Shown one piece after another: positions 1 through 64,000 of a stretch of DNA of 64,000 bases. Source of the stretch: Pseudomonadota bacterium (GTDB lineage: Bacteria > Pseudomonadota > Gammaproteobacteria > Steroidobacterales > Steroidobacteraceae); contig JAFEDS010000024.1 in assembly GCA_018241505.1 (NCBI GenBank), positions 62,001 through 126,000 of the forward strand, written 5' to 3'. Both the position numbers and the translations under genes were made by a program. Each line of letters starts with the position of its first letter. The first letter of the stretch is position 1. The notes below the pieces were generated by a model. The model ran no database searches. It had not been told where the DNA came from and saw only the letters and a list, made by a program, of their open reading frames with translations.

Positions 1-2
1 TG

Positions 3-1622
3 GTCTATCTCCTGTCGGCAGCACGCTTCATTCTGTGGCGCCTGTTCCGCAAGGCCGATCCGCCGACTTCGCGGATGCAGCGCTGGGGTCGCCTCGCCAT
101 AGCGGCCGGGGCGATGTCCGGCGTGCTGTGGGGCATAGGCGGCATCATTCTTCACGACCGGGCGAGCCTCTCGCACCAGCTCTTTGTCCTGGCGGCCACC
201 ACAGGGCTGGGATTTACCTCGACCTACATGACGGCACCGCTCCTGCCCGCATTTCTTGCGTACGTGTGTCCGAGCTTTCTGCTGTCGGCCATTCCGTTCC
301 TGCTCGACGGGGACCGCATGCACGTGGCGATCGGTATCGCCACGCTGGTGCTGCTGCCTGTGATGGCGCAGTTTGCGGCGCGTATCTCGCGGACCTTCCT
401 CGAGTCGGTCAATGTCAAATTGCAGAACTCCGAGCTCATGGCGGAGCTGCGCCGCCAGAAGGAAGCGGCGGAGGAAGCGAACATCGCCAAGTCGCGTTTC
501 CTGGCCGTGGCGAGTCACGACCTGCGCCAGCCTCTGCATGCATTGGGGTTGTTCGTACAGGCCCTGCAGGAATCCTCCATTGCGACGCACGAGCGCCATC
601 TCGTCGGCAACATTCGCCGCTCGGTGGATGCGATGGAAGACCTGTTCGATGCGCTGCTCGATATCTCTCGACTCGATGCCGGCATCGTGCGACCCCGCTT
701 CGAGACGTTCGCTCTGGCAACGCTGTTTGATCGCTTGAATTTCGAGCTCGGCCCGCTCGCGAAGCAAAAAGGCCTGTCACTGAGCGTGATGAAGACTTCC
801 GTATACATTTGCAGCGACCCCACGTTGATTGAGCGGATTGTGCGCAACCTCGTCTCCAACGCCATCCGCTACACCGATCGTGGCGGTGTGTTGCTCGGCT
901 GCCGCCGCCAGGAAGGCGGTTTGCGCATCGAGGTGTGGGACACGGGCCGCGGCGTTCCGACCGACAAACACCGCGAGATTTTCCGCGAATTCGCCCAACT
1001 CGACGCCACCAACCGCGACCCTCACAAGGGTCTGGGCCTGGGGCTGGCGATTGTCGAACGGCTGGCGAAGCTGTTGGATCACGATGTCCGCCTGCGCTCG
1101 ACTCCGGGGCGCGGCTCGGTGTTTTCCGTGGCCATCCCGCGCGGTCGCGAGGAGGATGTGATAGCCAACACCGTGGTCGAGCAGACGACCGCGTTCGATC
1201 TGTCCGACGTGCTGATACTCGTCATCGACTCGGACCCCGCGGTGCGCCAGGCGATGGAGGCGCTGCTCGGCAAGTGGAATGCGGAGGTGATCGCGGCGGC
1301 GTCCGGTGCGGAGATGAAGGACAAGCTGCCGTTGGTGCGGCGGGTGCCCAGCCTCATCATTTCCGACTATCATCCAAGAGCGCCGGCCACTCTCGGCGCC
1401 GGCCCGACGCTGGCGGTCATCGACATGCTGCGAAGCGAATTCAACACCGAGATTCCAGCGGTGTTGTTGACCGGCGACACGGCAGTTGAACGACAGATGC
1501 GCGATCAGGAGGTCGCGGGCCTGCCGGTACTGCACAAGCCGCTGAGCCCGGCTCGATTGCGGACGTTGATTGCCAACGTGCTGCGGATCGATGAGCATCA
1601 TAGAACGCGCAGGGCGAGCTAG
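3..1622 (+). CDS. Hybrid sensor histidine kinase, 5' end outside window
   Basis: Membrane-bound sensor kinase. The reading frame is open to the left edge, so the N-terminus is missing; an internal ATG at 75 is not a convincing start because the frame upstream of it is also membrane-like. Counting from that ATG, several hydrophobic segments fill about residues 5-110, a short coiled coil follows, the HisKA phosphoacceptor is His148 in SHDLRQPLHAL, and an HATPase domain (N box IVRNLVSNAIRYTD, G boxes DTGRGV and GLGLGLAIV) comes next. A C-terminal receiver domain has the phospho-acceptor candidate Asp431 (IISDY) and the conserved Lys in HKP. The DLRQPL form of the H box is typical of a large group of hybrid kinases. 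It faces a NarL-type regulator gene that starts on the other strand, a likely partner. The signal sensed cannot be read. Confidence 0.88.
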   Translation, partial: VYLLSAARFILWRLFRKADPPTSRMQRWGRLAIAAGAMSGVLWGIGGIILHDRASLSHQLFVLAATTGLGFTSTYMTAPLLPAFLAYVCPSFLLSAIPFLLDGDRMHVAIGIATLVLLPVMAQFAARISRTFLESVNVKLQNSELMAELRRQKEAAEEANIAKSRFLAVASHDLRQPLHALGLFVQALQESSIATHERHLVGNIRRSVDAMEDLFDALLDISRLDAGIVRPRFETFALATLFDRLNFELGPLAKQKGLSLSVMKTSVYICSDPTLIERIVRNLVSNAIRYTDRGGVLLGCRRQEGGLRIEVWDTGRGVPTDKHREIFREFAQLDATNRDPHKGLGLGLAIVERLAKLLDHDVRLRSTPGRGSVFSVAIPRGREEDVIANTVVEQTTAFDLSDVLILVIDSDPAVRQAMEALLGKWNAEVIAAASGAEMKDKLPLVRRVPSLIISDYHPRAPATLGAGPTLAVIDMLRSEFNTEIPAVLLTGDTAVERQMRDQEVAGLPVLHKPLSPARLRTLIANVLRIDEHHRTRRAS

Positions 1623-1690
1623 CGTAGGGCCCGCGCAGGGCGGAAAAGGACCTCGGCGCCGCGTGTCCAGTGCCACGCCAATCAACGATA

Positions 1691-2365
1691 CTAGGCCGTG
1701 ATCATCCCAACTCGTCGGGCGACGAGCACGGCCTGGGTGCGGTTCACCACGCCCAGTACCTTGAAGATGGCGGTGACGTGAGCTTTTACAGTCTTTTCAG
1801 AGAGCCCCAGCTCGGTGGCAATCTGTTTGTTGGTCTTGCCCTGGCACACGCGCGACAGCACTTCGAGCTGGCGCAACGTGAGCAATGCGACGTCAGGCTC
1901 GGCCGTAGCCCCGGCATCGTTGCTGCCCGCGGCGCCCGGCAGCGCATGCGAGATCGGCGGACCCGATGACTGCAAGGCCAAAGGTACGGTCACGTTGCCC
2001 TCCAGCACCTGCTGGAGCACTTCAATCAGCACCTTCGTTGCCGCCGATTTCGGAACGAATCCCATCGCGCCCGCGTTGATGGCGTGGCGCACGTTCTCCG
2101 GATCCTCGAGAGCTGACAGCACTACAACCGGCAGTGACGGCAGCTTCTCGTGGAGTTTCCCAATGAGGTTGAATCCACTGATGCCCGGCAGTGCCAGGTC
2201 CAGCAACACCAGGTCCAGGTCGGGATTCTCGGCAGCCATGGCAAGGCCCTGCTCACCATCGCGCGCCGACATCACCGTGACGTCGTCCGCGAGGGTATCG
2301 AGGGCTGCTGAGACACCCTCTTGCACGAGAGGGTGATCGTCGATGACAAGTACTTTCAGAGTCAT
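1691..2365 (-). CDS. NarL/FixJ-family response regulator
   Basis: Two-domain response regulator of 224 residues. The receiver begins TLKVLVIDDHPLVQEG with the acidic pair and carries the phospho-acceptor Asp in VLLDLALPG and the conserved Lys in VPKSA. The C-terminal LuxR-type HTH reads LTLRQLEVLSRVCQGKTNKQIA followed by LSEKTVKAHV. The open frame extends far upstream, but the ATG at 2365 fits the usual start of the family, two residues before the first receiver strand, so I chose it. The gene converges on the hybrid kinase to its left with a gap of about 70 bases and is the natural candidate for its output partner, though the kinase's own receiver implies a phosphorelay or a side branch. A transcription factor acting on unknown targets. 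Confidence 0.88.
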   Translation of the reverse strand: MTLKVLVIDDHPLVQEGVSAALDTLADDVTVMSARDGEQGLAMAAENPDLDLVLLDLALPGISGFNLIGKLHEKLPSLPVVVLSALEDPENVRHAINAGAMGFVPKSAATKVLIEVLQQVLEGNVTVPLALQSSGPPISHALPGAAGSNDAGATAEPDVALLTLRQLEVLSRVCQGKTNKQIATELGLSEKTVKAHVTAIFKVLGVVNRTQAVLVARRVGMITA

Positions 2366-3261
2366 TTTTCTGGGAAGTTCAGTCAGCCAGTGTGCGGGCG
2401 GTGAAGCAGCGCGCCAAGTGGACCTTGGTCCCACTTTTATGTAACGGCAGCTTGCGCGTGTTGATGCGATTGCGCCATGAGTATCGCCGCCACCTTGAAT
2501 ATACCCGGCTGCGTGGGGCGCAACCGCAGCAGATTCGCGATTTCCGACAGATAATTTCCGCAAGGAATGAGACGTGTCGCCCAGTACCCGCACTGGCAGC
2601 GCCGTCATCTGCGAAATGCGCTGTTGTATACATTGGGGGTGATTGCGCGCTCGATCAAGTGGCTGGCATTCAACTGAATCAACTGGCACCACATGACACT
2701 CGCGCGTCTGATTCGCCGGGCAGGCTGTTGGGTTATCGCGTGGAGTTGCGTTCGACCTTCCGCAACGGTTTGATATTCGCGATCCGGCCCTGTTGGTTAC
2801 GCGTATACGGTTCCCGACCGGTGGCGGGATTCCCAGGCGAGCGCGCCGCCCATTCCCACGAGCCACTCGACTGCGCCCGCCTGCGTACTCGATCGCCAAC
2901 CGGTTGCCCGCGCTGCATGAGCGGTCGCTTGGGACTTTGGTCTAGTCCGAACGGCAAATTGCTTCACGTATGATCTTTTGAGCCGAAAAGCTGCCATCCG
3001 GACGGCGGTCATCGGCGCTGGCGCGCGGCCACCATCCAACGGGTGCGGCAACGCTTCCGTTGCGCCGCTGCGATGTGGGGGCCGAACCCGGCCTGCGCCT
3101 GGGTTCGGCAACCTCCTCCACAAATGCATACTGGACTCATTCTAAAAGTCGCCATTTGTTCGTTTTCCGGGCACTTATGGCTTGTTATGGTGACATTCCG
3201 CAGCACCCGCCTATACTGAGGATTCCGCATTATTAGGGGGCTCCGCCGGTCGCGGCTTTGA
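2366..3261. other. Intergenic region of about 900 bases with one inverted repeat
   Basis: No open frame here looks like a protein: the longest, on either strand, have arginine- and cysteine-rich compositions typical of chance reading of GC-rich DNA. It separates the start of the response regulator (minus strand) from the start of the oxidoreductase operon (plus strand), so it should hold both promoters. A 9-base inverted repeat, GCCGAACCC at 3081-3089 and GGGTTCGGC at 3101-3109, could form a hairpin with an 11-base loop. A TATACT hexamer at 3212-3217 is a possible -10 element for the operon, but no good -35 element accompanies it. Confidence 0.5.
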
Positions 3262-5076
3262 ATGGAACCAACTGATACCTCGCATCCCGACTACTATCAT
3301 CGAGTCGTGGATTGCCAGTGGGCCTGTCCGGCTCACACCGATGTTCCCGAATACATCCGGCTCATAGCACAGGGCCGCTTCACCGAGGCCTACATGGTGA
3401 ACCGGCACTCGAATGTGTTTCCCGGAATCCTGGGCCGGGTCTGTGACCGGCCGTGCGAGCCCGCCTGCCGGCGCGGCCGGGTCGAAGAGAAACCCGTCGC
3501 CATCTGCCGCCTGAAGCGGGTCGCCGCCGACCACCGGGACGATGTCACGGCGCAGCTTCCGAAAATACCCAAGGTCAAAAATGGCCGCCGGGTGGCCCTC
3601 ATCGGCGCCGGCTGTGCCTCATTGACGGTCGCCAATGACCTGATGCCGCTCGGCTACCAGGTCACGATCTTCGAACAGTACGGCGAGCCCGGCGGGCTGA
3701 TGCGGACCAACATCCCGTCATTCCGCCTGCCGCACACCGTGTTGAATGAAGAGATCGCGATGATCACCAACATGGGCGTGGACCTGAAGTTGAACCACCC
3801 CATCAAAAGCCTGCGCGAGCTGCTGAGCGCCGGCGGTTTCGATGCCGTGTTTGTCGGCTCCGGCGCGCCCAAGGGCAAGGAGCTGAAGCTGCCCGGCCGC
3901 GAGGCCGCCGCGGCCAACACGCACATCGGCATCGCCTGGCTCGAGTCGGTGGCCTTCGGCCACATCGAGAAGATCGGCGAGCGGGTGTTGATCATCGGCG
4001 TGGGCAACACCGCGATGGACTGCTGCCGTACCAGCCTGCGGCTCGGCGCGAAGAATGTGAAAGTGATGGCGCGCAAGCCCCGTACTTTCTTCAAGGCGTC
4101 CGCGTGGGAGCTCGAGGACGCGGAGGAAGAGAGCGTCGAAATCGTCATCAATCGCTCCCCCAAGGCGTTTGTTGTCGAGAACGGAAAGCTCGCCGGCATG
4201 CTGTTCGACAAGATGGAGTATGACGTCGACCCGTCCGGGAAGATCCTCGCCGAGCGCACCGCCGGCGAGGAGCTCATTCCGGCCGATGATGTCATCCTCG
4301 CCATCGGCCAGGAAAATGCATTCCCCTGGATCGAGCGCGACCTGGGTATCGAGTTCGACAAGTGGGATGTGCCCGTGGTCGACAAGGTCACGTTCCAGTC
4401 GACCCGCGCGGGCGTGTTTTTCGGCGGCGACGCCGCGTTCGGGCCCAAGAACATCATCTGGGCCGTCGAGCACGGTCACCAGGCCGCGATCTCCATCCAC
4501 CGGCACTGCGAGGGCCAGTCGGTCGCGGATCGCCTGCCGCCCGGCGTCAACCTGCAGAGCCGCAAGATGGGCATGCACGAGTGGTCGTATTCGAACGACT
4601 ACGCCCCCGTGGAACGCCGCCTGATGCCCCATGTGTCGCTCAAGGAGCGCTTCAAGAAACTCAACATTGAAGTGGAGCTCGGCTTCACGGCGGAACAGGC
4701 GGCGCAGGAAGTGCAGAGGTGCCTGAACTGTGACGTGCAGACGGTGTTTGCTCCCAAGCTGTGCATCGAGTGCGACGCCTGTATCGACATCTGTCCCGTC
4801 GATTGCCTGACCATCACCCAGAATGGCACGGAGGCCGACCTGCGGACGCGCCTGAAGGCTCCGGCGCTCAATCTCACCCAGCCGCTGTTGGTTTCGACGC
4901 CCCTGGCGCAGACCGGACGTGTCATGGTGAAGGACGAGGACCTGTGTGTTCACTGCGGGTTGTGCGCGGAACGCTGCCCGACCGCAGCCTGGGACATGCA
5001 GAAGTCTTACGTATGCTGGCCGCATGCCGACGATGAGTCGCGGGATCTGAAGGCGAAGGAACCGAAAATCGCATGA
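3262..5076 (+). CDS. GltD-like NAD(P)H:ferredoxin-type oxidoreductase with C-terminal 4Fe-4S domains
   Basis: Flavoprotein of 604 residues that probably passes electrons between NAD(P)H and the ferredoxin-linked enzyme encoded next. Domains in order: an N-terminal GltD-type iron-sulfur region (C18 and C22 in CQWACP, then GRVCDRPCEPACRRG); an FAD Rossmann fold (VALIGAGCASLT); an NAD(P) Rossmann fold (VLIIGVGNTAMD); and a C-terminal bacterial ferredoxin pair with CIECDACIDICPVDC and CVHCGLCAERCP. GltD itself lacks this ferredoxin tail, so the protein is a GltD-like fusion rather than glutamate synthase; no gltB is nearby. Its stop overlaps the start of korA by four bases (ATGA), implying translational coupling. 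The ribosome site is weak: the purine run at about 3235-3240 is some 20 bases before the ATG. The direction of electron flow cannot be decided from sequence. Confidence 0.85.
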   Translation: MEPTDTSHPDYYHRVVDCQWACPAHTDVPEYIRLIAQGRFTEAYMVNRHSNVFPGILGRVCDRPCEPACRRGRVEEKPVAICRLKRVAADHRDDVTAQLPKIPKVKNGRRVALIGAGCASLTVANDLMPLGYQVTIFEQYGEPGGLMRTNIPSFRLPHTVLNEEIAMITNMGVDLKLNHPIKSLRELLSAGGFDAVFVGSGAPKGKELKLPGREAAAANTHIGIAWLESVAFGHIEKIGERVLIIGVGNTAMDCCRTSLRLGAKNVKVMARKPRTFFKASAWELEDAEEESVEIVINRSPKAFVVENGKLAGMLFDKMEYDVDPSGKILAERTAGEELIPADDVILAIGQENAFPWIERDLGIEFDKWDVPVVDKVTFQSTRAGVFFGGDAAFGPKNIIWAVEHGHQAAISIHRHCEGQSVADRLPPGVNLQSRKMGMHEWSYSNDYAPVERRLMPHVSLKERFKKLNIEVELGFTAEQAAQEVQRCLNCDVQTVFAPKLCIECDACIDICPVDCLTITQNGTEADLRTRLKAPALNLTQPLLVSTPLAQTGRVMVKDEDLCVHCGLCAERCPTAAWDMQKSYVCWPHADDESRDLKAKEPKIA

Positions 5077-6902
5077 CTGCGCACATCAATGATTTCGTCA
5101 TCAAGATAGCGACCGTCAACGGGACGGGCTCGGCGAGCGCCAACTCACTGCTGATGAAGTCCATCTTCCGCAGCGGCATTCCGGTCATGGGGAAGAACTA
5201 CTTCCCCTCCAACATCCAGGGATTGCCCACCTGGTATGAAATCCGCGTGACCAAGGACGGGCACGTTGCCCGCTCCGGTCGTGTCGACATCATGGTCGCC
5301 ATGAACGCGGAGACTTACGCACGCGATGTGCGCGAAGTCGCGCCCGGTGGCTACCTGGTATACGACTCGACATGGCCGCGCCCGGCGCTGCTCAAGCGCG
5401 AAGACATCACCGTACTGGGCGTGCCGCTCGCCCGGCTGTGCAACGAGAACTTCAACGGCGTGCGCACCCGCATTCTGATGAAGAACATCTGCTATGCGGG
5501 CGTCCTGGCGGCTCTGTTGAACCTGGACGTCGAGCGGATCCGCGAGTTGCTTGCGCAGACCTACGCGAAAAAGCCGCAGCTCGTCGACAGCAACATGAAG
5601 GCCATTCAGCTCGGCTACGACTATGCCAAGCAGAACTTCTCGTGCCCGCTGCCGTTGCGCGTCGAGAAGATGGATGAAACTTCCGGCCACATCATGATCG
5701 ATGGCAACACGGCCGCCGCTCTGGGATGTGTCTACGCCGGCGCAACTGTTGCCGCTTGGTATCCCATCACGCCCTCGACGTCATTGATGGATGCCTTCAA
5801 GTCCTTCAGTGATCGCCTGCGTGTGGATCCCGACACCGGCCGCAGGAACTTTGCATTCATCCAGGCGGAAGATGAGCTGGCTGCCATCGGCATGGTGATC
5901 GGCGCTGCGTGGAATGGCGCGCGCGCCTTCACGGCGACCTCCGGCCCGGGCATTTCCCTGATGAACGAATTCCTGGGACTGGCGTACTACGCTGAAGTCC
6001 CGGCCGTGATTTTCGACATCCAACGTGTTGGTCCGTCCACCGGTATGCCGACGCGGACCCAACAGTGCGATCTTCTCGAGTGCGCTTACGCCTCACACGG
6101 CGATACCCGGCACGTTTGCCTGTATCCCGCCAACCCGGAAGAGTGCTTCTACATGGCGGCACAGGCGTTCGATCTCACCGAGCGCCTGCAGACACCCGTC
6201 ATGGTTCTGTCCGATATCGATATCGGCATGAACGACTGGATGTGCCGCGATCTGAAGTGGGATGACGCTTATCGCCCCGATCGCGGCAAGATGCTCGAGA
6301 AGGAAGAGATCCTGAAGCTCGAGAAGTTCTACCGGTTTCTGGACAAGGATGGTGACGGCATCTGCTACCGCACGTTGCCCGGTGTACATCCCAAGGCGGC
6401 GTACTTCACGCGCGGCTCCGGACACAACCAGTACGGTACCTACACCGAGGACTCGGCTGAGTACCAGACTGTGTTGGATCGGCTGATGAAGAAGTGGGAG
6501 ACGGCGAAGAAGCTGGTGCCGCGGGCCGTGATTGATGCTACCGCCGGCAGCCACATCGGTTTGGTGTCGCTTGGCAGTTGCGATGGTGCAATCCAGGAAG
6601 CCATGAGTGTGTTGAAGGCGCAAGGTTTTGCGGTCGACTACATGCGAGTGCGTGCCTTCCCTTTCAGTGAAGATGTGGAGCGTTTTCTCGCTGCCCACGA
6701 GGTACTGTTCGTGATCGAGCAGAACCGCGATGCGCAATTCAAGTCGTTGCTCACGCTCGAAACGAAAGTCGAGAAAGCGAAAATGCGCTCGCTGCTCAGT
6801 TATGACGGACTGCCCATCTCGTCACAGTTCATAGTGGACGGAGTGTTGGCGGAAGTACGGCCCACACCGAAGTTGCAGCCCGTGGGGGCGGCGCATGGTT
6901 AG
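5073..6902 (+). CDS. korA: 2-oxoacid:ferredoxin oxidoreductase, fused gamma-alpha subunit
   Basis: The gamma and alpha parts of a thiamine-diphosphate enzyme that interconverts 2-oxoacid plus CoA with acyl-CoA, CO2 and reduced ferredoxin, most likely 2-oxoglutarate/succinyl-CoA. Residues 1-190 form the gamma domain (FVIKIATVNGTGSASANSLL, then NYFPSNIQGLPTWYEIRV). Residues from about 210 form the alpha pyrimidine-binding domain, with GNTAAALGCVYAGATVAAWYP and PITPSTSLMD; EDELAAIGMVIGAAWNGAR and TSGPGISLM are the usual conserved blocks. At 609 residues it matches the fused two-domain form. It overlaps the flavoprotein gene by four bases and is followed by korB. Pyruvate or branched-chain substrates are possible alternatives; the assignment to 2-oxoglutarate is by family habit. 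Confidence 0.85.
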   Translation: MTAHINDFVIKIATVNGTGSASANSLLMKSIFRSGIPVMGKNYFPSNIQGLPTWYEIRVTKDGHVARSGRVDIMVAMNAETYARDVREVAPGGYLVYDSTWPRPALLKREDITVLGVPLARLCNENFNGVRTRILMKNICYAGVLAALLNLDVERIRELLAQTYAKKPQLVDSNMKAIQLGYDYAKQNFSCPLPLRVEKMDETSGHIMIDGNTAAALGCVYAGATVAAWYPITPSTSLMDAFKSFSDRLRVDPDTGRRNFAFIQAEDELAAIGMVIGAAWNGARAFTATSGPGISLMNEFLGLAYYAEVPAVIFDIQRVGPSTGMPTRTQQCDLLECAYASHGDTRHVCLYPANPEECFYMAAQAFDLTERLQTPVMVLSDIDIGMNDWMCRDLKWDDAYRPDRGKMLEKEEILKLEKFYRFLDKDGDGICYRTLPGVHPKAAYFTRGSGHNQYGTYTEDSAEYQTVLDRLMKKWETAKKLVPRAVIDATAGSHIGLVSLGSCDGAIQEAMSVLKAQGFAVDYMRVRAFPFSEDVERFLAAHEVLFVIEQNRDAQFKSLLTLETKVEKAKMRSLLSYDGLPISSQFIVDGVLAEVRPTPKLQPVGAAHG

Positions 6903-7044
6903 CTACCCCGGCACCGCCTCGACAACCGCAGCGCGGGCCGCGGCCGCAGCCCACGTCGGCGCCGCGGCTCTCGTTGCTGCCGTGGGTGTCCACCCCACCC
7001 CCGCGCCGCGCCCCTCGGCCGCCCGTACCCCGGAGCGCTCATGA
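6895..7044 (+). CDS. Candidate 49-residue linker ORF between korA and korB
   Basis: An ATG at 6895, inside the end of korA, opens a 49-codon frame that closes with a TGA overlapping the ATG of korB (ATGA at 7041-7044). It would thus be coupled to both neighbours in the same way as the other genes of this operon. The product would be Ala/Pro/Thr-rich with a run of alanines in the middle and no recognisable domain. Long stop-free frames are common in such GC-rich DNA, so the overlap may be chance and the 138 bases may simply be a spacer. Listed because the coordinates fit exactly. Confidence 0.2.
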   Translation: MVSYPGTASTTAARAAAAAHVGAAALVAAVGVHPTPAPRPSAARTPERS

Positions 7045-8096
7045 CTTTCATTGCCAAGCCCAAAATTCGCCACCCGTCGCTGCCCAAGAACGGCCTCGGC
7101 TTCACGCGCCGCGACTACGAGGGCGCCCTGTCGACGCTCTGTGCAGGCTGCGGTCACGACTCCATCACCGCCTCGATCGTCGAGGCTGCGTGGGAGCTGT
7201 CACTGGAGCCGCAAAACCTCGTCAAGCTCTCCGGCATTGGTTGCTCGTCGAAGACGACTGCCTACTTCGTCAGCGGTGGCCACGGGTTCAACTCGGTCCA
7301 CGGCCGCATGCCTTCCATTGCGATGGGCGCCAACGCCGCCAACCGCAACTTGAAGTACATTGGCGTTTCCGGTGACGGCGACACCTTGTCCATCGGCCTC
7401 GGCCAGTTCTGTCACGCCATCCGCCGCAATCTCAACATGCTGTACATCATCGAAAACAACGGTGTGTACGGCCTGACCAAGGGCCAGTTTTCCGCCTCCG
7501 CCGACGTCGGCACCAAGGCGAAGAAAGGTGAAACCAACTTCCAGCCGCCGATCGATCCGGTGCTGCTCGCCATGACCCTGGGCGCCTCCTTTGTCGCGCG
7601 CAGCTTCTCCGGTGACAAGGAGCAACTCGTCCCGCTCATCGAGGCCGGCCTGAATCACAACGGCTTCGCGTTGATTGACGTGTTGTCGCCCTGCGTGACG
7701 TTCAACGACCACGAAGGCTCAACCAAGAGTTACGCCTACACCCGCGAGCACTACGAGCCGGCCGTGCACGCCGACTTCGTGCCGCTCGAGCGCGAAATCA
7801 CCGCGAGCTACGGGCCAGGCGAGGCACTTCCGGTCGTCATGCACGACGGCAGCCGCATCGTCCTGCGCAAATGCGAGGACGGCTACGACCCGACCAACCG
7901 CAGCGCCGCCCAGGTGTATATCCAGGACCGCATGAAAGAGGGCGAATACCTCACCGGCCTGTTGTTTGTCGAGCCGTCACAGAACGAGTTTCATACACTG
8001 AACAACACGCCCGATGCGGCGCTCAACAGCATTCCGTACGAGAAGCTGTCGCCCGGCTCCGCCGGTTTGGAAAAGATCATGACCCGCTATCGCTGA
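7041..8096 (+). CDS. korB: 2-oxoacid:ferredoxin oxidoreductase beta subunit
   Basis: Thiamine-diphosphate-binding subunit of 351 residues that completes the enzyme with KorA. The start of the domain has CAGCGHDSI, the cysteine/histidine block typical of the family. The cofactor-binding motif is GDGDTLSIGLGQFCHAIRR followed by NNGVYGLTKGQ, the GDG...NN pattern of ThDP enzymes that holds Mg2+ and pyrophosphate. Later blocks include GFALIDVLSPCVTFND. Unlike some beta subunits it has no ferredoxin domain of its own; those are on the first gene of the operon. The length is near the family's usual 280-350 residues, with a longer C-terminus. The start is the ATG at 7041, 138 bases after korA. Confidence 0.87.
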   Translation: MTFIAKPKIRHPSLPKNGLGFTRRDYEGALSTLCAGCGHDSITASIVEAAWELSLEPQNLVKLSGIGCSSKTTAYFVSGGHGFNSVHGRMPSIAMGANAANRNLKYIGVSGDGDTLSIGLGQFCHAIRRNLNMLYIIENNGVYGLTKGQFSASADVGTKAKKGETNFQPPIDPVLLAMTLGASFVARSFSGDKEQLVPLIEAGLNHNGFALIDVLSPCVTFNDHEGSTKSYAYTREHYEPAVHADFVPLEREITASYGPGEALPVVMHDGSRIVLRKCEDGYDPTNRSAAQVYIQDRMKEGEYLTGLLFVEPSQNEFHTLNNTPDAALNSIPYEKLSPGSAGLEKIMTRYR

Positions 8097-8152
8097 TACA
8101 CGCGCCCACACACCGCCCCGGCGCGGCGCCTGCGCCCGGGTCGCAAGCAGCC

Positions 8153-8434
8153 ATGGACCACGAAGCCATCTATCGCCTCCAGAAAGCAGTGACCCTCGCG
8201 CGGCAGGCCACGGAGCAGGCCCGCCTCGACAACTGCGATGTCGGCGACATAGACGACGCGCTCGAAGCTCTGGACACCGAGCTCGCCAAGCCCACGCCGA
8301 ACAGGAACACGGTAACCCTGTACCTCAACTCCGTCGCCCGCAGCCTGATCGCCGCCCCCTCGGCCCGCGACGCACGGGACCAGATTGATCGGGCGCTACG
8401 ACTGGCCGGGCTGCCGGCGACCTGGGAGCAGTGA
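8153..8434 (+). CDS. Small conserved-looking hypothetical protein
   Basis: I do not recognise this 93-residue protein. It begins MDHEAIYRLQKAVTLARQAT and reads as three or four amphipathic helices, acidic in the first half, with no membrane segment or signal peptide. The upstream frame is open to 7871, but that stretch lies within korB and the ATG at 8153 is the first good start after it. It lies 56 bases after korB on the same strand and could be the last gene of that operon. Its composition is much more protein-like than shadow frames nearby, which is the main reason to call it. Confidence 0.55.
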   Translation: MDHEAIYRLQKAVTLARQATEQARLDNCDVGDIDDALEALDTELAKPTPNRNTVTLYLNSVARSLIAAPSARDARDQIDRALRLAGLPATWEQ

Positions 8435-8560
8435 AGGTTCGCAAGCGGCCGCTGCTCTGCGACTGACGCTTGATTCGGGGGCTGAACGGGAGCAGGTGGG
8501 CCGAGCGTCACCGCGCGGCAGTCTGCCCGGCGCGCGGCAGACGTAAGTTCTTGTTTTAAA

Positions 8561-8637
8561 TGGCGCGCCCGATTGGATTCGAACCAACGACCTGCAGCTT
8601 CGGAGGCTGCCACTCTATCCATCTGAGCTACGGGCGC
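8561..8637 (-). tRNA. tRNA-Arg, anticodon CCG
   Basis: Read on the minus strand, the acceptor stem GCGCCCG pairs with CGGGCGC, followed by discriminator G and an encoded CCA (8561-8563). The D arm contains AGCUCAGAUGGAUAGAGU, the anticodon stem GCAGC/GCUGC closes the 7-base loop CUCCGAA with anticodon CCG, and the T arm has GGUUCGAAUCC. All cloverleaf elements are present, so this is a functional arginine tRNA reading CGG codons, frequent in GC-rich genomes. No integrase gene or duplicated tRNA end is seen next to it, so there is no sign that it serves as an island attachment site here. Confidence 0.95.
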
Positions 8638-8674
8638 GCGGACCGCGGATGTTACAAGAGATTCCCCACGGTCG

Positions 8675-9151
8675 CTAATCGTGCGGGACGATCGCGGTGG
8701 GAAGAGGAGAAGGCGTATCGAGTTGAGAGGGGGAGGGGGCGCTTTGTGTCCCGCTGGGTCCCTGGGAAGGCCTGGGAAGGACTTGGAGGTGACTCTTCAA
8801 CGTGCGGAATCCTTCGTACAGGACTTCCGCTATACACAGAATCAAGGCCACTGCATAGCCGGCCGCGGCTAATCCGAATAGCCACAACTTCGCGAGATGT
8901 CCAGGAGTGAACAGACGGGCGGCCATCAACGTCAACGTGATCGCCAGCAGGGCAAATGCGTATCCCATGCGCTGATACCTTCGATAGAAGGTATCGGCTT
9001 GTTCTACCAAGCGATTGCGATGCGCTTCAATACCCGAAACGTTCTGGCCTTCCTTCTTGTACAAGAACTCCTCAACGCACGCACGTGCCTTGTCGGACAG
9101 ATGCACGTTTCTCGAGTTGACCAACGCCAACAGCGAGACTATTGAAACCAA
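8675..9151 (-). CDS. Small two-helix membrane protein of unknown function
   Basis: Not recognised with certainty. About 158 residues: a hydrophobic N-terminus (VSIVSLLALVNS), a soluble stretch with SDKARACVEE, then two membrane helices near residues 60-105, and a Pro/Ser-rich tail. The start is doubtful. The first usable codon is TTG at 9151, yet the frame stays open upstream to a stop at 9254-9256 and the bases just before the TTG would add DFISL to the first hydrophobic segment, so the true start may lie up to about 100 bases upstream at a non-standard codon, or the gene may have lost its start. The plan loosely resembles small DUF2721-like membrane proteins. Confidence 0.5.
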   Translation of the reverse strand: MVSIVSLLALVNSRNVHLSDKARACVEEFLYKKEGQNVSGIEAHRNRLVEQADTFYRRYQRMGYAFALLAITLTLMAARLFTPGHLAKLWLFGLAAAGYAVALILCIAEVLYEGFRTLKSHLQVLPRPSQGPSGTQSAPSPSQLDTPSPLPTAIVPHD

Positions 9152-9314
9152 CGAGATGAAGTCCTGAGCCGATGCGTCACTTATCAGTGCCGTCGTCCAA
9201 ACACATGCCTTCCAGCTCTGACCATTGTCCGTGGTGACCGAAGTACCACGGTTCTATCTTCCTCGTGATTTGTAATCTGGCCCCATTTTGGGCCGTCAAA
9301 CGGGGGGCGACTGA

Positions 9315-9743
9315 ATGGAAGACAATTTGGGCAAGTTGCACTCGGATGTCGCGCACATTCAGTCCGACGTTTCCGAAATGAAGGTTAACGCTCGCGATTT
9401 TCGCAAGGAGTTCACCGGCCTCGTTGCGGTTGCGCGCAGTGAGATCAACGACAACCTGTTCAAGAACTCTCGCGGCGCGGTGGAGCACACGGACAACGTG
9501 CGCGTGGAGCTGTCACAGAAGATTGATACGGTCCGGGACCGGATTGACAGCCTTCGATCGGAGATGATGCAGAAGTTCGAGCAGGTCGATCTACGGCTGC
9601 AATTGGTCCAGAGTGAGCTGACACGCCAGATCGATAAGGTCAAAGAGTCCGTTCACCGCGCAAAGATTCAGAATCTGCTGTGGTGTATCAGTCTGGGATG
9701 CGCCTTCTTTTACATTTTGGCTCACGCGCTCAAATGGTTTTGA
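9315..9743 (+). CDS. Coiled-coil protein with a C-terminal membrane anchor
   Basis: Unknown protein of 142 residues. From about residue 1 to 115 it is an almost continuous heptad pattern (LGKLHSDVAHIQSDVSEMKV, later VELSQKIDTVRDRIDSLRSE and VDLRLQLVQSELTRQIDKV), followed by a single hydrophobic segment IQNLLWCISLGCAFFYILAH and a short tail. This suggests a tail-anchored inner-membrane protein with a long cytoplasmic coiled coil. It sits alone between the preceding membrane-protein gene on the other strand and a histidine kinase gene 150 bases downstream. No catalytic motif. Possible structural or oligomerisation role only. Confidence 0.6.
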   Translation: MEDNLGKLHSDVAHIQSDVSEMKVNARDFRKEFTGLVAVARSEINDNLFKNSRGAVEHTDNVRVELSQKIDTVRDRIDSLRSEMMQKFEQVDLRLQLVQSELTRQIDKVKESVHRAKIQNLLWCISLGCAFFYILAHALKWF

Positions 9744-9896
9744 CGAACATGCCGGGCGCGGTCCGGCGGGGCCGTTCCTGCCGTCGAGTGCTGCTTTGCA
9801 GTAGTCCTGAGCGTTCCAGCCCCGGATTTCGTGGCGCCGCACGCATTGGGCTAACCTACCGGCCGGCCAGGGATCCGGTGTCAAAGGAAAGCCTCG

Positions 9897-11567
9897 ATGC
9901 TCGATGCGGTACGCACCCTCTTTTCCGACCCCGATTTCATGCCACATGGGATGTGTTACCTGTGGCGCCCGGGGATTCTGAGCCTGCACATCATCTCGGA
10001 CGGCCTGATCACCCTGGCCTACTTCTCCATTCCTTTCACCCTTCTGTACTTCGTCCACGAGCGCAAGGACTTGCAGTTCAACCGCATGTTCGTGTGCTTC
10101 GCGGTGTTCATTGTGGCCTGCGGCGCCACTCATCTGCTGGAAATCTGGGTGATCTGGAATCCGGTGTACTGGCTGTCGGGCATTGTCAAAGCCATCACGG
10201 CCGTGGCGTCGGTTCCCACGGCCATCCTGCTGGCGAGGTTGGTTCCACAGGCGCTGCAACTTCCCAGCCCGTCGGCGCTGAAGAGCGCCAATGCCGAGCT
10301 GGAGCGGGAAATCGCCGAGCGCAAGCGCGCGGAAGCGGACATCCGCAGAATGAATGACCGGCTCGAGGAGCGGGTGGCCGAGCGGACCCGCGAGCTCGAA
10401 CAGGCGAACAGCACGCTGCGGCAAACTCAACTGGCGGTCATGCAGAATGAGCGGCTGCGTGCGTTAGGCCAGATGGCGAGCGGCATCGCGCATGACATCA
10501 ACAACGCGCTGTCGCCCGCGTTCCTCAATTGCCGTGCGATGCTCGAGCGCCGCGATGATGTTGACAACGAGCTGCGGGAGTTTCTGACCGACATCCATCG
10601 CTCGGTCGAGGATGTGATGCATACCGTCACGCGCATGACCGAGTTCTATCGGGCGCGCGAGCCGCAGTTTGTGCCCACCCCGATTGCAGTCAGTCACATC
10701 CTCGAGCAGGTGGTTGATTTCACCCGTCCCCGCTGGCACGACATGGCGCAGGAGCAGGGGATTGTCATTGACCTGACAATGCAGGTCCTGCCGGACCTGC
10801 CGATGATTCTCGGAGTGGAAAGCGAGATTCGCCACGCACTGGTGAATCTCATCCTGAATGCCGTGGACGCCATGCCCGAGGGCGGTGCGCTGTCGCTTGA
10901 GGTTGGCTCAACCGAGCGCGCGGTGATTGTGGAGGTTCGGGACACCGGCACGGGAATGACGGAGGAAGTCCGGGGCAAGTGTCTGGAGCCGTTTTTCACG
11001 ACCAAGGGTCAACGCGGCACGGGCTTGGGATTGGCGATGGTTTATGGAATGGTGCAGCGGCACGAGGCCGACATCGAAATTGACAGCTCGCCGGGGCGAG
11101 GCACCACGATGCGCCTGACATTTCCGGCCTGCGCGGCGGACCGTCTGACAGATCTACGCGCCGCGATTCCGAGCCGCGCCAACAGCGCGCGCATTCTCGT
11201 TGTGGACGATGACCGGCGGGTTTCCAAATCGCTGCGCCGAGTGTTGGAAGCTGACGGCCACCGCGTGACTGTGGCTGATGGCGGGCAGGCAGGCATCGAC
11301 ACATTTCTGGCGGCAACCGGCCGGGGCGAGTCGTTTTCGATTGTGATCTGCGACCTCGGCATGCCACACATCGACGGACGGCGGGTCGCCGCCGCGGTGA
11401 AAGCTGCTTCACCCAAGACACCGATTGTGCTCCTGACCGGGTGGGGGTACAGCATGCGGGAAAATGGCGATCTGCCCTCCCATGTGGATCACCTGTTGAG
11501 CAAGCCGCCGGACGTCAACGAGCTGCGTCTGGCGATCAGCAAGCTGACCGCCGAGATGGAAACCTAG
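9897..11567 (+). CDS. Hybrid histidine kinase with an ethylene-receptor-like sensor domain
   Basis: Kinase of 556 residues. Three membrane helices in residues 28-120 carry the copper/ethylene-binding signature of plant ETR1: Asp35, Tyr42, Ile45, Pro46 (SDGLITLAYFSIPF) and Cys75/His79 in VACGATHLLEIW. From memory of ETR1 these correspond to Asp25, Tyr32, Ile35, Pro36, Cys65 and His69, with a uniform offset of ten. A coiled-coil linker follows (residues about 130-185), then HisKA with His199 (ASGIAHDINNALSP), an HATPase domain (DTGTGM, GTGLGLAMVYG) and a C-terminal receiver with Asp486 (VICDLGMP). There is no GAF domain, unlike ETR1 and the cyanobacterial homologue. It is transcribed alone. The sensor fold is strongly supported; binding of ethylene is inferred. 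Confidence 0.88.
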   Translation: MLDAVRTLFSDPDFMPHGMCYLWRPGILSLHIISDGLITLAYFSIPFTLLYFVHERKDLQFNRMFVCFAVFIVACGATHLLEIWVIWNPVYWLSGIVKAITAVASVPTAILLARLVPQALQLPSPSALKSANAELEREIAERKRAEADIRRMNDRLEERVAERTRELEQANSTLRQTQLAVMQNERLRALGQMASGIAHDINNALSPAFLNCRAMLERRDDVDNELREFLTDIHRSVEDVMHTVTRMTEFYRAREPQFVPTPIAVSHILEQVVDFTRPRWHDMAQEQGIVIDLTMQVLPDLPMILGVESEIRHALVNLILNAVDAMPEGGALSLEVGSTERAVIVEVRDTGTGMTEEVRGKCLEPFFTTKGQRGTGLGLAMVYGMVQRHEADIEIDSSPGRGTTMRLTFPACAADRLTDLRAAIPSRANSARILVVDDDRRVSKSLRRVLEADGHRVTVADGGQAGIDTFLAATGRGESFSIVICDLGMPHIDGRRVAAAVKAASPKTPIVLLTGWGYSMRENGDLPSHVDHLLSKPPDVNELRLAISKLTAEMET

Positions 11568-11709
11568 GCAGGAAGGGGTTCCCGCCGGTGTTTCCGGGAC
11601 GGGACATCCAGGGCGCGTATCGCACCGCATTCGATGGGGAAGGGCGTAAGTTCCCGAGGTGGTCTATACTGCGCCGCCGATTTACCAGGCGTTCCACGCG
11701 GATCCAAAC

Positions 11710-12243
11710 GTGAGCAAGCAGGACACCCATTTCTTTAACACCTTCAGTGTGGTCATCGGCCTGCTGATTGTGATTGCGATCGGAATTTTTGCCCTGGCGC
11801 GGGTCGTCGCCAGCGAAACCCAGGACAAGCAGGTCCTGGAAGAAGCCCAGTATCTGAAGAGCGTTGACAGCCGCCTGCAGCCGGTCGGCAAGGAAGCGGT
11901 CTCGGGTGCGGACAACACCGCCCTCGCCATCAAGGCCGACGCAGGCTCCGCGGGCGCGGCTGGGAGCGCCAGCGGCGGTCCTGCAGCACCGAAGAACGGC
12001 GAGGAAACCTTCACTCAGGTCTGCAGCGCTTGCCACGGTGCTGGCATCGCCGGTGCTCCGAAGGCGGGCGACAAGGGAGCCTGGGGTCCGCGCATCGCCA
12101 AGGGTAAGGAAGTGCTCTATGACCACGCCCTCAAAGGCTTCCAGGGCAGCTCGGGCGTAATGCCGGCCAAGGGCGGCCGCGCAGATCTCTCAGATGATCT
12201 CGTGAAGGCTGCTGTCGACCATATGGTCGAGATGGCGAAGTAG
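11710..12243 (+). CDS. Membrane-anchored cytochrome c5-family protein
   Basis: c-type cytochrome with one membrane anchor and one haem. After the GTG at 11710 the protein starts VSKQDTHFFNTFSVVIGLLI; the segment FSVVIGLLIVIAIGIFALA spans the membrane, an Ala/Gly-rich linker follows (residues about 75-100), and the haem site is CSACH with a downstream methionine in SGVMPAKGG as likely axial ligand. The length is 177 residues from this start. Another GTG at 11659 would add 17 residues of no evident value, and TATACT at 11664-11669 would fall inside it, so I prefer the later start. The role is presumably periplasmic electron transfer to a terminal oxidase. Confidence 0.8.
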   Translation: MSKQDTHFFNTFSVVIGLLIVIAIGIFALARVVASETQDKQVLEEAQYLKSVDSRLQPVGKEAVSGADNTALAIKADAGSAGAAGSASGGPAAPKNGEETFTQVCSACHGAGIAGAPKAGDKGAWGPRIAKGKEVLYDHALKGFQGSSGVMPAKGGRADLSDDLVKAAVDHMVEMAK

Positions 12244-12254
12244 ACGGCGTATGA

Positions 12255-13865
12255 CTATGCAGGGCGCCCCACGTGGGCGCCCTCATCTCTCTTCCCCGGC
12301 GGCGGATGTCGATCCAGCGTCCGGAACGTTATTGCCTCGCTGACATGCAGCGGCCCCACGGCTTCCTCTTCTGCAAGATCGGCAATCGTGCGCGCCAGCC
12401 TCAAAATCCGTTGTCGGGAGCGCGCGGGAAATCCCATCTGATCCATCGCTGCGACCAGTATCGACCGCCCCTCGCGATCTGGCGTACACAATCGTTTGAC
12501 TTGACCATCATTCAGCCGAGCGTTGCACACACCCTGACGGGCAAGCTGGATCTCACGTGCGCGCTGTACGCGTTGCGCAATGTTGGCACTGGACTCAGTC
12601 GGCAGTTGTGTTTCATCGAAGTCGTTCAAAGCAACTCGCGGCACCTCCAGATGAATGTCGAATCGCTCGAGAAGCGGTGCCGACACGCGTCGGAGGTAGT
12701 TTGCGATCTGACCCGGCGAACATCCGCAGCTACCTTGCGGATCGCCAAATCGCCCGCAAGGGCAGGGATTCATGGCGGCAATGAGTTGGAATTGGGCCGG
12801 ATACTGGGTGTGATACGTCGCTCGCGATAGGGAGATCACGCCCGATTCGATGGGTTCGCGCAGGGCTTCCAGGGCACGCCGGTCATATTCCAACAGCTCA
12901 TCGAGGAACAACACGCCGTGATGGGCGAGGCTGATTTCACCTGGGCGCGCGATGCCGCCGCCGCCCACCAGGGACACGGCAGAAGCCGTGTGATGGGGCG
13001 TGCGCACCGGCCGTTGTCCGAAGCTGCCGACGCTGAACCCGACCCCGCTCGCGGACGCGATTGCGGCAACTTCCAGTGACTCGGCCTCGGTCATCGGCGG
13101 TAACAGACCGGGTAGCCGCAGCGCCAACATGCTTTTTCCCACACCTGGCGGCCCGCGCATCAGCAGTGAGTGCCCCCCGGCAGCGGCGACGGTGAGAGCA
13201 CGCTTCGCCTGTACCTGTCCGCGTACATCATTCAAGTCGAGCGCGACCTCAGAAACATTGCCGGCGCTTGCGACACGTGGAGGAAGCAGTGGCAACGGGG
13301 CGCTCCCGTCAATGTGCGCACAAACAGCGAGAAGATGATTGGACGCGCGCATAACCGGCCCACTGTGACGGCGCCGCGATACGCCATGGCCGTCCGCAGT
13401 TAATAGTAGGCGGACCTCGTCGGCGTTAGCCTCCGGCACGACAATCTCATGCCCCGCCCGTGCAGCATGCGCAGCGGCCAACATCATCCCGGGCACCGCC
13501 CGCAATTCGCCATTCAACCCTAACTCGCCATAGAACTCGTGGTGTCCGAGGTCGATGGATGACGCGGGGTCGAACTTAACCTGCCCGGATGCGAGCAGGA
13601 TGCCAAGGGCGATGGGGAGGTCGAAGCGGCCGCCGCGCTTGGGGATATCCGCGGGGGAGAGGTTGATGGTGATGCGGCCCGGCGGAAACTCGAAGTTGGA
13701 GTTGACGATGGCCGCTCGCACGCGGTCCTTGCTCTCCTTAACGACGGTGGCGGGAAGGCCGACAATCGAAAAGCTGGGCAGACCGGAATCCAGGCTCACC
13801 TCGACCTGGACCAAAGGGGCATGCAGCCCCAGTTGTGCGCGGCACGCGACTATCGCGATAGACAT
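12255..13865 (-). CDS. comM: ComM/YifB-family AAA+ helicase-like protein (Mg-chelatase fold)
   Basis: 536-residue ATPase of the YifB family; ComM of Vibrio promotes branch migration when transforming DNA is integrated. The N-terminal domain has SFSIVGLPATVVKESKDRVRAA and INLSPADIPKRGGRFDLPIA, both hallmark blocks. The AAA+ core has Walker A GPPGVGKSMLA and Walker B VLFLDELLEY. The C-terminal domain holds four cysteines in the central insertion (CPCGRFGDPQGSCGC), as in the family. It is slightly longer than the usual 505 residues. It converges on the cytochrome c5 gene and lies downstream of ubiK on the same strand, 30 bases apart, so the two may be co-transcribed. Confidence 0.93.
   Translation of the reverse strand: MSIAIVACRAQLGLHAPLVQVEVSLDSGLPSFSIVGLPATVVKESKDRVRAAIVNSNFEFPPGRITINLSPADIPKRGGRFDLPIALGILLASGQVKFDPASSIDLGHHEFYGELGLNGELRAVPGMMLAAAHAARAGHEIVVPEANADEVRLLLTADGHGVSRRRHSGPVMRASNHLLAVCAHIDGSAPLPLLPPRVASAGNVSEVALDLNDVRGQVQAKRALTVAAAGGHSLLMRGPPGVGKSMLALRLPGLLPPMTEAESLEVAAIASASGVGFSVGSFGQRPVRTPHHTASAVSLVGGGGIARPGEISLAHHGVLFLDELLEYDRRALEALREPIESGVISLSRATYHTQYPAQFQLIAAMNPCPCGRFGDPQGSCGCSPGQIANYLRRVSAPLLERFDIHLEVPRVALNDFDETQLPTESSANIAQRVQRAREIQLARQGVCNARLNDGQVKRLCTPDREGRSILVAAMDQMGFPARSRQRILRLARTIADLAEEEAVGPLHVSEAITFRTLDRHPPPGKRDEGAHVGRPA
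12261..12283. terminator. Hairpin between convergent genes
   Basis: AGGGCGCCC and GGGCGCCCT (9 bases each) flank the loop CACGT. It lies just after the cytochrome c5 stop and within the last codons of comM, which converge here. A pyrimidine-rich but not T-only stretch follows on the plus strand, so termination is likely but not certain. Confidence 0.5.
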
Positions 13866-13895
13866 AGCCTTCCTTGGCTGAGATGTGTGACAACT

Positions 13896-14162
13896 CTAGT
13901 TGGGCTGGGTGGGCGTTGCGGCACCCGCGGCGCCTTCCATGGCGGCCACGCGCTTCTCCAACTCTTCCAGCCGGGCCCGGGTGCGCGCCAGCACCCGCAC
14001 CTGGGCATCAAACTCATCCCGCGACACCAGATCGAGCTTCGTCAGGCTCGAGCGCAACACTGCGCGGAAGTTGTTTTCCAGGTCCTGCTGCACTGCCCTG
14101 ACGCCGGGCGGCACGCTTTCAACCAGGCGTCGCACGATCTCGTCGATCTTCGGTGTATTCAT
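13896..14162 (-). CDS. ubiK: Ubiquinone biosynthesis accessory factor UbiK
   Basis: Small coiled-coil protein of 88 residues of the BMFP/YqiC family; in Escherichia coli and Salmonella UbiK supports aerobic ubiquinone synthesis with UbiJ. The N-terminal amphipathic helix is IDEIVRRLVESVPPG and the C-terminal trimeric coiled coil is VRVLARTRARLEELEKRVAAME. The family block VSRDEFDAQ is intact. The tail GAAGAATPTQPN is unstructured. Stop to comM start is 30 bases. The start is the ATG at 14162. The upstream region is shared with amtB on the other strand. Confidence 0.88.
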   Translation of the reverse strand: MNTPKIDEIVRRLVESVPPGVRAVQQDLENNFRAVLRSSLTKLDLVSRDEFDAQVRVLARTRARLEELEKRVAAMEGAAGAATPTQPN

Positions 14163-14284
14163 GTGATTTTCCTTCGGGGAGCCCTGCCCTCATATGACGC
14201 AGGACTGCACATCGTAGCTCCAAAACAGTGCGCAGGGAGGCTCCTTACCTACGCAACCCATTCAAACCGCACCAAAAAACCCTA

Positions 14285-14300
14285 TGGCACGGAATCTGCA
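14285..14300 (+). promoter_or_regulatory. Sigma-54 promoter candidate for amtB
   Basis: TGGCACGGAATCTGCA matches the -24/-12 consensus TGGCAC-N5-TTGC except for C in place of the first T. GG (14286-14287) and GC (14298-14299) are separated by exactly ten bases, as sigma-54 requires. Transcription would start near 14311, about 95 bases before the amtB ATG. This fits known nitrogen control of ammonium transporter genes by NtrC; I did not find a convincing paired NtrC site upstream, only half-sites. Confidence 0.6.
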
Positions 14301-14405
14301 CTTTGTCTCCGCGCTGCACAAGCATACGGTCCGCGCGAGCATGGGGGCAGCCAGTGTTTGTCGCGCGAATCAGGCGATATGTCGACCAAGAGACCGGGAG
14401 AAAAC

Positions 14406-15830
14406 ATGCGCACCGCTTCAAAGACCCTGTTGACAACCCTGGGACTGGCGCTCGCCGTGCTGGGGCCTGCGTTAGCCTGGGGAGCTGACGCTCCGGCGCC
14501 GCCGGTGCCGAACAAAGGTGACACGGCATGGATGCTGACCTCGACAGCCCTCGTGTTGCTGATGTCAGTACCCGCTCTCGCATTGTTCTACGGCGGCCTG
14601 GTGCGCACCAAGAACATGCTGTCGGTCCTGATGCAGGTGTTCGTCGTTTTCTCAATGATCAGCGTTCTGTGGTGCGTGTACGGCTATTCGCTGGCCTTTA
14701 CTGAAGGCAACGCCTTCTTCGGGGGTTTCAGTCGCCTGTTCCTGAACGGCACATTCAACCCGGCGACCCAGGAGTTTTCCCTGGCCGCCACCTTCAGCAA
14801 GGGAACGCCCCTGTACGAGCTGGTGTTTGTCGCCTTTCAGGCCACATTCGCAGCCATCACCTGCTGCCTGATCCTGGGCTCCCTGGTCGAACGCATGAAA
14901 TTCTCCGCGGTCCTGCTGTTCATGGTGATCTGGTTCACCTTCAGCTACATCCCGGTCGCGCACATGGTGTGGTTCTGGGCAGGTCCGGACGCTTACACCT
15001 CCGCAGATAAGGCTGATGCGGTGACCGCGACCGCCGGTTACATCTGGCAAATGGGTGCTCTCGACTTCGCGGGCGGCACGGTAGTGCATATCAATGCAGG
15101 TGTTGCGGGGCTCGTTGGGGCTGTGATTCTTGGCAAACGTGTGGGTTTTGGGAGGGAGCCGATGCCGCCGCACAGCCTGACGATGTGCATGATCGGCGCT
15201 TCCATGCTGTGGTTTGGCTGGTTCGGTTTCAACGCGGGATCTGCGTTGGAAGCGAACGGGTCAGCCGCACTCGCGTTCATGAATACGTACCTCGCCACCG
15301 CCTGCGCAGTGCTCTCGTGGATGTTCTGCGAGTGGTTGCTCAAGGGTAAGCCGTCGATGCTGGGTGCCGCTTCGGGCGCGGTAGCGGGGCTGGTGGCGAT
15401 CACGCCTGCTGCTGGTAACGTCGGTATCCCGGGTGCCTTCGCCATTGGTCTCGGAGTGGGCGGCGTGTGCCTCTGGGGCGTCACGGGCCTGAAGAGAATG
15501 ATCAAGGCCGACGACTCCCTCGACGTGTTTGGCGTACATGCGCTCGGGGGAATATTCGGTGCCTTGACGACCGGCATCTTCAATGCACCTTCGCTCGGCG
15601 GTCCAGGTTCCGTCCAGGATTGGGTGAAAGGCACCGTCGGTTATCCGGGTATCGCAGCCCAATTGTGGATTCAGCTCAAAGCGGTGCTCTTGGTGACGGT
15701 CTGGACCGCAGTCGTGGCGACGGTGGCATTCCTGGTGGTCAAGGCGGTCTTGGGATTGAGGGTGTCGGAAGAACAGGAACGCGAGGGTCTCGACATCACA
15801 TCGCACGGCGAACGCGCCTACGACATGTAA
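14406..15830 (+). CDS. amtB: Ammonium transporter
   Basis: Ammonium channel of 474 residues. A cleavable signal peptide ends at about LAWGADA; eleven membrane helices follow. Family blocks include ALFYGGLVRTKNMLSVLMQ, the signature DFAGGTVVHINAGVAGLVGA with the first pore histidine, and DDSLDVFGVHALGGIFGAL with the second. The start ATG at 14406 has the ribosome site GGGAG seven bases upstream; the frame is open further upstream but that part overlaps ubiK and is not membrane-like. No glnK/glnB gene adjoins it, although AmtB and GlnK are usually encoded together. Expression is probably controlled by the sigma-54 promoter candidate upstream. Confidence 0.95.
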   Translation: MRTASKTLLTTLGLALAVLGPALAWGADAPAPPVPNKGDTAWMLTSTALVLLMSVPALALFYGGLVRTKNMLSVLMQVFVVFSMISVLWCVYGYSLAFTEGNAFFGGFSRLFLNGTFNPATQEFSLAATFSKGTPLYELVFVAFQATFAAITCCLILGSLVERMKFSAVLLFMVIWFTFSYIPVAHMVWFWAGPDAYTSADKADAVTATAGYIWQMGALDFAGGTVVHINAGVAGLVGAVILGKRVGFGREPMPPHSLTMCMIGASMLWFGWFGFNAGSALEANGSAALAFMNTYLATACAVLSWMFCEWLLKGKPSMLGAASGAVAGLVAITPAAGNVGIPGAFAIGLGVGGVCLWGVTGLKRMIKADDSLDVFGVHALGGIFGALTTGIFNAPSLGGPGSVQDWVKGTVGYPGIAAQLWIQLKAVLLVTVWTAVVATVAFLVVKAVLGLRVSEEQEREGLDITSHGERAYDM

Positions 15831-15972
15831 TCGGGGGCTTTTTAACCTATACCGACTGCCAAGCTGCGGAAACGTGCTCCATGACGCAGCCGCTCCTGCG
15901 CGATGTGACGGACTTCTATGGCCGGGACTTTAGTGACGGGCGATACTGCGGCCCGACCGGGGAGGTCTGCTT

Positions 15973-16458
15973 ATGTTGCGAAATCTGGTTATTGGCACAC
16001 TTTTGAGCGCGGGCGCCATCTCGGTTGCGCATGCGGACTATTTTCGCTGGGTCGATGACCACGGCGGTGTGCATTACAGCGATCAATGGGTTCCCGGATC
16101 CGAGGTGATCAAGACGTCGCAGAAGGCCCCGAGCGGCGGCTCGTCTGGTCACTCGACCTATACCGCCCCTAAGAGGTCGGCTGCTCCGCCGCCATCGCAA
16201 GACAACGCCGCGAAGGCAGTGAAGGACGACGTCGCCAAAGCCCGCGACCAACAGTGCAAAGACGCCAAGGACCGGTACGACAAGGCCATCCAGGCGCGGC
16301 GCATCTACAAGGCGGCGGCCCCGAGCAATAAACCGGCGCAGGACACGCAGGATAAGCCCGAGGAGCGTCAGTTCCTGTCGGAAGAAGAGGCAGATGCTTA
16401 TCGCGTGAAGGCGCGGCAGGATTACATGGACGCCTGCGGCTCCCAGACGAGCAAATAG
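15973..16458 (+). CDS. DUF4124-domain secreted protein
   Basis: Periplasmic protein of 161 residues with a signal peptide (LVIGTLLSAGAISVAHA) followed directly by the DUF4124 block YFRWVDDHGGVHYSDQ, a small domain common in gammaproteobacteria. The rest is a Ser/Pro/Lys-rich linker and a charged helical region (AKDRYDKAIQARRIYKAAA) ending SQTSK. The start ATG has GGGGAGG nine bases upstream. The function of the domain is unknown; the tyrosine/tryptophan strand pattern suggests a small beta fold. It stands alone between amtB and a dehydrogenase gene. Confidence 0.78.
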   Translation: MLRNLVIGTLLSAGAISVAHADYFRWVDDHGGVHYSDQWVPGSEVIKTSQKAPSGGSSGHSTYTAPKRSAAPPPSQDNAAKAVKDDVAKARDQQCKDAKDRYDKAIQARRIYKAAAPSNKPAQDTQDKPEERQFLSEEEADAYRVKARQDYMDACGSQTSK

Positions 16459-16497
16459 CGCCTTGGCGTAGCCGCCCTGGTCCGGAGAAAAACCACC

Positions 16498-16578
16498 TTG
16501 GCTCCGCGCAGCCAAGCGTAGCCCGCAAAAAGCCGCGCTTTTTGCGGGCGGAAACGGAGCCCGGGCTCCGCGCGGCCA
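16498..16578. repeat. REP-like cluster of palindromes
   Basis: Within 80 bases between two genes there is a 13-base inverted repeat with a 3-base loop (GCCCGCAAAAAGC at 16521-16533, GCTTTTTGCGGGC at 16537-16549), a palindrome GGAGCCCGGGCTCC at 16556-16569, and a direct repeat of GGCTCCGCGCRGCCA at the two ends. This layout resembles repetitive extragenic palindromes. The first hairpin may also act as a terminator after the DUF4124 gene, though no T run follows it. Confidence 0.5.
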
Positions 16579-16671
16579 GTGCCGCGTTAAGACACTACTC
16601 TCAGCACGGGTGAACGCTCTATAGTTGCGCACCTGGCCACCCGGCCAATCAGTGCGGAATGAGAGAATAGA

Positions 16672-17571
16672 ATGCGCGTTGGCTTTGTTGGTCTCGGCGC
16701 CATGGGCATGGGCATGTCGCGCAATCTTCATCGTGCCGGCCTGTTGAGCGCCGTCTGGAACCGCACGGCTGAGAAAGCCCAGACCCTCGCCGCCGAACTT
16801 GGTTGCAAAGCCCCCCCAACACTCGAAGCACTGGCTCCGGACGTTGATGCCGTGGTCGTCTGCGTCTCCGCGGATGATGACGTCCTGCAGGTCGTGACTG
16901 CCCTGGCGAAGGGTTTGCGCAAGGGGACACTGGTTATTGACTGCTCGACGGTCGGTGCGGACACAGCCCGCAAGGCGAGCACCATTCTGCAGCCGAGCGG
17001 TGTCGAGTTCCTGGATTGCCCCGTCAGTGGCGGCGTCGAAGGAGCGGAGAAAGCGACACTGGCGATCATGGTCGGCGGTACGCCAGAAGCGTTCGCTCAG
17101 GCGCAACCCATTCTCAATGCCATGGGCAAAACCGTTACCCACTTCGGCCCAACCGGCAGCGGCCAGGCGGCGAAGGCGACCAACCAGATCATGTGCGCCG
17201 GCATCATTGAGTGCGTGGCGGAAGCCATGGCGTTTGCCCGAGCACAGGGACTGCCACTCGACAAGGTCGTGGACACGCTGGGCAAAGGAGCCGGCTCGAG
17301 CTGGTACTTCGTTCACCGAGGTCCCAACATGGTGCGCGGTGCGTACCCGGCCGGCTTCAAAGTGCGTCTACATGCGAAAGACTTGGGTATTTGCCGCGAC
17401 ATGGCCGCTCGCTTCGGTGTTGCGTTGCCGGTCGTAGAGCGCATGCTCGGTGAATACGCCGAGCTGGTTTCCCGGGGCTACGGCGATGAGGACATCTCCG
17501 CGACCTTCAGGCTCAAGGAAGAGCTGTTCGAGCCCCCCGGAAAGGCCGGGGCACCCCGAAAGGACGCATGA
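16672..17571 (+). CDS. NAD(P)-dependent beta-hydroxyacid dehydrogenase
   Basis: Oxidoreductase of 299 residues in the 3-hydroxyisobutyrate/tartronate-semialdehyde family. The N-terminal Rossmann motif is GFVGLGAMGMGMSRNL, the substrate-binding block DCPVSGGVEGAEKATLAIMVGG, and the catalytic lysine lies in GSGQAAKATNQIM. The C-terminal all-helical domain has the usual LHAKDLGICRDMAARFG. The family's full length is about 290 residues. The exact substrate cannot be read from the motifs. Its stop overlaps the algZ start by four bases (ATGA), so it seems to head an operon with the two-component pair, an unusual partnership with no clear metabolic link. Confidence 0.85.
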   Translation: MRVGFVGLGAMGMGMSRNLHRAGLLSAVWNRTAEKAQTLAAELGCKAPPTLEALAPDVDAVVVCVSADDDVLQVVTALAKGLRKGTLVIDCSTVGADTARKASTILQPSGVEFLDCPVSGGVEGAEKATLAIMVGGTPEAFAQAQPILNAMGKTVTHFGPTGSGQAAKATNQIMCAGIIECVAEAMAFARAQGLPLDKVVDTLGKGAGSSWYFVHRGPNMVRGAYPAGFKVRLHAKDLGICRDMAARFGVALPVVERMLGEYAELVSRGYGDEDISATFRLKEELFEPPGKAGAPRKDA

Positions 17572-18641
17572 GAAACGGCACCGACGGCGCCGACGAGTCC
17601 TTCTACCTCCCTGATTTCTGCACTTCGCGTGCCGCGCTCGCCAATGTTCTCATCGTCGAGCTGACCGCACTGATCCTGACCCTCGCCCACGAAAATGTCG
17701 GCGTTGGGTTCTGGACAGATTTGTCCCGCACCTCCCTGTTCCTGTTGTGGATCGGCCTGGCAGGGGCCGCACTGTTGTGTTGGATGCGGCGGCTGTTGAG
17801 CCGGCTCGCGGTGGCAAGAGCTTCGGCCGTCGTGATGCTGCTGATCGCCGCCTTGATTGCAGTCATTTCCGCGTGCGCATACTCCGTCGGCCGCTCCAAC
17901 CTCGTTCAGGACGCCGGCGTCACCGCGCTGTTCCCGCCGGAACTACCGGCATTTCTCATCCGGAATGTGATCATCGGCCTGGTGATTACGGCGCTGGCGC
18001 TGAGATATTTCTATGTGATCCACGAATGGCGGCGCAACATCGAAATGCAGGCAACCGCGCGCGTTCACGCGCTCCAGGCGCGCATCCGGCCGCACTTCCT
18101 GTTCAACAGCATGAACACCATCGCCTCGTTGACACGCTCCAATCCGGCCGTCGCAGAAGAAGCTGTCCAGGATCTGGCCGATTTGTTTCGTGCCAACCTC
18201 AGTGATAAACGCGACACGATCACCCTGGAGCAGGAATATGAGGTGGCGCGAACATATCAGCGGATCGAGCAGTTGCGCCTCGGTTCCCGCCTGCATGTTG
18301 ATTGGAAGATCGACTCGCTGCCGCGCAAGGCTTTGGTCCCCGGGTTGATGCTCCAGCCGCTCTTGGAGAATGCGATTTATCACGGCATTGAGCCGCGGGC
18401 TGGTGGTGGGACGGTGACCATAACGGGCGAGCTGTCCGACAAGCTCATTACTATCGTCGTTCGCAATCCCGTTGGCGATTACGAGAGTGAACGTGAGGGT
18501 AACCGCCTCGCGTTGGCGAACATCCGCGAGCGACTCGGTCTGTTGTATGGCGAGAAGGGACTCGTCAAGTCAGGGCGATTTGACGACGAGTACATCGTGA
18601 CGTTGCGTTTCCCGCACGTTGAGACGCTGAATGAAGCCTAG
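17568..18641 (+). CDS. algZ: LytS/AlgZ-type sensor histidine kinase
   Basis: Sensor of 357 residues of the His_kinase family without a classical H box. Four hydrophobic segments occupy residues about 25-150; the phosphoacceptor is His176 in RIRPHFLFNSMNTIASL, and the ATPase domain has LQPLLENAIYHGIEPR with the N-box asparagine and NIRERLGLLYGEKG near the end. In Pseudomonas AlgZ (FimS) with AlgR controls twitching motility and alginate genes. It overlaps the dehydrogenase gene by four bases and algR by 11. The assignment to AlgZ rather than LytS is supported by the pairing with an AlgR-like regulator. Confidence 0.85.
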   Translation: MRNGTDGADESFYLPDFCTSRAALANVLIVELTALILTLAHENVGVGFWTDLSRTSLFLLWIGLAGAALLCWMRRLLSRLAVARASAVVMLLIAALIAVISACAYSVGRSNLVQDAGVTALFPPELPAFLIRNVIIGLVITALALRYFYVIHEWRRNIEMQATARVHALQARIRPHFLFNSMNTIASLTRSNPAVAEEAVQDLADLFRANLSDKRDTITLEQEYEVARTYQRIEQLRLGSRLHVDWKIDSLPRKALVPGLMLQPLLENAIYHGIEPRAGGGTVTITGELSDKLITIVVRNPVGDYESEREGNRLALANIRERLGLLYGEKGLVKSGRFDDEYIVTLRFPHVETLNEA

Positions 18642-19359
18642 AGTCCTGATTGTCGATGATGAGGCTCCCGCTCGGGAGCGATTGCGCAGTCTGCTGGTCG
18701 AGCTGGATCAGGCCGACGTGGTGGGTGAAGCGGTCACGGGCGAGGAAGCTGTCCAAAGAACTCTAGAGTTGGCACCGGACGTTGTGTTACTTGACGTCAG
18801 GATGCCCGGTATCGATGGTATCGAGGCCGCGAAGCACATGAACGTCCTCGAGCAACCTCCGGCGATCATCTTCACCACCGCATTTGATGAATACGCCATG
18901 AAGGCTTTCGATGCGCAGGCCGTGGGCTACCTGCTCAAGCCGATTCGCAAGGAGAAGCTCGCCGCGGCGCTGGCGCATGCGAGTCGACTCACGCGTCCGC
19001 AGCTTCAGAAAATCGGCAGCCCGGCCGAGGCGCGTTCGCACATTGCGGTCCGGCATCGCGACGGACTCAGGTTGATTCCCCTGGATGAGGTCCAATTCTT
19101 TTTCGCCGAACAGAAGTACACGACAGTGAAGCACCTCAAGGGAGAGGACCTGATTGAGGACTCGCTACGCTCACTGGAGGACGAGTTTGGTTCCGCGTAT
19201 GTGCGTATCCACCGTAATGCGCTAGTGAGCGTGCGCTTCCTGGAGGGAATCGAACGTAATGCCGACGGACAATATTTCGTGAGACTGCGCGGCTGCGAGG
19301 CACCTCTTCAGGTCAGCCGCCGGATGGCAAGTGAGTTACGGGAGCGGTTTCGCATCTGA
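18631..19359 (+). CDS. algR: AlgR-type LytTR response regulator
   Basis: Response regulator of 242 residues. The receiver starts KPRVLIVDDEAPARERL with phospho-acceptor Asp55 in VLLDVRMPG and the conserved Lys in LLKPIRKEKL. The C-terminal LytTR DNA-binding domain (IAVRHRDGLRLIPLDEVQFF, AYVRIHRNALVS) binds DNA through beta strands rather than a helix-turn-helix. It overlaps algZ by 11 bases, so the pair is translated together. Its 3' end overlaps the convergent reductase gene by 24 bases. Targets are unknown; there are no alginate or pilus genes adjacent. Confidence 0.87.
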   Translation: MKPRVLIVDDEAPARERLRSLLVELDQADVVGEAVTGEEAVQRTLELAPDVVLLDVRMPGIDGIEAAKHMNVLEQPPAIIFTTAFDEYAMKAFDAQAVGYLLKPIRKEKLAAALAHASRLTRPQLQKIGSPAEARSHIAVRHRDGLRLIPLDEVQFFFAEQKYTTVKHLKGEDLIEDSLRSLEDEFGSAYVRIHRNALVSVRFLEGIERNADGQYFVRLRGCEAPLQVSRRMASELRERFRI

Positions 19360-20349
19360 CGCATAGTCAAACGAGTCGAAAAAGAGTCCGTGCGCAGGCG
19401 GAAACTCTGACCTGATTGCTTCGATCAACGCCGGTGGCCCCGCGGCGTATACATCAAACGTCTGCAAATTCGGGTAGTCCGCCAGCACTGCCTCGTGCAC
19501 CCAGCCGACCCTGTAGTCCGTACCCGTCGCCTCCGACAACACGGGCGTGAATCGCAGTTGCGGATACTTCCGGACCCACTCAGTGACCAGCGCTTCCTCA
19601 TACACGTCCTGCGCCTGGCGAGCCCCCCAGTAGAGATGGATGGGTCGGTCGACGCCGTTTTCGAGGGCGTGTCTGAGCATGGCCTTCAGCGGTGCAAATC
19701 CAGTTCCCCCGGCAATCATCAGTACCGGTTCCGGGCCTTCCCGATAAACAAACTGTCCGATGGGACCTTCGATCCTGAGCAGAGCGCCCGCGGTCAAAGC
19801 GCCCCAAAAGCCTTCCGTGAAGCCACCGCCGGGGACCCGTCTCACGTGAAGCTCAATTAGGCCGTTGTCATGCGGTGGGCAGGCTATTGAAAAACTGCGG
19901 CGTCTGCCTCCGTCGAGAAGGATGTCGAGGTACTGGCCCGGCTTGAATTCGAGTGGTTCGACCACGGGCAGTCGCAAGAACACTTGCATGACGTCCGGGG
20001 CCAAAGGTGTCATTCGCGCGATTCGACACGGCAGCGTTTTGATCTCGACGTCGGTAACGCTGGTAATCAGTCTCGCTTCGACCACGAGGTCGGAGCGAGC
20101 GCGAGCCTGGCAGAGAAGAATTTTGCCGGCCTGAGCCTCTTCCGCCGTCACTCCAAGCGGTGTGCCGTTCGGATACTCGATATTTCCAGAGCGCAATTGG
20201 ACGCGGCAGGATGAACAGTGACCCGATTTGCAGCTATGCGGAAGGTTGAGGCCTGCGTTCAGCGCGCCGTCGAGAATCGGCCGATCGGCCGCCACTGTGA
20301 TGCGGCGTCCGTGGGGCTCCACGAGGACTGTGTATTCAGAGACGGGCAT
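19336..20349 (-). CDS. 2Fe-2S/FAD-dependent NAD(P)H reductase
   Basis: Electron-transfer protein of 337 residues. The N-terminal plant-type ferredoxin domain binds a 2Fe-2S cluster through CKSGHCSSC and the cysteine in KILLCQA. An FAD domain follows with the block RRSFSIACPP, then an NAD(P) domain with MIAGGTGFAPLKAML. The layout is that of CDP-6-deoxy-glucoseen reductases and of oxygenase reductase components such as those of phenol or benzoate oxygenases. No partner oxygenase lies nearby, so the physiological acceptor is unknown. It diverges from the CoA-binding protein gene with 39 bases between starts, and its 3' end overlaps algR. Confidence 0.85.
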   Translation of the reverse strand: MPVSEYTVLVEPHGRRITVAADRPILDGALNAGLNLPHSCKSGHCSSCRVQLRSGNIEYPNGTPLGVTAEEAQAGKILLCQARARSDLVVEARLITSVTDVEIKTLPCRIARMTPLAPDVMQVFLRLPVVEPLEFKPGQYLDILLDGGRRRSFSIACPPHDNGLIELHVRRVPGGGFTEGFWGALTAGALLRIEGPIGQFVYREGPEPVLMIAGGTGFAPLKAMLRHALENGVDRPIHLYWGARQAQDVYEEALVTEWVRKYPQLRFTPVLSEATGTDYRVGWVHEAVLADYPNLQTFDVYAAGPPALIEAIRSEFPPAHGLFFDSFDYASDAKPLP

Positions 20350-20388
20350 GCGTCAGACTATCGCAACCGCAGCTATCGAAAGCCATTC

Positions 20389-20817
20389 ATGTTCAAAAAC
20401 CCATCCAGGGACAGGATCAATGACCTGCTACGTACGGCGCGGATCATCGCCGTTGTTGGACTCTCCGCCGATCCCTCACGGCCCAGCAATCATGTGGCCC
20501 AGGAGCTCCAGGGGTTTGGCTACCGGATCATTCCGGTGACGCCCAAAGGCGGCACCATCCTGGGTGAGAAGGCCGTCGCCGACCTCGATCATCTTGGCGA
20601 TGTCCTGAAGCCGGGTGAGAAGGTGGACGTTGTCGATGTCTTCCGCCGGCCTGAATACGTCGCGGCCATCGTTGACGACTGCATCCGGCTGCACCTGCCT
20701 GCTTTGTGGCTGCAGGATGGCGTCGTCGATGAAGTGGCTGCGGAGAAGGCCGTGAACGCGGGGATTTTCACCGTGATGGATCGCTGTATGTATAGGGATC
20801 GTGCCGTGTTGAGATGA
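20389..20817 (+). CDS. CoA-binding domain protein (YccU type)
   Basis: Single-domain Rossmann protein of 142 residues. The nucleotide-binding start is ARIIAVVGLSADPSRPSNHVAQEL, the second strand GYRIIPVTPKGGTILGEKA, and the end carries LWLQDGVVDEVAAEKAVNAGI. This is the CoA-binding domain seen alone in YccU-like proteins and at the start of succinyl-CoA synthetase alpha subunits. The ATG at 20389 is chosen because the upstream frame lies in the divergent reductase gene and does not resemble the family. Role unknown; probably CoA metabolism or regulation. Confidence 0.8.
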   Translation: MFKNPSRDRINDLLRTARIIAVVGLSADPSRPSNHVAQELQGFGYRIIPVTPKGGTILGEKAVADLDHLGDVLKPGEKVDVVDVFRRPEYVAAIVDDCIRLHLPALWLQDGVVDEVAAEKAVNAGIFTVMDRCMYRDRAVLR

Positions 20818-20836
20818 TTCGGCTATTCTTGGGGGT

Positions 20837-21667
20837 ATGCGCATCGACTTCACCAAGATGCACGGTTCTGGCAACGATTTTATTGTCTTCGATGGGTCCG
20901 CCGGGCAGGCCCTGCCGTCGGCGGAACAGCTCAGAAAGCTAGGCGACCGCCGCACTGGCATCGGCTTCGACCAGGCCCTGGTCCTCGAGAAGCCTCGACG
21001 GGCGGATACCGCGGTCTTCTATCGCATCTTCAATTCCGACGGTAGCGAAGTTGAACAGTGTGGCAACGGTGCACGCTGTGTCGCAGCCCTGCTCTATCGG
21101 CGTGGGCAAGCGAGCGCGGGTGCCATCACGATGGATAGCCCGGCTGGGCTCGTCCATGCACGCGTGCAGAGCGGGAATGTCGTTTCGGTAGACATGGGCG
21201 TACCGAATTTCGAACCTCGCAATCTGCCTTTCGATGCCCCCGCGCGGGCCGACACGTATAGTCTCGATGTGGGCGGCCAGAAGGTTGAGATAGGCGCTGT
21301 CTCCATGGGTAATCCGCATGCGGTCATCGTTGTCGATTCAACCGATGCCGCACCCGTTGAGACTCTTGGCCCGGCCATCGAGAAGCATCCTCGTTTCCCG
21401 AACCGTGTAAATGCTGGGTTCGTTGAAATCATTGATCGCTCGCACATCAAGCTCCGTGTGTATGAACGCGGTGCCGGCGAGACGCTCGCATGTGGTACCG
21501 GAGCATGCGCGGCAGTCGCTGTTGAGCGTAGGCGCGGACTTCTAGACGCTTCAGTAGTTGTCAGAGCGCGCGGTGGCGAGTTGCGAGTAAACTGGGACAG
21601 TCCGGGGGATAACATCTGGTTGACGGGACCGGCTGAAGTCGCGTTCGAAGGTCACGTCGAGGTCTGA
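20837..21667 (+). CDS. dapF: Diaminopimelate epimerase
   Basis: Epimerase of 276 residues that converts LL- to meso-diaminopimelate for lysine and peptidoglycan. The start is KMHGSGNDFIVFDG; the two catalytic cysteines lie in QCGNGARC and ACGTGACA, one in each of the two pseudo-symmetric domains. Family blocks MGNPHAV and NVNAGF-like VNAGFVEI are present. It begins the conserved run dapF-DUF484-xerC, known also from E. coli and Pseudomonas. The space to the CoA-binding gene is 19 bases, so it may be read from the same transcript. Confidence 0.96.
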   Translation: MRIDFTKMHGSGNDFIVFDGSAGQALPSAEQLRKLGDRRTGIGFDQALVLEKPRRADTAVFYRIFNSDGSEVEQCGNGARCVAALLYRRGQASAGAITMDSPAGLVHARVQSGNVVSVDMGVPNFEPRNLPFDAPARADTYSLDVGGQKVEIGAVSMGNPHAVIVVDSTDAAPVETLGPAIEKHPRFPNRVNAGFVEIIDRSHIKLRVYERGAGETLACGTGACAAVAVERRRGLLDASVVVRARGGELRVNWDSPGDNIWLTGPAEVAFEGHVEV

Positions 21668-21672
21668 CATTT

Positions 21673-22401
21673 ATGACAACACGAGAAGCACGCGGCGTAG
21701 CAGCCGTAGAAACGGAAGAAGAGTCGATAGCCGCGTACCTGCAGCACAATCCCGATTTCTTCGAACGTCATCACGCCGTGCTGGCGCGCCTTCGCCTGCC
21801 CCATGCACGGGGCGGCTCGACCATTTCCCTGGTTGAGCGCCAGATTGAGGTTCTGCGTGAGAAGCATGCCGGCGTCGAAGCGAAACTCGCCGAGTTCGTG
21901 CGGGTAGCGCGTGCGAACGACACGCTCGCCGACAAGTTGCATCGCTTTACGCGGCAACTGCTGCGCGCGGGATCCCCCGAAGCCGTTGTCGCGACCATGG
22001 AAGCAAGCTTGCGGGTGGATTTCGACGCTTTTCACTCAGTGCTGGTTCTCATCGGGCCCCACCCGGAAATCGCCCCACAGCGGTTTGTCCGCGTGGTGCG
22101 CGCTGACGATCCAAACCTGAAGTCATTCGAGTCTTTGTTCTCGAACGGCAAGCCGCGTTGCGGACAGGCGCGCGACTCGCAGCGTGAGTTCCTTTTCGGA
22201 TCCGACGCAAACGACATCGGGTCTGTGGCCTTGGTGCCGCTGGGTGATAAAGGCGCCGTGGGATTGCTTGCGTTGGGCAGTACTGATCGCGATCGTTTCC
22301 ACCCGGGAATGAGTACGGAGTTTCTGGCGCGGATGGCGGATTTGATTGCCGACGCACTGGCACCCGCAGCTCGCCCGCTTCAGGCCAAATCAACAGCCTG
22401 A
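21673..22401 (+). CDS. DUF484 family protein
   Basis: Protein of 242 residues of the DUF484 (YigA) family, which sits between dapF and xerC in many gammaproteobacteria. The N-terminal block IAAYLQHNPDFFERHHAVLARLRLPHARGG is a family hallmark, followed by a helix and a GAF-like domain from about residue 75 (LVPLGDKGAVGLLALGSTD near its end). No catalytic residues are known. It starts five bases after the dapF stop and ends 16 bases before xerC, so the three genes are surely one transcription unit. Confidence 0.87.
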   Translation: MTTREARGVAAVETEEESIAAYLQHNPDFFERHHAVLARLRLPHARGGSTISLVERQIEVLREKHAGVEAKLAEFVRVARANDTLADKLHRFTRQLLRAGSPEAVVATMEASLRVDFDAFHSVLVLIGPHPEIAPQRFVRVVRADDPNLKSFESLFSNGKPRCGQARDSQREFLFGSDANDIGSVALVPLGDKGAVGLLALGSTDRDRFHPGMSTEFLARMADLIADALAPAARPLQAKSTA

Positions 22402-22417
22402 GCCGCCGGATCTGGTC

Positions 22418-23362
22418 ATGAAGGCGGCGGCTGTCGACCGTGTAGCGCAGTTCCGGCGCTACATGACCGTCGAGCGCAACCTGTCCGCGCACACTGACTC
22501 CAACTACGCGCGAGATCTGGCCGCCCTCATCAAGTTTTGCGACGCTCACAAGATTGATGACTGGAGCGTCGTCGACAGCCAGCACATCCGAATGTTCGCG
22601 GCGCAGTCACATGCAAAGGGCCTCGCCGGCAGAAGCATCCAGCGTCGACTGTCAGCAGTGCGCAGCTTCTTTGAGTACCTCGTGCACGAGACTCGAGTGC
22701 AGGAGCTTGCGCGTGAACGGCCGACCGACCTCATCAATGTGAAGCGGAATCCCGCGATCGATGTGCGAGCGCCCAAGGCACGTCGACGTTTGCCCGAAAC
22801 GCTGGACACGGACCAGATGGCCAGCCTGCTGGAGATTCCCGCGGGCGACAGCTTCGTTACCCGCGATCGCGCAATCATGGAGCTGCTCTATTCGTCTGGT
22901 TTGCGTCTGGCGGAGCTTGTCGGACTCGACGTTGTCGGTCTCGATCTGGCGGACCGCACGGTCACCGTCCTGGGTAAGGGTCGGAAGTCGCGCATCGTCC
23001 CCGTCGGAAAGGAAGCCCTCAGTGCGCTCCAGCAGTGGCTCAGGGAACGTACCGGTATCGCGAAACCGGGTGAGACGGCGCTGTTCGTGGGCCGTACTGG
23101 CGAACGCCTGGGTCGCCGAGCGGTGCAGACCAGGGTGGCGTACTGGGCTCGACGCCAGGGGGTGAGCGTGCGGGTCTATCCGCACCTGTTCCGCCATTCG
23201 TTCGCCTCGCATCTGCTTGAATCGGGTGGAGATTTGCGTGGCGTCCAAGAGCTCCTGGGGCACGCCGATATTGCGACGACCCAGATCTACACCCATCTTG
23301 ATTTCCAGCACCTCGCCCGTATCTACGACAAAACACACCCCCGCGCGCGGAAGAAAGCTTAG
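22418..23362 (+). CDS. xerC: Tyrosine recombinase XerC
   Basis: Site-specific recombinase of 314 residues that acts with XerD at dif to resolve chromosome dimers. The N-terminal SAM-like domain has [23 protein letters not shown]. The catalytic set is complete: Arg in [12 protein letters not shown], Lys in [11 protein letters not shown], His and Arg in [15 protein letters not shown], His in [11 protein letters not shown] and the nucleophile Tyr in IYTHLDF. The ATG at 22418 follows the DUF484 stop and gives the usual start. It is the housekeeping enzyme by gene neighbourhood rather than a mobile-element integrase. Confidence 0.95.
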
Positions 23363-23411
23363 GCGCCTGCCTGAAGGGCACCGGGCCACTCCCGGCCGAT
23401 CAGGAGCCTCG

Positions 23412-23969
23412 ATGTCGGACAGTCATTTCGATCCCCACGGAACCACTATCGTTGCCGTTCGCCGCAATGGTGCAGTCGCGATGGGGGGTGACGGGCAGGT
23501 CACACTCGGCAACACCGTCATGAAGGGCAACGCCCGCAAAGTGCGTCGCCTCTTCAACGACAAGGTGCTTGCCGGCTTCGCAGGCGGTACAGCCGACGCC
23601 TTCACCCTCTTCGAGCGCTTCGAAGGCAAGCTGGAGAAATACGGCAATCTCACTCGCGCTGCCATCGAGCTGGCCAAAGACTGGCGCTCGGACCGCTTCC
23701 TGCGGCGTCTCGAAGCGCTCCTGCTCGTGGCCGACCCCGGCAAAGTCCTGGTGATTTCCGGCAACGGTGATGTGATCGAACCCGACTACGATGTTGCGGC
23801 TATCGGCTCGGGCGGTCCCTATGCATTGGCCGCGGCTCGCGCGCTGCTCGAAGGCTCCGAGCTCGATGCGCGCGGCATCGTCGAGCGCTCGCTGGGGATT
23901 GCGGCGGATATCTGCATTTATACCAACCGCAATATGGTCATCGACGAACTCAAACAAGGCGTTGCTTAA
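23412..23969 (+). CDS. hslV: ATP-dependent protease HslV, peptidase subunit
   Basis: Proteasome-like peptidase of 185 residues. The catalytic threonine is the first T of [10 protein letters not shown] after a ten-residue leader ([10 protein letters not shown]), longer than in E. coli where only Met precedes it, so processing is needed to expose it. Family blocks [38 protein letters not shown] and [14 protein letters not shown] are intact. The open frame runs further upstream into xerC, but only this ATG gives the family start. Its stop overlaps the hslU start by one base (TAATG). Confidence 0.94.
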
Positions 23970-25306
23970 TGTCATCCCTGACTCCCCGCGAAATCGTTGC
24001 CGAGCTCGACAAACACATCATCGGCCAGGATGCCGCCAAGCGTGCTGTGTCCATTGCGCTGCGCAATCGCTGGCGCCGCATGCAGATCGAAGAGCCGCTG
24101 CGGCAGGAGATCACGCCCAAAAACATTCTCATGATCGGACCCACGGGCGTGGGCAAGACTGAAATCGCCCGGCGCCTGGCGAAGTTGGCCAATGCCCCGT
24201 TCGTCAAGGTCGAAGCCACGAAATTCACGGAAGTGGGTTATGTCGGGCGCGATGTCGATTCCATCGTCAAGGAGCTCGTCGACGTCGCCGTCAAAATGAC
24301 TCGTGAGCAGGCTGTTGAGAAGGTGCGCGTGCGCGCCGCCGATGCGGCCGAAGAGCGGGTGTTGGATGCGTTGCTGCCGAAGCCGCGCATGATGGGATTC
24401 TCGACCGACGAGCCGCAGCAGCCGCGCGATGCCGAAACCCGGCAGAAATTCCGCAAGATGCTGCGCGAGCGCGAGTTGGATGATCGCGAGATTGAAATCG
24501 AAACCCGCGCACTGCCCATGGGTGTGGAAATCATGGCACCCCCCGGCATGGAAGAGATGCAACAGCAGTTGCAATCCATGTTTGCCAACCTGGGCGGCAA
24601 CAAGACCAAGGCGCGCAAGGTGAAGGTGCGCGAGGCCCTGAAGCTCCTGACGGACGAGGAGGCCGGCAAGCTCGTCAACGAGGAAGAGCTGAAGGTGCAG
24701 GCCGTATTCAATGCCGAGCAGAACGGCATCGTGTTCATTGACGAAATCGACAAGGTGACCCGCCGCCAAGAAACCTCCGGCGCGGATGTGTCCCGTGAAG
24801 GCGTGCAGCGCGATCTGCTGCCGTTGATCGAAGGCTCCACTGTCGCGACCAAGTACGGACCGGTCAAGACCGATCACGTGTTGTTCATTGCTTCGGGGGC
24901 GTTCAGCCTGTCGAAGCCTTCGGACCTGATCCCGGAGCTGCAGGGCCGCTTGCCCATTCGCGTGGAGTTGGATTCACTGAAAGTGGGCGACTTCGTGCGG
25001 ATCCTGACGGAGCCGGATGCGTCGCTCACTTCTCAATATCGCGCGTTGCTGAACACCGAAGGGGTTACGGTGGAGTTCAGCCCGGATGGCGTGCAGCGCA
25101 TCGCCGAGATCGCATTCCACGTGAATGAGCGCACCGAAAACATCGGCGCCCGCCGCCTGCATACCGTCATGGAAAAGCTGTTGGAAACCGTCTCATTCGA
25201 GGCGGCGGGGCAGAAGGGCCGGACCATTGCCATTGATGCCAGGTACGTGGAAGACCACCTGGGCAATCTCGTCAAGGATGAGGATTTGAGTCGCTATATT
25301 CTTTGA
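23969..25306 (+). CDS. hslU: ATP-dependent protease HslU, ATPase subunit
   Basis: AAA+ unfoldase of 445 residues that feeds substrates to HslV. Walker A is [18 protein letters not shown], Walker [12 protein letters not shown], and the I domain with [15 protein letters not shown] lies between. The pore-loop region around GYVGRDVD is conserved, and the C-terminus LSRYIL is the peptide that docks into HslV. It is in one operon with hslV. Its last 35 bases overlap the 3' end of a membrane-protein gene on the other strand. Confidence 0.96.
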
Positions 25307-26540
25307 GACGCCAGTGGGCCGGTGGCGGGGGCGCTTTGCGCGCGTTGCTCTCGACCATATCGAAGGCGGCGTGCAACTGCATGTTGTTGTGTATTCCGCC
25401 CGCCACCGTAAACACCACCGCCGCGGCCAGGACCACGGGCCGCCAACGGCTCAAGGTGGCAAGCGCCGCCGCGCTGAGGAATAACGGCAGGTAGTCCAGC
25501 GTGTACAGGAATGTCTCGTTCCCATACACGAAGTGCAACACAATCTGCCCCGCGATGGACAAGGCGAGCATGATCCTGAACCGGGGATACTGAGGCAGGC
25601 GGACCAGTGCCCACCCGGCGAAGCCCAGCAGAGACAGCCACGAAATGATGGCCGCTGCCTTCACAAAATCCAGCGGCAGCAGTGACAAATGCTGAAAGCT
25701 GAGCATGGGGAACCCGATCGGAGTGTCATTGGGCGTGTTCCGAATCGCCGGCGCCACAAAGCTGTGCAGGAAGATGACCACCAGCGCGGCCGGACGGTCC
25801 TGCGGTGCCGTGCTGCTGTCGTGCACGCCAATGAAAAACTGAGCGGACGTGAAGAAATATTTCTGGAGTCCCCACAGCAGGACCACGACGACCAGCGCGT
25901 TGCAGGCAATCTGGATGGCCCGCTGCAGTCGATAGCGGCTGACGAACGAGGCCAACGCCACCATAAAGTCCGTCACGAGTACGCTCATGGACGCCGCTCC
26001 GGCGGCTATATCGAGCCAAACGGGAAGAGTGCGTTGCTCGGACGCTGCCGCCAGCAGCAGCACGGCCAGGATGGTCAATGATCCAAATTCATAAGTTTCA
26101 GGAACCGCTGTCCAGAACAGCGCCCCCGCCGTCGCTGCCGCCACGAGCGCGAACAACAGAGCGTCCATTCGCCGGCAACGCAGGACGCGCAGCAGCGCGT
26201 AAAACAGCGCCAGCCAGACACCCGCTGCCAGGGCAATGGCGCCCCGGACGGCCGTGATCTTATCGGTGTGAAGAAGCTTCTGGCTCGCGTGTATGGCGGG
26301 GTAGGTCAGCAGCGGAAAGATGGGGTGAACCGTGGTCCGGTAGTGGTTGGCGCCCCGATCCGTCATATCGGTGTAGACGCGGAACACATCGGCTTCAAAC
26401 CAGATGTCATCCGCCCGAGGATCGATCAGAGTCTGGATGTGATCCTGGACCCCGGTGTTGTGCCAGACACCGAATATCGCGCAGACCAGCAGAGTGACGC
26501 CGATCAGCAGATCCGTGCCGCGGCGGCTCCAGGGTGACAT
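25272..26540 (-). CDS. Polytopic inner-membrane protein, unknown
   Basis: Membrane protein of about 422 residues with ten or more hydrophobic segments and a soluble loop near residues 25-75 ([20 protein letters not shown]). The shape recalls lipid-linked sugar transferases or mannosyltransferase-like membrane enzymes (GT-C fold), but no signature such as a DXD was found with confidence beyond ADDIW. The ATG at 26540 is preferred over an in-frame codon at 26588, which would reach into the next gene. The small transporter-like gene lies four bases upstream on the same strand, suggesting a two-gene operon. The 3' end overlaps hslU by 35 bases. Confidence 0.62.
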
Positions 26541-26544
26541 CACA

Positions 26545-26925
26545 TCAAGATCGGGCAACACAGACCACTCCCGACATGATGAGTGCAATGCCGGTCATCT
26601 TCAGTGCCGACAGCGGCTCGGACATGGAATAGTGGGCGTACAGGGAAATCATCAGAAATCCCAAGCTGACAAAGGGATAGGCATAGCTGACATCCGCTTT
26701 CGCCAGCACCAGCAGCCACAGCAACGTGCTGAATACATACAGGGCGAGGCCCACGACCACGAGGGGCGAGAACGCGGCACGCGCAATGAACTCGGGTGCC
26801 GCCGTGCCTCGCTCCAGCAACGCCTGTACGGGAGCGCTGGACACGCCTTTTTTCAGTGAGATTTGCGCCATGGAGCTCAGCACCACACACAGTAGCGCCA
26901 GGCAGGCCACTTGCAGCCTGTTCAT
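26545..26925 (-). CDS. Small EamA/ArnE-like four-helix transporter subunit
   Basis: Protein of 126 residues with four membrane helices: LACLALLCVVLSS-like start, then LVVVGLALYVFSTLLWLLVL, AYPFVSLGFLMISLYAHY and MTGIALIMSGVVCVA. The length and the block YPFVSLGFLMI fit the small half-transporters related to ArnE/ArnF, which flip undecaprenyl-linked sugars, or to SMR drug exporters. It lies directly upstream of the large polytopic membrane protein, so the pair may handle a lipid-linked sugar. The ATG at 26925 is preferred; a codon at 26955 adds a short non-hydrophobic extension. Confidence 0.65.
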   Translation of the reverse strand: MNRLQVACLALLCVVLSSMAQISLKKGVSSAPVQALLERGTAAPEFIARAAFSPLVVVGLALYVFSTLLWLLVLAKADVSYAYPFVSLGFLMISLYAHYSMSEPLSALKMTGIALIMSGVVCVARS

Positions 26926-27094
26926 TGGAAGAAAGTCCCTTGCTGTTCGGATCAATCGGATTTGTTATTGAGAGACCGACGTCCTGCCAAACATATTCCG
27001 CCGCGCCGAACGGCTGCAGCAACGGGACATTTGCAAAAATGTGAACTGCGTCGGAGTCGTCGCGCGCGCACGCGGTACGCGTGTATGTTTGAAA

Positions 27095-28003
27095 TCAACT
27101 CGGCGTAGGCAGTGCGCCTGTTGGTTTGCGCGAATAGGATCCGTATTTATATGCAAACGCATGCGTAAACTCGGCGCCGTACAACAGGATCTGCGCCGAG
27201 TAGTAAACCCAGATCAGAATCAGCACCACGGAGCCGGCGGCGCCGTACGTGGAGGCCACACCGCTATTTCCGATGTAAACGCCAATCGCGAATTTGCCCA
27301 ACGTGAACAGGAATGCCGTGACCAGCGAACCGACGGTCACGTCGCGCCACGCGATCTTCACGCTCGGCAGCACCTTGTAGATGGTCGCGAACAACGCCGC
27401 GACGAGCACGAACGCAAACAGAAAATTGACCCAGGTCAAGATGGTGTTGAGGAGCATCTCGCCGCGGGACACGCGCTCGAGTGCCGTCAGCGCCGCACTG
27501 ATCACCAGTGAAACCAGCAGCAGAAAGCCCAGCGACAGGATCAATCCCACGGACAGCAGCCGGGTGCGGACCGAATACCAGAAGCCGGTGCGGCGCTCCG
27601 GCGGCACCTGCCAGGTCTGGTCGAGCCCCGCTTTGAGCTCGGCCAGCGCGGTGTTGGCGCCCAATATGAGCGTGATGACACTGACAATGGTCGCAATGAC
27701 CCCGGCGCCGGGGCGGCTCGCATTGCGCAGTACGGACTGGACGAGCTCGGCGCCCTGTGCACCGACCAGGTCGTGGATTTGACCCACGATCTCGCCTCGG
27801 GCCGCAGCTTCCCCGAAGAAGAAGCCGGCAATGGCAATCGACAGAGTCAGGACGGGCGCCAGTGAGAAGACGGTGTAGAAGGCGAGAGCCGCACCGGTGC
27901 TGGCAGCGCGATGGTCGAGCCAGCCGTTGGCGGCATCGAACAACAGCTTCCAGATTGCCTTCAGAACGTAGACTGCGCGCGATTTATGCGGCGGCCGGGT
28001 CAT
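27095..28003 (-). CDS. YihY/BrkB-family membrane protein
   Basis: Six-helix inner-membrane protein of 302 residues. Family hallmarks are AASTGAALAFYTVFSLAPVLTLSIA at the start, LILGANTALAELKAGLDQTWQV in the middle, and GAAGSVVLILIWVYYSAQILLYGAEFTHAFAYKYGS near the end. BrkB was first linked to serum resistance in Bordetella, and many relatives were once mis-called ribonuclease BN. Its start is two bases after the glycosidase stop, so it is translated from the same message. The upstream frame is open but overlaps that gene. The 26926-27094 space beyond holds no clear gene. Confidence 0.85.
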   Translation of the reverse strand: MTRPPHKSRAVYVLKAIWKLLFDAANGWLDHRAASTGAALAFYTVFSLAPVLTLSIAIAGFFFGEAAARGEIVGQIHDLVGAQGAELVQSVLRNASRPGAGVIATIVSVITLILGANTALAELKAGLDQTWQVPPERRTGFWYSVRTRLLSVGLILSLGFLLLVSLVISAALTALERVSRGEMLLNTILTWVNFLFAFVLVAALFATIYKVLPSVKIAWRDVTVGSLVTAFLFTLGKFAIGVYIGNSGVASTYGAAGSVVLILIWVYYSAQILLYGAEFTHAFAYKYGSYSRKPTGALPTPS

Positions 28004-28005
28004 GG

Positions 28006-29859
28006 TCAGATCTGCGGCTGTCTCACGTTCATGAGTGCGAGCGCGGCGCCTATATGTGAGAGGTGGGTGAGTCCCTGGGGGAAATTGCCGAGCATCTCGC
28101 GGCCCTGGCGCGAATATTCCTCCGCAAACAGTCCCAGATCGTTGCCGGTGGCGACCGCCCGTTTGAATATCCGGCTGGCCTGCTGTTTCCTGCCCGCATG
28201 CGCGAGGCACGACACCAGCCAGAACGTACAGGCGAGAAACACGCCTTCCGCGCCGGCGAGGCCGTCCGTGCGCTGGTAGCGCAAAAGCAGCCCATCCTGC
28301 ATGAGCTCTTGGCTAATGACTTCCACTGTGCGCACCATTCTCTCGTCGTCGTAGGCCACAAATCCGGTCATCGGCAGGAGTAATAACGCGGCATCAACAT
28401 CCTTGGATCCGAAGCTGCGCACATAGATGCCCCGGGCATGGTCCACGCCACGCTTTTCGATCGCGGCCCGCATCGCATCGCGCGCCTCGCGCCATTGCTT
28501 CAGGGGGGCGGGCAGCCCATATTTTTCGGCAAGGGCAACGCCCCTGTTGGCGGCGGCCCAGCACATGACTTTCGAATGCACGAAATGCAGCGGCCGCGAG
28601 CGCACCTCCCAGATACCTCGGTCCGGCAACCGCCAGCGGGCAATCGCCGCTTCAATCACCTCCGCGAGGAACTTCCAATAGGCTGGGGTTGGCCGATGAC
28701 GGAGCTGGCTCCACTGCCAGGCGAACTCGACCAACAGGCCATACATGTCAGCCTGGTATTGATGCGCGGCGCCGTTGCCAATGCGCACCGGCCGCGAACC
28801 GCGCCAGCCATCGAGATGCGTCAGCTCGATTTCGGGCAGCCGGCGCTTGCCGTCGACGCCGTACAGGACCTGCAGGTCGGCGGCATTGCCGGCGGAGGCG
28901 CGTTGAATGAAATGGCGCACCCCTTCGGCCTCCGAGACCGCACCGACGGCATTCAACGCCCAGACCGTGAAAATCGAGTCACGAATCCAACAGTAGCGAT
29001 AGTCCCAGTTGCGCTCGCCGCCCTTGCGCTCCGGCAGCGAAGTCGTAGGAGCGGCAACAATCGCCCCGGTGGGTGCGTACGTCAGCGCCTTCAGGGTGAT
29101 GGCCGAGCGTACGATGTTGACTCCGGGCCGGTGATCGTAAACGATCTTGTCGGACCACTTGCGCCACCAGCGTACCGTCTCCTTCAGGTGCGCTCGTAAC
29201 AATTGGGCGGGTTTGCGTCGTTGGCCAGTGGCGTTGGCATCCTCCGGAAGGAGGAACTGCAGGCCGATATGAAGTTTGGTTCGCGCCCGGACTGCGACTT
29301 CGGCGTGCAGGTCGTGCGCGTCCACAATCTCCATTGCAACATCGCCGAAGATGCGGATTCCGGTGTTGCTTCCAACAGCGAAGTGCGCGTTGCGGCCGCC
29401 GGAGAAAATCCACGGCTTTACCTCGCCGAAGTCGAGGCGCGGCACGACCGCGACATCGAAGCTCATTTTGCCTCTGACGCCCTCGATGATGCGCACGAGC
29501 TCGCGTCGCGGCTGGCTGCGTCCGCCCATGCGCATGGAAAAGAAGTCGGTGACCCGGGCGATGTTGCGGCCGGATCGGTAGGTGGTGACGAGCACCAGCG
29601 TGTCATCTAGGTACTGCCGGTGAACTGCCGCTTTCCCCTGGGGCGTGATACTGAAATGACCACCGTGCTGCCAGTCGAGCAAGCGGCCAAAACAACTGTC
29701 GGAATCGAACCGGGGCAGGCAGCACCAGTCGATGGAGCCGGCGCGTGAGATCAGCGCTGCCGAGTGACAGTCGCCGATCAGGGCATAGTCAGATATTGGA
29801 GGATAAGGACGCGCGGCACTTCGTACAGGTACGAAGCGCCGCGCGGAGGGTCTTTTCAC
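28006..29859 (-). CDS. GH15-family glycoside hydrolase (glucoamylase/trehalase type)
   Basis: Protein of 617 residues. The N-terminal beta domain begins PISDYALIGDCHSAALISRAGSIDWCCLPRFDS, the hallmark of the bacterial GH15 group that includes trehalases and glucoamylase-like enzymes. The helical barrel has ERNWDYRYCWIRDSIFTVWAL and near the end GPLFxEEY-like GLFAEEYSRQGREMLGNFPQGLTHLSHI. There is no signal peptide, so it is cytoplasmic. The start is a GTG one base after the sodB stop; no ribosome site is visible, so coupling to sodB translation is likely. The substrate is probably an alpha-glucoside such as trehalose, unproven. Confidence 0.85.
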   Translation of the reverse strand: MKRPSARRFVPVRSAARPYPPISDYALIGDCHSAALISRAGSIDWCCLPRFDSDSCFGRLLDWQHGGHFSITPQGKAAVHRQYLDDTLVLVTTYRSGRNIARVTDFFSMRMGGRSQPRRELVRIIEGVRGKMSFDVAVVPRLDFGEVKPWIFSGGRNAHFAVGSNTGIRIFGDVAMEIVDAHDLHAEVAVRARTKLHIGLQFLLPEDANATGQRRKPAQLLRAHLKETVRWWRKWSDKIVYDHRPGVNIVRSAITLKALTYAPTGAIVAAPTTSLPERKGGERNWDYRYCWIRDSIFTVWALNAVGAVSEAEGVRHFIQRASAGNAADLQVLYGVDGKRRLPEIELTHLDGWRGSRPVRIGNGAAHQYQADMYGLLVEFAWQWSQLRHRPTPAYWKFLAEVIEAAIARWRLPDRGIWEVRSRPLHFVHSKVMCWAAANRGVALAEKYGLPAPLKQWREARDAMRAAIEKRGVDHARGIYVRSFGSKDVDAALLLLPMTGFVAYDDERMVRTVEVISQELMQDGLLLRYQRTDGLAGAEGVFLACTFWLVSCLAHAGRKQQASRIFKRAVATGNDLGLFAEEYSRQGREMLGNFPQGLTHLSHIGAALALMNVRQPQI

Positions 29860-29860
29860 A

Positions 29861-30472
29861 CTACAGCAGGGCGATGCCCTTCACTTTCTCGAAGCGCTCG
29901 GACACATCCTTCCAGTTGATGACATTCCAGATGGCGTCGAAGAACTTCACCTTCTCATTCAGGTACTGCAGATACCAGGCATGTTCCCACGCGTCGAGAA
30001 CCAACAGCGGCAGTCCGCCCTGCGGTGTCTGAGATTCGTGGTCGTGGAACTGCGCTGTGAGCAGCGTCCGGGATGCGGTATCGAATACGAGCGCACCCCA
30101 GCCGGAACCCATGCAGGTCGCGGCGGCCTTGGTGAGCTGCGCTTTGAATTTGTCGAAGCTGCCGAAATCACGGTCAATGGCACTGGCCAGCTCGCCCGTG
30201 GGCTTGCCGCCGCCATTCGGTGACAGGTTCTTCCAGAAAATGCTGTGCAGCACGTGGCCCGAGACGTGGAAGGCGAGCGCGTGCTCGAGCGCTGCGATGG
30301 CGGCAAAGTCGCCTTTCTCGCGCGCGTCGTGCAGCTTTTCGAGCGTTTGGTTCGCGCCGTCTACATACGTCTTGTGATGCTTGTCGTGATGGAGCTGCAT
30401 GATCTTCGCGGAGATATGCGGCTCGAGCGCACCGTAGTCGTATGGAAGATCCGGAAGCGCGTACTTGGTCAT
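29861..30472 (-). CDS. sodB: Iron superoxide dismutase
   Basis: Cytoplasmic superoxide dismutase of 203 residues. Metal ligands are the His in MQLHHDKHHKTYV, the His in HVLHSIFWKNL, and Asp and His in LDAWEHAWYLQY. Sequence around NLSPNGGGKPTG and the length favour the iron type. The start ATG at 30472 has AGGAG nine bases upstream on the minus strand. The gene heads a unit with the GH15 and BrkB genes (gaps of one and two bases), a pairing that may couple oxidative stress with sugar or membrane functions. Confidence 0.94.
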   Translation of the reverse strand: MTKYALPDLPYDYGALEPHISAKIMQLHHDKHHKTYVDGANQTLEKLHDAREKGDFAAIAALEHALAFHVSGHVLHSIFWKNLSPNGGGKPTGELASAIDRDFGSFDKFKAQLTKAAATCMGSGWGALVFDTASRTLLTAQFHDHESQTPQGGLPLLVLDAWEHAWYLQYLNEKVKFFDAIWNVINWKDVSERFEKVKGIALL

Positions 30473-30497
30473 GAGAAATCACTCCTGCTGAAAAGGG

Positions 30498-30531
30498 GCA
30501 TCCCCCGGCCCATGGGCGGGACGGGGGATGC
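30498..30531 (-). terminator. Terminator-like hairpin between lipoprotein gene and sodB
   Basis: GCATCCCCC and GGGGGATGC enclose a second small palindrome (GCCCATGGGC, 30508-30517). On the minus strand the stem is followed by CCCTTTT, so it should end transcripts of the lipoprotein gene. It is only 25 bases before the sodB start and may instead form part of the sodB leader. A further 14-base palindrome with AAACGG/CCGTTT arms (30543-30556) followed by TT on the same strand lies just upstream. Confidence 0.55.
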
Positions 30532-30582
30532 ACGGTACCGCAAAACGGCGCCGTTTCGGGCGCAGTTTAGATGACGAAGTAA

Positions 30583-30834
30583 TTACTTCGGCGGAGTGGT
30601 GGTATCAGCCGGCGGGGGCGGCGTGGTTGAGCCGCTGCTGTCGGGTGGTGGCGTCGTGGACGGGCTGGCTTGGTCCGAAGGGGGCATCGTGGTCGTCGTG
30701 CCCGATGATGAATCCGCCGGAGCCGCCGGTGCCGTCGTCGACGAATCAGCCGGGCCGGGCGAGGTCGACTGCTGCTTGGAGCAGGCCACCAGCGCCAGTG
30801 CGCTCATACACAGGAGAATAAGGCTGCGATTCAT
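30583..30834 (-). CDS. Small Pro/Thr/Ser-rich lipoprotein
   Basis: Secreted lipoprotein of 83 residues. The signal MNRSLILLCMSALALVACSKQ carries the lipobox LVAC, giving a mature N-terminal lipidated cysteine. The remaining 65 residues consist almost only of Ser, Thr, Pro, Asp and Ala, with repeated PPPDSS/TTPPPP-like units, an unfolded stalk. No domain is present, and its function is unknown. Plausibly an outer-membrane surface or spacer protein. It reads convincingly in only this frame because of the signal peptide. Confidence 0.65.
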   Translation of the reverse strand: MNRSLILLCMSALALVACSKQQSTSPGPADSSTTAPAAPADSSSGTTTTMPPSDQASPSTTPPPDSSGSTTPPPPADTTTPPK

Positions 30835-30933
30835 AGGTCACCTCACTGTATTTCGGGAATGCCGCCGCGGCTCCTTTACAGTGCCGGGTGGGACTCAACG
30901 TACAGTCGCAAGAGGTGTTCCAGCGAAGGAAAG

Positions 30934-31047
30934 CTATTTCTTGGCGGCGGCGCGCTTCTTCTTCTTGGCCGGGTCCTTTGGGCGCGACTTGCCGAAAGAG
31001 CCCTGATAAATCTTGCCGCGACGGCTCCTGCTATCTCCCTTACCCAT
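30934..31047 (-). CDS. 30S ribosomal protein THX
   Basis: A very small basic protein of 37 residues. It begins MGKGDSRSRRGKIYQGSFGK and continues with SRPKDPAKKKKRAAAKK, the well-known pattern of THX, which lies in a cavity at the top of the 30S head in Thermus and has bacterial homologues. A GGAG ribosome site precedes the ATG by about nine bases. Because of its size it is easily missed; a longer meaningless frame on the same strand overlaps it. Stands alone between the lipoprotein gene and a porin gene, both on the minus strand. Confidence 0.9.
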   Translation of the reverse strand: MGKGDSRSRRGKIYQGSFGKSRPKDPAKKKKRAAAKK

Positions 31048-31087
31048 GAAAACCGCTCCAAAACGAGGTTATTGAGGGGCGCGAAGT

Positions 31088-32293
31088 CTACCGGGCGAGC
31101 GGTCCCAGCGCAAAGCGCGCGGCAAGCTGCACCTGGGTTTCCGTCGCGCGTGGCGGCAATCCTACGAAGAATGGGCGGTTTTCGTTGTCGCTGGCGACGC
31201 GCAGCCATTCAAGGGTGAACCGCCAGCGGGCGTCGGGCTCAAAAACGTACGCCGTCGTCCATGCATGGCCATGCTGAGCACCGCCGCCGTAAATCGACTC
31301 ACTTTCCACTGCGAAAGAGTCATATCGGACGCTGAGCCGGTGATGTCCCCATTCCTTGGAAATGAGTGCGAATCGGGCTCGGAAGGGCCAGCCCAGGTAT
31401 CCGGTCTCGTCGGGTGCGATAGCGGTCTCGCCGTCGAGATACTGTGCAATGGCCGTCCATCCGCTGCCGCTCTCGATCCGCACCCCCATTGAGTTGAAGT
31501 GCGTCTGCCATGCGTAGTTCTCAGTTCCCTCTTCATATGCCGCCGGATCACCCCTGTTGTCGTAATGGAGCGCCCGGATCACAACCCTGTCGTAGTAGCG
31601 TGCTTCGAGCCCGGTGTAGTAACCCATGCGGTGATCGATTTCACCGAACAGCGCCATGGGTGGCAATGGCGATGAGTTGTTGGCTCCAACGCGTCCAAAC
31701 AAGGTTGTCTGCCGGTCGCTCAATGTGAAGCCGCGGCTGGCGACCACCACGCCGGCCGGGTCGTTCCAACCAAACACACCACCGGTGAACGCCACATCGA
31801 ATGCGTGCCCGCTGCGAGTTCCGAGCCAGTCGATCTGGCCCTCCGCGCCGATGGTGCGCAACTCCTGTCCCAGCCAGGTGTTGATTGCCGAATACGACAA
31901 GGTGTAAGGCGACTCCCAACCCGCGGCGCGGTTCTCCAGGGAAATGGGCGCATAAAAAGCGCCTGTCTTGAGACGAAAGCGGTAGCCGCCGCCAAATGGG
32001 TAAGGACGGAACTGCAGGTACGCTTCGGTCAGATCGACCGGATTCTTGTCATGATCGCCCCACGCCGAGGCGTCCACGTGCAGTGACCAGGCCTGACCCA
32101 ACGCCTCCGACAGCGCAAAGCGGGCCCGGCCCAGCTTCAAACCGGACTGCGTATCATCGAAACGCAGCGTCCCCAACCCGCCGTGGGTCACGGACCGCTG
32201 GCCGTTCGAATCAACCAGGCGCACGTCCAGGTCGGCTTCCCATTGGGGAGTTGCAAAGACGGCCGTCAGGGCCAACAGGACCGATGCGCTCAT
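31088..32293 (-). CDS. Outer-membrane porin-like beta-barrel protein
   Basis: Protein of 401 residues with a short signal peptide (MSASVLLALTAVFA) and many alternating amphipathic strands rich in Tyr, Trp, Gly and Asp (for example YRFRLKTGAFYAPISLENRAAGW, RWRFTLEWLRVASDNE), ending in FALGPLAR rather than a classical aromatic terminus. Its strand pattern fits phosphate-selective-like or DUF-type porins with 14-18 strands. The start ATG at 32293 overlaps the stop of the upstream cupredoxin-like gene by one base (TGATG), so the two are translated together. The transported substrate is unknown. Confidence 0.68.
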   Translation of the reverse strand: MSASVLLALTAVFATPQWEADLDVRLVDSNGQRSVTHGGLGTLRFDDTQSGLKLGRARFALSEALGQAWSLHVDASAWGDHDKNPVDLTEAYLQFRPYPFGGGYRFRLKTGAFYAPISLENRAAGWESPYTLSYSAINTWLGQELRTIGAEGQIDWLGTRSGHAFDVAFTGGVFGWNDPAGVVVASRGFTLSDRQTTLFGRVGANNSSPLPPMALFGEIDHRMGYYTGLEARYYDRVVIRALHYDNRGDPAAYEEGTENYAWQTHFNSMGVRIESGSGWTAIAQYLDGETAIAPDETGYLGWPFRARFALISKEWGHHRLSVRYDSFAVESESIYGGGAQHGHAWTTAYVFEPDARWRFTLEWLRVASDNENRPFFVGLPPRATETQVQLAARFALGPLAR

Positions 32294-32922
32294 CAGTAGG
32301 CATCCCAGGAATGCCGCGCCTCCAGCGGCGCCGGCTTGAGGGCCCGGTTCAACCGGATCGTCAGTTCGGCCCGCTCCCCAGCGACGGTCACTTCCTTCTC
32401 GAGGGTCCCCTCCATCCGGGGCTGCCACACACTGACCTTGTAGGTCGCCGGCGGTGCTTCGACTGACCACGATCCCGTTGCGTCGGTGCGGCCGAAGTAC
32501 GCAGCATCCGTCACCACAACGTACGCCACCATCGAATCATGGATGTTGCATCCGAGCGTAACGAGTCCCGCCTGATCGAAGCTGACCGGCGGATAGGGTT
32601 TGCCGTGATACAGGGGCAGTTGGAAGCGGCGTGCCGGGGAGAACGAGTAGATCTGGTGGCTGACGGAATCACTGTTTGGAAACGCGACGGTCGAGCCTAC
32701 CGGAATGACCAGCAGATCGGGCACGAACGTCCGATTGATCTGGTCCATGACGGCGGTCACGGGACTGCCAGGGCGATTGGTGCCGGTCACCGAGTGCACA
32801 GTGACCACCGCCCCGGCCAGCGGCCGGCCGTTCGAGGTGTGCACTGCGACAATGAGAGTTCCCGCCCAGCAGCAGGGAATCTGCAGCAGTCCGCAGGAAA
32901 TCAGCAGTATGAGCGCCTTCAA
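32293..32922 (-). CDS. Cupredoxin-like periplasmic protein (methylamine-utilisation-like)
   Basis: Secreted protein of 209 residues. A signal peptide ends at CCWAGT; residues about 20-110 form a cupredoxin-like beta sandwich with FPNSDSVSHQIYSFS and GLVTLGCNIHDSMVAYVVV, where the His, Cys and His resemble type-1 copper ligands; the last part (TDATGSWSVEAPPATYKVSVWQP) is a carboxypeptidase-regulatory-like fold. Related proteins are often labelled methylamine utilisation protein without direct proof. It is co-translated with the porin and diverges from a GGDEF/EAL gene with 70 bases between starts. Copper binding is inferred from the residues, and electron transfer is possible. Confidence 0.72.
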   Translation of the reverse strand: MKALILLISCGLLQIPCCWAGTLIVAVHTSNGRPLAGAVVTVHSVTGTNRPGSPVTAVMDQINRTFVPDLLVIPVGSTVAFPNSDSVSHQIYSFSPARRFQLPLYHGKPYPPVSFDQAGLVTLGCNIHDSMVAYVVVTDAAYFGRTDATGSWSVEAPPATYKVSVWQPRMEGTLEKEVTVAGERAELTIRLNRALKPAPLEARHSWDAY

Positions 32923-32992
32923 TTCGGTACCTGGTCGCTAACAACGGGGCCGCGCAGCCACCTACGATGCAGTCGGCATCAGAGTCGGTTCC

Positions 32993-35362
32993 ATGGGCAG
33001 CTTCCGTAAACGACTTCTCGTATTGATCATCGGATTGGTGGTCGTCACTCAGACTGTGACGCTGGCCGCAGTGTTGGCCCGTACCGCGCATGCCGTAGAG
33101 AGCCGCGCGGGCGATGAGCTGCGCTCCGGCGGCTCGTTCGCCCAACAGTTGATCCGGTTCCGCGCCGGCCAGTTGGCCAACGGTGTCGGTGTCCTGGCCG
33201 CGGATTTCGGATTCCGGGAGGCGGTGGCCAGCGGCGACATCCCCACGATCATTTCGGCTGCGACGAACAATGCGCAACGCATTGGCGCGGACATGGTCCT
33301 GCTGACCGATATCCACGGCAAAGTGGTCGCCTCTACCGCACCAGGAGGTGTGGACAAGGGATTCACCCTCGAGAGCTTGCTTGCGGAATCGCAGGGCCCG
33401 CGGGATCTGCCCGTATTTCGCGTGCTTGCGGACCGTACCTACCAGTTCTTCCTTGCCCCCGTCCGCACGCCCGAGACCATCGCGTGGGTCGCCATGGGCT
33501 TTGTGGTCAATGATGCGTTTGCCGAGAAGATGCGCGATGTGGTCGGCGCTGATGTCACGCTCATCGTCTACAGGCCCGATGGTCCGGATCGGGTGGCGTC
33601 CACCCTGCCTGAGGCGCTGCGCAAAACAATTGCAACGCAACAGACCCCTGATAACCAACCACATGTGACTCGGGTCGCAGATACCGACTATCTCTCGTTC
33701 GCGCAGCGCATTGCCGGCCGCGGTGACGTCGTCGATGTTGTGGTCCAGAAGTCCATGCATGAGGTGTTGGCTCCCTATCGTGACGTCCGGGATGCCTTGC
33801 TGCTGATTGACGGCATTGCGCTCCTGCTGGCGGCGATAGTGGGCACGGTGCTGGGCCGCAGCGCAACGCGCCCCATCGGCGAGTTGGTCCGGGCTGCCGA
33901 GCGAATCCAGCAAGGTCGCTACGATACCGCCGTCGTTGCCACCGGCGGCGCTGAATTCCGCAGCCTGGCGGCGACATTCAACACCATGCAGAAGAACATC
34001 GCCGAGCGCGAAGCGGACATCACCTTTCAGGCGCAACACGACCGGCTCACCGGCCTGCCCAACCGGGATTTCGTGGAACAGCGCCTGGAAGAGATGGTCA
34101 GTGCCGCGGAGCAGGCGGCGCTCGTGCTCATTGACCTGCGCAAGGTCGGTGAAATCAACGCGTCTCTCGGTCACCACGTGGGCGATGATGTGCTGAAGGA
34201 AGCGGCCCGGCGGCTGCGCGCCAATTCGGCACCGGCCGATATCGTGGCGCGGTTGGGTGAGAGTCAGTTCCTGCTGGTGGCGCGCAATTGCACGCCACAG
34301 CGCGCTCCTTTGTATGCCGATCAGATGGCCGGCCTGATTCGGCGCGGTTTTCATCTCGAGGAAATGAGCCTGCAGTTGCATGTCGGTGCGGGTGTTTGCC
34401 TCTACCCGGAGCATGGCCGGACGGTGGGCGAGTTGTTGCGCCGGGTGCAGATTGCTGTTGAAGATGCCGAAGAGGCGTGGACCCGGGTAGCGATGTACCG
34501 GACCGGCGGTGACGAAGAGCATCGCCGCCGGCTCAAGCTCGTGACCGACCTGCGAGGCGCGATTGATTCCAACGCCTTGACGCTCGTCTATCAGCCCAAA
34601 GTCGCGATGGAGACGCGTTCGGTCCGAAGCCTGGAGGCGCTGGTTCGCTGGACCCATCCGCAACTCGGGTTTGTGAGCCCGGGCGAGTTTGTGCCCCTGG
34701 CTGAAAGCACCGGCGGCTCGCGCCGCCTGACGAGTTGGGTACTCGGTGAAGCGATTCGCCAGATGGGCGAATGGCGCCGCGGCGGGTTGAATGTCGAGCT
34801 GGCCGTCAACCTGTCGGCGCCCGACATCCTGGACCCCAGCCTCGGCGATGAGATTTTGCAGACTCTTCGGGTTCACGGAGTTGAATCCACAGCGCTGCTC
34901 CTGGAGATCACCGAGAGCGCCGTGATGCGCGATCCGCAACTGGCGGCGCGCAATATGCAATTGTTGCGGATTGCCGGTGTGCGCTTCGCCATTGACGATT
35001 TCGGTACCGGACATTCCTCGCTGTCACAATTGCGACTGCTGCCCGTGGACGAGCTCAAGATCGACCGTTCGTTCGTCCTGGATGCGCGAGCCGGCACCGA
35101 TGCGACGACCATCCTCACATCAACCGTTGAGCTGGCACACAGCATGGACCTGCGGGTAGTCGCCGAGGGCGTGGAGACGCCGGAGGCCTGGAACCTTCTG
35201 CGGCGCCTGGGCTGCGACTATGCGCAGGGATATCTGATCAGCCGTCCCATGCCCGCCGCGGACGTTCCCGCCTTCGTCAAGCAGGCGAACGAGTTGCTGC
35301 CCGCCTCCGATTCCACCCACCTGCAGATTCGCGCACTGAATAAACTGAATTTGTCGAAGTGA
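32993..35362 (+). CDS. Membrane sensor with degenerate GGDEF and intact EAL domain
   Basis: Cyclic-di-GMP protein of 789 residues. A membrane helix at residues about 5-28 and another near 270-290 enclose a periplasmic sensor of cache type; a HAMP linker (PIGELVRAAERIQQGRYD) and coiled coil follow. The GGDEF position reads GESQF, so the cyclase is probably inactive. The EAL domain looks active: EALVRW, the Asn in AVNLS, Glu in EITES, Asp pair in IDDFGTGHSS, Lys in ELKIDRSF and Glu in EGVET are all present. It should hydrolyse cyclic-di-GMP in response to a periplasmic signal. The close divergent position suggests that the cupredoxin-porin pair is linked to it. Confidence 0.88.
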   Translation: MGSFRKRLLVLIIGLVVVTQTVTLAAVLARTAHAVESRAGDELRSGGSFAQQLIRFRAGQLANGVGVLAADFGFREAVASGDIPTIISAATNNAQRIGADMVLLTDIHGKVVASTAPGGVDKGFTLESLLAESQGPRDLPVFRVLADRTYQFFLAPVRTPETIAWVAMGFVVNDAFAEKMRDVVGADVTLIVYRPDGPDRVASTLPEALRKTIATQQTPDNQPHVTRVADTDYLSFAQRIAGRGDVVDVVVQKSMHEVLAPYRDVRDALLLIDGIALLLAAIVGTVLGRSATRPIGELVRAAERIQQGRYDTAVVATGGAEFRSLAATFNTMQKNIAEREADITFQAQHDRLTGLPNRDFVEQRLEEMVSAAEQAALVLIDLRKVGEINASLGHHVGDDVLKEAARRLRANSAPADIVARLGESQFLLVARNCTPQRAPLYADQMAGLIRRGFHLEEMSLQLHVGAGVCLYPEHGRTVGELLRRVQIAVEDAEEAWTRVAMYRTGGDEEHRRRLKLVTDLRGAIDSNALTLVYQPKVAMETRSVRSLEALVRWTHPQLGFVSPGEFVPLAESTGGSRRLTSWVLGEAIRQMGEWRRGGLNVELAVNLSAPDILDPSLGDEILQTLRVHGVESTALLLEITESAVMRDPQLAARNMQLLRIAGVRFAIDDFGTGHSSLSQLRLLPVDELKIDRSFVLDARAGTDATTILTSTVELAHSMDLRVVAEGVETPEAWNLLRRLGCDYAQGYLISRPMPAADVPAFVKQANELLPASDSTHLQIRALNKLNLSK

Positions 35363-35424
35363 GTGGCTCTCCCGCGTCCTGCGGTCAGTTCGTACACTGA
35401 TGGGCACACAAGCAGGAGAGACCG

Positions 35425-35853
35425 ATGCGATTCATGATGTTGATGATCCCCAAGGGCTATGAGACCGCGAAGCCGGGAACCATGCCGGACCCGAAGGCCG
35501 TTGAAGCCATGATGAGATATAACGAGGCGCTGCAAAAAGCCGGGGTGCTGGTTGCCCTCGACGGTCTGCATCCTCCCTCGACCGGCGCGCGGGTGTCCTT
35601 CAAGGGTGGCAAGCCCACGGTGACGGACGGACCGTTTGCCGAAGCCAAGGAGGTCCTGGGCGGCTACTGGATGATCCGCGTCAATTCCCGGGCCGAGGCC
35701 ATCGAATGGGCGAAGAAGATCCCCGGCGGCGACAACGAGATCGTGGAAATCCGCCAGGTGCAGGAGATGGAGGACTTCTCGCCGGAAGTGCGCAAGGCCG
35801 CCAAAGGGTTCGATGAGCTGCAGGCGGCCGTCAAAGCCAGCGGCGGTGCTTGA
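35425..35853 (+). CDS. YCII-family protein (DGPF domain)
   Basis: Small protein of 142 residues with the ferredoxin-like YCII fold. It begins MRFMMLMIPKGYE, has GVLVALDGLHPPSTGARV in the middle and the diagnostic TDGPFAEAKEVLGGYWMIRV near residue 75, then AIEWAKKIPG. Proteins of this DGPF group often lie beside extracytoplasmic sigma factors; none is seen here. The start ATG has GGAGAG six bases upstream. Its end overlaps the convergent corA gene by 23 bases. The catalytic role is not established for the family. Confidence 0.85.
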   Translation: MRFMMLMIPKGYETAKPGTMPDPKAVEAMMRYNEALQKAGVLVALDGLHPPSTGARVSFKGGKPTVTDGPFAEAKEVLGGYWMIRVNSRAEAIEWAKKIPGGDNEIVEIRQVQEMEDFSPEVRKAAKGFDELQAAVKASGGA

Positions 35854-36802
35854 AATACAGGTACGGCACTATGGCGGAGGCCACCATCAACACAACACAG
35901 ATGGTGACTCCCCAAGTGTGGTGCAGGAGCGGCAGGCGCTCGAAGTTCATCCCGAAGAAGCCGGCGAGAAACGAGGGCGGCAACAGGAAGACGGTGACCA
36001 CGGAGAAGATCTTGACGACGTTGTTCTGATCGATGCTCACCATTCCCAGGGTGGCATCGAGCAGGAACTGCACCTTGTTGCTGAGGAAGGTGGAGTGATC
36101 GGACATCGCGAGCACATCGCGTGACAGGACCCGGTAGCGGGCGCGCGAATCCTGGGTCACCAGGGTATTGCCGCTTTGCTGCACGAAACCCAGCAGGCGC
36201 GTGAGACTGACCAGGCTTTCACTCGCCTTTGACACCAGGTCGCCGCTCTGGCCGATGCGCTCCAGTACGTGGCGGAAGTCGAGCGGCGAGCTCGAGTCGT
36301 AGGAGCGGAAGAAAATCTTGTTGGATATGGCATCGACATCGGCGCCGACCTTTTCCAACACATCGGCAATGCGGTTCACAATGGCTTCGAGCAGACCCGC
36401 CAGCACCATCGACCCCGAAGTGGCCACCGCGGGGTGGCGCGCCGCATACGCAATGAACCGCCGGAACGGCAGCGGATCGGTGTAGCGGTTGGTCACGAGC
36501 TTGTTGCCCGTGAGAATGAAAGTGATCTGGGTGCGCTCCGGCAGGTCCGTGTCGAGCTTGGTAACCAGGGTGGCGGTCATGTAGAGACCGCCGTTTTCTT
36601 CGTAGAAGCGGTTGGACGCTTCGATTTCGCGCATTTCCTCGCGCGTCGGAACGTCGATGCCGAGCGCCTTTTCGACGAGTTGCTCTTCTTCCGGCGTGGG
36701 ATCGCGCAGGTCGATCCAAACCGCGTCAGGGGCGGGAGCCGTGCCGGGCTCGGGCGCGGCGCAGACCAGTCCGTTGGGCCGCGGAACGAATACGTTCAAC
36801 AT
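35831..36802 (-). CDS. corA: CorA-family divalent metal transporter
   Basis: Magnesium/cobalt channel of 323 residues. A large cytoplasmic funnel domain precedes two C-terminal membrane helices, with the selectivity motif GMN in GFFGMNFERLP. The second helix is VTICVVLMVASAIVPYLYF and the tail KHRRWL is basic, as usual for the family. The start ATG is at 36802 and the N-terminus (LNVFVPRPNGLVC) is ordinary. Zinc exporters of the ZntB branch share the same layout, so the preferred ion is not certain. Its 3' end overlaps the YCII gene. Confidence 0.9.
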   Translation of the reverse strand: MLNVFVPRPNGLVCAAPEPGTAPAPDAVWIDLRDPTPEEEQLVEKALGIDVPTREEMREIEASNRFYEENGGLYMTATLVTKLDTDLPERTQITFILTGNKLVTNRYTDPLPFRRFIAYAARHPAVATSGSMVLAGLLEAIVNRIADVLEKVGADVDAISNKIFFRSYDSSSPLDFRHVLERIGQSGDLVSKASESLVSLTRLLGFVQQSGNTLVTQDSRARYRVLSRDVLAMSDHSTFLSNKVQFLLDATLGMVSIDQNNVVKIFSVVTVFLLPPSFLAGFFGMNFERLPLLHHTWGVTICVVLMVASAIVPYLYFKHRRWL

Positions 36803-36861
36803 CCGCGGCCCCTAACTTGTTTTTCCTGGGCGGACTGCGGCGCGGCCTTGCAGGCCCGTGC

Positions 36862-37740
36862 TCAGTGCTTGTGCTCCGCGGCCGCCAGATCGTCAATGAG
36901 CTGGATCAGCGGGCCCTGGCCGTTCGCCTTGGCCACATCCGTTGTGTATTTGCCGTTGATGACAATCAGCGGCACGCCTTCCACGTGATAGCGCTGTGTA
37001 AGCTGCTCGGCACGCTGCAGGTTCGAATTGACGCTGAAGGAGTTGTACGCCTTGGTGTAGTCGTCGGCCTTGATGCCGTTGCTGGTGGCCCAGGCGACCT
37101 GTGCCTTCAGGGTGTCGTCATCCGACTGGGCAAACAACATCTGGTGCTGGTTCTGGATGGCATCAAAGGCCTTCTGCACCAGGTCCTGGCGGTTGAGCGC
37201 GGCAATCGTATAGAACAGGTGGGCATGGGCGCGATGCGCCGGGCCCCACATGACCGGCACCCGCACGAACTCGATGTAAGAGGGCTTGTTCTTCAACCAG
37301 CTCTGGATGTACGGCTCGAGGGCGGCGCAGTGCGGGCAGCCGAGCCAGAACACCTCCACCACCTCGACCTTCCCGGGGCCGACTGTCGTCGGCTGCGCGG
37401 GCACCAGCGGATCGTAGTTCACGCCCGGCTTCCACTTGCCCGCCGGGAGCTGTTGGTCCGCGGGCATCTGTGCCAGGCGCTCCAACCCGGAATCGCCGCG
37501 GGCGGCGCGCGGATCGTCCTCGGGCTCATCCTCGCCCTTCTCCTGCGCGGCGCTAGCCTGTTGAACTTCCGTTTGTTGAGTTGTTGTATCGGGCTGGCTC
37601 GGCGGCGGGGTTTGCTGTTGGATCACCGACGGCGGCTGATGCGGCTTGGCGGCCTGGGTCGTCGCCGATTGTTGCGAAGCTCGTCCGCACGAGCAGATGA
37701 TCAACGCCAGAAACGCAGTCAGAGCGATCGATCGAAACAT
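36862..37740 (-). CDS. DsbA-like thioredoxin-fold lipoprotein
   Basis: Thiol:disulfide oxidoreductase of 292 residues. The signal peptide ends with IICSCG, a possible lipobox, followed by a long Gln/Pro/Thr-rich tether (about residues 22-75) which would hold the enzyme away from the membrane. The catalytic motif is CPHC in VFWLGCPHCAALEPYI, and the cis-proline loop is GVPLIVINGKY. The helical insertion lies between. Sequence favours DsbA over thioredoxin. It is in a row with the cytochrome c4 gene (51 bases apart), compatible with a shared role in cytochrome or periplasmic protein maturation. Confidence 0.85.
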   Translation of the reverse strand: MFRSIALTAFLALIICSCGRASQQSATTQAAKPHQPPSVIQQQTPPPSQPDTTTQQTEVQQASAAQEKGEDEPEDDPRAARGDSGLERLAQMPADQQLPAGKWKPGVNYDPLVPAQPTTVGPGKVEVVEVFWLGCPHCAALEPYIQSWLKNKPSYIEFVRVPVMWGPAHRAHAHLFYTIAALNRQDLVQKAFDAIQNQHQMLFAQSDDDTLKAQVAWATSNGIKADDYTKAYNSFSVNSNLQRAEQLTQRYHVEGVPLIVINGKYTTDVAKANGQGPLIQLIDDLAAAEHKH

Positions 37741-37790
37741 CGAGAATCCCTCACCAATGTGGGTGCGGGCCCAGGGGGCCCGCAGTTACG

Positions 37791-38459
37791 TCAGCGCAGT
37801 CCTTGAACGTACGACGCGACGGCCGTCATTTCATCGGGCGTCAACCGCTTGGCAATGGTCAACATCATGGCGCCATTGCGATCGGGTGCGGCCGGGTTCT
37901 TTGCGCCGGAATAACGCGCGCCGCTGGCATAGTCGTTCAACTGCTTGACGACATAGACAGCCTGTTGCGCACGAAGTGCCGGATAGCCGGCCGCGAGATT
38001 GCCGCGGCCGCCAGGACCGTGACAGGCCGCACAGGCCGGGATGTTCCGGGCCTTGTCGCCCCGCTTGTAGAGGGTTTCCCCGGCCTGCCAGTTCTTGGCA
38101 TCGGCCTCGAGGCCCTGCGGCGTCTGCGCCTCGTAATAGACGGCGACATCGTTGATGTCCTGGTCGCTCAGGCTCGAGGCCATCGGCATCATGACCGGGT
38201 TGGCGCGCACCTGGCTCTTGAACAGGTGCAACTGCTCGGCAATGTAGACAGCGCTTTGCCCCGCGAGCCGCGGCCACTCGGGATTGGAGCTGTTGCCATT
38301 GGGGCCATGGCAGCCGGTGCAGACCGCGGTTTTGGTGCCGCCGTCCTGGACCTTGCCGGTGGAGAAAGGGCTGTCGGGTGCAGCGCTGTCTGTCGCGTAA
38401 CTGAGCGTTGCGGCCAGCAGAGCGAGACCCGCCCAACCGGCTCTCATCATCTTCGCCAT
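37791..38459 (-). CDS. Dihaem cytochrome c4
   Basis: Periplasmic dihaem cytochrome of 222 residues. The signal peptide ends near LSYATDS; the two haem sites are CTGCHGPNGNSSNPEWPRLAG and CAACHGPGGRGNLAAGYPAL, each followed by a methionine-containing segment (MMPMASSLSDQD, AMMLTIAKRLTPDE). The duplicated two-domain layout is that of cytochrome c4, which donates electrons to cbb3-type oxidases. It diverges from engB, an arrangement conserved in Pseudomonas and relatives. The start ATG at 38459 has a purine-rich GAAAG stretch upstream. Confidence 0.9.
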   Translation of the reverse strand: MAKMMRAGWAGLALLAATLSYATDSAAPDSPFSTGKVQDGGTKTAVCTGCHGPNGNSSNPEWPRLAGQSAVYIAEQLHLFKSQVRANPVMMPMASSLSDQDINDVAVYYEAQTPQGLEADAKNWQAGETLYKRGDKARNIPACAACHGPGGRGNLAAGYPALRAQQAVYVVKQLNDYASGARYSGAKNPAAPDRNGAMMLTIAKRLTPDEMTAVASYVQGLR

Positions 38460-38515
38460 TGTTTTCTTTCCGCTTTGTCCCGTAGTGCGAGGGCGCGGAA
38501 TTGTACACTACGAAC

Positions 38516-39133
38516 GTGAGTCGATTTTCACAGGGTCATTTTCTTCTCAGCGCGGCCGCGCCCGCGCAGTTTCCCGCCGACATGGGTGCGGAGGTCGCTT
38601 TCGTCGGGCGATCCAATGCAGGCAAGTCGAGTGCCATCAATGCGATCACCCAGCGCAATTCATTGGCGCGGACCAGCAAGACGCCTGGACGCACGCGCCT
38701 GGTGAATTTCTTCGAGCTGGGTACCCATCAGCGCATTGTCGATCTGCCCGGTTATGGCTATGCCACGGGCCCCGAATCCGAACGCATGAGCTGGCAGCCG
38801 CTCATTGACGCCCTGAAGCCTCGCGCTTCACTGCGTGGCCTGTTCCTGATCATTGATTCGCGCCGTGGGCTCAAGGATGGCGACCAGGCGCTGATTCAGT
38901 GGGCTGAGCCTCTGCCAATCCACATCCTCCTGACCAAGGTGGATAAGCTGAATCGCAGCGAAGCCGCCAAGGTGCTGCGGGACACCCGCAAGATCATGGG
39001 AGATCGGGCCACGGTCCAGCTTTTTTCGGTGCTGGACAAGACGGGGATGGAGGAAGCGCAAAAGCTGCTCGAGACCTGGCTGGCCGATCGGGTGTTCGCC
39101 GAGCCCGGAGCGCACCTGGCCCCTGCGGAATAA
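38516..39133 (+). CDS. engB: Ribosome biogenesis GTP-binding protein EngB (YihA/YsxC)
   Basis: Small GTPase of 205 residues needed for 50S subunit assembly. G1 is GRSNAGKSSAIN, G2 lies in TSKTPGRTRLVNFF, G3 is DLPGYG and G4 TKVDK. The GTG at 38516 (VSRFSQGHF) is preferred to a TTG at 38501, because it gives the usual length and the family begins shortly before the F..S motif. It faces polA across a spacer containing a structured RNA candidate, the same order (polA, small RNA, engB) as around Spot 42 in E. coli. Confidence 0.92.
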   Translation: MSRFSQGHFLLSAAAPAQFPADMGAEVAFVGRSNAGKSSAINAITQRNSLARTSKTPGRTRLVNFFELGTHQRIVDLPGYGYATGPESERMSWQPLIDALKPRASLRGLFLIIDSRRGLKDGDQALIQWAEPLPIHILLTKVDKLNRSEAAKVLRDTRKIMGDRATVQLFSVLDKTGMEEAQKLLETWLADRVFAEPGAHLAPAE

Positions 39134-39167
39134 CCGCGGCACCCGCTCATTGGCCGGCGCCGGGGCA

Positions 39168-39310
39168 TAAAAAACCCCGATGACCTTGACCAGGTCACCG
39201 GGGCAGACTAACCCGGCACAGGTCTCATGCGCCGGGTCGACCCGCTCAGGGAGGGAAGCGGGGAGAGCTTGCGCTCTCAGGTAGTCAGACGCCTCCCGGT
39301 GCGGGAAGTT
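39168..39310 (-). ncRNA. Candidate small RNA at the polA-engB (Spot 42/ErsA) position
   Basis: On the minus strand this stretch folds into at least three strong hairpins followed by an intrinsic terminator. From 5' to 3': GAGAGC/GCUCUC closed by a GCAA tetraloop (39263-39278); CCCGCU/AGCGGG with the 10-base loop UCCCUCCCUG (39241-39262); ACCCGGCGCA/UGUGCCGGGU with loop UGAGACC (39211-39237); then the terminator. GACUACC (39281-39287) can pair with GGUUAGUC (39206-39213) to join the structure. The pyrimidine-rich loop is complementary to Shine-Dalgarno sequences, as in many trans-acting small RNAs. Position and strand match Spot 42 and Pseudomonas ErsA. The 5' end is uncertain; TAGAAT at 39331-39336 is a possible -10 box without a clear -35. 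Confidence 0.62.
39175..39203 (-). terminator. Strong intrinsic terminator of the small RNA candidate
   Basis: CCCCGGTGACCT and AGGTCATCGGGG form a 12-base-pair stem (one G-U pair) with loop GGTCA, followed on the minus strand by TTTTTT at 39174-39169. One of the best terminators in the window. Confidence 0.88.
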
Positions 39311-39315
39311 CCAAA

Positions 39316-39335
39316 AGAATTTTCGAAAAAATTCT
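39316..39335 (-). terminator. A/T-rich hairpin after the beta-barrel gene
   Basis: AGAATTTT and AAAATTCT (8 bases each, perfect) flank a 4-base loop. Read on the minus strand it is followed by TTTTGG and sits about 40 bases after the stop of the beta-barrel gene, so it can end that transcript. It overlaps the possible -10 box of the small RNA. Confidence 0.45.
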
Positions 39336-39376
39336 ATCGGTATCAGCGACTTGGCTATTAACTTGTGGCGTTTTCG

Positions 39377-39934
39377 CTACAAAAAGTGCCATGCCACATC
39401 GAAGCTGACGACCTTCGCGCCGTCGGTATTTCTGACGTTAAACTGCTCATATTCCAGCCTTAATCCCAGCGCTCCGAAGTGCGCCTGGGCGCCGCCTCCC
39501 CACGCGAAATCGGTACCGTGGTCATCGAGGGCAAAAAGCGACGAGTTGTCGCGCCCATCGAGGGCCCAGCGGGCCAATCCCGCCTTGCCAAAAATATCCA
39601 GGAACGGCACAGGTAACGGTACAAAACCCACCGCAAAGGCAGAGAACGCGTGGGCGTCGACGTGAGCGCGGTAGTCCAGTCCCTGGAAACCAAACGTTCG
39701 CGATTGGCTGCCAAGGTCCATGTAATTGGCCTCAACGCCCAGAAACGGAATCGGACGGACCCCGACAAAGGCCTTCCAGGCCGTATTGTTCAGGTCAAAG
39801 TCATGCCTAGAGCCGAAAATGTTGTCGAGGCGAGCTTGGCTCACCCCCGCGCCGACATAGGCGTCTGGCAACTGGGCGTAGGCGGCACCTGAGCCGCACG
39901 TCAGGAGAACTGCGGCGAAAAGAACCTTGCGCAT
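39377..39934 (-). CDS. Small outer-membrane beta-barrel protein
   Basis: Protein of 185 residues with a signal peptide (MRKVLFAAVLLTCGSGAAYA) and eight predicted amphipathic strands, as in the OmpA/OmpW-like eight-stranded barrels. Recognisable parts are YVGAGVSQARLD at the start, WKAFVGVRPIPFLGVEANYMDLG, and the closing strand VVSFDVAWHFL with a terminal aromatic-rich strand ending Phe-Leu. No periplasmic domain is attached. It is inserted between polA and the small-RNA candidate, on the same strand as polA. Confidence 0.8.
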   Translation of the reverse strand: MRKVLFAAVLLTCGSGAAYAQLPDAYVGAGVSQARLDNIFGSRHDFDLNNTAWKAFVGVRPIPFLGVEANYMDLGSQSRTFGFQGLDYRAHVDAHAFSAFAVGFVPLPVPFLDIFGKAGLARWALDGRDNSSLFALDDHGTDFAWGGGAQAHFGALGLRLEYEQFNVRNTDGAKVVSFDVAWHFL

Positions 39935-40094
39935 AAGTGTCCCTCAGTGATCGACATCAACATCACTGAGACGCCTGACGAAGCCTGAAGTTCCAGTTCT
40001 CGGGAGTTCGCCGCAGATCGCTGCACGATCTAGTCTGATATAGTCACGAATCGCGCCGCCAGCATCGCCGTAACCTGTTCGCGAATAAATCGGG

Positions 40095-42935
40095 CTAGTG
40101 GGCCTCGTCCCAGTTGGCCCCTGTCCCAATGTCGACCCGCAGCGGCACGCGCAGCTCACCCGCCGAGGTCATCCGATCGCGAATTGCTCCCGCGACACTC
40201 TCTGCCGCGTCGGTGCGAACCTCGAGGACCAATTCGTCATGGACTTGCATGATGAGACGCGCGGGAGCGTCCTCTCGTTGACACCAGGCATCCACAGAAA
40301 TCATTGCGCGCTTGATGATGTCGGCAGCCGTGCCCTGCATCGGCGCGTTGATGGCTCTTCGCTCAGCGTACTGGCGCGCGGCCGCATTTCCTGAGCGGAT
40401 GTCTGGAAGGTAGAGACGGCGACCGTAAACGGTCTCAACAAATCCCATCTCGCGTGCGCTGGCGCGAGTCTCATCCATGAAGCGCTTCACTCCCGGATAA
40501 CGCGTGAAGTACCGCTCGACGTAGCGCGAGGCAGAGCCCCTGTCGATACCTAACTGGCGCGCCAGGCCGAAGGCGGACATACCGTAGATGAGTCCAAAGT
40601 TGATGGTCTTGGCTGTGCGCCGTTGATCGGATGTCACAGAGTTGAGCGGCACGCTGAAAACCTCGGCGGCCGTTGCCACGTGCACATCGCGATCCTCCGA
40701 GAACGCCGACAGCAGGCCTTCATCCCCCGACAGGTGGGCCATGATCCGCAGCTCGATCTGCGAATAGTCGGCGGCCATGAGGACGTGGCCGGGCGGAGCC
40801 ACGAACGCCTGGCGGATCCGGCGGCCCTCCGGTCGACGAATCGGAATGTTCTGCAAGTTGGGATCGGCCGATGAGAGCCTGCCGGTATCGGCGACGGCCT
40901 GGTGATAGGACGTATGAATGCGCCCGGTCTTCGGATCCACCAGCTCCGGCAACTTGTCGGTGTAGGTGGATTTCAACTTGGCCAATGCCCGATATTCGAG
41001 AATCGTGCGCGGCAGCGGCTGCGTGAGCGCCAGCTCTTCCAACACATCTTCCGCGGTGGAGGGTTGCCCGCTGGGCGTCTTGCGCGTGACCGGAATCTGC
41101 AGCTTTTCAAACAGAATCTGTTGTAGCTGCTTGGGCGAGTCGACATTGAACTCGGTGCCGGCTTCAGAGTGTGCCTGTTTGGTCAGGCTCTGCAGTTGCG
41201 CCGCGAACTCACGGCTTTGGGCGCGGAACAACTCCCGATCGACCAGCACGCCGCGATGCTCCATGCGCAGGAGCACCGGTACGAGCGGCTGTTCCAACTC
41301 CTCATAAAGCGCCTTGAGCTTCGGGAATTCGCCGAGCTGCGGCCACAGCGTGCGGTGCAGGCAGAGCGTGATGTCCGCATCTTCCGCCGCGTACTCCGAG
41401 GCTTTGTCCACCGGGACCTGGTTGAAAGTGAGCTGCTTGGCCCCCTTGCCGGCAATGTCCTCGAACTTGATGGTCTGGATGCCCAGGTAACACTCCGCGG
41501 TCGAGTCCATGTCATGGCGCGAGGCCACGCTGTTGAGAACATAGGACTCGAGCATGGTGTCGAAGCGCATGCCGGCCAGCTCGATATTGTGATTGGCCAG
41601 CACATGCGCATCGTATTTCAGGTGATGCCCGATCTTGCCGCGCTCCGGATCCTCGAGGATTGGCTTCAGGGCTGCGAGCACCTTGTCACGATTCAACTGC
41701 TCGGGCGCGCCGGCGTAATCGTGGCCCAATGGCACATATGCGGCAATTCCGCGTTCCAGGCCGAACGAAACGCCGACGATCTCAGCCTTCATGTAGTCGA
41801 GGCTGGTGGTTTCGGTGTCGAATGCGAAGAGATCGGATTTGCTGAGCAGCGCCAACCACCGTTCGAGGTCTTCCCAGCGGGTGATGGTTTCGTATTTGCG
41901 TTCGACGCCTTCCAGGGGTGATGGCGCGCCGGGTGGGAGTCTGCCCGGGGCTGTGGGGGGTTGGTTTGTGGCGGCGGTTGCCCCTGCTCCCGCGCTGGCC
42001 CCTGCGCCAGCCGCCGCAGCGCCGCCGCCCCACGACGCTGCACTGCCTGCGCCGCCCGTGCCGGCATCGCCGCCGTCGAGTTGTTTCAACAGCGAGCGCA
42101 GCTCATAGCGCGTATACAACTCGCGCAGCTTCCCGGTGTCCGGTGGATTTGGCGTGAGTTGATCGTGCGCCAGCGGCAGATCCAGGTCAGTGTGGATGGT
42201 CGCGAGCTTCTTCGACAACTCCAGCGTCGCAAGTCCCGCGCGCAGATTTTCGCCCACCTTACCGCTGATCTGCGCGGCGTTGGTCACGAGATTGTCCAGC
42301 GTCTGGTACTGATTCAGCCACTTGGCTGCGGTCTTCGGTCCTACTTTTTCAATGCCCGGAATGTTGTCGGAGCTGTCGCCCACCAGCGCCAGGTAGTCAA
42401 TGATCTGCTCGGGAAACACATCGAATTTCGCTTTCACGCCCGCGCGATCCAGCGTCGAATTGCTCATGGTGTTGATGAGCGTGATGGATCCATCGACGAG
42501 CTGCGCCATGTCCTTGTCGCCGGTGGAAATGAGCACGGTCTTTCCCGCTTTCGAAGCGCGACAGGCGAGCGTTCCAATGACATCGTCGGCTTCCACGCCC
42601 TCGATCCGCAGAATCGGCAGTCCCTGTGCCTGGACCATTTCCAGCAGTGGCTTGATTTGCGAACGCAGATCATCGGGCATGGGTGGCCGGTTCGCCTTGT
42701 ATTCGGCAAACAGCTCATCCCGAAAGGTCTTGCCCGATGCATCGAAGACCACCGCTATGCATCGCGGCTGATAGTCCTTCACAAACTTCAGCAGCATATT
42801 CAACACGCCGTACACGGCGCCCGTCGGCTCACCACGCGAGTTGGTAAGCGGGGGCAGGGCGTGAAATGCCCGATAGACATAAGATGAACCGTCAACGAGA
42901 ACCAGGTCTGGGGAAGTAGGCATGGGATCGGCCAA
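40095..42935 (-). CDS. polA: DNA polymerase I
   Basis: Polymerase of 946 residues with 5'-nuclease, proofreading and polymerase domains. The 5' nuclease has ISTGDKDMAQLVD and YLALVGDSSDNIPG. The 3'-5' exonuclease keeps its acidic residues in LFAFDTETTSLDYM. Polymerase motifs are DYSQIELRIMAHLSGDEG (A), RRTAKTINFGLIYGMSAFGLA (B, with the O-helix) and MQVHDELVLEV (C). All catalytic residues are intact. Between the nuclease and exonuclease domains is an unusual Ala/Gly-rich linker of about 50 residues (near residues 290-340). It is the only gene between the beta-barrel gene and the DUF1800 pair, and starts with ATG. Confidence 0.96.
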   Translation of the reverse strand: MADPMPTSPDLVLVDGSSYVYRAFHALPPLTNSRGEPTGAVYGVLNMLLKFVKDYQPRCIAVVFDASGKTFRDELFAEYKANRPPMPDDLRSQIKPLLEMVQAQGLPILRIEGVEADDVIGTLACRASKAGKTVLISTGDKDMAQLVDGSITLINTMSNSTLDRAGVKAKFDVFPEQIIDYLALVGDSSDNIPGIEKVGPKTAAKWLNQYQTLDNLVTNAAQISGKVGENLRAGLATLELSKKLATIHTDLDLPLAHDQLTPNPPDTGKLRELYTRYELRSLLKQLDGGDAGTGGAGSAASWGGGAAAAGAGASAGAGATAATNQPPTAPGRLPPGAPSPLEGVERKYETITRWEDLERWLALLSKSDLFAFDTETTSLDYMKAEIVGVSFGLERGIAAYVPLGHDYAGAPEQLNRDKVLAALKPILEDPERGKIGHHLKYDAHVLANHNIELAGMRFDTMLESYVLNSVASRHDMDSTAECYLGIQTIKFEDIAGKGAKQLTFNQVPVDKASEYAAEDADITLCLHRTLWPQLGEFPKLKALYEELEQPLVPVLLRMEHRGVLVDRELFRAQSREFAAQLQSLTKQAHSEAGTEFNVDSPKQLQQILFEKLQIPVTRKTPSGQPSTAEDVLEELALTQPLPRTILEYRALAKLKSTYTDKLPELVDPKTGRIHTSYHQAVADTGRLSSADPNLQNIPIRRPEGRRIRQAFVAPPGHVLMAADYSQIELRIMAHLSGDEGLLSAFSEDRDVHVATAAEVFSVPLNSVTSDQRRTAKTINFGLIYGMSAFGLARQLGIDRGSASRYVERYFTRYPGVKRFMDETRASAREMGFVETVYGRRLYLPDIRSGNAAARQYAERRAINAPMQGTAADIIKRAMISVDAWCQREDAPARLIMQVHDELVLEVRTDAAESVAGAIRDRMTSAGELRVPLRVDIGTGANWDEAH

Positions 42936-43209
42936 GGCGGGGGGAGGCGAATTATAACGGACCGCGGGGGGAATTCGGGCGGAGCATCCGGGTGGGTGCG
43001 GCCATAAAGACTCATGCGGGCACGCCAGCGGCCTGGGATATCATGCGGGCACGCACGGGCAGCTCGGCAAATTGAGCGCGCAGGGGCCGGGTCCGCGGCT
43101 TCTCGATGCGCACTCGTGACGTCCGTCAACCGCCGAACCTCGCTTAGCCGTCAACGCCTGTGGCACTGGCGCGCTTTAGGAGCAGCACCGTGACCGAAGG
43201 ACCTCTGAC
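42936..43209. other. Divergent promoter region, polA / DUF1800
   Basis: 274 bases between two divergent starts with no protein-like frame. An imperfect direct repeat of ATGCGGGCACGC with different spacing occurs at 43013-43024 and 43043-43054 in the middle. The DUF1800 ribosome site AAGGA lies at 43197-43201. Confidence 0.4.
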
Positions 43210-44637
43210 GTGCTGGAGCGGCTTTCACCTGCCATCGCGGCCAATCGATTTGGCCTGGGCGCTCGTCCCGGCGAATTGGCACAGATCGGCACCCAACCTC
43301 GGGACTGGCTGATTGCACAGCTCGCTGGTTCCGCTCCGCTTCTGTCGGGGCCTGAGCTTCACAGCTCCACCGAGACGCTGGCGCGTGGTTTGGAAGTGCG
43401 TCGCGAACTGCGAGCTGCGAAACGAGCTGCCGCTGAGGCTACGACTGATTCTGATGAGAAAGCGAATGCTGTCGCCGCGGTCACCAAAATCGGGCAGGTC
43501 TACCGACCGATCTACATCGCCGAGGCCACCGCGCGCCTTCACCAGGGTGTAACCACCGATCGTCCATTTGTTGAACGTCTGACCTATTTCTGGACGAACC
43601 ATTTCGCTGTCTCGATCGACAAAAATCTTGTACTCGGGCTCGCCGGAAGTCTCGAACGCGAAGCGATTCGTCCGAATGTGCTCGGTCAGTACTCGGACAT
43701 GTTGCTCGCGGTTGAGCGGCATCCCGCGATGCTGTTGTATCTCGATAACCACTTGTCCGTCGGACCCCACTCACAAGCCGCAGGCCGGCTCGAACGACGC
43801 AGGGGTGGCCAACGCCGTTTTGACATCAACGAAAACCTGGCACGCGAAACACTCGAGTTGCATACGCTCGGTGTTGGTGGTGGCTATTCTCAAGCCGATG
43901 TGACCACATTTGCCGAGGTGATCACGGGTTGGTCCATAGGCGGCGAAGGCTCCGGCCGATTCGCCCGCGGCACTCCCGGCGAGTTCGTTTTTCGGCCGGA
44001 GATCCATGAGCCCGGCGCGAAAGTCGTGCTCGGGAAGCGTTATGCCGATACGGGTTACGAACAAGGTGTTGCGGTTCTGAAGGATCTCGCGCAGAAGCCC
44101 GCCACTGCTCATTTCATTGCCACGAAGCTCGTACGTCACTTTGTCGCGGACGATCCGCCACCCCGAGCGGTCGAGCGGGTCGCGAATGCATTCTTGTCGA
44201 GCAACGGCCACCTTCCTACTGTATATCGCGCTTTGGTCGAGACACCGGAGGCATGGAGTCAGTCACTCGCGAAGTACAAGACGCCGAACGACTTCATCGT
44301 GTCGACGCTGCGCGGCCTGCAATTAACTGCGGATCGCGGACGCGCCTCACTGGCCGCGTTTGAAGTGATGGGTCAGCGGACGTATAGCCCCGGCTCTCCA
44401 GCGGGTTGGCCCGACAGAAGTGCGGACTGGGATGGCGCCTCGGCGCTGATCAAGCGCATCGAATGGGCTGATGCGGTGGGTCAGCGCGTGGGTTCGCGAC
44501 TTGATGCCAAAGAGCTGGCTCCGCAGCTTCTGGGCGACAATTTGACGGCAGTGACGCGCACCGCTGTCGCTCGCGCAGCCAGCGGTGCGCAAGCGATCAC
44601 GCTGATGTTGGCGGCGCCGGAGTTCATGCGACGATGA
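43210..44637 (+). CDS. DUF1800 family protein
   Basis: Protein of 475 residues. The DUF1800 family reads AANRFGLGARPGEL at the start and has ERLTYFWTNHFAVS, HPAMLLYLDNHLSVG, NENLARETLELHTLGVGGGYSQADV and FITGWS-like VITGWSIGG, all present. The GTG at 43210 is the first start codon after an in-frame stop and has AAGGA eight bases upstream. No signal peptide is evident at this start. It is the first of two genes: DUF1800 proteins are usually followed by a DUF1501 protein, as here. The biochemical role is unknown; the pairs are common in bacteria with complex exported proteins. Confidence 0.87.
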   Translation: MLERLSPAIAANRFGLGARPGELAQIGTQPRDWLIAQLAGSAPLLSGPELHSSTETLARGLEVRRELRAAKRAAAEATTDSDEKANAVAAVTKIGQVYRPIYIAEATARLHQGVTTDRPFVERLTYFWTNHFAVSIDKNLVLGLAGSLEREAIRPNVLGQYSDMLLAVERHPAMLLYLDNHLSVGPHSQAAGRLERRRGGQRRFDINENLARETLELHTLGVGGGYSQADVTTFAEVITGWSIGGEGSGRFARGTPGEFVFRPEIHEPGAKVVLGKRYADTGYEQGVAVLKDLAQKPATAHFIATKLVRHFVADDPPPRAVERVANAFLSSNGHLPTVYRALVETPEAWSQSLAKYKTPNDFIVSTLRGLQLTADRGRASLAAFEVMGQRTYSPGSPAGWPDRSADWDGASALIKRIEWADAVGQRVGSRLDAKELAPQLLGDNLTAVTRTAVARAASGAQAITLMLAAPEFMRR

Positions 44638-44737
44638 AAGCTGAGGCCTGCGCGGTGAGCTTGGGGGCCGATGCTGCGGCGGGCTTGAGGGCCCATGCTG
44701 CGGCGAACCGTTGTGCCGCATTCACTTGGAGAGTCCC

Positions 44738-46048
44738 ATGCGCGCGCTGAAGCGTCGTGAATTCCTGCGAACCGGTGCGTTAGCGCTCGGCGGTGCTTTT
44801 CTCACATCCCGTCTGGCGTTCGCCCGCACCGACACATCCAACGCGCGTTTCGTGTTCATCATCATGCGCGGTGCGCTCGACGGCCTCGCCGCAGCGCCGC
44901 CATTCGGCGACCCCGACTACGCCGGTTTACGCCGCGAGCTCGCGATTAAAGCACCTGGCAGTCCGGGCGGCGCACTGCCTTTGAATGGCTTTTTCGGTCT
45001 TCATCCCAGTTTAGGATTTCTGCACCACTCTTACACCGCGAAAGAGCTGGTGGTCTTCCACGCCGTCGCCAGTCCCTATCGCGAGCGATCGCATTTTGAC
45101 GGCCAGGACGTGTTGGAAAACGGCACTTTGCAGCCTCACGCGGTGCAAACGGGTTGGTTGAACCGCGCACTTGCGTCGGTTCAGGCGGGACATGGCAAGG
45201 AGTTAGGCGTCGCACTGGGCCAGAACTTCCCGTTGGTCATGCGCGGGCCGGCGTCGGTGACGTCCTGGTCGCCGTCGAAGCTCGCCGCGCTCGATGACGA
45301 CACACTGGAGCGCATTACAGACTTGTATGCAGGTGATCCGTTGTTGGCTTCGCGGCTCGCCGACGCGCTTGCTGCAGATGCCATCGCTAGCGCTGCCGCC
45401 AATGGCGCGATGGCCACTAACGCTCCCCGTGGTGCGTTGGCCGGTGGTGCGGGCGGCATGGCGGAAGCCGCTGACGCCGCCTCGGTGTCGGAAGGCTCGC
45501 CGCCTACAGCGCCGCTTCAACGTGGCAAACCCATGCGCTACACCGAAGTTGTTCGCGCCGCCGCCGGGTTCCTTCGCCGAGAGGACGGCCCGCAAGTGGC
45601 CGTGTTTGACACAACGGGCTGGGATACACACGCAAACGAAGGTAGTGCAGAAGGCCAACTCGCCGGCCGCCTCGTAGCCCTCGATGCAGGGTTACGGACG
45701 CTTCGAGACGAGCTTGGCCCGGCGTGGGCCGAGACCGCTGTGCTGCTCGCCACTGAGTTTGGACGCACCGCCGCGACGAACGGAACGCGCGGAACCGATC
45801 ACGGCACAGCTACCGCGGCATTTCTGCTGGGCGGAGCTGTGCAGGGTGGTCGGGTGGTGGCCGATTGGCCTGGGCTCTCGTCACGATCGCTGTATCAAGG
45901 CCGGGACCTGAAACCAACAGCCGACCTCCGATCAGTCCTCAAGGGCGTGCTATCCGAGCACCTGCTTGTCTCATCACTGGCGTTGGAATCCACAGTCTTT
46001 CCCAGTAGCGCTGACGTGCGCCCCATCAAAGGTCTGTTCCGCGCGTAA
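44738..46048 (+). CDS. DUF1501 family protein with Tat signal
   Basis: Protein of 436 residues related to sulfatase/alkaline-phosphatase-fold enzymes. The N-terminus LKRREFLRTGALALGGAFL is a twin-arginine export signal, followed by FVFIIMRGALDGLAAAPPFGDPDYAGLR. Metal-site regions include DTTGWDTHANEG and LLATEFGRTAATNGTRGTDHGTATAAFLLGG, typical of the family. The ATG at 44738 has GGAGAG seven bases upstream. A low-complexity Ala/Gly-rich insertion near residues 210-250 separates the two halves. It probably acts with the DUF1800 protein in the periplasm. Confidence 0.87.
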   Translation: MRALKRREFLRTGALALGGAFLTSRLAFARTDTSNARFVFIIMRGALDGLAAAPPFGDPDYAGLRRELAIKAPGSPGGALPLNGFFGLHPSLGFLHHSYTAKELVVFHAVASPYRERSHFDGQDVLENGTLQPHAVQTGWLNRALASVQAGHGKELGVALGQNFPLVMRGPASVTSWSPSKLAALDDDTLERITDLYAGDPLLASRLADALAADAIASAAANGAMATNAPRGALAGGAGGMAEAADAASVSEGSPPTAPLQRGKPMRYTEVVRAAAGFLRREDGPQVAVFDTTGWDTHANEGSAEGQLAGRLVALDAGLRTLRDELGPAWAETAVLLATEFGRTAATNGTRGTDHGTATAAFLLGGAVQGGRVVADWPGLSSRSLYQGRDLKPTADLRSVLKGVLSEHLLVSSLALESTVFPSSADVRPIKGLFRA

Positions 46049-46492
46049 GCGCCCGGATCTTTTCAGGCGGGTGCTTCGGGCGCGAAGTTAACGTCTGCAC
46101 GCAGGCACATCGCTCGTATTTGCCTTAAGAGGGCATTAAAGCAAATCCAACGCCGTAGTAGTGTGGAAGCACGAACACGGAGATTGCAAATGGATCACGA
46201 CTTCAGAGGCTCGAGAGGGGAGCCCAGAGTAGGTTTATATGGCGCAGGTGCGCGCACGGATGACGGAAGAGTGCACTATCCCGCGCGTTCGTATGATTCG
46301 TCAAAAATCTCTTGATATTGCTCTCAAGGCGTTCGCGGTCAATACCACTGCTTGGGCGCCACTTTTGGTTATACCTTCGTTTAGGGCCGCCGCCAGAAGT
46401 CGTCTCAGGATACTGACGTCTCTGAGCATCCGAGAACTTCACCAGACCGCGCCGTTCAGACCCGCGGTGTACGCGTACACCTAAAGTCAGAG
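46049..46492. other. Intergenic region of 444 bases
   Basis: It separates the DUF1501 gene from lptM on the other strand. A hairpin of GCGCCCG with CGGGCGC (about 46049-46080) follows the DUF1501 stop and may end that transcript. One small ORF with a good ribosome site lies within (see 46190). Other frames are short and not protein-like. A/T content is higher than in neighbours near 46280-46390, possibly foreign or regulatory. Confidence 0.45.
46190..46315 (+). CDS. Candidate small ORF of 41 residues
   Basis: GGAG nine bases upstream is a proper ribosome site for this ATG. The product MDHDFRGSRGEPRVGLYGAG... is polar and glycine/arginine-rich with no domain, signal or membrane segment. It could be a leader or a remnant; no related ORF is nearby. 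Low support, listed for the ribosome site alone. Confidence 0.25.
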   Translation: MDHDFRGSRGEPRVGLYGAGARTDDGRVHYPARSYDSSKIS

Positions 46493-46759
46493 TCAAAAAC
46501 TCTTAGGCGTTTGCGACGTCGATGAGTCCTGGTCTTTCTTATCGGGAGGTTGCTTTGCGCCTTGGGTTGCGATCCCGGTGTCCTGCGATGATGACGACTG
46601 ATTCGTCGTCTGAGGCGGAGCGCCGCCGGCAGGCCGCGTAACCACCGTCCCATTCTTGGGCGGCAAGTACAACGCGCCTTTCTGTCCGCATCCGACCCCA
46701 AGGACGACCTCGAGGGTCAGCGGCAAAACACCCGCCAAACACAACAATATCCGCTTCAT
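46493..46759 (-). CDS. lptM: LptM (YifL)-like lipoprotein
   Basis: Small lipoprotein of 88 residues. A signal peptide (MKRILLCLAGVLPLTLEVVL) leads to Cys in GVGCGQKGALYLPPKNG; the motif CGQKGALYLP directly after the lipobox is the mark of LptM, which assists LptD assembly in E. coli. The residue three before the cysteine (Gly) is a little unusual for a lipobox. The rest is a Ser/Gln/Thr-rich tail. In E. coli the gene is next to dapF; here it is separate and overlaps the DUF4870 gene by four bases (ATGA). The longer open frame upstream belongs to that gene. Confidence 0.75.
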   Translation of the reverse strand: MKRILLCLAGVLPLTLEVVLGVGCGQKGALYLPPKNGTVVTRPAGGAPPQTTNQSSSSQDTGIATQGAKQPPDKKDQDSSTSQTPKSF

Positions 46760-47184
46760 ACACCCACCGGCCGCTGGTCGCGCAGCGCCAACCACCCACG
46801 GATGATCCGATAGATCACCCAAACCCCAACCAGTCCAAGGCCAGCAATCAAGGTGCCGATTCCAATCAAAATCAACATCAGCGGCAGCGACACGGCCCAG
46901 ACAATCAGCGTCCACAACAGCGCAAACCAGAATGTGCGGATCTGCCAACTGAAATGAGATTCCAGGTAGGTTCCGCGCGCCTCGGACTGGCGCGCGTAAT
47001 TCATGATCACCGCAATTATCGAAGGAATACCGAACACAAAGCTTCCGACCACCGTCACCGCGGACGTCAGGCCAATCAACACCGAGAGCGAATGCAGGGC
47101 ATAGATGATATTCGTATACGAAACCAGCGAAGGATCCGCCTGCCGTGCAGGAACGGTCACGCTGGGGTTTGAGCTCTCGACCAT
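46756..47184 (-). CDS. DUF4870-type membrane protein
   Basis: Protein of 142 residues with three or four membrane helices. Recognisable are LHSLSVLIGLTSAVTVVGSFVFGIPSIIAVIMNY, then the amphipathic ESHFSWQIRTFWFALLW, found widely in small proteins of this group, and a C-terminal helix with WVIYRIIRGWLAL. The soluble N-terminus is 15-20 residues. The stop overlaps the lptM start by four bases. Family function is unknown; a membrane regulatory or transport role is possible. Confidence 0.72.
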   Translation of the reverse strand: MVESSNPSVTVPARQADPSLVSYTNIIYALHSLSVLIGLTSAVTVVGSFVFGIPSIIAVIMNYARQSEARGTYLESHFSWQIRTFWFALLWTLIVWAVSLPLMLILIGIGTLIAGLGLVGVWVIYRIIRGWLALRDQRPVGV

Positions 47185-47199
47185 GGCACCACTATAGCT

Positions 47200-47664
47200 C
47201 TATTTTTGTGGCACCGCGGACGGCTCATCGCCCGGGCGTGACGGCCTGTCGACCACGGCCATGGTCAGCCGCGACACGCACACCAGGCGATCCTGCTCGT
47301 CGCGGATCTCGATATGCCAGACTTGACTGCGCTTTCCGATGTGAAACGGACGTGCTGTGGCGGTCACGATTCCTGACGACACGGGCCGGAGATGGTTGGC
47401 ATTGATCTCCTGGCCCAGGCAGACGTATTTTTCCTGATCCACGCACAAGGTTGCGGCGATGCTCCCAATCGTCTCGGCGAGCGCAACCGACGCACCGCCG
47501 TGCAGAACGCCCATCGGCTGGTGTGTCCTGGGGCTCACCGGCATGGTGGCGCGGAGAAAATCGGACCCGATTTCTGTTACGCGAATATCAATGGTGTCGG
47601 CCAGCGTTTCCCGGGAGTATTTTCGAAGTTGCTCGACAGAAGTCTGAGTGCGCCAAATGCTCAT
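47200..47664 (-). CDS. Hotdog-fold thioesterase (PaaI/YdiI type)
   Basis: Acyl-CoA thioesterase of 154 residues. The hotdog helix and active site lie in HQPMGVLHGGASVALAETIGS, where Gly-Gly and the Glu are the catalytic residues in YdiI/PaaI enzymes. The second strand ANHLRPV and FHIGKRSQVWHIEIRDEQDRLVCVSRLTMAVVDR complete the fold. The start ATG at 47664 follows the usual N-terminus; the upstream frame is intergenic. It diverges from the fumarylpyruvate hydrolase-like gene 53 bases away. The substrate may be an aromatic acyl-CoA or 1,4-dihydroxy-2-naphthoyl-CoA. Confidence 0.85.
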   Translation of the reverse strand: MSIWRTQTSVEQLRKYSRETLADTIDIRVTEIGSDFLRATMPVSPRTHQPMGVLHGGASVALAETIGSIAATLCVDQEKYVCLGQEINANHLRPVSSGIVTATARPFHIGKRSQVWHIEIRDEQDRLVCVSRLTMAVVDRPSRPGDEPSAVPQK

Positions 47665-47717
47665 GGCGCGTAGTCTACAGTTACCGTCGTGCCTGCGCGC
47701 CCGAATAGGATCCTTAG

Positions 47718-48416
47718 ATGCCCGAATTTGTCTTCGTTCCACCTGCCACTCCCAGCGTCGCTATTGCCGGTAGCGAGCAGCGTTTTCCCGTCCGTCGGAT
47801 TTATTGCGTCGGCCGCAACTACTCGGACCATGTCCGCGAAATGGGCAGCGACCCCAAGGAGCCGCCGGTTTTCTTCACCAAGCCAGCCGATGCGATCGTC
47901 GCGAGCGGGACCGCAGTGCCGTACCCACCCCGGACAGAAAACTTCCACTATGAGGTTGAGCTCGTTGTGGCCATCGGTGGATCGGGACGGAATATCTCCG
48001 CGGCGCGGGCGTTGGATCGCGTTTTCGGATACGCAGTGGGCAATGATCTGACTCGCCGCGACTTGCAGGGAGCGGCGAAAAAGAAGGGTGCGCCCTGGGA
48101 TACCGGCAAGGCCTTCGACGCCTCCGCACCGATTGGCGCCATTCGACCGGCCTCGCTGGGACATGTTGAGCGCGGCCCGATCTGGCTCAAAGTGAATGGC
48201 GAAACCAAACAGCAAGCCGACCTCAGTGAGATGATCTGGAGTGTCCCCGACATCATCGCCGAGCTGTCGACGCTGTTTGAGCTGCGGGCCGGCGACCTGA
48301 TCTATACCGGCACGCCCGCCGGAGTCGGCCCGCTCAAACCCGGCGACCGGCTCGAATGTGGTATCGATGGGCTCGAAACCTTGACCAACACCATTGTGGC
48401 AACTGTTACCAAATGA
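47718..48416 (+). CDS. Fumarylacetoacetate/fumarylpyruvate hydrolase family protein
   Basis: Enzyme of 232 residues of the FAH superfamily, likely cleaving fumarylpyruvate or a related 2-oxo acid. The block RIYCVGRNYSDHVREMG and the metal-binding residues in FHYEVELVVAIGG and GYAVGNDLTRRDLQ are present, with TGTPAGVGPLKPGD near the end. It overlaps the following isomerase gene by four bases (ATGA), the typical pairing nagK-nagL of the gentisate pathway. No gentisate dioxygenase lies in the window, so the route cannot be confirmed; acylpyruvate hydrolase is another possibility. Confidence 0.85.
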   Translation: MPEFVFVPPATPSVAIAGSEQRFPVRRIYCVGRNYSDHVREMGSDPKEPPVFFTKPADAIVASGTAVPYPPRTENFHYEVELVVAIGGSGRNISAARALDRVFGYAVGNDLTRRDLQGAAKKKGAPWDTGKAFDASAPIGAIRPASLGHVERGPIWLKVNGETKQQADLSEMIWSVPDIIAELSTLFELRAGDLIYTGTPAGVGPLKPGDRLECGIDGLETLTNTIVATVTK

Positions 48417-49057
48417 AGCTCTACCATTTCTTTCGCAGCTCCGCGGCCTACCGCACCCGTATCGCCTTCAATCTGAAAGGCATTCAGCCTGAGATGATTG
48501 ACGTTGATTTGCGTGCGCCGGTCAGCGACCAGCAGAAACCGGAATACCGTGCGGTCAATCCGCAGGCGCTGGTGCCCGCCCTGGTGGTTGAAGACACGAC
48601 GATCGCCCAGTCGCTCGCCATCATCGAGTATCTCGATGAGGTTTATCCGGAGCCTCCGCTGTTTCCCCGCTCGCCCGTCAACCGTGCGCGCGTAAGGGCT
48701 ATGGCGCTTGCGGTTGCGTGCGACATGCATCCGCTCAACAATCTGCGCGTTTTGAACTACCTGCGTGCACCGCTCGGTCATGACGAGGAAACCGTCAACG
48801 CCTGGTACAGGCATTGGATCGCAGTTGGTTTTGGCGGCCTGGAGCAGGAGGCACGGCGTGCAACCGGCGATGGCCGCCACATGTTTGGCCAGTCGGTCAC
48901 GATCGCGGACGTCTACATTGTTCCGCAGATGTTCAACGCGCGACGGTTCAAATGCGATGTTGAGCCGTATCCAACCTTGCGAGGCATCTGCGCACACCTG
49001 GAAGCACTGCCGGCGTTTGCAAAAGCAGCGCCTGAAGCGCAACCGAACGCTTCGTAA
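48413..49057 (+). CDS. maiA: Zeta-class GST: maleylacetoacetate/maleylpyruvate isomerase
   Basis: Glutathione-dependent cis-trans isomerase of 214 residues. The N-terminal thioredoxin domain has the catalytic serine pair in YHFFRSSAAYRTRIAFNLKG, and the motif ALVPALVVEDTTIAQSLAIIEYLDE is the GSH-binding and C-terminal cue of zeta GSTs. The helical domain is ordinary (CDMHPLNNLRVLNYL). Together with the preceding hydrolase it would convert maleyl- to fumaryl-pyruvate or -acetoacetate and cleave the product, as in gentisate or tyrosine degradation. Which substrate is used cannot be read from the sequence. Confidence 0.88.
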   Translation: MKLYHFFRSSAAYRTRIAFNLKGIQPEMIDVDLRAPVSDQQKPEYRAVNPQALVPALVVEDTTIAQSLAIIEYLDEVYPEPPLFPRSPVNRARVRAMALAVACDMHPLNNLRVLNYLRAPLGHDEETVNAWYRHWIAVGFGGLEQEARRATGDGRHMFGQSVTIADVYIVPQMFNARRFKCDVEPYPTLRGICAHLEALPAFAKAAPEAQPNAS

Positions 49058-49062
49058 GGGGG

Positions 49063-49509
49063 CTATCGGCTCTCGGCGCCTGCGCCCGAACCGTCGGGCA
49101 CATTGAACCGGATCGCTTTGCTCGTTATGGGAATGGATGCGACGATCCGGCTCGGCACGAACATCATGATGCACATGTGTCCCGGCGGCGGCTGCACGCG
49201 CTCGATTTCGAGTACAACATCGCCGGTGTTGTCGCGGACATGAGCAAGCACATACTTGTCACAGGCACTGCCGCCGCCGACCCACGCGACCACCATTCGC
49301 TGTTTGAAGTTGACTTTGGGGACGGCGCCGGTCAGTCCCATGCGGGACCACATTTGAGCCAGCGCTTTGCGGTCACGAGCCTGGGAGAGACCCGCTTCAA
49401 CCCGGCCCTGCACCTTTCCCGTGGATAGAACCTTGAAAGGCAGGTCCGCGGCACCCGCCGGACCCCAGACCCAGGTCAGTGCCAACGCCGCAAGCCACCT
49501 GAGGCGCAT
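49063..49509 (-). CDS. Small secreted protein at the end of the arginine operon
   Basis: Protein of 148 residues with a signal peptide (MRLRWLAALALTWVWGPAGAA). The mature part has FKQRMVVAWVGGGSACDKYVLAHVRDNTGDVVLEIERVQPPPGHMCIMMFVPSRIVA, whose strand pattern resembles the PrcB C-terminal domain found in some exported protease complexes; that is a guess. Two cysteines, at the start and end of this block, may form a disulfide. The ATG at 49509 overlaps the argH stop by one base (TGATG), so the gene is translated with the operon, yet its role in arginine synthesis is not obvious. Confidence 0.6.
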   Translation of the reverse strand: MRLRWLAALALTWVWGPAGAADLPFKVLSTGKVQGRVEAGLSQARDRKALAQMWSRMGLTGAVPKVNFKQRMVVAWVGGGSACDKYVLAHVRDNTGDVVLEIERVQPPPGHMCIMMFVPSRIVASIPITSKAIRFNVPDGSGAGAESR

Positions 49510-50696
49510 CACTCCCCCTTGAGCTTCGCTCCAACGCGGCGATAGGCCTCACGAAACGGGATCCCTTCCGTCACCACCAGCCGGTTCGCTTCCTCGGCGG
49601 CGTGGATGGCCGGATCCAACTCGATCCGCTCGGCGCGGAACTTCATTGCATCAATGGCCGGCGGCAGAATGTCCAGTGTCTGCATGGCGATGTCGATGCT
49701 GCGGAACAGGGGGAACTTCAGCAACTGCAGGTCGCGCTGATAACCGGACGGCAGCTTGGCGTAGATACCCAGCGCTTCGGTCAAACAGCCCAACGCCGTC
49801 GCCGAGCGACCTCGAATCAACTCGAAGACGTCGGGGTTGCGCTTCTGCGGCATGATGGATGAGCCGGTGGTGAAGGCGTCGGGCAACTGCAGGAATGCAA
49901 ATTCCTGTGTGTAGAACAGCAGCACATCGGCGGCGAAGCGCCCGAGATCCTGCACCAGCAAGGCAATTTCAAACAACAGGTGCGACTCGGCCTTGCCGCG
50001 CGAGAGTTGCACCGCCGTCACCGGCTCCTGCGTGACCGCAAAACCAAGCGCCGCCCGCGTCGCCGTTCTGTCCAACGGCAATCCGGGTGTCCCATATCCC
50101 GCAGCCGACCCGAGAGGGCTTTTCCCAACTCGCCGCTGCACTTGGCGCAGACCTTCCGCATCATCCCGGACTTCCGCCGCGAAGCCACCGGCCCACAACG
50201 CAACTGAGCTCGGCATCGCTTGTTGCATGTGCGTGTATCCGGGCAACACGGTCGTTGCTTCGCGGGCGGCAAGCCGGTCCAACGCACTCACCACTTGGGA
50301 AGCGCCTGCCGCGAGCTCCTCAATCGCGTCGCGCAGATAGAGGCGGACCGCCGTCAACACCTGGTCGTTGCGAGACCGACCCAGATGCACGCGGCCGCCA
50401 GCGGCGCCAATGCGTTCAGTCAAACGCTTCTCGAGTGCTGTCTGGCCATCCTCATCTTCAAGCGAGATGTGCCACTCGCCGCGCGAGTGTTCCTCGCCGA
50501 GTGCCGTGAGTCCCAAGCGGATCGCACCGAGATCTTCGGCCGAAAGGAGCTTCTGCGCGTGGAGCATTTCCACGTGAGCGAGCGAAGCTGCAATGTCATA
50601 GCGCACGAGCCGCTCATCGAGCGCATAATCCTCGCCGGCCGTGTACTGCAATACACGGCCGTCAAGGGGTGCGCCTTTATCCCACAAGCGGCTCAT
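49509..50696 (-). CDS. argH: Argininosuccinate lyase, shorter than usual
   Basis: Last step of arginine synthesis: argininosuccinate to arginine and fumarate. 395 residues. The start LWDKGAPLDGRVLQYTAGEDY is ordinary, the Thr/Ser region RVHLGRSRNDQVLTA and the signature SSIMPQKRNPDVFEL with the catalytic Ser in GSSIMPQ are intact. The C-terminus stops after GIPFREAYRRVGAKLKGE, roughly 60 residues earlier than E. coli ArgH, so the last helical domain is short. I see no frameshift, so it may be a natural short form. The start overlaps the argB stop by one base. Confidence 0.9.
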   Translation of the reverse strand: MSRLWDKGAPLDGRVLQYTAGEDYALDERLVRYDIAASLAHVEMLHAQKLLSAEDLGAIRLGLTALGEEHSRGEWHISLEDEDGQTALEKRLTERIGAAGGRVHLGRSRNDQVLTAVRLYLRDAIEELAAGASQVVSALDRLAAREATTVLPGYTHMQQAMPSSVALWAGGFAAEVRDDAEGLRQVQRRVGKSPLGSAAGYGTPGLPLDRTATRAALGFAVTQEPVTAVQLSRGKAESHLLFEIALLVQDLGRFAADVLLFYTQEFAFLQLPDAFTTGSSIMPQKRNPDVFELIRGRSATALGCLTEALGIYAKLPSGYQRDLQLLKFPLFRSIDIAMQTLDILPPAIDAMKFRAERIELDPAIHAAEEANRLVVTEGIPFREAYRRVGAKLKGE

Positions 50697-51631
50697 CAGG
50701 CACCGGCAGTCTGCTGCTCGGCGGGAGTCAAGGCGTTGATGTCGGCAACAATCAACGTTCCAGTGCCTTCGTTCGTAAACACTTCCCCGAGAATGCCTTC
50801 GGGGGACTTGTACGAAACGACGTGAATCCGGCGAACGCCGCCGTGGATTGCGTTCTCGATCGCCTTGGCCTTGGGCAGCATGCCGTCCGCGATCCGGCCC
50901 TCTTCGCGCAGGCGCTCGAGGCCGCGCAGGTCTGTGTAGGAAATCAGCGAGGTGGGATCCTCGACCCGCTCCAGGATGCCCGGCGCGCCGGTGCACAGAA
51001 TCAACTTCTCTGCTCCCAGTGCCGCGCCGATCGCGGCGGCCACGGTATCGGCATTGATATTGAGCAACACACCCTGTTCGTCCGCCGACAACGGACTCAC
51101 CACCGGCATCAAACCGTTGTCGAGCAGTTTGCGGATGACGGTTGTGTCGACGCCGTCGATGTCGCCGACGAAACCATAGTCTATTGTTTCGCCCGACCCT
51201 ACTTTCACCGGCGCACGGCGGTGAGCTCGCACGAGCCCGGCATCCACTCCGCTGATGCCGACTGCGTCGATGTTGAGATCCCGGCAGATCCCCAGGATGC
51301 GCGTGTTGATGAGGCCATTGAGCACCATCGAGGCGACGTCAATCGCCTTCTCGTCGGTGACGCGGCGACCCTCGACCATGCGGGCCGATATGCCCAGCGC
51401 CTCGGAGATTTCGGTGGTCTGGGGACCTCCACCATGCACCATCACGACCCGCACACCGAAGTAGTGGAGGATCGCGACCTGCTCGAGCAGCACCCGGGTG
51501 GACTCGGTGTCGGCGAACACCCCTCCACCGGCCTTCACTATGAAAGTCTTTCCCTTGTACATACGGATATAGGGAGCGGCGCTCTTGAGCGCCCGGATGG
51601 CCAGTGTCTGTTCGCCGCGATGCATGATCAT
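50696..51631 (-). CDS. argB: Acetylglutamate kinase
   Basis: Second step of arginine synthesis; phosphorylates N-acetylglutamate. 311 residues with the amino-acid kinase fold: KTFIVKAGGGVFAD at the start, VVMVHGGGPQTTEISEALG for substrate and ATP binding, and GMLPKAKAIENAIHGGVRRIHVV near the end. There is no fused N-acetyltransferase domain, unlike the bifunctional enzyme of Xanthomonas. A second ATG at 51625 is in frame. The ribosome site GAGG overlaps the stop of argF'. Feedback control by arginine is likely but cannot be seen. Confidence 0.93.
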   Translation of the reverse strand: MIMHRGEQTLAIRALKSAAPYIRMYKGKTFIVKAGGGVFADTESTRVLLEQVAILHYFGVRVVMVHGGGPQTTEISEALGISARMVEGRRVTDEKAIDVASMVLNGLINTRILGICRDLNIDAVGISGVDAGLVRAHRRAPVKVGSGETIDYGFVGDIDGVDTTVIRKLLDNGLMPVVSPLSADEQGVLLNINADTVAAAIGAALGAEKLILCTGAPGILERVEDPTSLISYTDLRGLERLREEGRIADGMLPKAKAIENAIHGGVRRIHVVSYKSPEGILGEVFTNEGTGTLIVADINALTPAEQQTAGA

Positions 51632-51641
51632 TAGATTTACC

Positions 51642-52643
51642 TCAGACTCCTTTGAGCATCTGATAGAGGACGGCCGTTTGAACGACCAGTCGGTTGTAGG
51701 CCTCGCGCTGCACGATGCTGCGCGGGCTGTCGAGCACTTCGTCCGCGATCGCAGTGTTGCGTCTCACGGGAAGACAATGCATGAGCCGGCATTCGGAAGC
51801 CGCTTTTGCAAACCAGTCATTCCTGACACACCAGCTCTGAAGCTCGGCACGTAGCCGGGCGTCGCCGGCGACATCGCCGTAGTGAGCCGTCGATCCCCAC
51901 TCCTTGGCGTAGATGATGTCAGCGCCCTGGAGCGCGTCCGTCAGATCCGCTGTCTCCCGCACCGACCCGCCTGACCGGGCCGCAGCCTTGCGTGCCTTGT
52001 CCATGATCATCGGGGGCAGGGCAAAACCTTCAGGCCGGGCCACGATCACTTCCATGCCGCGCATGGCTGCCATGTGCACAGCCGCTGACGGTACCGCCAG
52101 CGGCAAGGGGCGCGGATGATAGGCCCAGGACAATACAAATCGGCCGCCCCGGGGAACCTGCAGATCATCCATTGTCTTCCAGTCGGCCAATGCCTGGCAG
52201 GGATGGTTGGCCGCCGACTCCAGGTTGATGAGCGGCTTGTCCACCAGCTCCGCCATGGCGTTGAAGTTGGTTTCGGCGAGGTCGTAGGCGAGGTCCTTGC
52301 CGTCGGCAAACGCCCGAATGCCGAGGGCGTCGCAGTAGGAAGCGAGAACCGGGATTCCCTCACGCACGTGTTCCGCAGCCGCGCCGTTCATTATGGCGCC
52401 GAGCTTGGTCTCCAGTTGCCACGTGCCCTGGCCGGGAGTAATCACGAAGGACGTGCCACCCAACCGCGCCATTCCCGCCTGCATGGAGGCGAGCGTGCGC
52501 AGCGAGGGATTGAAGAACAACAGTCCCAGGATCTTCCCGGCGAGCGCGTGCGGCTCCGGGCACTTCTCGAGCCGGCGCGCGAGCTCCAACAGAGCGCTGA
52601 TCTCATCGCGCTCGAAATCGGCGAGATCCAGGAAACGCCTCAT
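51642..52643 (-). CDS. N-acylornithine carbamoyltransferase (AOTCase/SOTCase type)
   Basis: Transcarbamylase of 333 residues. It keeps the carbamoyl-phosphate and catalytic motifs FFNPSLRTLASMQ, HPCQALAD and HCLPVRRN, but where ordinary ornithine carbamoyltransferase has DGRNN it reads SWAYHPRPLPLAVPSA, the mark of enzymes that act on N-acetyl- or N-succinyl-ornithine, as in Xanthomonas and Bacteroides. TWQLETKLGAIMNG and GIRAFADGKDL also fit this group. Whether acetyl or succinyl is used cannot be told from what I see. The start ATG at 52643 overlaps the argD stop by four bases. It implies that the acyl group stays on until citrulline, so an acylcitrulline deacylase is needed. Confidence 0.86.
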   Translation of the reverse strand: MRRFLDLADFERDEISALLELARRLEKCPEPHALAGKILGLLFFNPSLRTLASMQAGMARLGGTSFVITPGQGTWQLETKLGAIMNGAAAEHVREGIPVLASYCDALGIRAFADGKDLAYDLAETNFNAMAELVDKPLINLESAANHPCQALADWKTMDDLQVPRGGRFVLSWAYHPRPLPLAVPSAAVHMAAMRGMEVIVARPEGFALPPMIMDKARKAAARSGGSVRETADLTDALQGADIIYAKEWGSTAHYGDVAGDARLRAELQSWCVRNDWFAKAASECRLMHCLPVRRNTAIADEVLDSPRSIVQREAYNRLVVQTAVLYQMLKGV

Positions 52644-53809
52644 GCAGGCAGGTCCGCCAGCGTGTCGCGCAGCATGTCCACCTGTTCTTCCTCCAGGATG
52701 AACGGCGGCAACAGGCGAAGTATGTGGGGATCGGTAGCGGTTCCCGCGAGAATCCCGCATTCCAGCAGCTCGGCCTGGACTTCCTTGGCCGGGCGCGTTG
52801 TGCGCAGACCCGTCAGGAACCCCGCACCCTGATGCGCGGTCACCGGTCCAACGAGACAAGTCTGACGGATGTACGCGCCCACGCGCCGGACGCGCTCCAA
52901 CAGGTTCTCCGTCTCCATCGCATCAATGACCGCCTCGATCACGGCGCAGGCCATCGGCCCACCTCCGAATGTCGTGCCGAGCAGGTCGAGTTTGAATGCG
53001 CCCGAGACCTTCGCATTGGTGAGCAGCGCCGCGCATGGGTAACCGTTGCCCAACGCCTTGGCCGTCGTGATCATGTCGGGCATCACTTCATACATGTTCG
53101 CTGCGAACGGATAACCGACACGGCCCATGCCACACTGCACTTCATCGAAAATCAGCAGTGCGCCGACTTCGTCGCAACGCTTGCGCAGTGCCTGGAGAAA
53201 TTCCTTGCTGAGGTCGACCGCGCCCGCGAGGCCCTGCACGGGTTCAACAATGACCGAGGCTGTTTCCTTGGTTACGAACCCGGAAATGGCGTCGATGTTG
53301 CCGCGAGGGATGAAGCTGACATCGAACGGCGTACGCGGATAGCTGTACCACTTCTGTTGCGCACCCCAGGTCACGGCTCCCGCGCCGGCCGTGCGGCCGT
53401 GGAAGCCGCCAACGACCGCGCAGACCTGCGAGCGCCCCGTCATCTTGAATCCGAGCTTCAGGGCGTTCTCATTCGCTTCGGCGCCGCTGTTCACAAAAAA
53501 CACACTGGTGACAGGCAGGCGGGAGAAGCGGACCAACCGCTCGGCCGCACGGGTGCGGACCTGCATGGCAACGGCGTTCGACTGGAAGTTACAGCTTTGC
53601 GCCTGCCTGGTGAGCGCTTGTGTGAAACCGGGATGCCCGTACCCAAGGGCGGCGACCGCATGGCCGCCATACAGATCGAGCACGCGCTCGCCGCGGCTGT
53701 TGGTGAGCCAGACACCCTGTCCGGACACCACTTCGAGCGGGTACAGTGCAAAAACGGGCGCCAGAAAATCGGTGCCGGGTGAAACCGGCCGCGGTGCAGG
53801 TGAGTTCAT
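52640..53809 (-). CDS. argD: Acetylornithine aminotransferase
   Basis: PLP-dependent class III aminotransferase of 389 residues that makes N-acylornithine from the semialdehyde. Typical blocks are DLYGGHAVAALGYGHP, VFFVNSGAEANENALKL, GGFHGRTAGAGAVTW, LLIFDEVQCGMGRVG and the PLP lysine in TTAKALGNGYPCAA, followed by TFGGGPMACAVIEAVID. The length is normal. It overlaps argF' by four bases and follows argC by ten. Because the next gene works on acylated ornithine, this enzyme must also accept an acylated substrate. Confidence 0.93.
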   Translation of the reverse strand: MNSPAPRPVSPGTDFLAPVFALYPLEVVSGQGVWLTNSRGERVLDLYGGHAVAALGYGHPGFTQALTRQAQSCNFQSNAVAMQVRTRAAERLVRFSRLPVTSVFFVNSGAEANENALKLGFKMTGRSQVCAVVGGFHGRTAGAGAVTWGAQQKWYSYPRTPFDVSFIPRGNIDAISGFVTKETASVIVEPVQGLAGAVDLSKEFLQALRKRCDEVGALLIFDEVQCGMGRVGYPFAANMYEVMPDMITTAKALGNGYPCAALLTNAKVSGAFKLDLLGTTFGGGPMACAVIEAVIDAMETENLLERVRRVGAYIRQTCLVGPVTAHQGAGFLTGLRTTRPAKEVQAELLECGILAGTATDPHILRLLPPFILEEEQVDMLRDTLADLPA

Positions 53810-53819
53810 GTTTCTCGCT

Positions 53820-54881
53820 TCAGGTCCATCCGGGCGCGGGAGCCGTGAGACCCGCGGTCTCGGCCAGGCCGAACATCCGGTTCATCCACTGTACAGCGCC
53901 GCCCGCTGCACCCTTGTTCAAGTTGTCGACTACACACATGACAGCGACGGTTCGACCGTTCGCCACGGCGGACAGATGTGCGTAGTTGCTCGTGGCAACC
54001 TCCTTCACGCGCGGTGCCTGGTCGGTCACCCGGATGAACGGACAGTTGGCATAAAACTCGCGCAGTGCCCCCAGGATTTTCGCCGTATCGATGGCCGATT
54101 TCAGGGCCGCCTGCACGGTAACATGAATGCCGCGTGCAAACGGACCGGAATGAGGAACGAAGGCGAAGTCAGCCTCAACACCCGAAGCAACCTTGGCGCA
54201 GGCGGCAATTTCCGGTGCGTGACGATGCGCGAGCGCGTTGTATGAATAGAGGTCGCTATGGCGGACGGGGTGATGGGTACCCTCAATGGGCTTGCGCCCG
54301 GCGCCGGTGCTGCCCGTTACACCAGATACAAACAATGTGGGCGACGTGACGCCCAATGACAGCAAAGGAACGCTGGCGAGCAATGTGGCGGTGGCGAAGC
54401 AACCTGGATGAGCAACGTGAGTTGTATGCAGTTGCTTCAGGTGCTCCGGTACCGCACAGGTGAATTCGGCAATTCGCTTCGGGGCGCCATGCGGATGTTT
54501 GTAGACAGCCTCATAGGCCTGGGCCGAGGAGTAACGGAAATCGGCGGAGATATCGACCACCCGCGGGCGTGTTCCCGCTTTGGCGGCCACGCCCAGCAAT
54601 GAATCAATCAAAGCCGCCGATACGCCGTGGGGCGCGGCCGAAAACAGGGCCGGCTGCGGGGTCTCGGCCAGCAGCTTTTCGACCTCCGACTGGGATTTGA
54701 AGCGCGTGTCGGCGTACACACTCGCCAGGTGCGGGAATGCCTTGGACAGGCTCTCGCCCGGTTGGCTGTCCGACATGATGGCGGCCAGCTCGAATTGCGG
54801 ATGACCGGCAATCAGCCGCAGCAGCTCACCGGCAACATAGCCGGTGCCACCCAGAACAATAGTCGGGATGCGCGGGGTCAT
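53820..54881 (-). CDS. argC: N-acetyl-gamma-glutamyl-phosphate reductase
   Basis: Reductase of 353 residues for the third step. NADP-binding Rossmann motif VLGGTGYVAGELLRLI at the start; the catalytic cysteine is in HVAHPGCFATATLLA; the C-terminal half holds SGVTGSTGAGRKPIEGTHHP and a substrate-binding block. It overlaps the preceding unknown P-loop gene by four bases (ATGA), part of the dense coupling of this operon. The presence of this acyl-specific enzyme confirms that the pathway runs through acylated intermediates. Confidence 0.94.
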   Translation of the reverse strand: MTPRIPTIVLGGTGYVAGELLRLIAGHPQFELAAIMSDSQPGESLSKAFPHLASVYADTRFKSQSEVEKLLAETPQPALFSAAPHGVSAALIDSLLGVAAKAGTRPRVVDISADFRYSSAQAYEAVYKHPHGAPKRIAEFTCAVPEHLKQLHTTHVAHPGCFATATLLASVPLLSLGVTSPTLFVSGVTGSTGAGRKPIEGTHHPVRHSDLYSYNALAHRHAPEIAACAKVASGVEADFAFVPHSGPFARGIHVTVQAALKSAIDTAKILGALREFYANCPFIRVTDQAPRVKEVATSNYAHLSAVANGRTVAVMCVVDNLNKGAAGGAVQWMNRMFGLAETAGLTAPAPGWT

Positions 54882-55966
54882 TGCGGAGCCTTCACGCCAA
54901 TCGCCTCAATGACGCGGTCGCCCAGGGCGGCGCCGTTCGTCATGGCATTGAAGGCGGGTACGCCGAGCTGATCCGTGATGATATCAACACCAACCTGGTT
55001 GTCCGTGGAGGGGCCCGTCACGACGCACGGCTCGATGCCGAAACGCTCGCGCAACAGCTTTACTCCGCCCCAGGCGGCGACGGGATCGTTTGCCGACAGA
55101 ATGACGCCGGTCAGTGCGGTCCGGATATCCGGGCACTCCAGGATCGCGTCAACTCCGTAAGTGCCGAGGATACCGTCACCCAGCTCAAACACGATGGCAT
55201 CGGGTTTGCCCGCGGACAACTCGGTCAACATCGTGCGGGTGAGCGCGGGGCCGTTGATTTTCGTGGTCGTCACGACACCCATGTCGGTGAAGATCATCGA
55301 ATTGCGGGCGCCGGCGTCGGCCATGGCGAGGATATCGCGCCGTAGCGACACGCCGGTGGCCTTGAATGCGTCGATGACGAGCCCGCGGTGACGCATTCTG
55401 CTGATGACCGCACAGGCAGCGGCCGTCTTTCCCGCTTCCATACAGGTACCCGCGAGCGCCACAACAGGCACGCCCCGGGTTTCGAGCTTTGCATCAAAAT
55501 CGAGCCGCTTCACGCCCACGCGCGCAGGCACGCCGATACGCTCACCCAGATAAGGGAAATGCAGCACACCGCCGATGACACGGCAGTCGAACGGCTTGCC
55601 CTTGTCGGGATTGACCGAGTCGCAAACGCCGAGGACCCCTCCGATGTTGAGCATCTGGATGATGTCACCGGGCTGCACGGACGGCGGGATGTGGCCGGAG
55701 TAGCCGAACAGTGCCTTGCGATGGCCCAGTGCGCCGACAACGATGTCCCCTTTGCCGACTTTGGCCATGCGGCCGCTGGTCAGCTCGAGGGTGTTGTAGG
55801 TCGACTTGTTGGTCAGCACTTCAACGGCGACAACAACGCCTTCTTCCGCCGGAATATCCGGCGCTACGCGTACTTCATGCGACAACCCGCACGCCTGCGT
55901 TACCGAGGCAATTTTGTCGACAACAATGCTTCGCATTCCACTAGTCATGACACTGGCCATATTCAT
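54878..55966 (-). CDS. P-loop NTPase of unknown function inside the arginine operon
   Basis: I do not know this function. 362 residues. An N-terminal beta-rich domain (residues 1-140, VVVAVEVLTNKSTYNTLEL, GKGDIVVGALGHRKALFGYSG) is followed by a nucleotide-binding domain with the P-loop GTCMEAGKT at residues 173-181, then TGVSLRRD, FTDMG and ELGDGILGTYGVD. The P-loop class recalls MobB, dethiobiotin synthetase or DUF1611 proteins. It starts inside the end of argG (ATGA) and its stop overlaps argC in the same way, so it is an integral gene of the operon. Since no acetylglutamate synthase or deacylase is visible here, it is a candidate for a missing or accessory step; this is inference. Confidence 0.72.
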   Translation of the reverse strand: MNMASVMTSGMRSIVVDKIASVTQACGLSHEVRVAPDIPAEEGVVVAVEVLTNKSTYNTLELTSGRMAKVGKGDIVVGALGHRKALFGYSGHIPPSVQPGDIIQMLNIGGVLGVCDSVNPDKGKPFDCRVIGGVLHFPYLGERIGVPARVGVKRLDFDAKLETRGVPVVALAGTCMEAGKTAAACAVISRMRHRGLVIDAFKATGVSLRRDILAMADAGARNSMIFTDMGVVTTTKINGPALTRTMLTELSAGKPDAIVFELGDGILGTYGVDAILECPDIRTALTGVILSANDPVAAWGGVKLLRERFGIEPCVVTGPSTDNQVGVDIITDQLGVPAFNAMTNGAALGDRVIEAIGVKAPQ

Positions 55967-57198
55967 GCGTCCTTGGCGCGCTCGGCTGCACGCCGTGCGA
56001 ACACGCCCGTCAGCGAGACAATTTTGGAGAATCCCAGGGCATCCGTCGGTGTCCACTCGCCCACCGCCTCGCCATAGACGCCCTTGGAGGCGGCCATCAG
56101 CGAGTAGGGTGACTCAACACCTTCAATGAACAGACTTCCTGGCCGGAACAATACATGCACGTCACCGGTCACGCGCTCCTGCGATGACAGAAGCAGGGCT
56201 TCAATGTCACGGCAGACCGGGTCCAGGAGCTGGCCTTCATGCACGAGGTCGCCATAGGGCTGCGCGACCAACTCCTTGATGCGTTGCTGCCGGCCCGTCA
56301 GCACGAGCTTTTCCAACTCGCGATGGGCGCTCAGCAAGGTCTCGGCCGCCGGTGCTTCGAAGGCGACCCGGCCCTTGGTACCGATAATGGTATCGCCGAG
56401 ATGTATTCCACGACCGACCCCAAACGGCGCGGCCAGGGACTCCAGGGTCTCGATGACCTGCACGGGCGAGAGCTTCTTGCCATCGATTCCGGCGGGGCGC
56501 CCCTTTTCGAACGAAATGACATGCTTTTCGGGTGCGCGCGGCTTGGTGAACGCATCGCGCGACAGTACCCAGGCACTGTCAGGAATGCTGCCGGCCGAAG
56601 TCAGTGTCTCGGTACCGCCAATGGTGACGCCCCACAAACCCCGATTGATGGAGTACGCGGCGCCATGCGGCGGCACCGGCAGGTTGCGCTTCTGCAGATA
56701 GTCGAGCTCCTCCTGGCGCTTGAAGGCCTTGTCGCGAACGGGTGCGAACACCTCGAGCTCCGGAGCCAGCGTGCGCAGGGCCACTTCGAATCGGACTTGA
56801 TCATTGCCCGCTGCGGTGCAGCCGTGAGCGATCATGTTGGTGCCAAGCTCGCGCGCCATTCGTGCGATGGTCTGTGCCTGCATAACGCGTTCTGCGCCTA
56901 CGCAGAGCGGATAGAGTTGGCCGCGCTTCACGTTACCCATGATGAGGAAGCGCAGCACCTGCTCAAAATAATCAGCACGCGCGTCAATTTGATGATGCTC
57001 GATGGCGCCCAGCGCCCTGGCGCGTTCCGCCAGCGTTCGCGCTGTCGCTTCGTCGATGCCGCCGGTGTCGACGGTGACGGTAATGACAGGGCGACCCGTG
57101 TTCTCCGCGACCCAGGGGACGAGGAATGAGGTGTCGAGCCCACCGGAGTAGGCGAGAACAATGGGCTTTGAGCCCGCGTGGGCGGCGGTTTGCGGCAT
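55963..57198 (-). CDS. argG: Argininosuccinate synthase
   Basis: ATP-dependent joining of citrulline and aspartate. 411 residues with the N-type ATP pyrophosphatase P-loop YSGGLDTS, the blocks HGCTAAGNDQVRFE and NRGLWGVTIGGTETLTSAGSIPD and FEKGRPAGIDG. Its start is ATG at 57198, nine bases after argR, and it ends with overlap of the P-loop gene. Length and motifs are intact. It is the first enzyme gene of the operon after argR. Confidence 0.94.
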   Translation of the reverse strand: MPQTAAHAGSKPIVLAYSGGLDTSFLVPWVAENTGRPVITVTVDTGGIDEATARTLAERARALGAIEHHQIDARADYFEQVLRFLIMGNVKRGQLYPLCVGAERVMQAQTIARMARELGTNMIAHGCTAAGNDQVRFEVALRTLAPELEVFAPVRDKAFKRQEELDYLQKRNLPVPPHGAAYSINRGLWGVTIGGTETLTSAGSIPDSAWVLSRDAFTKPRAPEKHVISFEKGRPAGIDGKKLSPVQVIETLESLAAPFGVGRGIHLGDTIIGTKGRVAFEAPAAETLLSAHRELEKLVLTGRQQRIKELVAQPYGDLVHEGQLLDPVCRDIEALLLSSQERVTGDVHVLFRPGSLFIEGVESPYSLMAASKGVYGEAVGEWTPTDALGFSKIVSLTGVFARRAAERAKDA

Positions 57199-57207
57199 GG
57201 CTATCTT

Positions 57208-57663
57208 CTAGGTCAGTCGGAAAATCGAGTGCAGACGGCCGAGCAGCTCGTCCTGTGCACGGGAGTTGGCGGTGGCAATGAAAATGGTGTCATCGCCCGA
57301 GATGGTGCCGGCCACTTCGGGCCAGTCGGCCTTATCGATGGCGACGGCCACGCTTTGAGCCGCACCCACGGTAGTGCGCAGCACGGTGAGCGAAGGGCCG
57401 GCGCGCTTCAAGCCGCGCACAAACTGGGCCAGCGAGCCGAAATCGCCATTCGCACGCGACACGTCATCGGGCGGCAAAACATAGCGGCCGCTCGCTTTCA
57501 ACACGCCCATGTCGCGCAGATCGCGGCTCACGGATGACTGCGTGACCTCGTGTCCTTCCTTCTTCAACAGACGCACGAGGTCCTCCTGTTTGCGGACGAG
57601 GCCCGCTCTCAGGATGCGCGCGATGGCGCTACGACGATCGTTCTGGTGAGTATCGGTCAGCAC
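57208..57663 (-). CDS. argR: Arginine repressor
   Basis: DNA-binding regulator of 151 residues. Winged-helix N-terminus with the family motif EGHEVTQSSVSRDLRDMGVLKA, then an oligomerisation domain whose arginine-binding residues are in TVGAAQSVAVAIDKADWPEVAGTISGDDTIFIA (Asp pair). The GTG at 57663 is chosen because it lies just before LTDTHQNDRRSAIARIL, the usual start of the family. It heads the arg operon, nine bases before argG, and a palindrome of ARG-box type lies upstream, so autoregulation with the whole operon is likely. Confidence 0.93.
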   Translation of the reverse strand: MLTDTHQNDRRSAIARILRAGLVRKQEDLVRLLKKEGHEVTQSSVSRDLRDMGVLKASGRYVLPPDDVSRANGDFGSLAQFVRGLKRAGPSLTVLRTTVGAAQSVAVAIDKADWPEVAGTISGDDTIFIATANSRAQDELLGRLHSIFRLT

Positions 57664-57696
57664 GGTGCATAAACAAGCGCATAAACAGGGGAGCAT

Positions 57697-57714
57697 TCTG
57701 CATATTAATGCATA
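57697..57714. promoter_or_regulatory. ARG-box-like operator
   Basis: TCTGCATATTAATGCATA, palindromic with arms TGCAT (57699-57703) and ATGCA (57708-57712) around ATTA, close to the E. coli ARG box pattern TGAATAATTATTCA. It lies 34 bases upstream of the argR start, in the space shared with a divergent gene. TGCATA at 57666-57671 and GCATA at 57679-57683 form a weaker second half-site pair nearer the start codon. Confidence 0.62.
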
Positions 57715-57793
57715 CGAGGTCAAGGGCCACGACTGTCCCCTGTTGCAGTGCGATCTGGCAGATACTGCGCGCCAGTAAAAGAAGGAGGGGGTT

Positions 57794-58480
57794 ATGCCAC
57801 GCCGGATCGCTTCAGCCGCCGCGCTGCTGCTCGTGTCGTCTGTGTGTCTGGCCGCGGGTTCCTTGGGTGCCGTGTCGTCAAAGGATGCGGCCGGTGGCAT
57901 GCGGGCCGCGATTTCCCAGGGTATCGACAAGGCCATTGCCCAACTCGGCGCCCCCAACGGCTTTCTCAACAACCCGAAGTACACGATTCCCCTGCCGTCG
58001 GGGCTGGAAAAGGCCGACCGGGCGTTGCGCATGATCGGCATGTCGGGGGATGCGGACCAACTCAAGGCCGCGATGAATCACGCTGCGGAAATGGCGGTGG
58101 CCGATGCCAAGCCCGTATTCAAACAGGCGGCGCAGCGCATGACGGTGGCGGACGCCAAGGGCATCCTGACCGGCGGTGAGACCTCGGCTACGGACTACTT
58201 CCGCAAGGCCACGACCGAACAGCTTACCGCCCGCTTCAAACCGATCGTGAGCAAGCAGACCGAGAAACTCAAACTGCGCGCCCTGTATGATCAGTATGCA
58301 GGCAAAGCGGCGCAGGTGGGCCTGATCAAGTCCGAGGATGCCAACCTCAACGACTACGTGACCGCCCGTGCGCTGGATGGCCTGTTCGGCGAGATCGCCG
58401 AGGAAGAGCGCGCCATCCGCAAGGATCCCCTGGGGCAGGCCAGCTCACTGATCAAGAAAGTGTTCAGCTCTTTGCAATGA
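57794..58480 (+). CDS. DUF4197 family secreted protein
   Basis: Exported protein of 228 residues. Signal peptide RIASAAALLLVSSVCLAAG. The body is almost all helical, with hallmarks of DUF4197: GFLNNPKYTIPLP, DQLKAAMNHAAEMAVADAKPVF, TDYFRKATTEQL and NDYVTARALDGLF. Family members are widespread periplasmic proteins of unknown function. It diverges from argR; 7 bases separate its stop from the next gene, so the two form a unit. The start ATG at 57794 has GAAGGAGG upstream, a strong ribosome site. Confidence 0.85.
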   Translation: MPRRIASAAALLLVSSVCLAAGSLGAVSSKDAAGGMRAAISQGIDKAIAQLGAPNGFLNNPKYTIPLPSGLEKADRALRMIGMSGDADQLKAAMNHAAEMAVADAKPVFKQAAQRMTVADAKGILTGGETSATDYFRKATTEQLTARFKPIVSKQTEKLKLRALYDQYAGKAAQVGLIKSEDANLNDYVTARALDGLFGEIAEEERAIRKDPLGQASSLIKKVFSSLQ

Positions 58481-58487
58481 GGTTCAC

Positions 58488-58919
58488 ATGAAAGAAGACG
58501 CGGCTGCAGTCACGCCCAACGCCCAACACGACTGGTTCATCCAGTCACTGGTCAATGTCGCCAACGTCGCTCCGCTGAGCTTTGGTGTTACGTTGCAGGT
58601 GAGCGGGTTGTTGGTTTCGGGCTACCTCGTGAGCGGCAAGGCCTACTTCGAAGCCACCGGCGAGCAGGTGGTGGGGGGGCTTGCCAAGACGCCCGAGCTG
58701 GCGGCCCAGATGCGCAAAATGTTCGCCACGTTTGAATCGGCCTACCCCAACGATCCCAACCAGAAGGATCGCCCGGTCCCGCAGTTCGTGCACCTGCAGA
58801 ACGCGCGCTTCTACAGCACGGACGGCAAGCCGGTACCCACCCATGCGGGCGTGTGGTGGCGCGGACGGATCTCGGAGATCAGTGGGATTGTGATTGGGAT
58901 TCTGGGCGTACAGTCCTAG
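58488..58919 (+). CDS. GvpU-like small protein
   Basis: Protein of 143 residues. HDWFIQSLVNVANVAPLSFGVTLQVSGLLVSGYLVSGKAYFEATGEQ fits the gas-vesicle accessory protein GvpU as I remember it, a small beta-rich protein. No gas vesicle genes are in the window, so the name reflects family only. The C-terminal part (FVHLQNARFYSTDGKPVPTHAGVWWRGRISEISG) looks like a beta sandwich or barrel. It follows the DUF4197 gene by seven bases. A possible role in lipid or sterol handling cannot be judged. Confidence 0.5.
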   Translation: MKEDAAAVTPNAQHDWFIQSLVNVANVAPLSFGVTLQVSGLLVSGYLVSGKAYFEATGEQVVGGLAKTPELAAQMRKMFATFESAYPNDPNQKDRPVPQFVHLQNARFYSTDGKPVPTHAGVWWRGRISEISGIVIGILGVQS

Positions 58920-59050
58920 GTGACTGAGTTTGCTTATTGGTTTGTGAGGGCGGGGCTCGCATTTTTGGGCCGGTTGCGCGCTCTTTCGTGATTGAACCGC
59001 CCGCGACACCCCCGGCGCGGCGCCGGGCGGTGTCCGGAATTTCCTTCGGA

Positions 59051-59761
59051 TCACCGCGTCAACTCCCGGCCCTTCGAGCGCTCGTGCGCCTTCACCTCCA
59101 TCGCCAGCAACTGCACTCCGCGCAGGCGCGCCATCTGCAGCCTGTCCGGGTCACCACTGATCCCCGCTTCCAACAACTGCCGCCACACCTTCGGCCGCCC
59201 CGACCAGCGCGGCTTCAACCAACTCGCATGTTGCTCAGCGAGATCCGTCAACTGCAGTATCGAACACGTGCGCAGCAGCGCCACGCAATTCGCCGGCATC
59301 CCCAGAAACAGCGTCGCCTCCAATGGTTGTGTCTGTGCAATGTGCCAGGAGCCGGTGAATACACTGCGCGCCACCTGGTGAAGGCTGGGTGCCGTGAAGA
59401 ACCCCTTGTCGAAAATGAGGGGCGCGCGCTGCGTGTCCGCCACCCCGGCACGGGTACTTGCATGTTGGTCGCTCAGCCGCTGCCAGCGGTACGGATCGCT
59501 GAATCCGACGTCCATGAGCAGGTACGGACAAGCGGCCGCGCGCCGCCGCGCAACAGGATCCAGTTGACTCCATAGGTCCGGTAACTCCCTGAACATCGGC
59601 GGCGCCGACGGAACCGGCCGCAGAGCCTGCTCCGTCAACAGCGCCAGGCACCGCTCATTCAACTCCGTCAGCATCCCGAAAATATCTGCGCCGGCCACGG
59701 GCCGCGCCGCGATGTTGTGTTTGCCGTCCGGGCCTCGAGATTCTTCATTGTTCTGCCACAT
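59051..59761 (-). CDS. FlhD-like regulator (C-terminal part), partner candidate of the FlhC-like protein
   Basis: Protein of 236 residues, no signal peptide or membrane segment. Residues about 151-200 read LFLGMPANCVALLRTCSILQLTDLAEQ followed by RW and KVWRQLL. They line up by eye with FlhD of E. coli, where [20 protein letters not shown] leads to KLAE: the LG, L, QL and LAE positions agree with the same spacing. The N-terminal 140 residues are unrelated to FlhD, which has only about 116 in all. Resemblance is moderate, but a FlhC-like gene lies 1.5 kb away and FlhD and FlhC act as a complex. The ATG at 59761 is used; the upstream open frame crosses an operator-like palindrome and is unlikely to be coding. 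Confidence 0.5.
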   Translation of the reverse strand: MWQNNEESRGPDGKHNIAARPVAGADIFGMLTELNERCLALLTEQALRPVPSAPPMFRELPDLWSQLDPVARRRAAACPYLLMDVGFSDPYRWQRLSDQHASTRAGVADTQRAPLIFDKGFFTAPSLHQVARSVFTGSWHIAQTQPLEATLFLGMPANCVALLRTCSILQLTDLAEQHASWLKPRWSGRPKVWRQLLEAGISGDPDRLQMARLRGVQLLAMEVKAHERSKGRELTR

Positions 59762-59832
59762 GACACGACTCCCTACGCTTTCTTCCCTTCGCAGGTGAAT
59801 GTAGTCGAGAGCGCGGGAACTTGTATCAGCCT

Positions 59833-59856
59833 TTTTTGGGAAAATTTTCCCAAAAA
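59833..59856. promoter_or_regulatory. Operator-like palindrome, copy 1
   Basis: A 24-base perfect palindrome with core TTTGGGAAAATTTTCCCAAA, centred at 59844/59845, about 72 bases upstream of the start of the FlhD-like gene on the minus strand. As a hairpin it would have no proper loop and no separate T tail, so a protein-binding site is more likely than a terminator. Confidence 0.72.
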
Positions 59857-59944
59857 TAAAATGATCCCCTGCGGCGGCACAGCAACGGCACAGCACGCGC
59901 GCCGCGCGTTTTGAGGGAACAATGGAAAATTCGATTAATTTGTC

Positions 59945-59964
59945 TTTGGGAAAAAATTCCCAAA
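59945..59964. promoter_or_regulatory. Operator-like palindrome, copy 2 (imperfect)
   Basis: TTTGGGAAAAAATTCCCAAA has the arms TTTGGGAA and TTCCCAAA around AAAA instead of AATT. It lies 110 bases (centre to centre) from copy 1, 184 bases upstream of the FlhD-like start and 65 bases beyond the 3' end of the Rpn gene. It belongs to the same family as copies 1 and 3. Confidence 0.62.
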
Positions 59965-60028
59965 CCCGGGCTATTTAACAATAATCCAGGGGGCGGCAGT
60001 GGTGCTCGGGGCTAAACAGAAGGTTCAT

Positions 60029-61057
60029 TCACGTCTGAACAGGAAGCGGCTCGGCGAAAACCGCCTGCAGATCCTTTGCATCGAATACGCGGTCTAGCCA
60101 CGCATCGAGTGTCTGCACGTCCGCGCTGAAAACTTGCGCGCGAATGGGCTCTGGCAAGGCGCCGAAACGCCTCTCCAGCAGGCGGACAAGCGACTTCGCC
60201 TGTCCCTCTGCACGGCCTACTGCGTGGCCCTCTGCATGGCCTGCTGCGTGGCCCGCAGCCCGACCTTGCTCGAGACCTTCCTCGAAATACGGTTGAGTTA
60301 TCCAACCCATGATTTGCTCCTCGCGGTCGGGCACCCGACGGCGTAACACCTGATGCATCATTTCCCGGCTGACGGCGACCGGCCCCTTGTCCAGATAAGT
60401 CAGGAGCAAAAGCAGGTCTCGTCGCTCCAGCAATCCGGCCTCCGCCAGGATGATATCGAGGCGCTCAGGCGACTCAGGCCGCCTGGCGTACTTTAAGGCC
60501 TTCAGCAAGGCCCGCAAACGGGCCATAGTCGACAGGTTTTCATCCGCTATCGCGGGCAAATCCACCAGCGAATGCCGGAAACTGGGGAGATACGGACGCA
60601 ACGTTGGGGACACGTCTCCGAACAGGTCCGCAAATTCGCACGAAGCAGTCCATTCCCCTGGCCCTTGATGTGCCACTACGGAGACCACCGGGGGTAGCGG
60701 CAGTGTTCCCCCGTTTTGTTCATATAAGGTCGTCAGAAGGCGCACCACGTAACGCAGCAGTTGCAAGCGCGTGCCATCGTCGCACGAGCTTTTGTGTTCC
60801 AAGAGCAAGTACGCGAAGGCGTCGCCACCCGCTTTGAGTCGAAGGCGGAAGAGCAGATCGGAGTGATGCTGGCGCAGTTCCTCGTCCACGAAAGAAGCCG
60901 GGAGTGGCTCGGGCATCTCGGGGCCGAGTTGCTCCACGACTGCCGCAGGCAGGTGCTCGCGCAGGAACCTTCCGGCAAGCTCCGGGTCGCCCAGCACCTG
61001 CTTGAAGAAGGCATCGTGCAAGTTGGTGATCTGTGTCGACAAGGTCGCGTGTTTCAT
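60029..61057 (-). CDS. Rpn-family nuclease/putative transposase (PD-(D/E)XK)
   Basis: Protein of 342 residues of the YhgA/Rpn group (recombination-promoting nuclease). The start MKHATLSTQITNLHDAFFKQVLGDPELAGRFL is typical. The nuclease core has Asp67 in HHSDLLFRL and the ExK motif Glu87/Lys89 in LLLEHKSS. A tail of Gly-His-Ala tetrapeptides (about residues 275-300) precedes the C-terminus (LERRFGALPEPIRAQV). The chosen start ATG at 61057 matches the family; a longer frame to 61288 runs into operator copy 3 and is not coding. Related E. coli proteins cut DNA and promote RecA-independent recombination. It separates the FlhD-like and FlhC-like genes. Confidence 0.82.
   Translation of the reverse strand: MKHATLSTQITNLHDAFFKQVLGDPELAGRFLREHLPAAVVEQLGPEMPEPLPASFVDEELRQHHSDLLFRLRLKAGGDAFAYLLLEHKSSCDDGTRLQLLRYVVRLLTTLYEQNGGTLPLPPVVSVVAHQGPGEWTASCEFADLFGDVSPTLRPYLPSFRHSLVDLPAIADENLSTMARLRALLKALKYARRPESPERLDIILAEAGLLERRDLLLLLTYLDKGPVAVSREMMHQVLRRRVPDREEQIMGWITQPYFEEGLEQGRAAGHAAGHAEGHAVGRAEGQAKSLVRLLERRFGALPEPIRAQVFSADVQTLDAWLDRVFDAKDLQAVFAEPLPVQT
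60195..60264 (-). repeat. Tandem 12-base repeat encoding GHAx units
   Basis: On the minus strand the Rpn gene carries about five repeats of a 12-base unit that read GHAA, GHAE, GHAV, GRAE and GQAK. Such repeats occur in the C-terminal region of many Rpn proteins and can change in number by replication slippage, altering protein length. Confidence 0.7.
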
Positions 61058-61258
61058 GCACAGGCAACAGCGAAGAACCCGCCACACAGGCCGGCCTCTT
61101 CTGTCGCCGATTGCGATCATTGCAGCAGGGTATTTGCATGGATGTAAGCACCCAAATCTGTACCAATCAGCCAATAACTCGGTTGATGTTGCGTTCCGGG
61201 GCGCTCGAGCGGGAGCAAGTGGCGATTCTTCCCGAATAACGACCATTATCACCATTGC

Positions 61259-61282
61259 GTTTTGGGAAAATTTTCCCAAAAC
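61259..61282. promoter_or_regulatory. Operator-like palindrome, copy 3
   Basis: A second perfect 24-base palindrome with the core of copy 1 (TTTGGGAAAATTTTCCCAAA), centred at 61270/61271, lies 36 bases upstream of the FlhC-like start codon and about 200 bases upstream of the Rpn start. It thus sits where it can control both divergent genes. Confidence 0.72.
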
Positions 61283-61318
61283 TAGCAAGCAACAAAAATC
61301 AGCACACAGGGACGTGCC

Positions 61319-61867
61319 ATGCGAATTTCGGACGATCGTTACAATCGCGAGCGGCTGTCACTCGACCTTGCTCTCAAATTCCTGCGCTACGAAGCTCGCA
61401 CACAAACCATCCGGGCATGGACCGGATTGAGCGATGACCGGATCCGGAATCTCTATCGCTCCTACATGAGCCGCGGCGGCAACTTCGTCCCACGCCATCG
61501 CGGGAAGTCGCCGCACCAGGTGGCTTACTTCATGCGGTCACATCGATTGCAGTGGGAGAGCGCGCAATTGGCGAGCCTGTTGAGTTTGTTTGGTGTGGTC
61601 CCCCTGCAATCGAGCCCGGAAGTGGCTGCCGCGCTCCCGTCGGTCGGCCGCGGGGAACGACTCTGCAGCGCCTTCGAGCTGTATCGCACAACGATTCCCA
61701 CTGCGCAGATTTCTTTCGAACACTCGGTATTTCTTGCCAAGGCATTGGCCCGTGGCGATCAGATCAAACTCGATGGCTGCCGGGAGTGCGGAGGTCTGCT
61801 CGTCATGGAGCGGCTGCCCCTGCGCGAGCGGCGGTGTCAGTACTGCCTGGTCACGCAGTCCGGCTGA
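61319..61867 (+). CDS. FlhC-like transcriptional regulator with zinc site
   Basis: Protein of 182 residues resembling FlhC (192 residues in E. coli), the DNA-binding partner of FlhD. The N-terminal helix-turn-helix-like region LDLALKFLRYEARTQTIRAW, then GLSDDRIRNLYRSYM, corresponds to the FlhC start (LAMELITLGARLQMLE, then LSRGRLIKLYKEL). The zinc site has four cysteines, C154, C157, C173 and C176 (CRECG, then CQYC); FlhC has CxxC and CxxC with almost identical spacing. No flagellar gene is in the window. The ribosome site AGGGA is nine bases upstream. Operator copy 3 lies 36 bases upstream. A non-flagellar regulator is likely. Confidence 0.72.
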   Translation: MRISDDRYNRERLSLDLALKFLRYEARTQTIRAWTGLSDDRIRNLYRSYMSRGGNFVPRHRGKSPHQVAYFMRSHRLQWESAQLASLLSLFGVVPLQSSPEVAAALPSVGRGERLCSAFELYRTTIPTAQISFEHSVFLAKALARGDQIKLDGCRECGGLLVMERLPLRERRCQYCLVTQSG

Positions 61868-61935
61868 CCTACGCGCCTCGGCTGCTCGCTGGAACCTCCG
61901 GCGGTGAACGTGGCCGACCTACGAGTCATCGGGCC

Positions 61936-62946
61936 TCATCGAGGCGGGTGGCAGGCACTCGGCAGCATCTTGTCGGGAATGTTGGTGTAACGCTGATAGT
62001 CGTTAACTGACACCGTCACATCCGGTGGTGCAGCCGCATGCCCGCAGACCCAGTGCAGCTCGGTTCCACGCGAACCCGGAACCAACACCAGGTGGCCTCC
62101 TGTGATCTTTTTGTTGGCCGCCCGCCCATACTGAATATCAACGGCGCCCTGGGCCACTCGAATGGCGCCCACATATTTCGCCGTGTCGGGCAGCGTCACA
62201 TCCAGCTTGGATGAGTCGATGGAATTGAGTGGCGTGCCGCCGGCAACAGCCGCTGCGACCGCCGTTTTGAAGGGCTCGGCCATGACCAACCCTTCCGTGA
62301 TCTGCGCCCGGATCGTGTAGTCCTGGTACGCGGGAATCGCGATGGCGGCCACGAGGCCGATGCCCGTAGGTCCGAACAACATGACGCCGATGACGGCCAC
62401 AATCGCCAGCCCGATCGACACCGGCGGTGCCGGGCCCGCCTGGGCGATGTCTTCGGGCGACTCGGCGCGGCGCACCACGAGCGTGCCGGCTATCTTGTCA
62501 TGCAGAGTCTGCCGTCGCTCAGTGAACACGGCCATGGCAAACCCGATCCCCAGAATCAGGTAGCTCAGAATATGGCCGAACAATCGGCCCAGCGCGCGCC
62601 CCAAGCCGATCCGTTCGCCATTCAGGTCGGTTACTTTGAGATCCAGCGCCTTTTTGCCCAGCGTTGCCTGCAGGCTGGAGCTCTCCATGAGCGCGTAATA
62701 GAGGCAACCCACAACAGGCAGGACCAGTGCCATCAAGCCGCCCTTGGGGCCGAGCGCCAATCTCGGGACCTGCATTACAATCATGACAATGATGTAGTCG
62801 ATTACGAAGGCACCGGATCTTTTCCAGAAACCGGCATACGGCATCGAACCGCCGGAGCGGTATTCGGACTGGGAGGCCGTGGCGGGACTGACCGCGTAGC
62901 GGTTGTCGGTCGAACGGGGGGACGAAGTCGAGCTCTCACCGTGCAT
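61936..62946 (-). CDS. RDD membrane domain fused to a type IV pilin-like domain
   Basis: Protein of 336 residues. After a Ser-rich N-terminus (1-30), residues about 36-160 form an RDD membrane domain (YAGFWKRSGAFVIDYIIV, LGKKALDLKVTDLNGERIGL, FTERRQTLHDKIAGTLVV). Residues about 180-335 resemble the mature part of type IV pilins: VAAIAIPAYQDYTIRAQITEGLVMAEPFK is close to PilA, with a hydrophobic helix, but without the prepilin peptidase site. The C-terminal cysteines in HWVCGHAAA and SACHPP may form the pilin disulfide loop. The ATG at 62946 has GGGAG eight bases upstream on the minus strand. The fold combination suggests that the pilin-like part is exposed outside the inner membrane. Confidence 0.8.
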   Translation of the reverse strand: MHGESSTSSPRSTDNRYAVSPATASQSEYRSGGSMPYAGFWKRSGAFVIDYIIVMIVMQVPRLALGPKGGLMALVLPVVGCLYYALMESSSLQATLGKKALDLKVTDLNGERIGLGRALGRLFGHILSYLILGIGFAMAVFTERRQTLHDKIAGTLVVRRAESPEDIAQAGPAPPVSIGLAIVAVIGVMLFGPTGIGLVAAIAIPAYQDYTIRAQITEGLVMAEPFKTAVAAAVAGGTPLNSIDSSKLDVTLPDTAKYVGAIRVAQGAVDIQYGRAANKKITGGHLVLVPGSRGTELHWVCGHAAAPPDVTVSVNDYQRYTNIPDKMLPSACHPPR

Positions 62947-62973
62947 AGTCAACTCCCTGTGGACGCGATGGTT

Positions 62974-62997
62974 ATAGCGGGCCCCGGGGCCCGCTAT
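62974..62997. repeat. 24-base perfect palindrome at the tamB stop codon
   Basis: ATAGCGGGCCCC and GGGGCCCGCTAT meet without a loop. TTTTT (62997-63001) follows on the plus strand, so it could stop plus-strand transcripts; on the minus strand, where both neighbouring genes are read, it overlaps the tamB stop and lies upstream of the RDD-pilin gene. Confidence 0.55.
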
Positions 62998-64000
62998 TTT
63001 TGAATGGTGTAGACCAGGTCGGCCCCTCTGGCCTGCCCGACTTCAGTCTTGATCGTCCAGCGATCGCCGAGACTGTAACGCAACTTGAGCACATTCAACT
63101 GTTCGGTCAGGGCTATGCCGTAACTGACATACAACCGCGGCGAAAGATAACGCCCCAACACCAACGAGGTCTCGTTGGTCAGGTCGGATTCGAGACTCAC
63201 GTCCTCGATCCCCACCTTCGAGCCCAGTTGTTGCGCCAGGATGGCACCGCCCTGCGCCAGCATTTCATTGCTGCCGGATTGACGGCCCTGCGCGGATTCA
63301 AACGACCCGCCGGACAGGATCAAGGAGGCGATCTGGGACTGGGTCAGCGAAGGATCCGAGAAGAAGCTCATGCGCGGTTGGAGCAAGGTGCCGCGCACGT
63401 TCACGCCCGCAATGACATCCGGAAACTCCTTGACCGCCCGGATATCCAGTCCCGGGTTGGTAACCGGGCCGCCGGTAAATATCAGCCGGCCGCGCTGGAT
63501 ATCGAGCTTGCGTGCATATGCCGAGTACTTCCCCTGTTCAATAGAGAGCTCGCCCTGGGCGGTAGAGGCCTCGTCGTAGCCGCTGCGGACGGTCACGTTG
63601 CCGGTCAGCCGGCCGGTCAAACCCGAGGTGTCGATGCTGACTTTATCTTCGAGGCCGAGGGAGATGGTGCTGGTCACCTCGAAGCGTTTGGTTGGATCGG
63701 TCTGCTCCTGGCCCACGACCACTTCGTCCGAGGATGACCGGACCGCACCGGTCAGGTCCGCCGGGACTATCTTGGCGTAGGGAACCTTGACGGACCCCGT
63801 GACATCGATCTTGCGGCCGCTGATGTTGAATTGCAGGTTGGGTGAGGCATCGATCTGGGCCTCGGGTACATCGGTCACCCGCAGGTTCGAGCCATCGACA
63901 TTGACCGTGCCGTACGGCAGGGAATTGCGCCATTCGAGCCGGCCGGTTGCATGGGCAATGCCGGAGCCGATCCGCGCGGAACCCTTGAAGTCCACGCCGT
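62994..64000 (-). CDS. tamB: Translocation/assembly module TamB, C-terminal part (cut by window edge)
   Basis: Only the last 335 or so residues lie in the window; the frame is open to the right edge. They include repeated beta-strand segments (GSARIGSGIAHATGRLEWRN, VTGSVKVPYAKIVP) and the DUF490 end block, with DPSLTQSQIASLILSGGS, QLGSKVGIEDVSLESDL and the terminal RWTIKTEVGQARGADLVYTIQK, typical of TamB. TamB forms a hydrophobic groove spanning the periplasm and works with TamA in outer-membrane lipid or protein transport. The start cannot be seen. An ATG or GTG inside this stretch is not the true start. Confidence 0.88.
   Translation of the reverse strand, partial: GVDFKGSARIGSGIAHATGRLEWRNSLPYGTVNVDGSNLRVTDVPEAQIDASPNLQFNISGRKIDVTGSVKVPYAKIVPADLTGAVRSSSDEVVVGQEQTDPTKRFEVTSTISLGLEDKVSIDTSGLTGRLTGNVTVRSGYDEASTAQGELSIEQGKYSAYARKLDIQRGRLIFTGGPVTNPGLDIRAVKEFPDVIAGVNVRGTLLQPRMSFFSDPSLTQSQIASLILSGGSFESAQGRQSGSNEMLAQGGAILAQQLGSKVGIEDVSLESDLTNETSLVLGRYLSPRLYVSYGIALTEQLNVLKLRYSLGDRWTIKTEVGQARGADLVYTIQK

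Follow-up and report, generated by a model that had tools for sequence, protein, structure and literature searches.

The known roles of FlhDC-type complexes are those of master activators, either of flagella or of conjugative transfer, and SetCD of SXT/R391 elements is similar to AcaCD, which is carried by IncA/IncC plasmids. AcaCD is described as having a non-flagellar role (PMC4207636). For ICEclc, BisDC is described (PMC7423338) as a two-subunit activator that feeds back on its own expression, in which the C subunit resembles FlhC (DUF2857) and BisD is a ParB-domain protein, an FlhD domain not having been found in it by the authors.

The locus considered here, which lies in the window (the whole stretch of DNA that was analysed, 64,000 nucleotides in length), comprises a gene for a D-type subunit (P0001), a gene for an FlhC-like subunit (P0002) and, between them, an Rpn/YhgA-type nuclease gene (P0003); the features are collected in Table 1. 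With a probability of roughly 0.55, the pair is read as a self-regulated, two-subunit chromosomal regulator of the FlhDC/AcaCD type, the likeliest output of which is its own tam operon.

Table 1. Positions of the genes and palindromes at the locus, numbered from the first nucleotide of the window.
Feature	Coordinates	Strand	Remarks
P0001, D-type subunit	59051..59761	-	236 aa; FlhD-like domain at about residues 119-225; probable second FlhD-like domain at about 22-95
Perfect 22-bp palindrome	59834..59855	.	73 bp upstream of P0001 start; proposed operator
Variant palindrome	59945..59964	.	About 183 bp upstream of P0001 start
P0003, Rpn/YhgA-type nuclease gene	60029..61057	-	Transposase_31, E 2e-44 (Pfam); judged a passenger
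Perfect 22-bp palindrome	61260..61281	.	59 bp upstream of FlhC-like start; position corresponds to site 2 of relatives
P0002, FlhC-like subunit	61319..61867	+	182 aa; invariant C154/C157/C173/C176
tamB, 3' part	62994..63998	-	First gene in view of the tamB-tamA-TANGO2-NUDIX block, whose orientation is opposite to that in most relatives

Sequence relationships of the two subunits

The FlhC-like character of P0002 and its four cysteines, recognized in the original prediction, were confirmed by profile comparison. The Pfam FlhC model matches the protein with an E-value of 5.5e-5 and 23.4 bits, just below the curated cut-off of 27, and at E up to 1 it matches 31 of the 32 family members (best 5.6e-7), while the four cysteines are invariant in alignment A4 (32 sequences) and a PDB search with the family returned two FlhC chains as the only matches up to E 1. 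At the level of sequence, P0002 is an FlhC homologue with an FlhC-type four-cysteine site, which is predicted to be a zinc site.

The relationship of P0001 to FlhD appears through the profile of its family. P0001 alone gave no match in Pfam or NCBIfam, and a search of this genome with the Pfam FlhD model led nowhere. When the family profile (A3, 36 sequences) was compared with 177,635 PDB sequences, the first three ranks were all occupied by FlhD, with E-values of 0.0035, 0.0065 and 0.014, the fourth-ranked match standing at 0.3. In hhalign, the family was aligned over P0001 residues 129-211 to eight FlhD-type proteins, four of which exceed the Pfam FlhD cut-off, with a probability of 92 and an E-value of 6e-7; this segment includes residues 151-200, for which a resemblance to FlhD had been proposed. 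In Pfam, FlhD touches just 8 of the 36 members of A3, and ParB gave no match to P0001 or to members of A3 up to E 10; the P0001 profile recovered 4 of the 8 FlhD-type loci tried. By these comparisons, the C-terminal half of P0001 is FlhD-like and homologous to FlhD.

The length of P0001, set against the approximately 115 aa of one-domain FlhD, does not agree with a one-domain layout, and the N-terminal half probably constitutes a further FlhD-like domain. Compared with FlhD, this half gave a probability of 1.9 with the 36-sequence set and of 76-88 solely with more diverse sequence sets, and direct comparison of the two halves was weak (probabilities of 0.5 and 1.0). With both halves FlhD-like, a single P0001 chain would take the place of a pair of FlhD protomers, in the manner of AcaD.

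Conservation of the pair and the intervening nuclease gene

The linkage of the two genes in relatives was surveyed in 200 genomes of one family, probably Steroidobacteraceae. According to counts read by hand from match tables, both genes are present in 178 genomes, the FlhC-like gene alone in 9, neither in 13 and P0001 alone in none. In 101 of the 108 genomes for which both places were listed, the genes are divergent and linked within 1 kb, their matches being separated by 109-382 bp. Among the 13 genomes lacking the pair, a NUDIX gene, a usual neighbour in relatives, was matched in 6 and not in the other 7. The absences in G014, G096, G129 and G007 look like assembly breaks because the contig ends in, or within about 150 bases of, the 5' side of the NUDIX gene, and no pair was found upstream of the NUDIX gene in the approximately 7 kb of sequence in G059 or the approximately 1.4 kb in G138. 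Vertical inheritance of the pair is presumed.

The original prediction described the pair as split around the nuclease and considered the nuclease a possible target; the relatives support neither a designed split of this kind nor control of the nuclease. A self-regulated switch governing the nuclease would agree with the palindromes on both sides of that gene in this genome; it is nevertheless rejected as highly improbable, since the Rpn nuclease was found in none of the 29 relative loci searched, the gaps in the 101 genomes mentioned above are too small for a nuclease gene, and this genome carries related Rpn genes at five further, scattered places. The nuclease gene looks like a late insertion and a passenger. 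The tam block (tamB-tamA-TANGO2-NUDIX) is inverted in this genome relative to most relatives. Given the insertion and the inversion, the local copy is therefore best explained, at slightly better than even odds, as an altered version of the family arrangement, the presumed direction of rearrangement being that the nuclease was inserted and the tam block inverted here.

Palindromes in the control region

The recurrence of the same palindrome in each intergenic space, which had been noted in the window, is substantiated by two perfect 22-bp copies (Table 1). Shuffles of the window yielded no such palindrome, and the exact form TTGGGAAAN{1,6}TTCCCAA has no further match in the 7.88-Mb genome (93.9% complete). 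Among 43 distinct pair gaps of relatives, namely those of the best P0001 matches, at least one site matching 9 or more of the 12 fixed bases is found in 37, two such sites 34-36 bp apart in 21, and no site at 9/12 in six (L018, L026, L028, L029, L062 and L064). In 33 of the 43 gaps there is a 22-bp palindrome in which 7 or more of the 8 arm pairs match, as against 13% of resampled gaps; all 8 match in 17 gaps, as against 0.7%. The exact pattern is present in the pair gap of only 17 of the 200 genomes.

Of the 27 exact sites in these 200 genomes, 21 are located in the pair gap or, in G064, upstream of P0001. The 6 exact sites elsewhere compare with 11 control sites, and one-mismatch sites elsewhere in 12 chosen genomes number 13 against 14 in the control, with no enrichment in either case; on these counts, the idea that additional palindrome copies mark a regulon is rejected. 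Given their occurrence between the two genes in 37 of 43 relatives and the lack of enrichment at other places in the scanned genomes, the palindromes are very probably the pair's own operators, as the suggestion of a self-regulated switch had supposed.

P0001 and P0002 would bind each other and then the palindromes, of the form TTTGGK-N-A-N4-T-N-MCCAAA, in the control region that the divergent genes share. In many relatives, the FlhC-like gene has a putative core promoter that overlaps with one of the palindromes; its -35 and -10 elements were placed by eye, a consensus promoter scan reported no promoter there, and a terminator scan likewise led nowhere. This overlap suggests that the complex would regulate its own production, repression or a switch between repression and activation being the likeliest mode. 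Alternatively, a different regulator may bind the palindromes, the FlhDC-like pair being only a target and acting elsewhere through other sites. A known FlhDC-type site differs, AcaCD using a GCCCTAAAAGGGC inverted repeat at SGI1 Pxis (PMC4605294), and no regulon is marked by further palindrome copies. However, most of the gaps compared contain the palindromes, and there is no enrichment elsewhere in the genomes scanned, as expected if the pair itself binds them, and a separate regulator would have to be just as dedicated to the pair, so this alternative is considered rather unlikely.

Candidate output and relation to known systems

In relatives, the FlhC-like gene usually heads a same-strand cluster, nudC-(TANGO2)-tamA-tamB, which lay outside the view of the original prediction. 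Among 53 distinct loci with downstream sequence (two duplicates having been removed by hand), the NUDIX gene is located downstream on the strand of the FlhC-like gene in 47, within 250 bp of it in 40 and at a distance of 308-5398 bp in the remaining 7; in L059 and L071, none was detected downstream. Both tamA and tamB share this strand in 40 of the 53 loci. Additional copies of the pair occur away from tam in L092, L094 and L148. Since the FlhC-like gene usually heads the cluster, the main output of the self-regulated pair would most likely be this outer-membrane-assembly operon, controlled in cis and presumably transcribed as one unit. Such a gene order would also be expected under simple common descent, and control cannot be deduced from linkage by itself.

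A role as the flagellar master regulator of the family would accord with the FlhD/FlhC homology and with the presence of flagellin in 126 of the 200 family genomes. This genome is one of these, with three flagellin matches; flagellar genes are thus absent locally, as originally stated, but not genome-wide. Against such a role, 17 of the 20 flagellin-negative genomes listed retain both genes, several of these genomes being at least 97% complete (54 further genomes without a match stand outside this list), the palindromes do not exceed control levels elsewhere, and the neighbours are tam genes. Chiefly on the retention of the pair, which is an indirect argument, a flagellar role as the main one is set aside as very unlikely.

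As an account of origin, which is compatible with the preferred reading of a self-regulated chromosomal regulator, the pair may be what remains, after domestication, of a conjugative element's AcaCD/SetCD-type activator. The architecture resembles that of AcaCD, in which a D subunit of roughly 200 aa carries a pair of FlhD-like domains and is accompanied by a small FlhC-like subunit, and the C-terminal domain of P0001 aligned with the N-terminal domain of AcaD at a probability of 32.8. However, whole P0001 reached a probability of only 6.9 against AcaD and is not specifically close to it, the best plasmid matches had E-values of 0.09 (P0001) and 0.1 (P0002), and the same neighbours recur in most mapped loci, which makes a relic of this type unlikely. 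A plasmid origin visible by close relatives is rejected, as no plasmid match was better than these.

If the preferred reading is true, the pair is a candidate regulator for the tam genes and would represent a third, chromosomal branch of FlhDC-type complexes, present in most sampled family genomes and tied to outer-membrane assembly genes. It opens to testing the way in which such complexes recognize palindromic sites, as well as the question whether duplication of FlhD, which is clear in AcaD and probable in P0001, recurs as a means of assembling the complex. A more far-reaching proposal, put forward tentatively and at clearly less than even odds, is that members of the FlhDC superfamily were recruited family-wide as a dedicated, self-limiting controller of the single operon nudC-TANGO2-tamA-tamB, with a single-chain double-FlhD subunit and one pair-specific palindrome, as a local autoregulator and not a master regulator of flagella or conjugation.

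In comparison with FlhDC (PF05247, PF05280; PDB 2avu, 8j56), both subunits are homologous, the FlhC-type cysteine pattern is shared, and the genes are adjacent in relatives. In contrast, the D subunit here has roughly double the length and probably contains a second FlhD-like domain, the genes are divergent in most relatives instead of forming one flhDC operon, the palindromes lie mainly in the pair's own control region, and the pair is kept without flagellin and beside tam. AcaCD shares the long D subunit and the small FlhC-like subunit, the AcaD-type protein of pRA1 clearly having two FlhD-like domains (N- versus C-terminal probability 96.9), whereas its D and C genes overlap, and the present pair is chromosomal with conserved tam neighbours, has another palindrome, and is not specifically close in sequence. 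BisDC of ICEclc resembles the pair as a two-subunit activator with an FlhC-resembling C subunit, but it is element-borne, and its D subunit has a ParB domain, to which P0001 has no match.

Relationship of the two proteins to FlhC and FlhD

The FlhC-like protein P0002 was matched by the Pfam FlhC model at E 5.5e-5 and 23.4 bits, which is under the curated cut-off of 27, and 31 of the 32 members of its family were matched by the same model at E ≤1 (best 5.6e-7). At E ≤1, a search of the PDB with the family profile returned two FlhC chains only (E 7.5e-4 and 0.022), and residues C154, C157, C173 and C176 are invariant in all 32 sequences.

The FlhD-like protein P0001 gave no Pfam or NCBIfam match as a single sequence. 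With its family profile, the three top matches among 177,635 PDB sequences were FlhD (E 0.0035, 0.0065 and 0.014; the fourth match stood at 0.3), and FlhD was the Pfam family matching most members (8/36, best E 1.5e-4). Comparison by hhalign with a reference set of eight FlhD-type proteins, four of which exceed the Pfam FlhD cut-off, yielded a probability of 92 for the family, rising to 95 when the C-terminal part was compared by itself, versus 0.1–0.3 for the controls (reversed; FlhC). Four of the eight FlhD-type loci were also recovered by the P0001 profile at E 1.2e-6 to 0.0015, values relative to the small set of reading frames from 15 loci. One reading frame in another genome of the same class was matched by the FlhD model and the P0001 profile alike; the gene after it displays an FlhC-like cysteine pattern by eye and is absent from the matches of the FlhC-like profile. 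Three other genomes of the class (L076, L077 and L080) encode 97-aa FlhD-type proteins with FlhC-like reading frames nearby, as found by that profile, and perhaps represent another FlhDC-like group.

The N-terminal half of P0001 is probably a second FlhD-like domain, as judged from profile comparisons that depend on the alignment used. The probability against FlhD was almost nil (1.9) with the 36-sequence set and 76 with 56 sequences; an alignment of 35 domain sequences headed by a distant genus raised it to 88. The first PDB match of this last alignment was FlhD (E 0.0016), with further FlhD chains at 0.28 and 0.51 interspersed with proteasome matches from 0.21 on, and Pfam FlhD matched 5 of its 35 members, at a best E of only 0.069. 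The two halves of P0001 show a near-zero match to each other (probability 0.5 and 1.0).

Features of the region around the pair
Feature	Position	Strand	Description
P0001	59051-59761	minus	FlhD-like, 236 aa
Palindrome	59834-59855		perfect, 22 bp
Inverted repeat	59835-59866 / 59933-59964		32 nt, 81% complementary
Palindrome	59945-59964		variant
P0003	60029-61057	minus	Rpn/YhgA-type nuclease, 342 aa
Palindrome	61260-61281		perfect, 22 bp
P0002	61319-61867	plus	FlhC-like, 182 aa
Gene between P0002 and tamB	61936-62952		RDD domain, then pilin domain, in one protein

Conservation and linkage of the pair

Relatives of P0001 were found in 178 of 200 genomes of one bacterial family, probably Steroidobacteraceae, by single-protein search, and FlhC-like relatives in 187 by profile search. 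When the two tables were combined by hand, 178 genomes held both, 9 the FlhC-like gene only, 13 neither and none P0001 only, with two of the P0001-negative genomes deduced, not read directly. Flagellin was found in 126 of the 200, including the window's genome, and both pair genes are kept in 17 of the 20 flagellin-negative genomes among those listed, 54 further negatives lying outside the listing.

Excluding the window's genome, both places were among the matches listed for 108 genomes, and the genes are divergent within 1 kb in 101 of these, at a median distance between match ends of 217 bp; the remainder comprise two same-strand tandems and five genomes with the genes on different contigs. 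One contig (L090) carries FlhC-like and P0001-like genes at 8551-9249 and 17051-17920, some 8 kb apart, which represent a second pair that has diverged, and a third FlhC-like match in one genome (L036/L095), with two internal stop codons and close to a contig end, is probably a decayed copy. Across 369 sampled genomes of the class, for many of which only eight candidates were scored, the P0001 profile matched three family genomes, the window's included, and two weak outsiders, one of which is the reading frame also matched by the FlhD model.

Candidate operators and the intervening nuclease

No palindromes of the kind in the table occurred in the shuffled window, and no further exact copies, in the form searched, were found in the 7.88 Mb genome. 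For comparison, 43 distinct divergent gaps were drawn from the best P0001 matches after removal of 22 duplicates, and they extend into the 5' end of P0001, by as much as about 30 codons or more. Sites matching 9 or more of the 12 fixed bases are present in 37 of the 43 gaps (11 or more in 25), six gaps being without one at the lower level (L018, L026, L028, L029, L062 and L064), and 21 carry two sites spaced 34–36 bp. Palindromes of 22 bp in which 7 or more of the 8 arm positions pair occur in 33/43 gaps, versus 1117/8600 in a resampled set of gaps that keeps the dinucleotide steps, and perfect ones in 17/43 versus 62/8600. In many gaps, site 2, the one on the FlhC-like side, lies by eye between TTGNGT-like and AAMAAT-like hexamers about 17 bp apart, where a consensus promoter scan reported no promoter.

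Across the 200 genomes, the exact pattern occurs at 27 sites, 21 in the pair's gap and 6 elsewhere (control 11); in G064, where the FlhC-like gene has no listed place, a site upstream of P0001 was counted as a gap site. Gap sites were found in 17 of the 200 genomes, and most family genomes therefore carry either a diverged site or no site. When one mismatch was allowed, 12 chosen genomes gave 33 sites, 20 in the gap and 13 elsewhere (control 14). Self-regulation of the pair is a strong inference.

The nuclease, which the original prediction had considered a possible target of the pair, is most likely a passenger. A search of 29 relative loci did not recover its gene, and the 101 divergent gaps, at 109–382 bp, leave no room for it; other Rpn-type matches in the window's genome lie at five places, at no more than 33% identity over long stretches. 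On its FlhC side, the window can still be aligned with the nearest relative's promoter region (score 53 versus a shuffle maximum of 30), and site 1 on this side of the window is a remnant at best. The P0001 side aligns through the palindrome only and, for that relative, does not rise above shuffles (36 versus 39). The 32-nt inverted repeat, which encloses the two P0001-side palindromes, may be a trace of the insertion's origin.

Neighboring genes and comparison with known regulators

The neighborhood was mapped with profiles of six gene families, identified through Pfam from one representative each, in the order P0001, FlhC-like, NUDIX, TANGO2 (not detected everywhere), TamA and TamB, the last five sharing a strand. 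Sequence past the FlhC-like gene was available for 55 loci, or 53 without the second copies L133 (of L069) and L142 (of L061). A NUDIX gene follows on the same strand in 47 of the 53, within 250 bp in 40, and tamA and tamB also lie on that strand in 40. The six without a same-strand downstream NUDIX gene are the window's genome (L129), L059, L071 and the extra pair copies L092, L094 and L148. At L091, P0001 heads the strand that also carries the FlhC-like and NUDIX genes, which share 4 bp. In the window's genome, P0001 (minus) and the FlhC-like gene (plus) are followed by TamB, TamA, TANGO2 and NUDIX, each on the minus strand, a block whose orientation is opposite to that in the nearest relative, L037. 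The putative tam operon is the likeliest output of the pair.

Full-text searches of the open literature found no paper in which FlhC, TamA and TamB occur together (whole-word matching), and none combining FlhD, FlhC, conjugative, homologues and Xanthomonad; papers on 'FlhDC-like' regulators included none about this bacterial family, judged by title and abstract start, and the top matches of wider listings held nothing on such a pair. To our knowledge, this FlhDC-like pair has not been described.

According to PMC4605294 and PMC4207636, AcaCD is a heteromer with a 22.8 kDa AcaD and a core site GCCCTAAAAGGGC at SGI1 Pxis, and its resemblance to FlhC and FlhD in Pfam is weak; BisDC is described in PMC7423338. 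The AcaD-type protein of plasmid pRA1 (L149:45679-46287; 202 aa, annotated as hypothetical), recognized by its position preceding the FlhC-type gene, is clearly predicted to be a tandem of two FlhD-like domains: when three relatives were aligned, one half matched the other with a probability of 96.9, and the two halves matched FlhD with 94.5 and 95.4. Conserved and chromosomal, the pair described here is a variant on the FlhDC/AcaCD theme.
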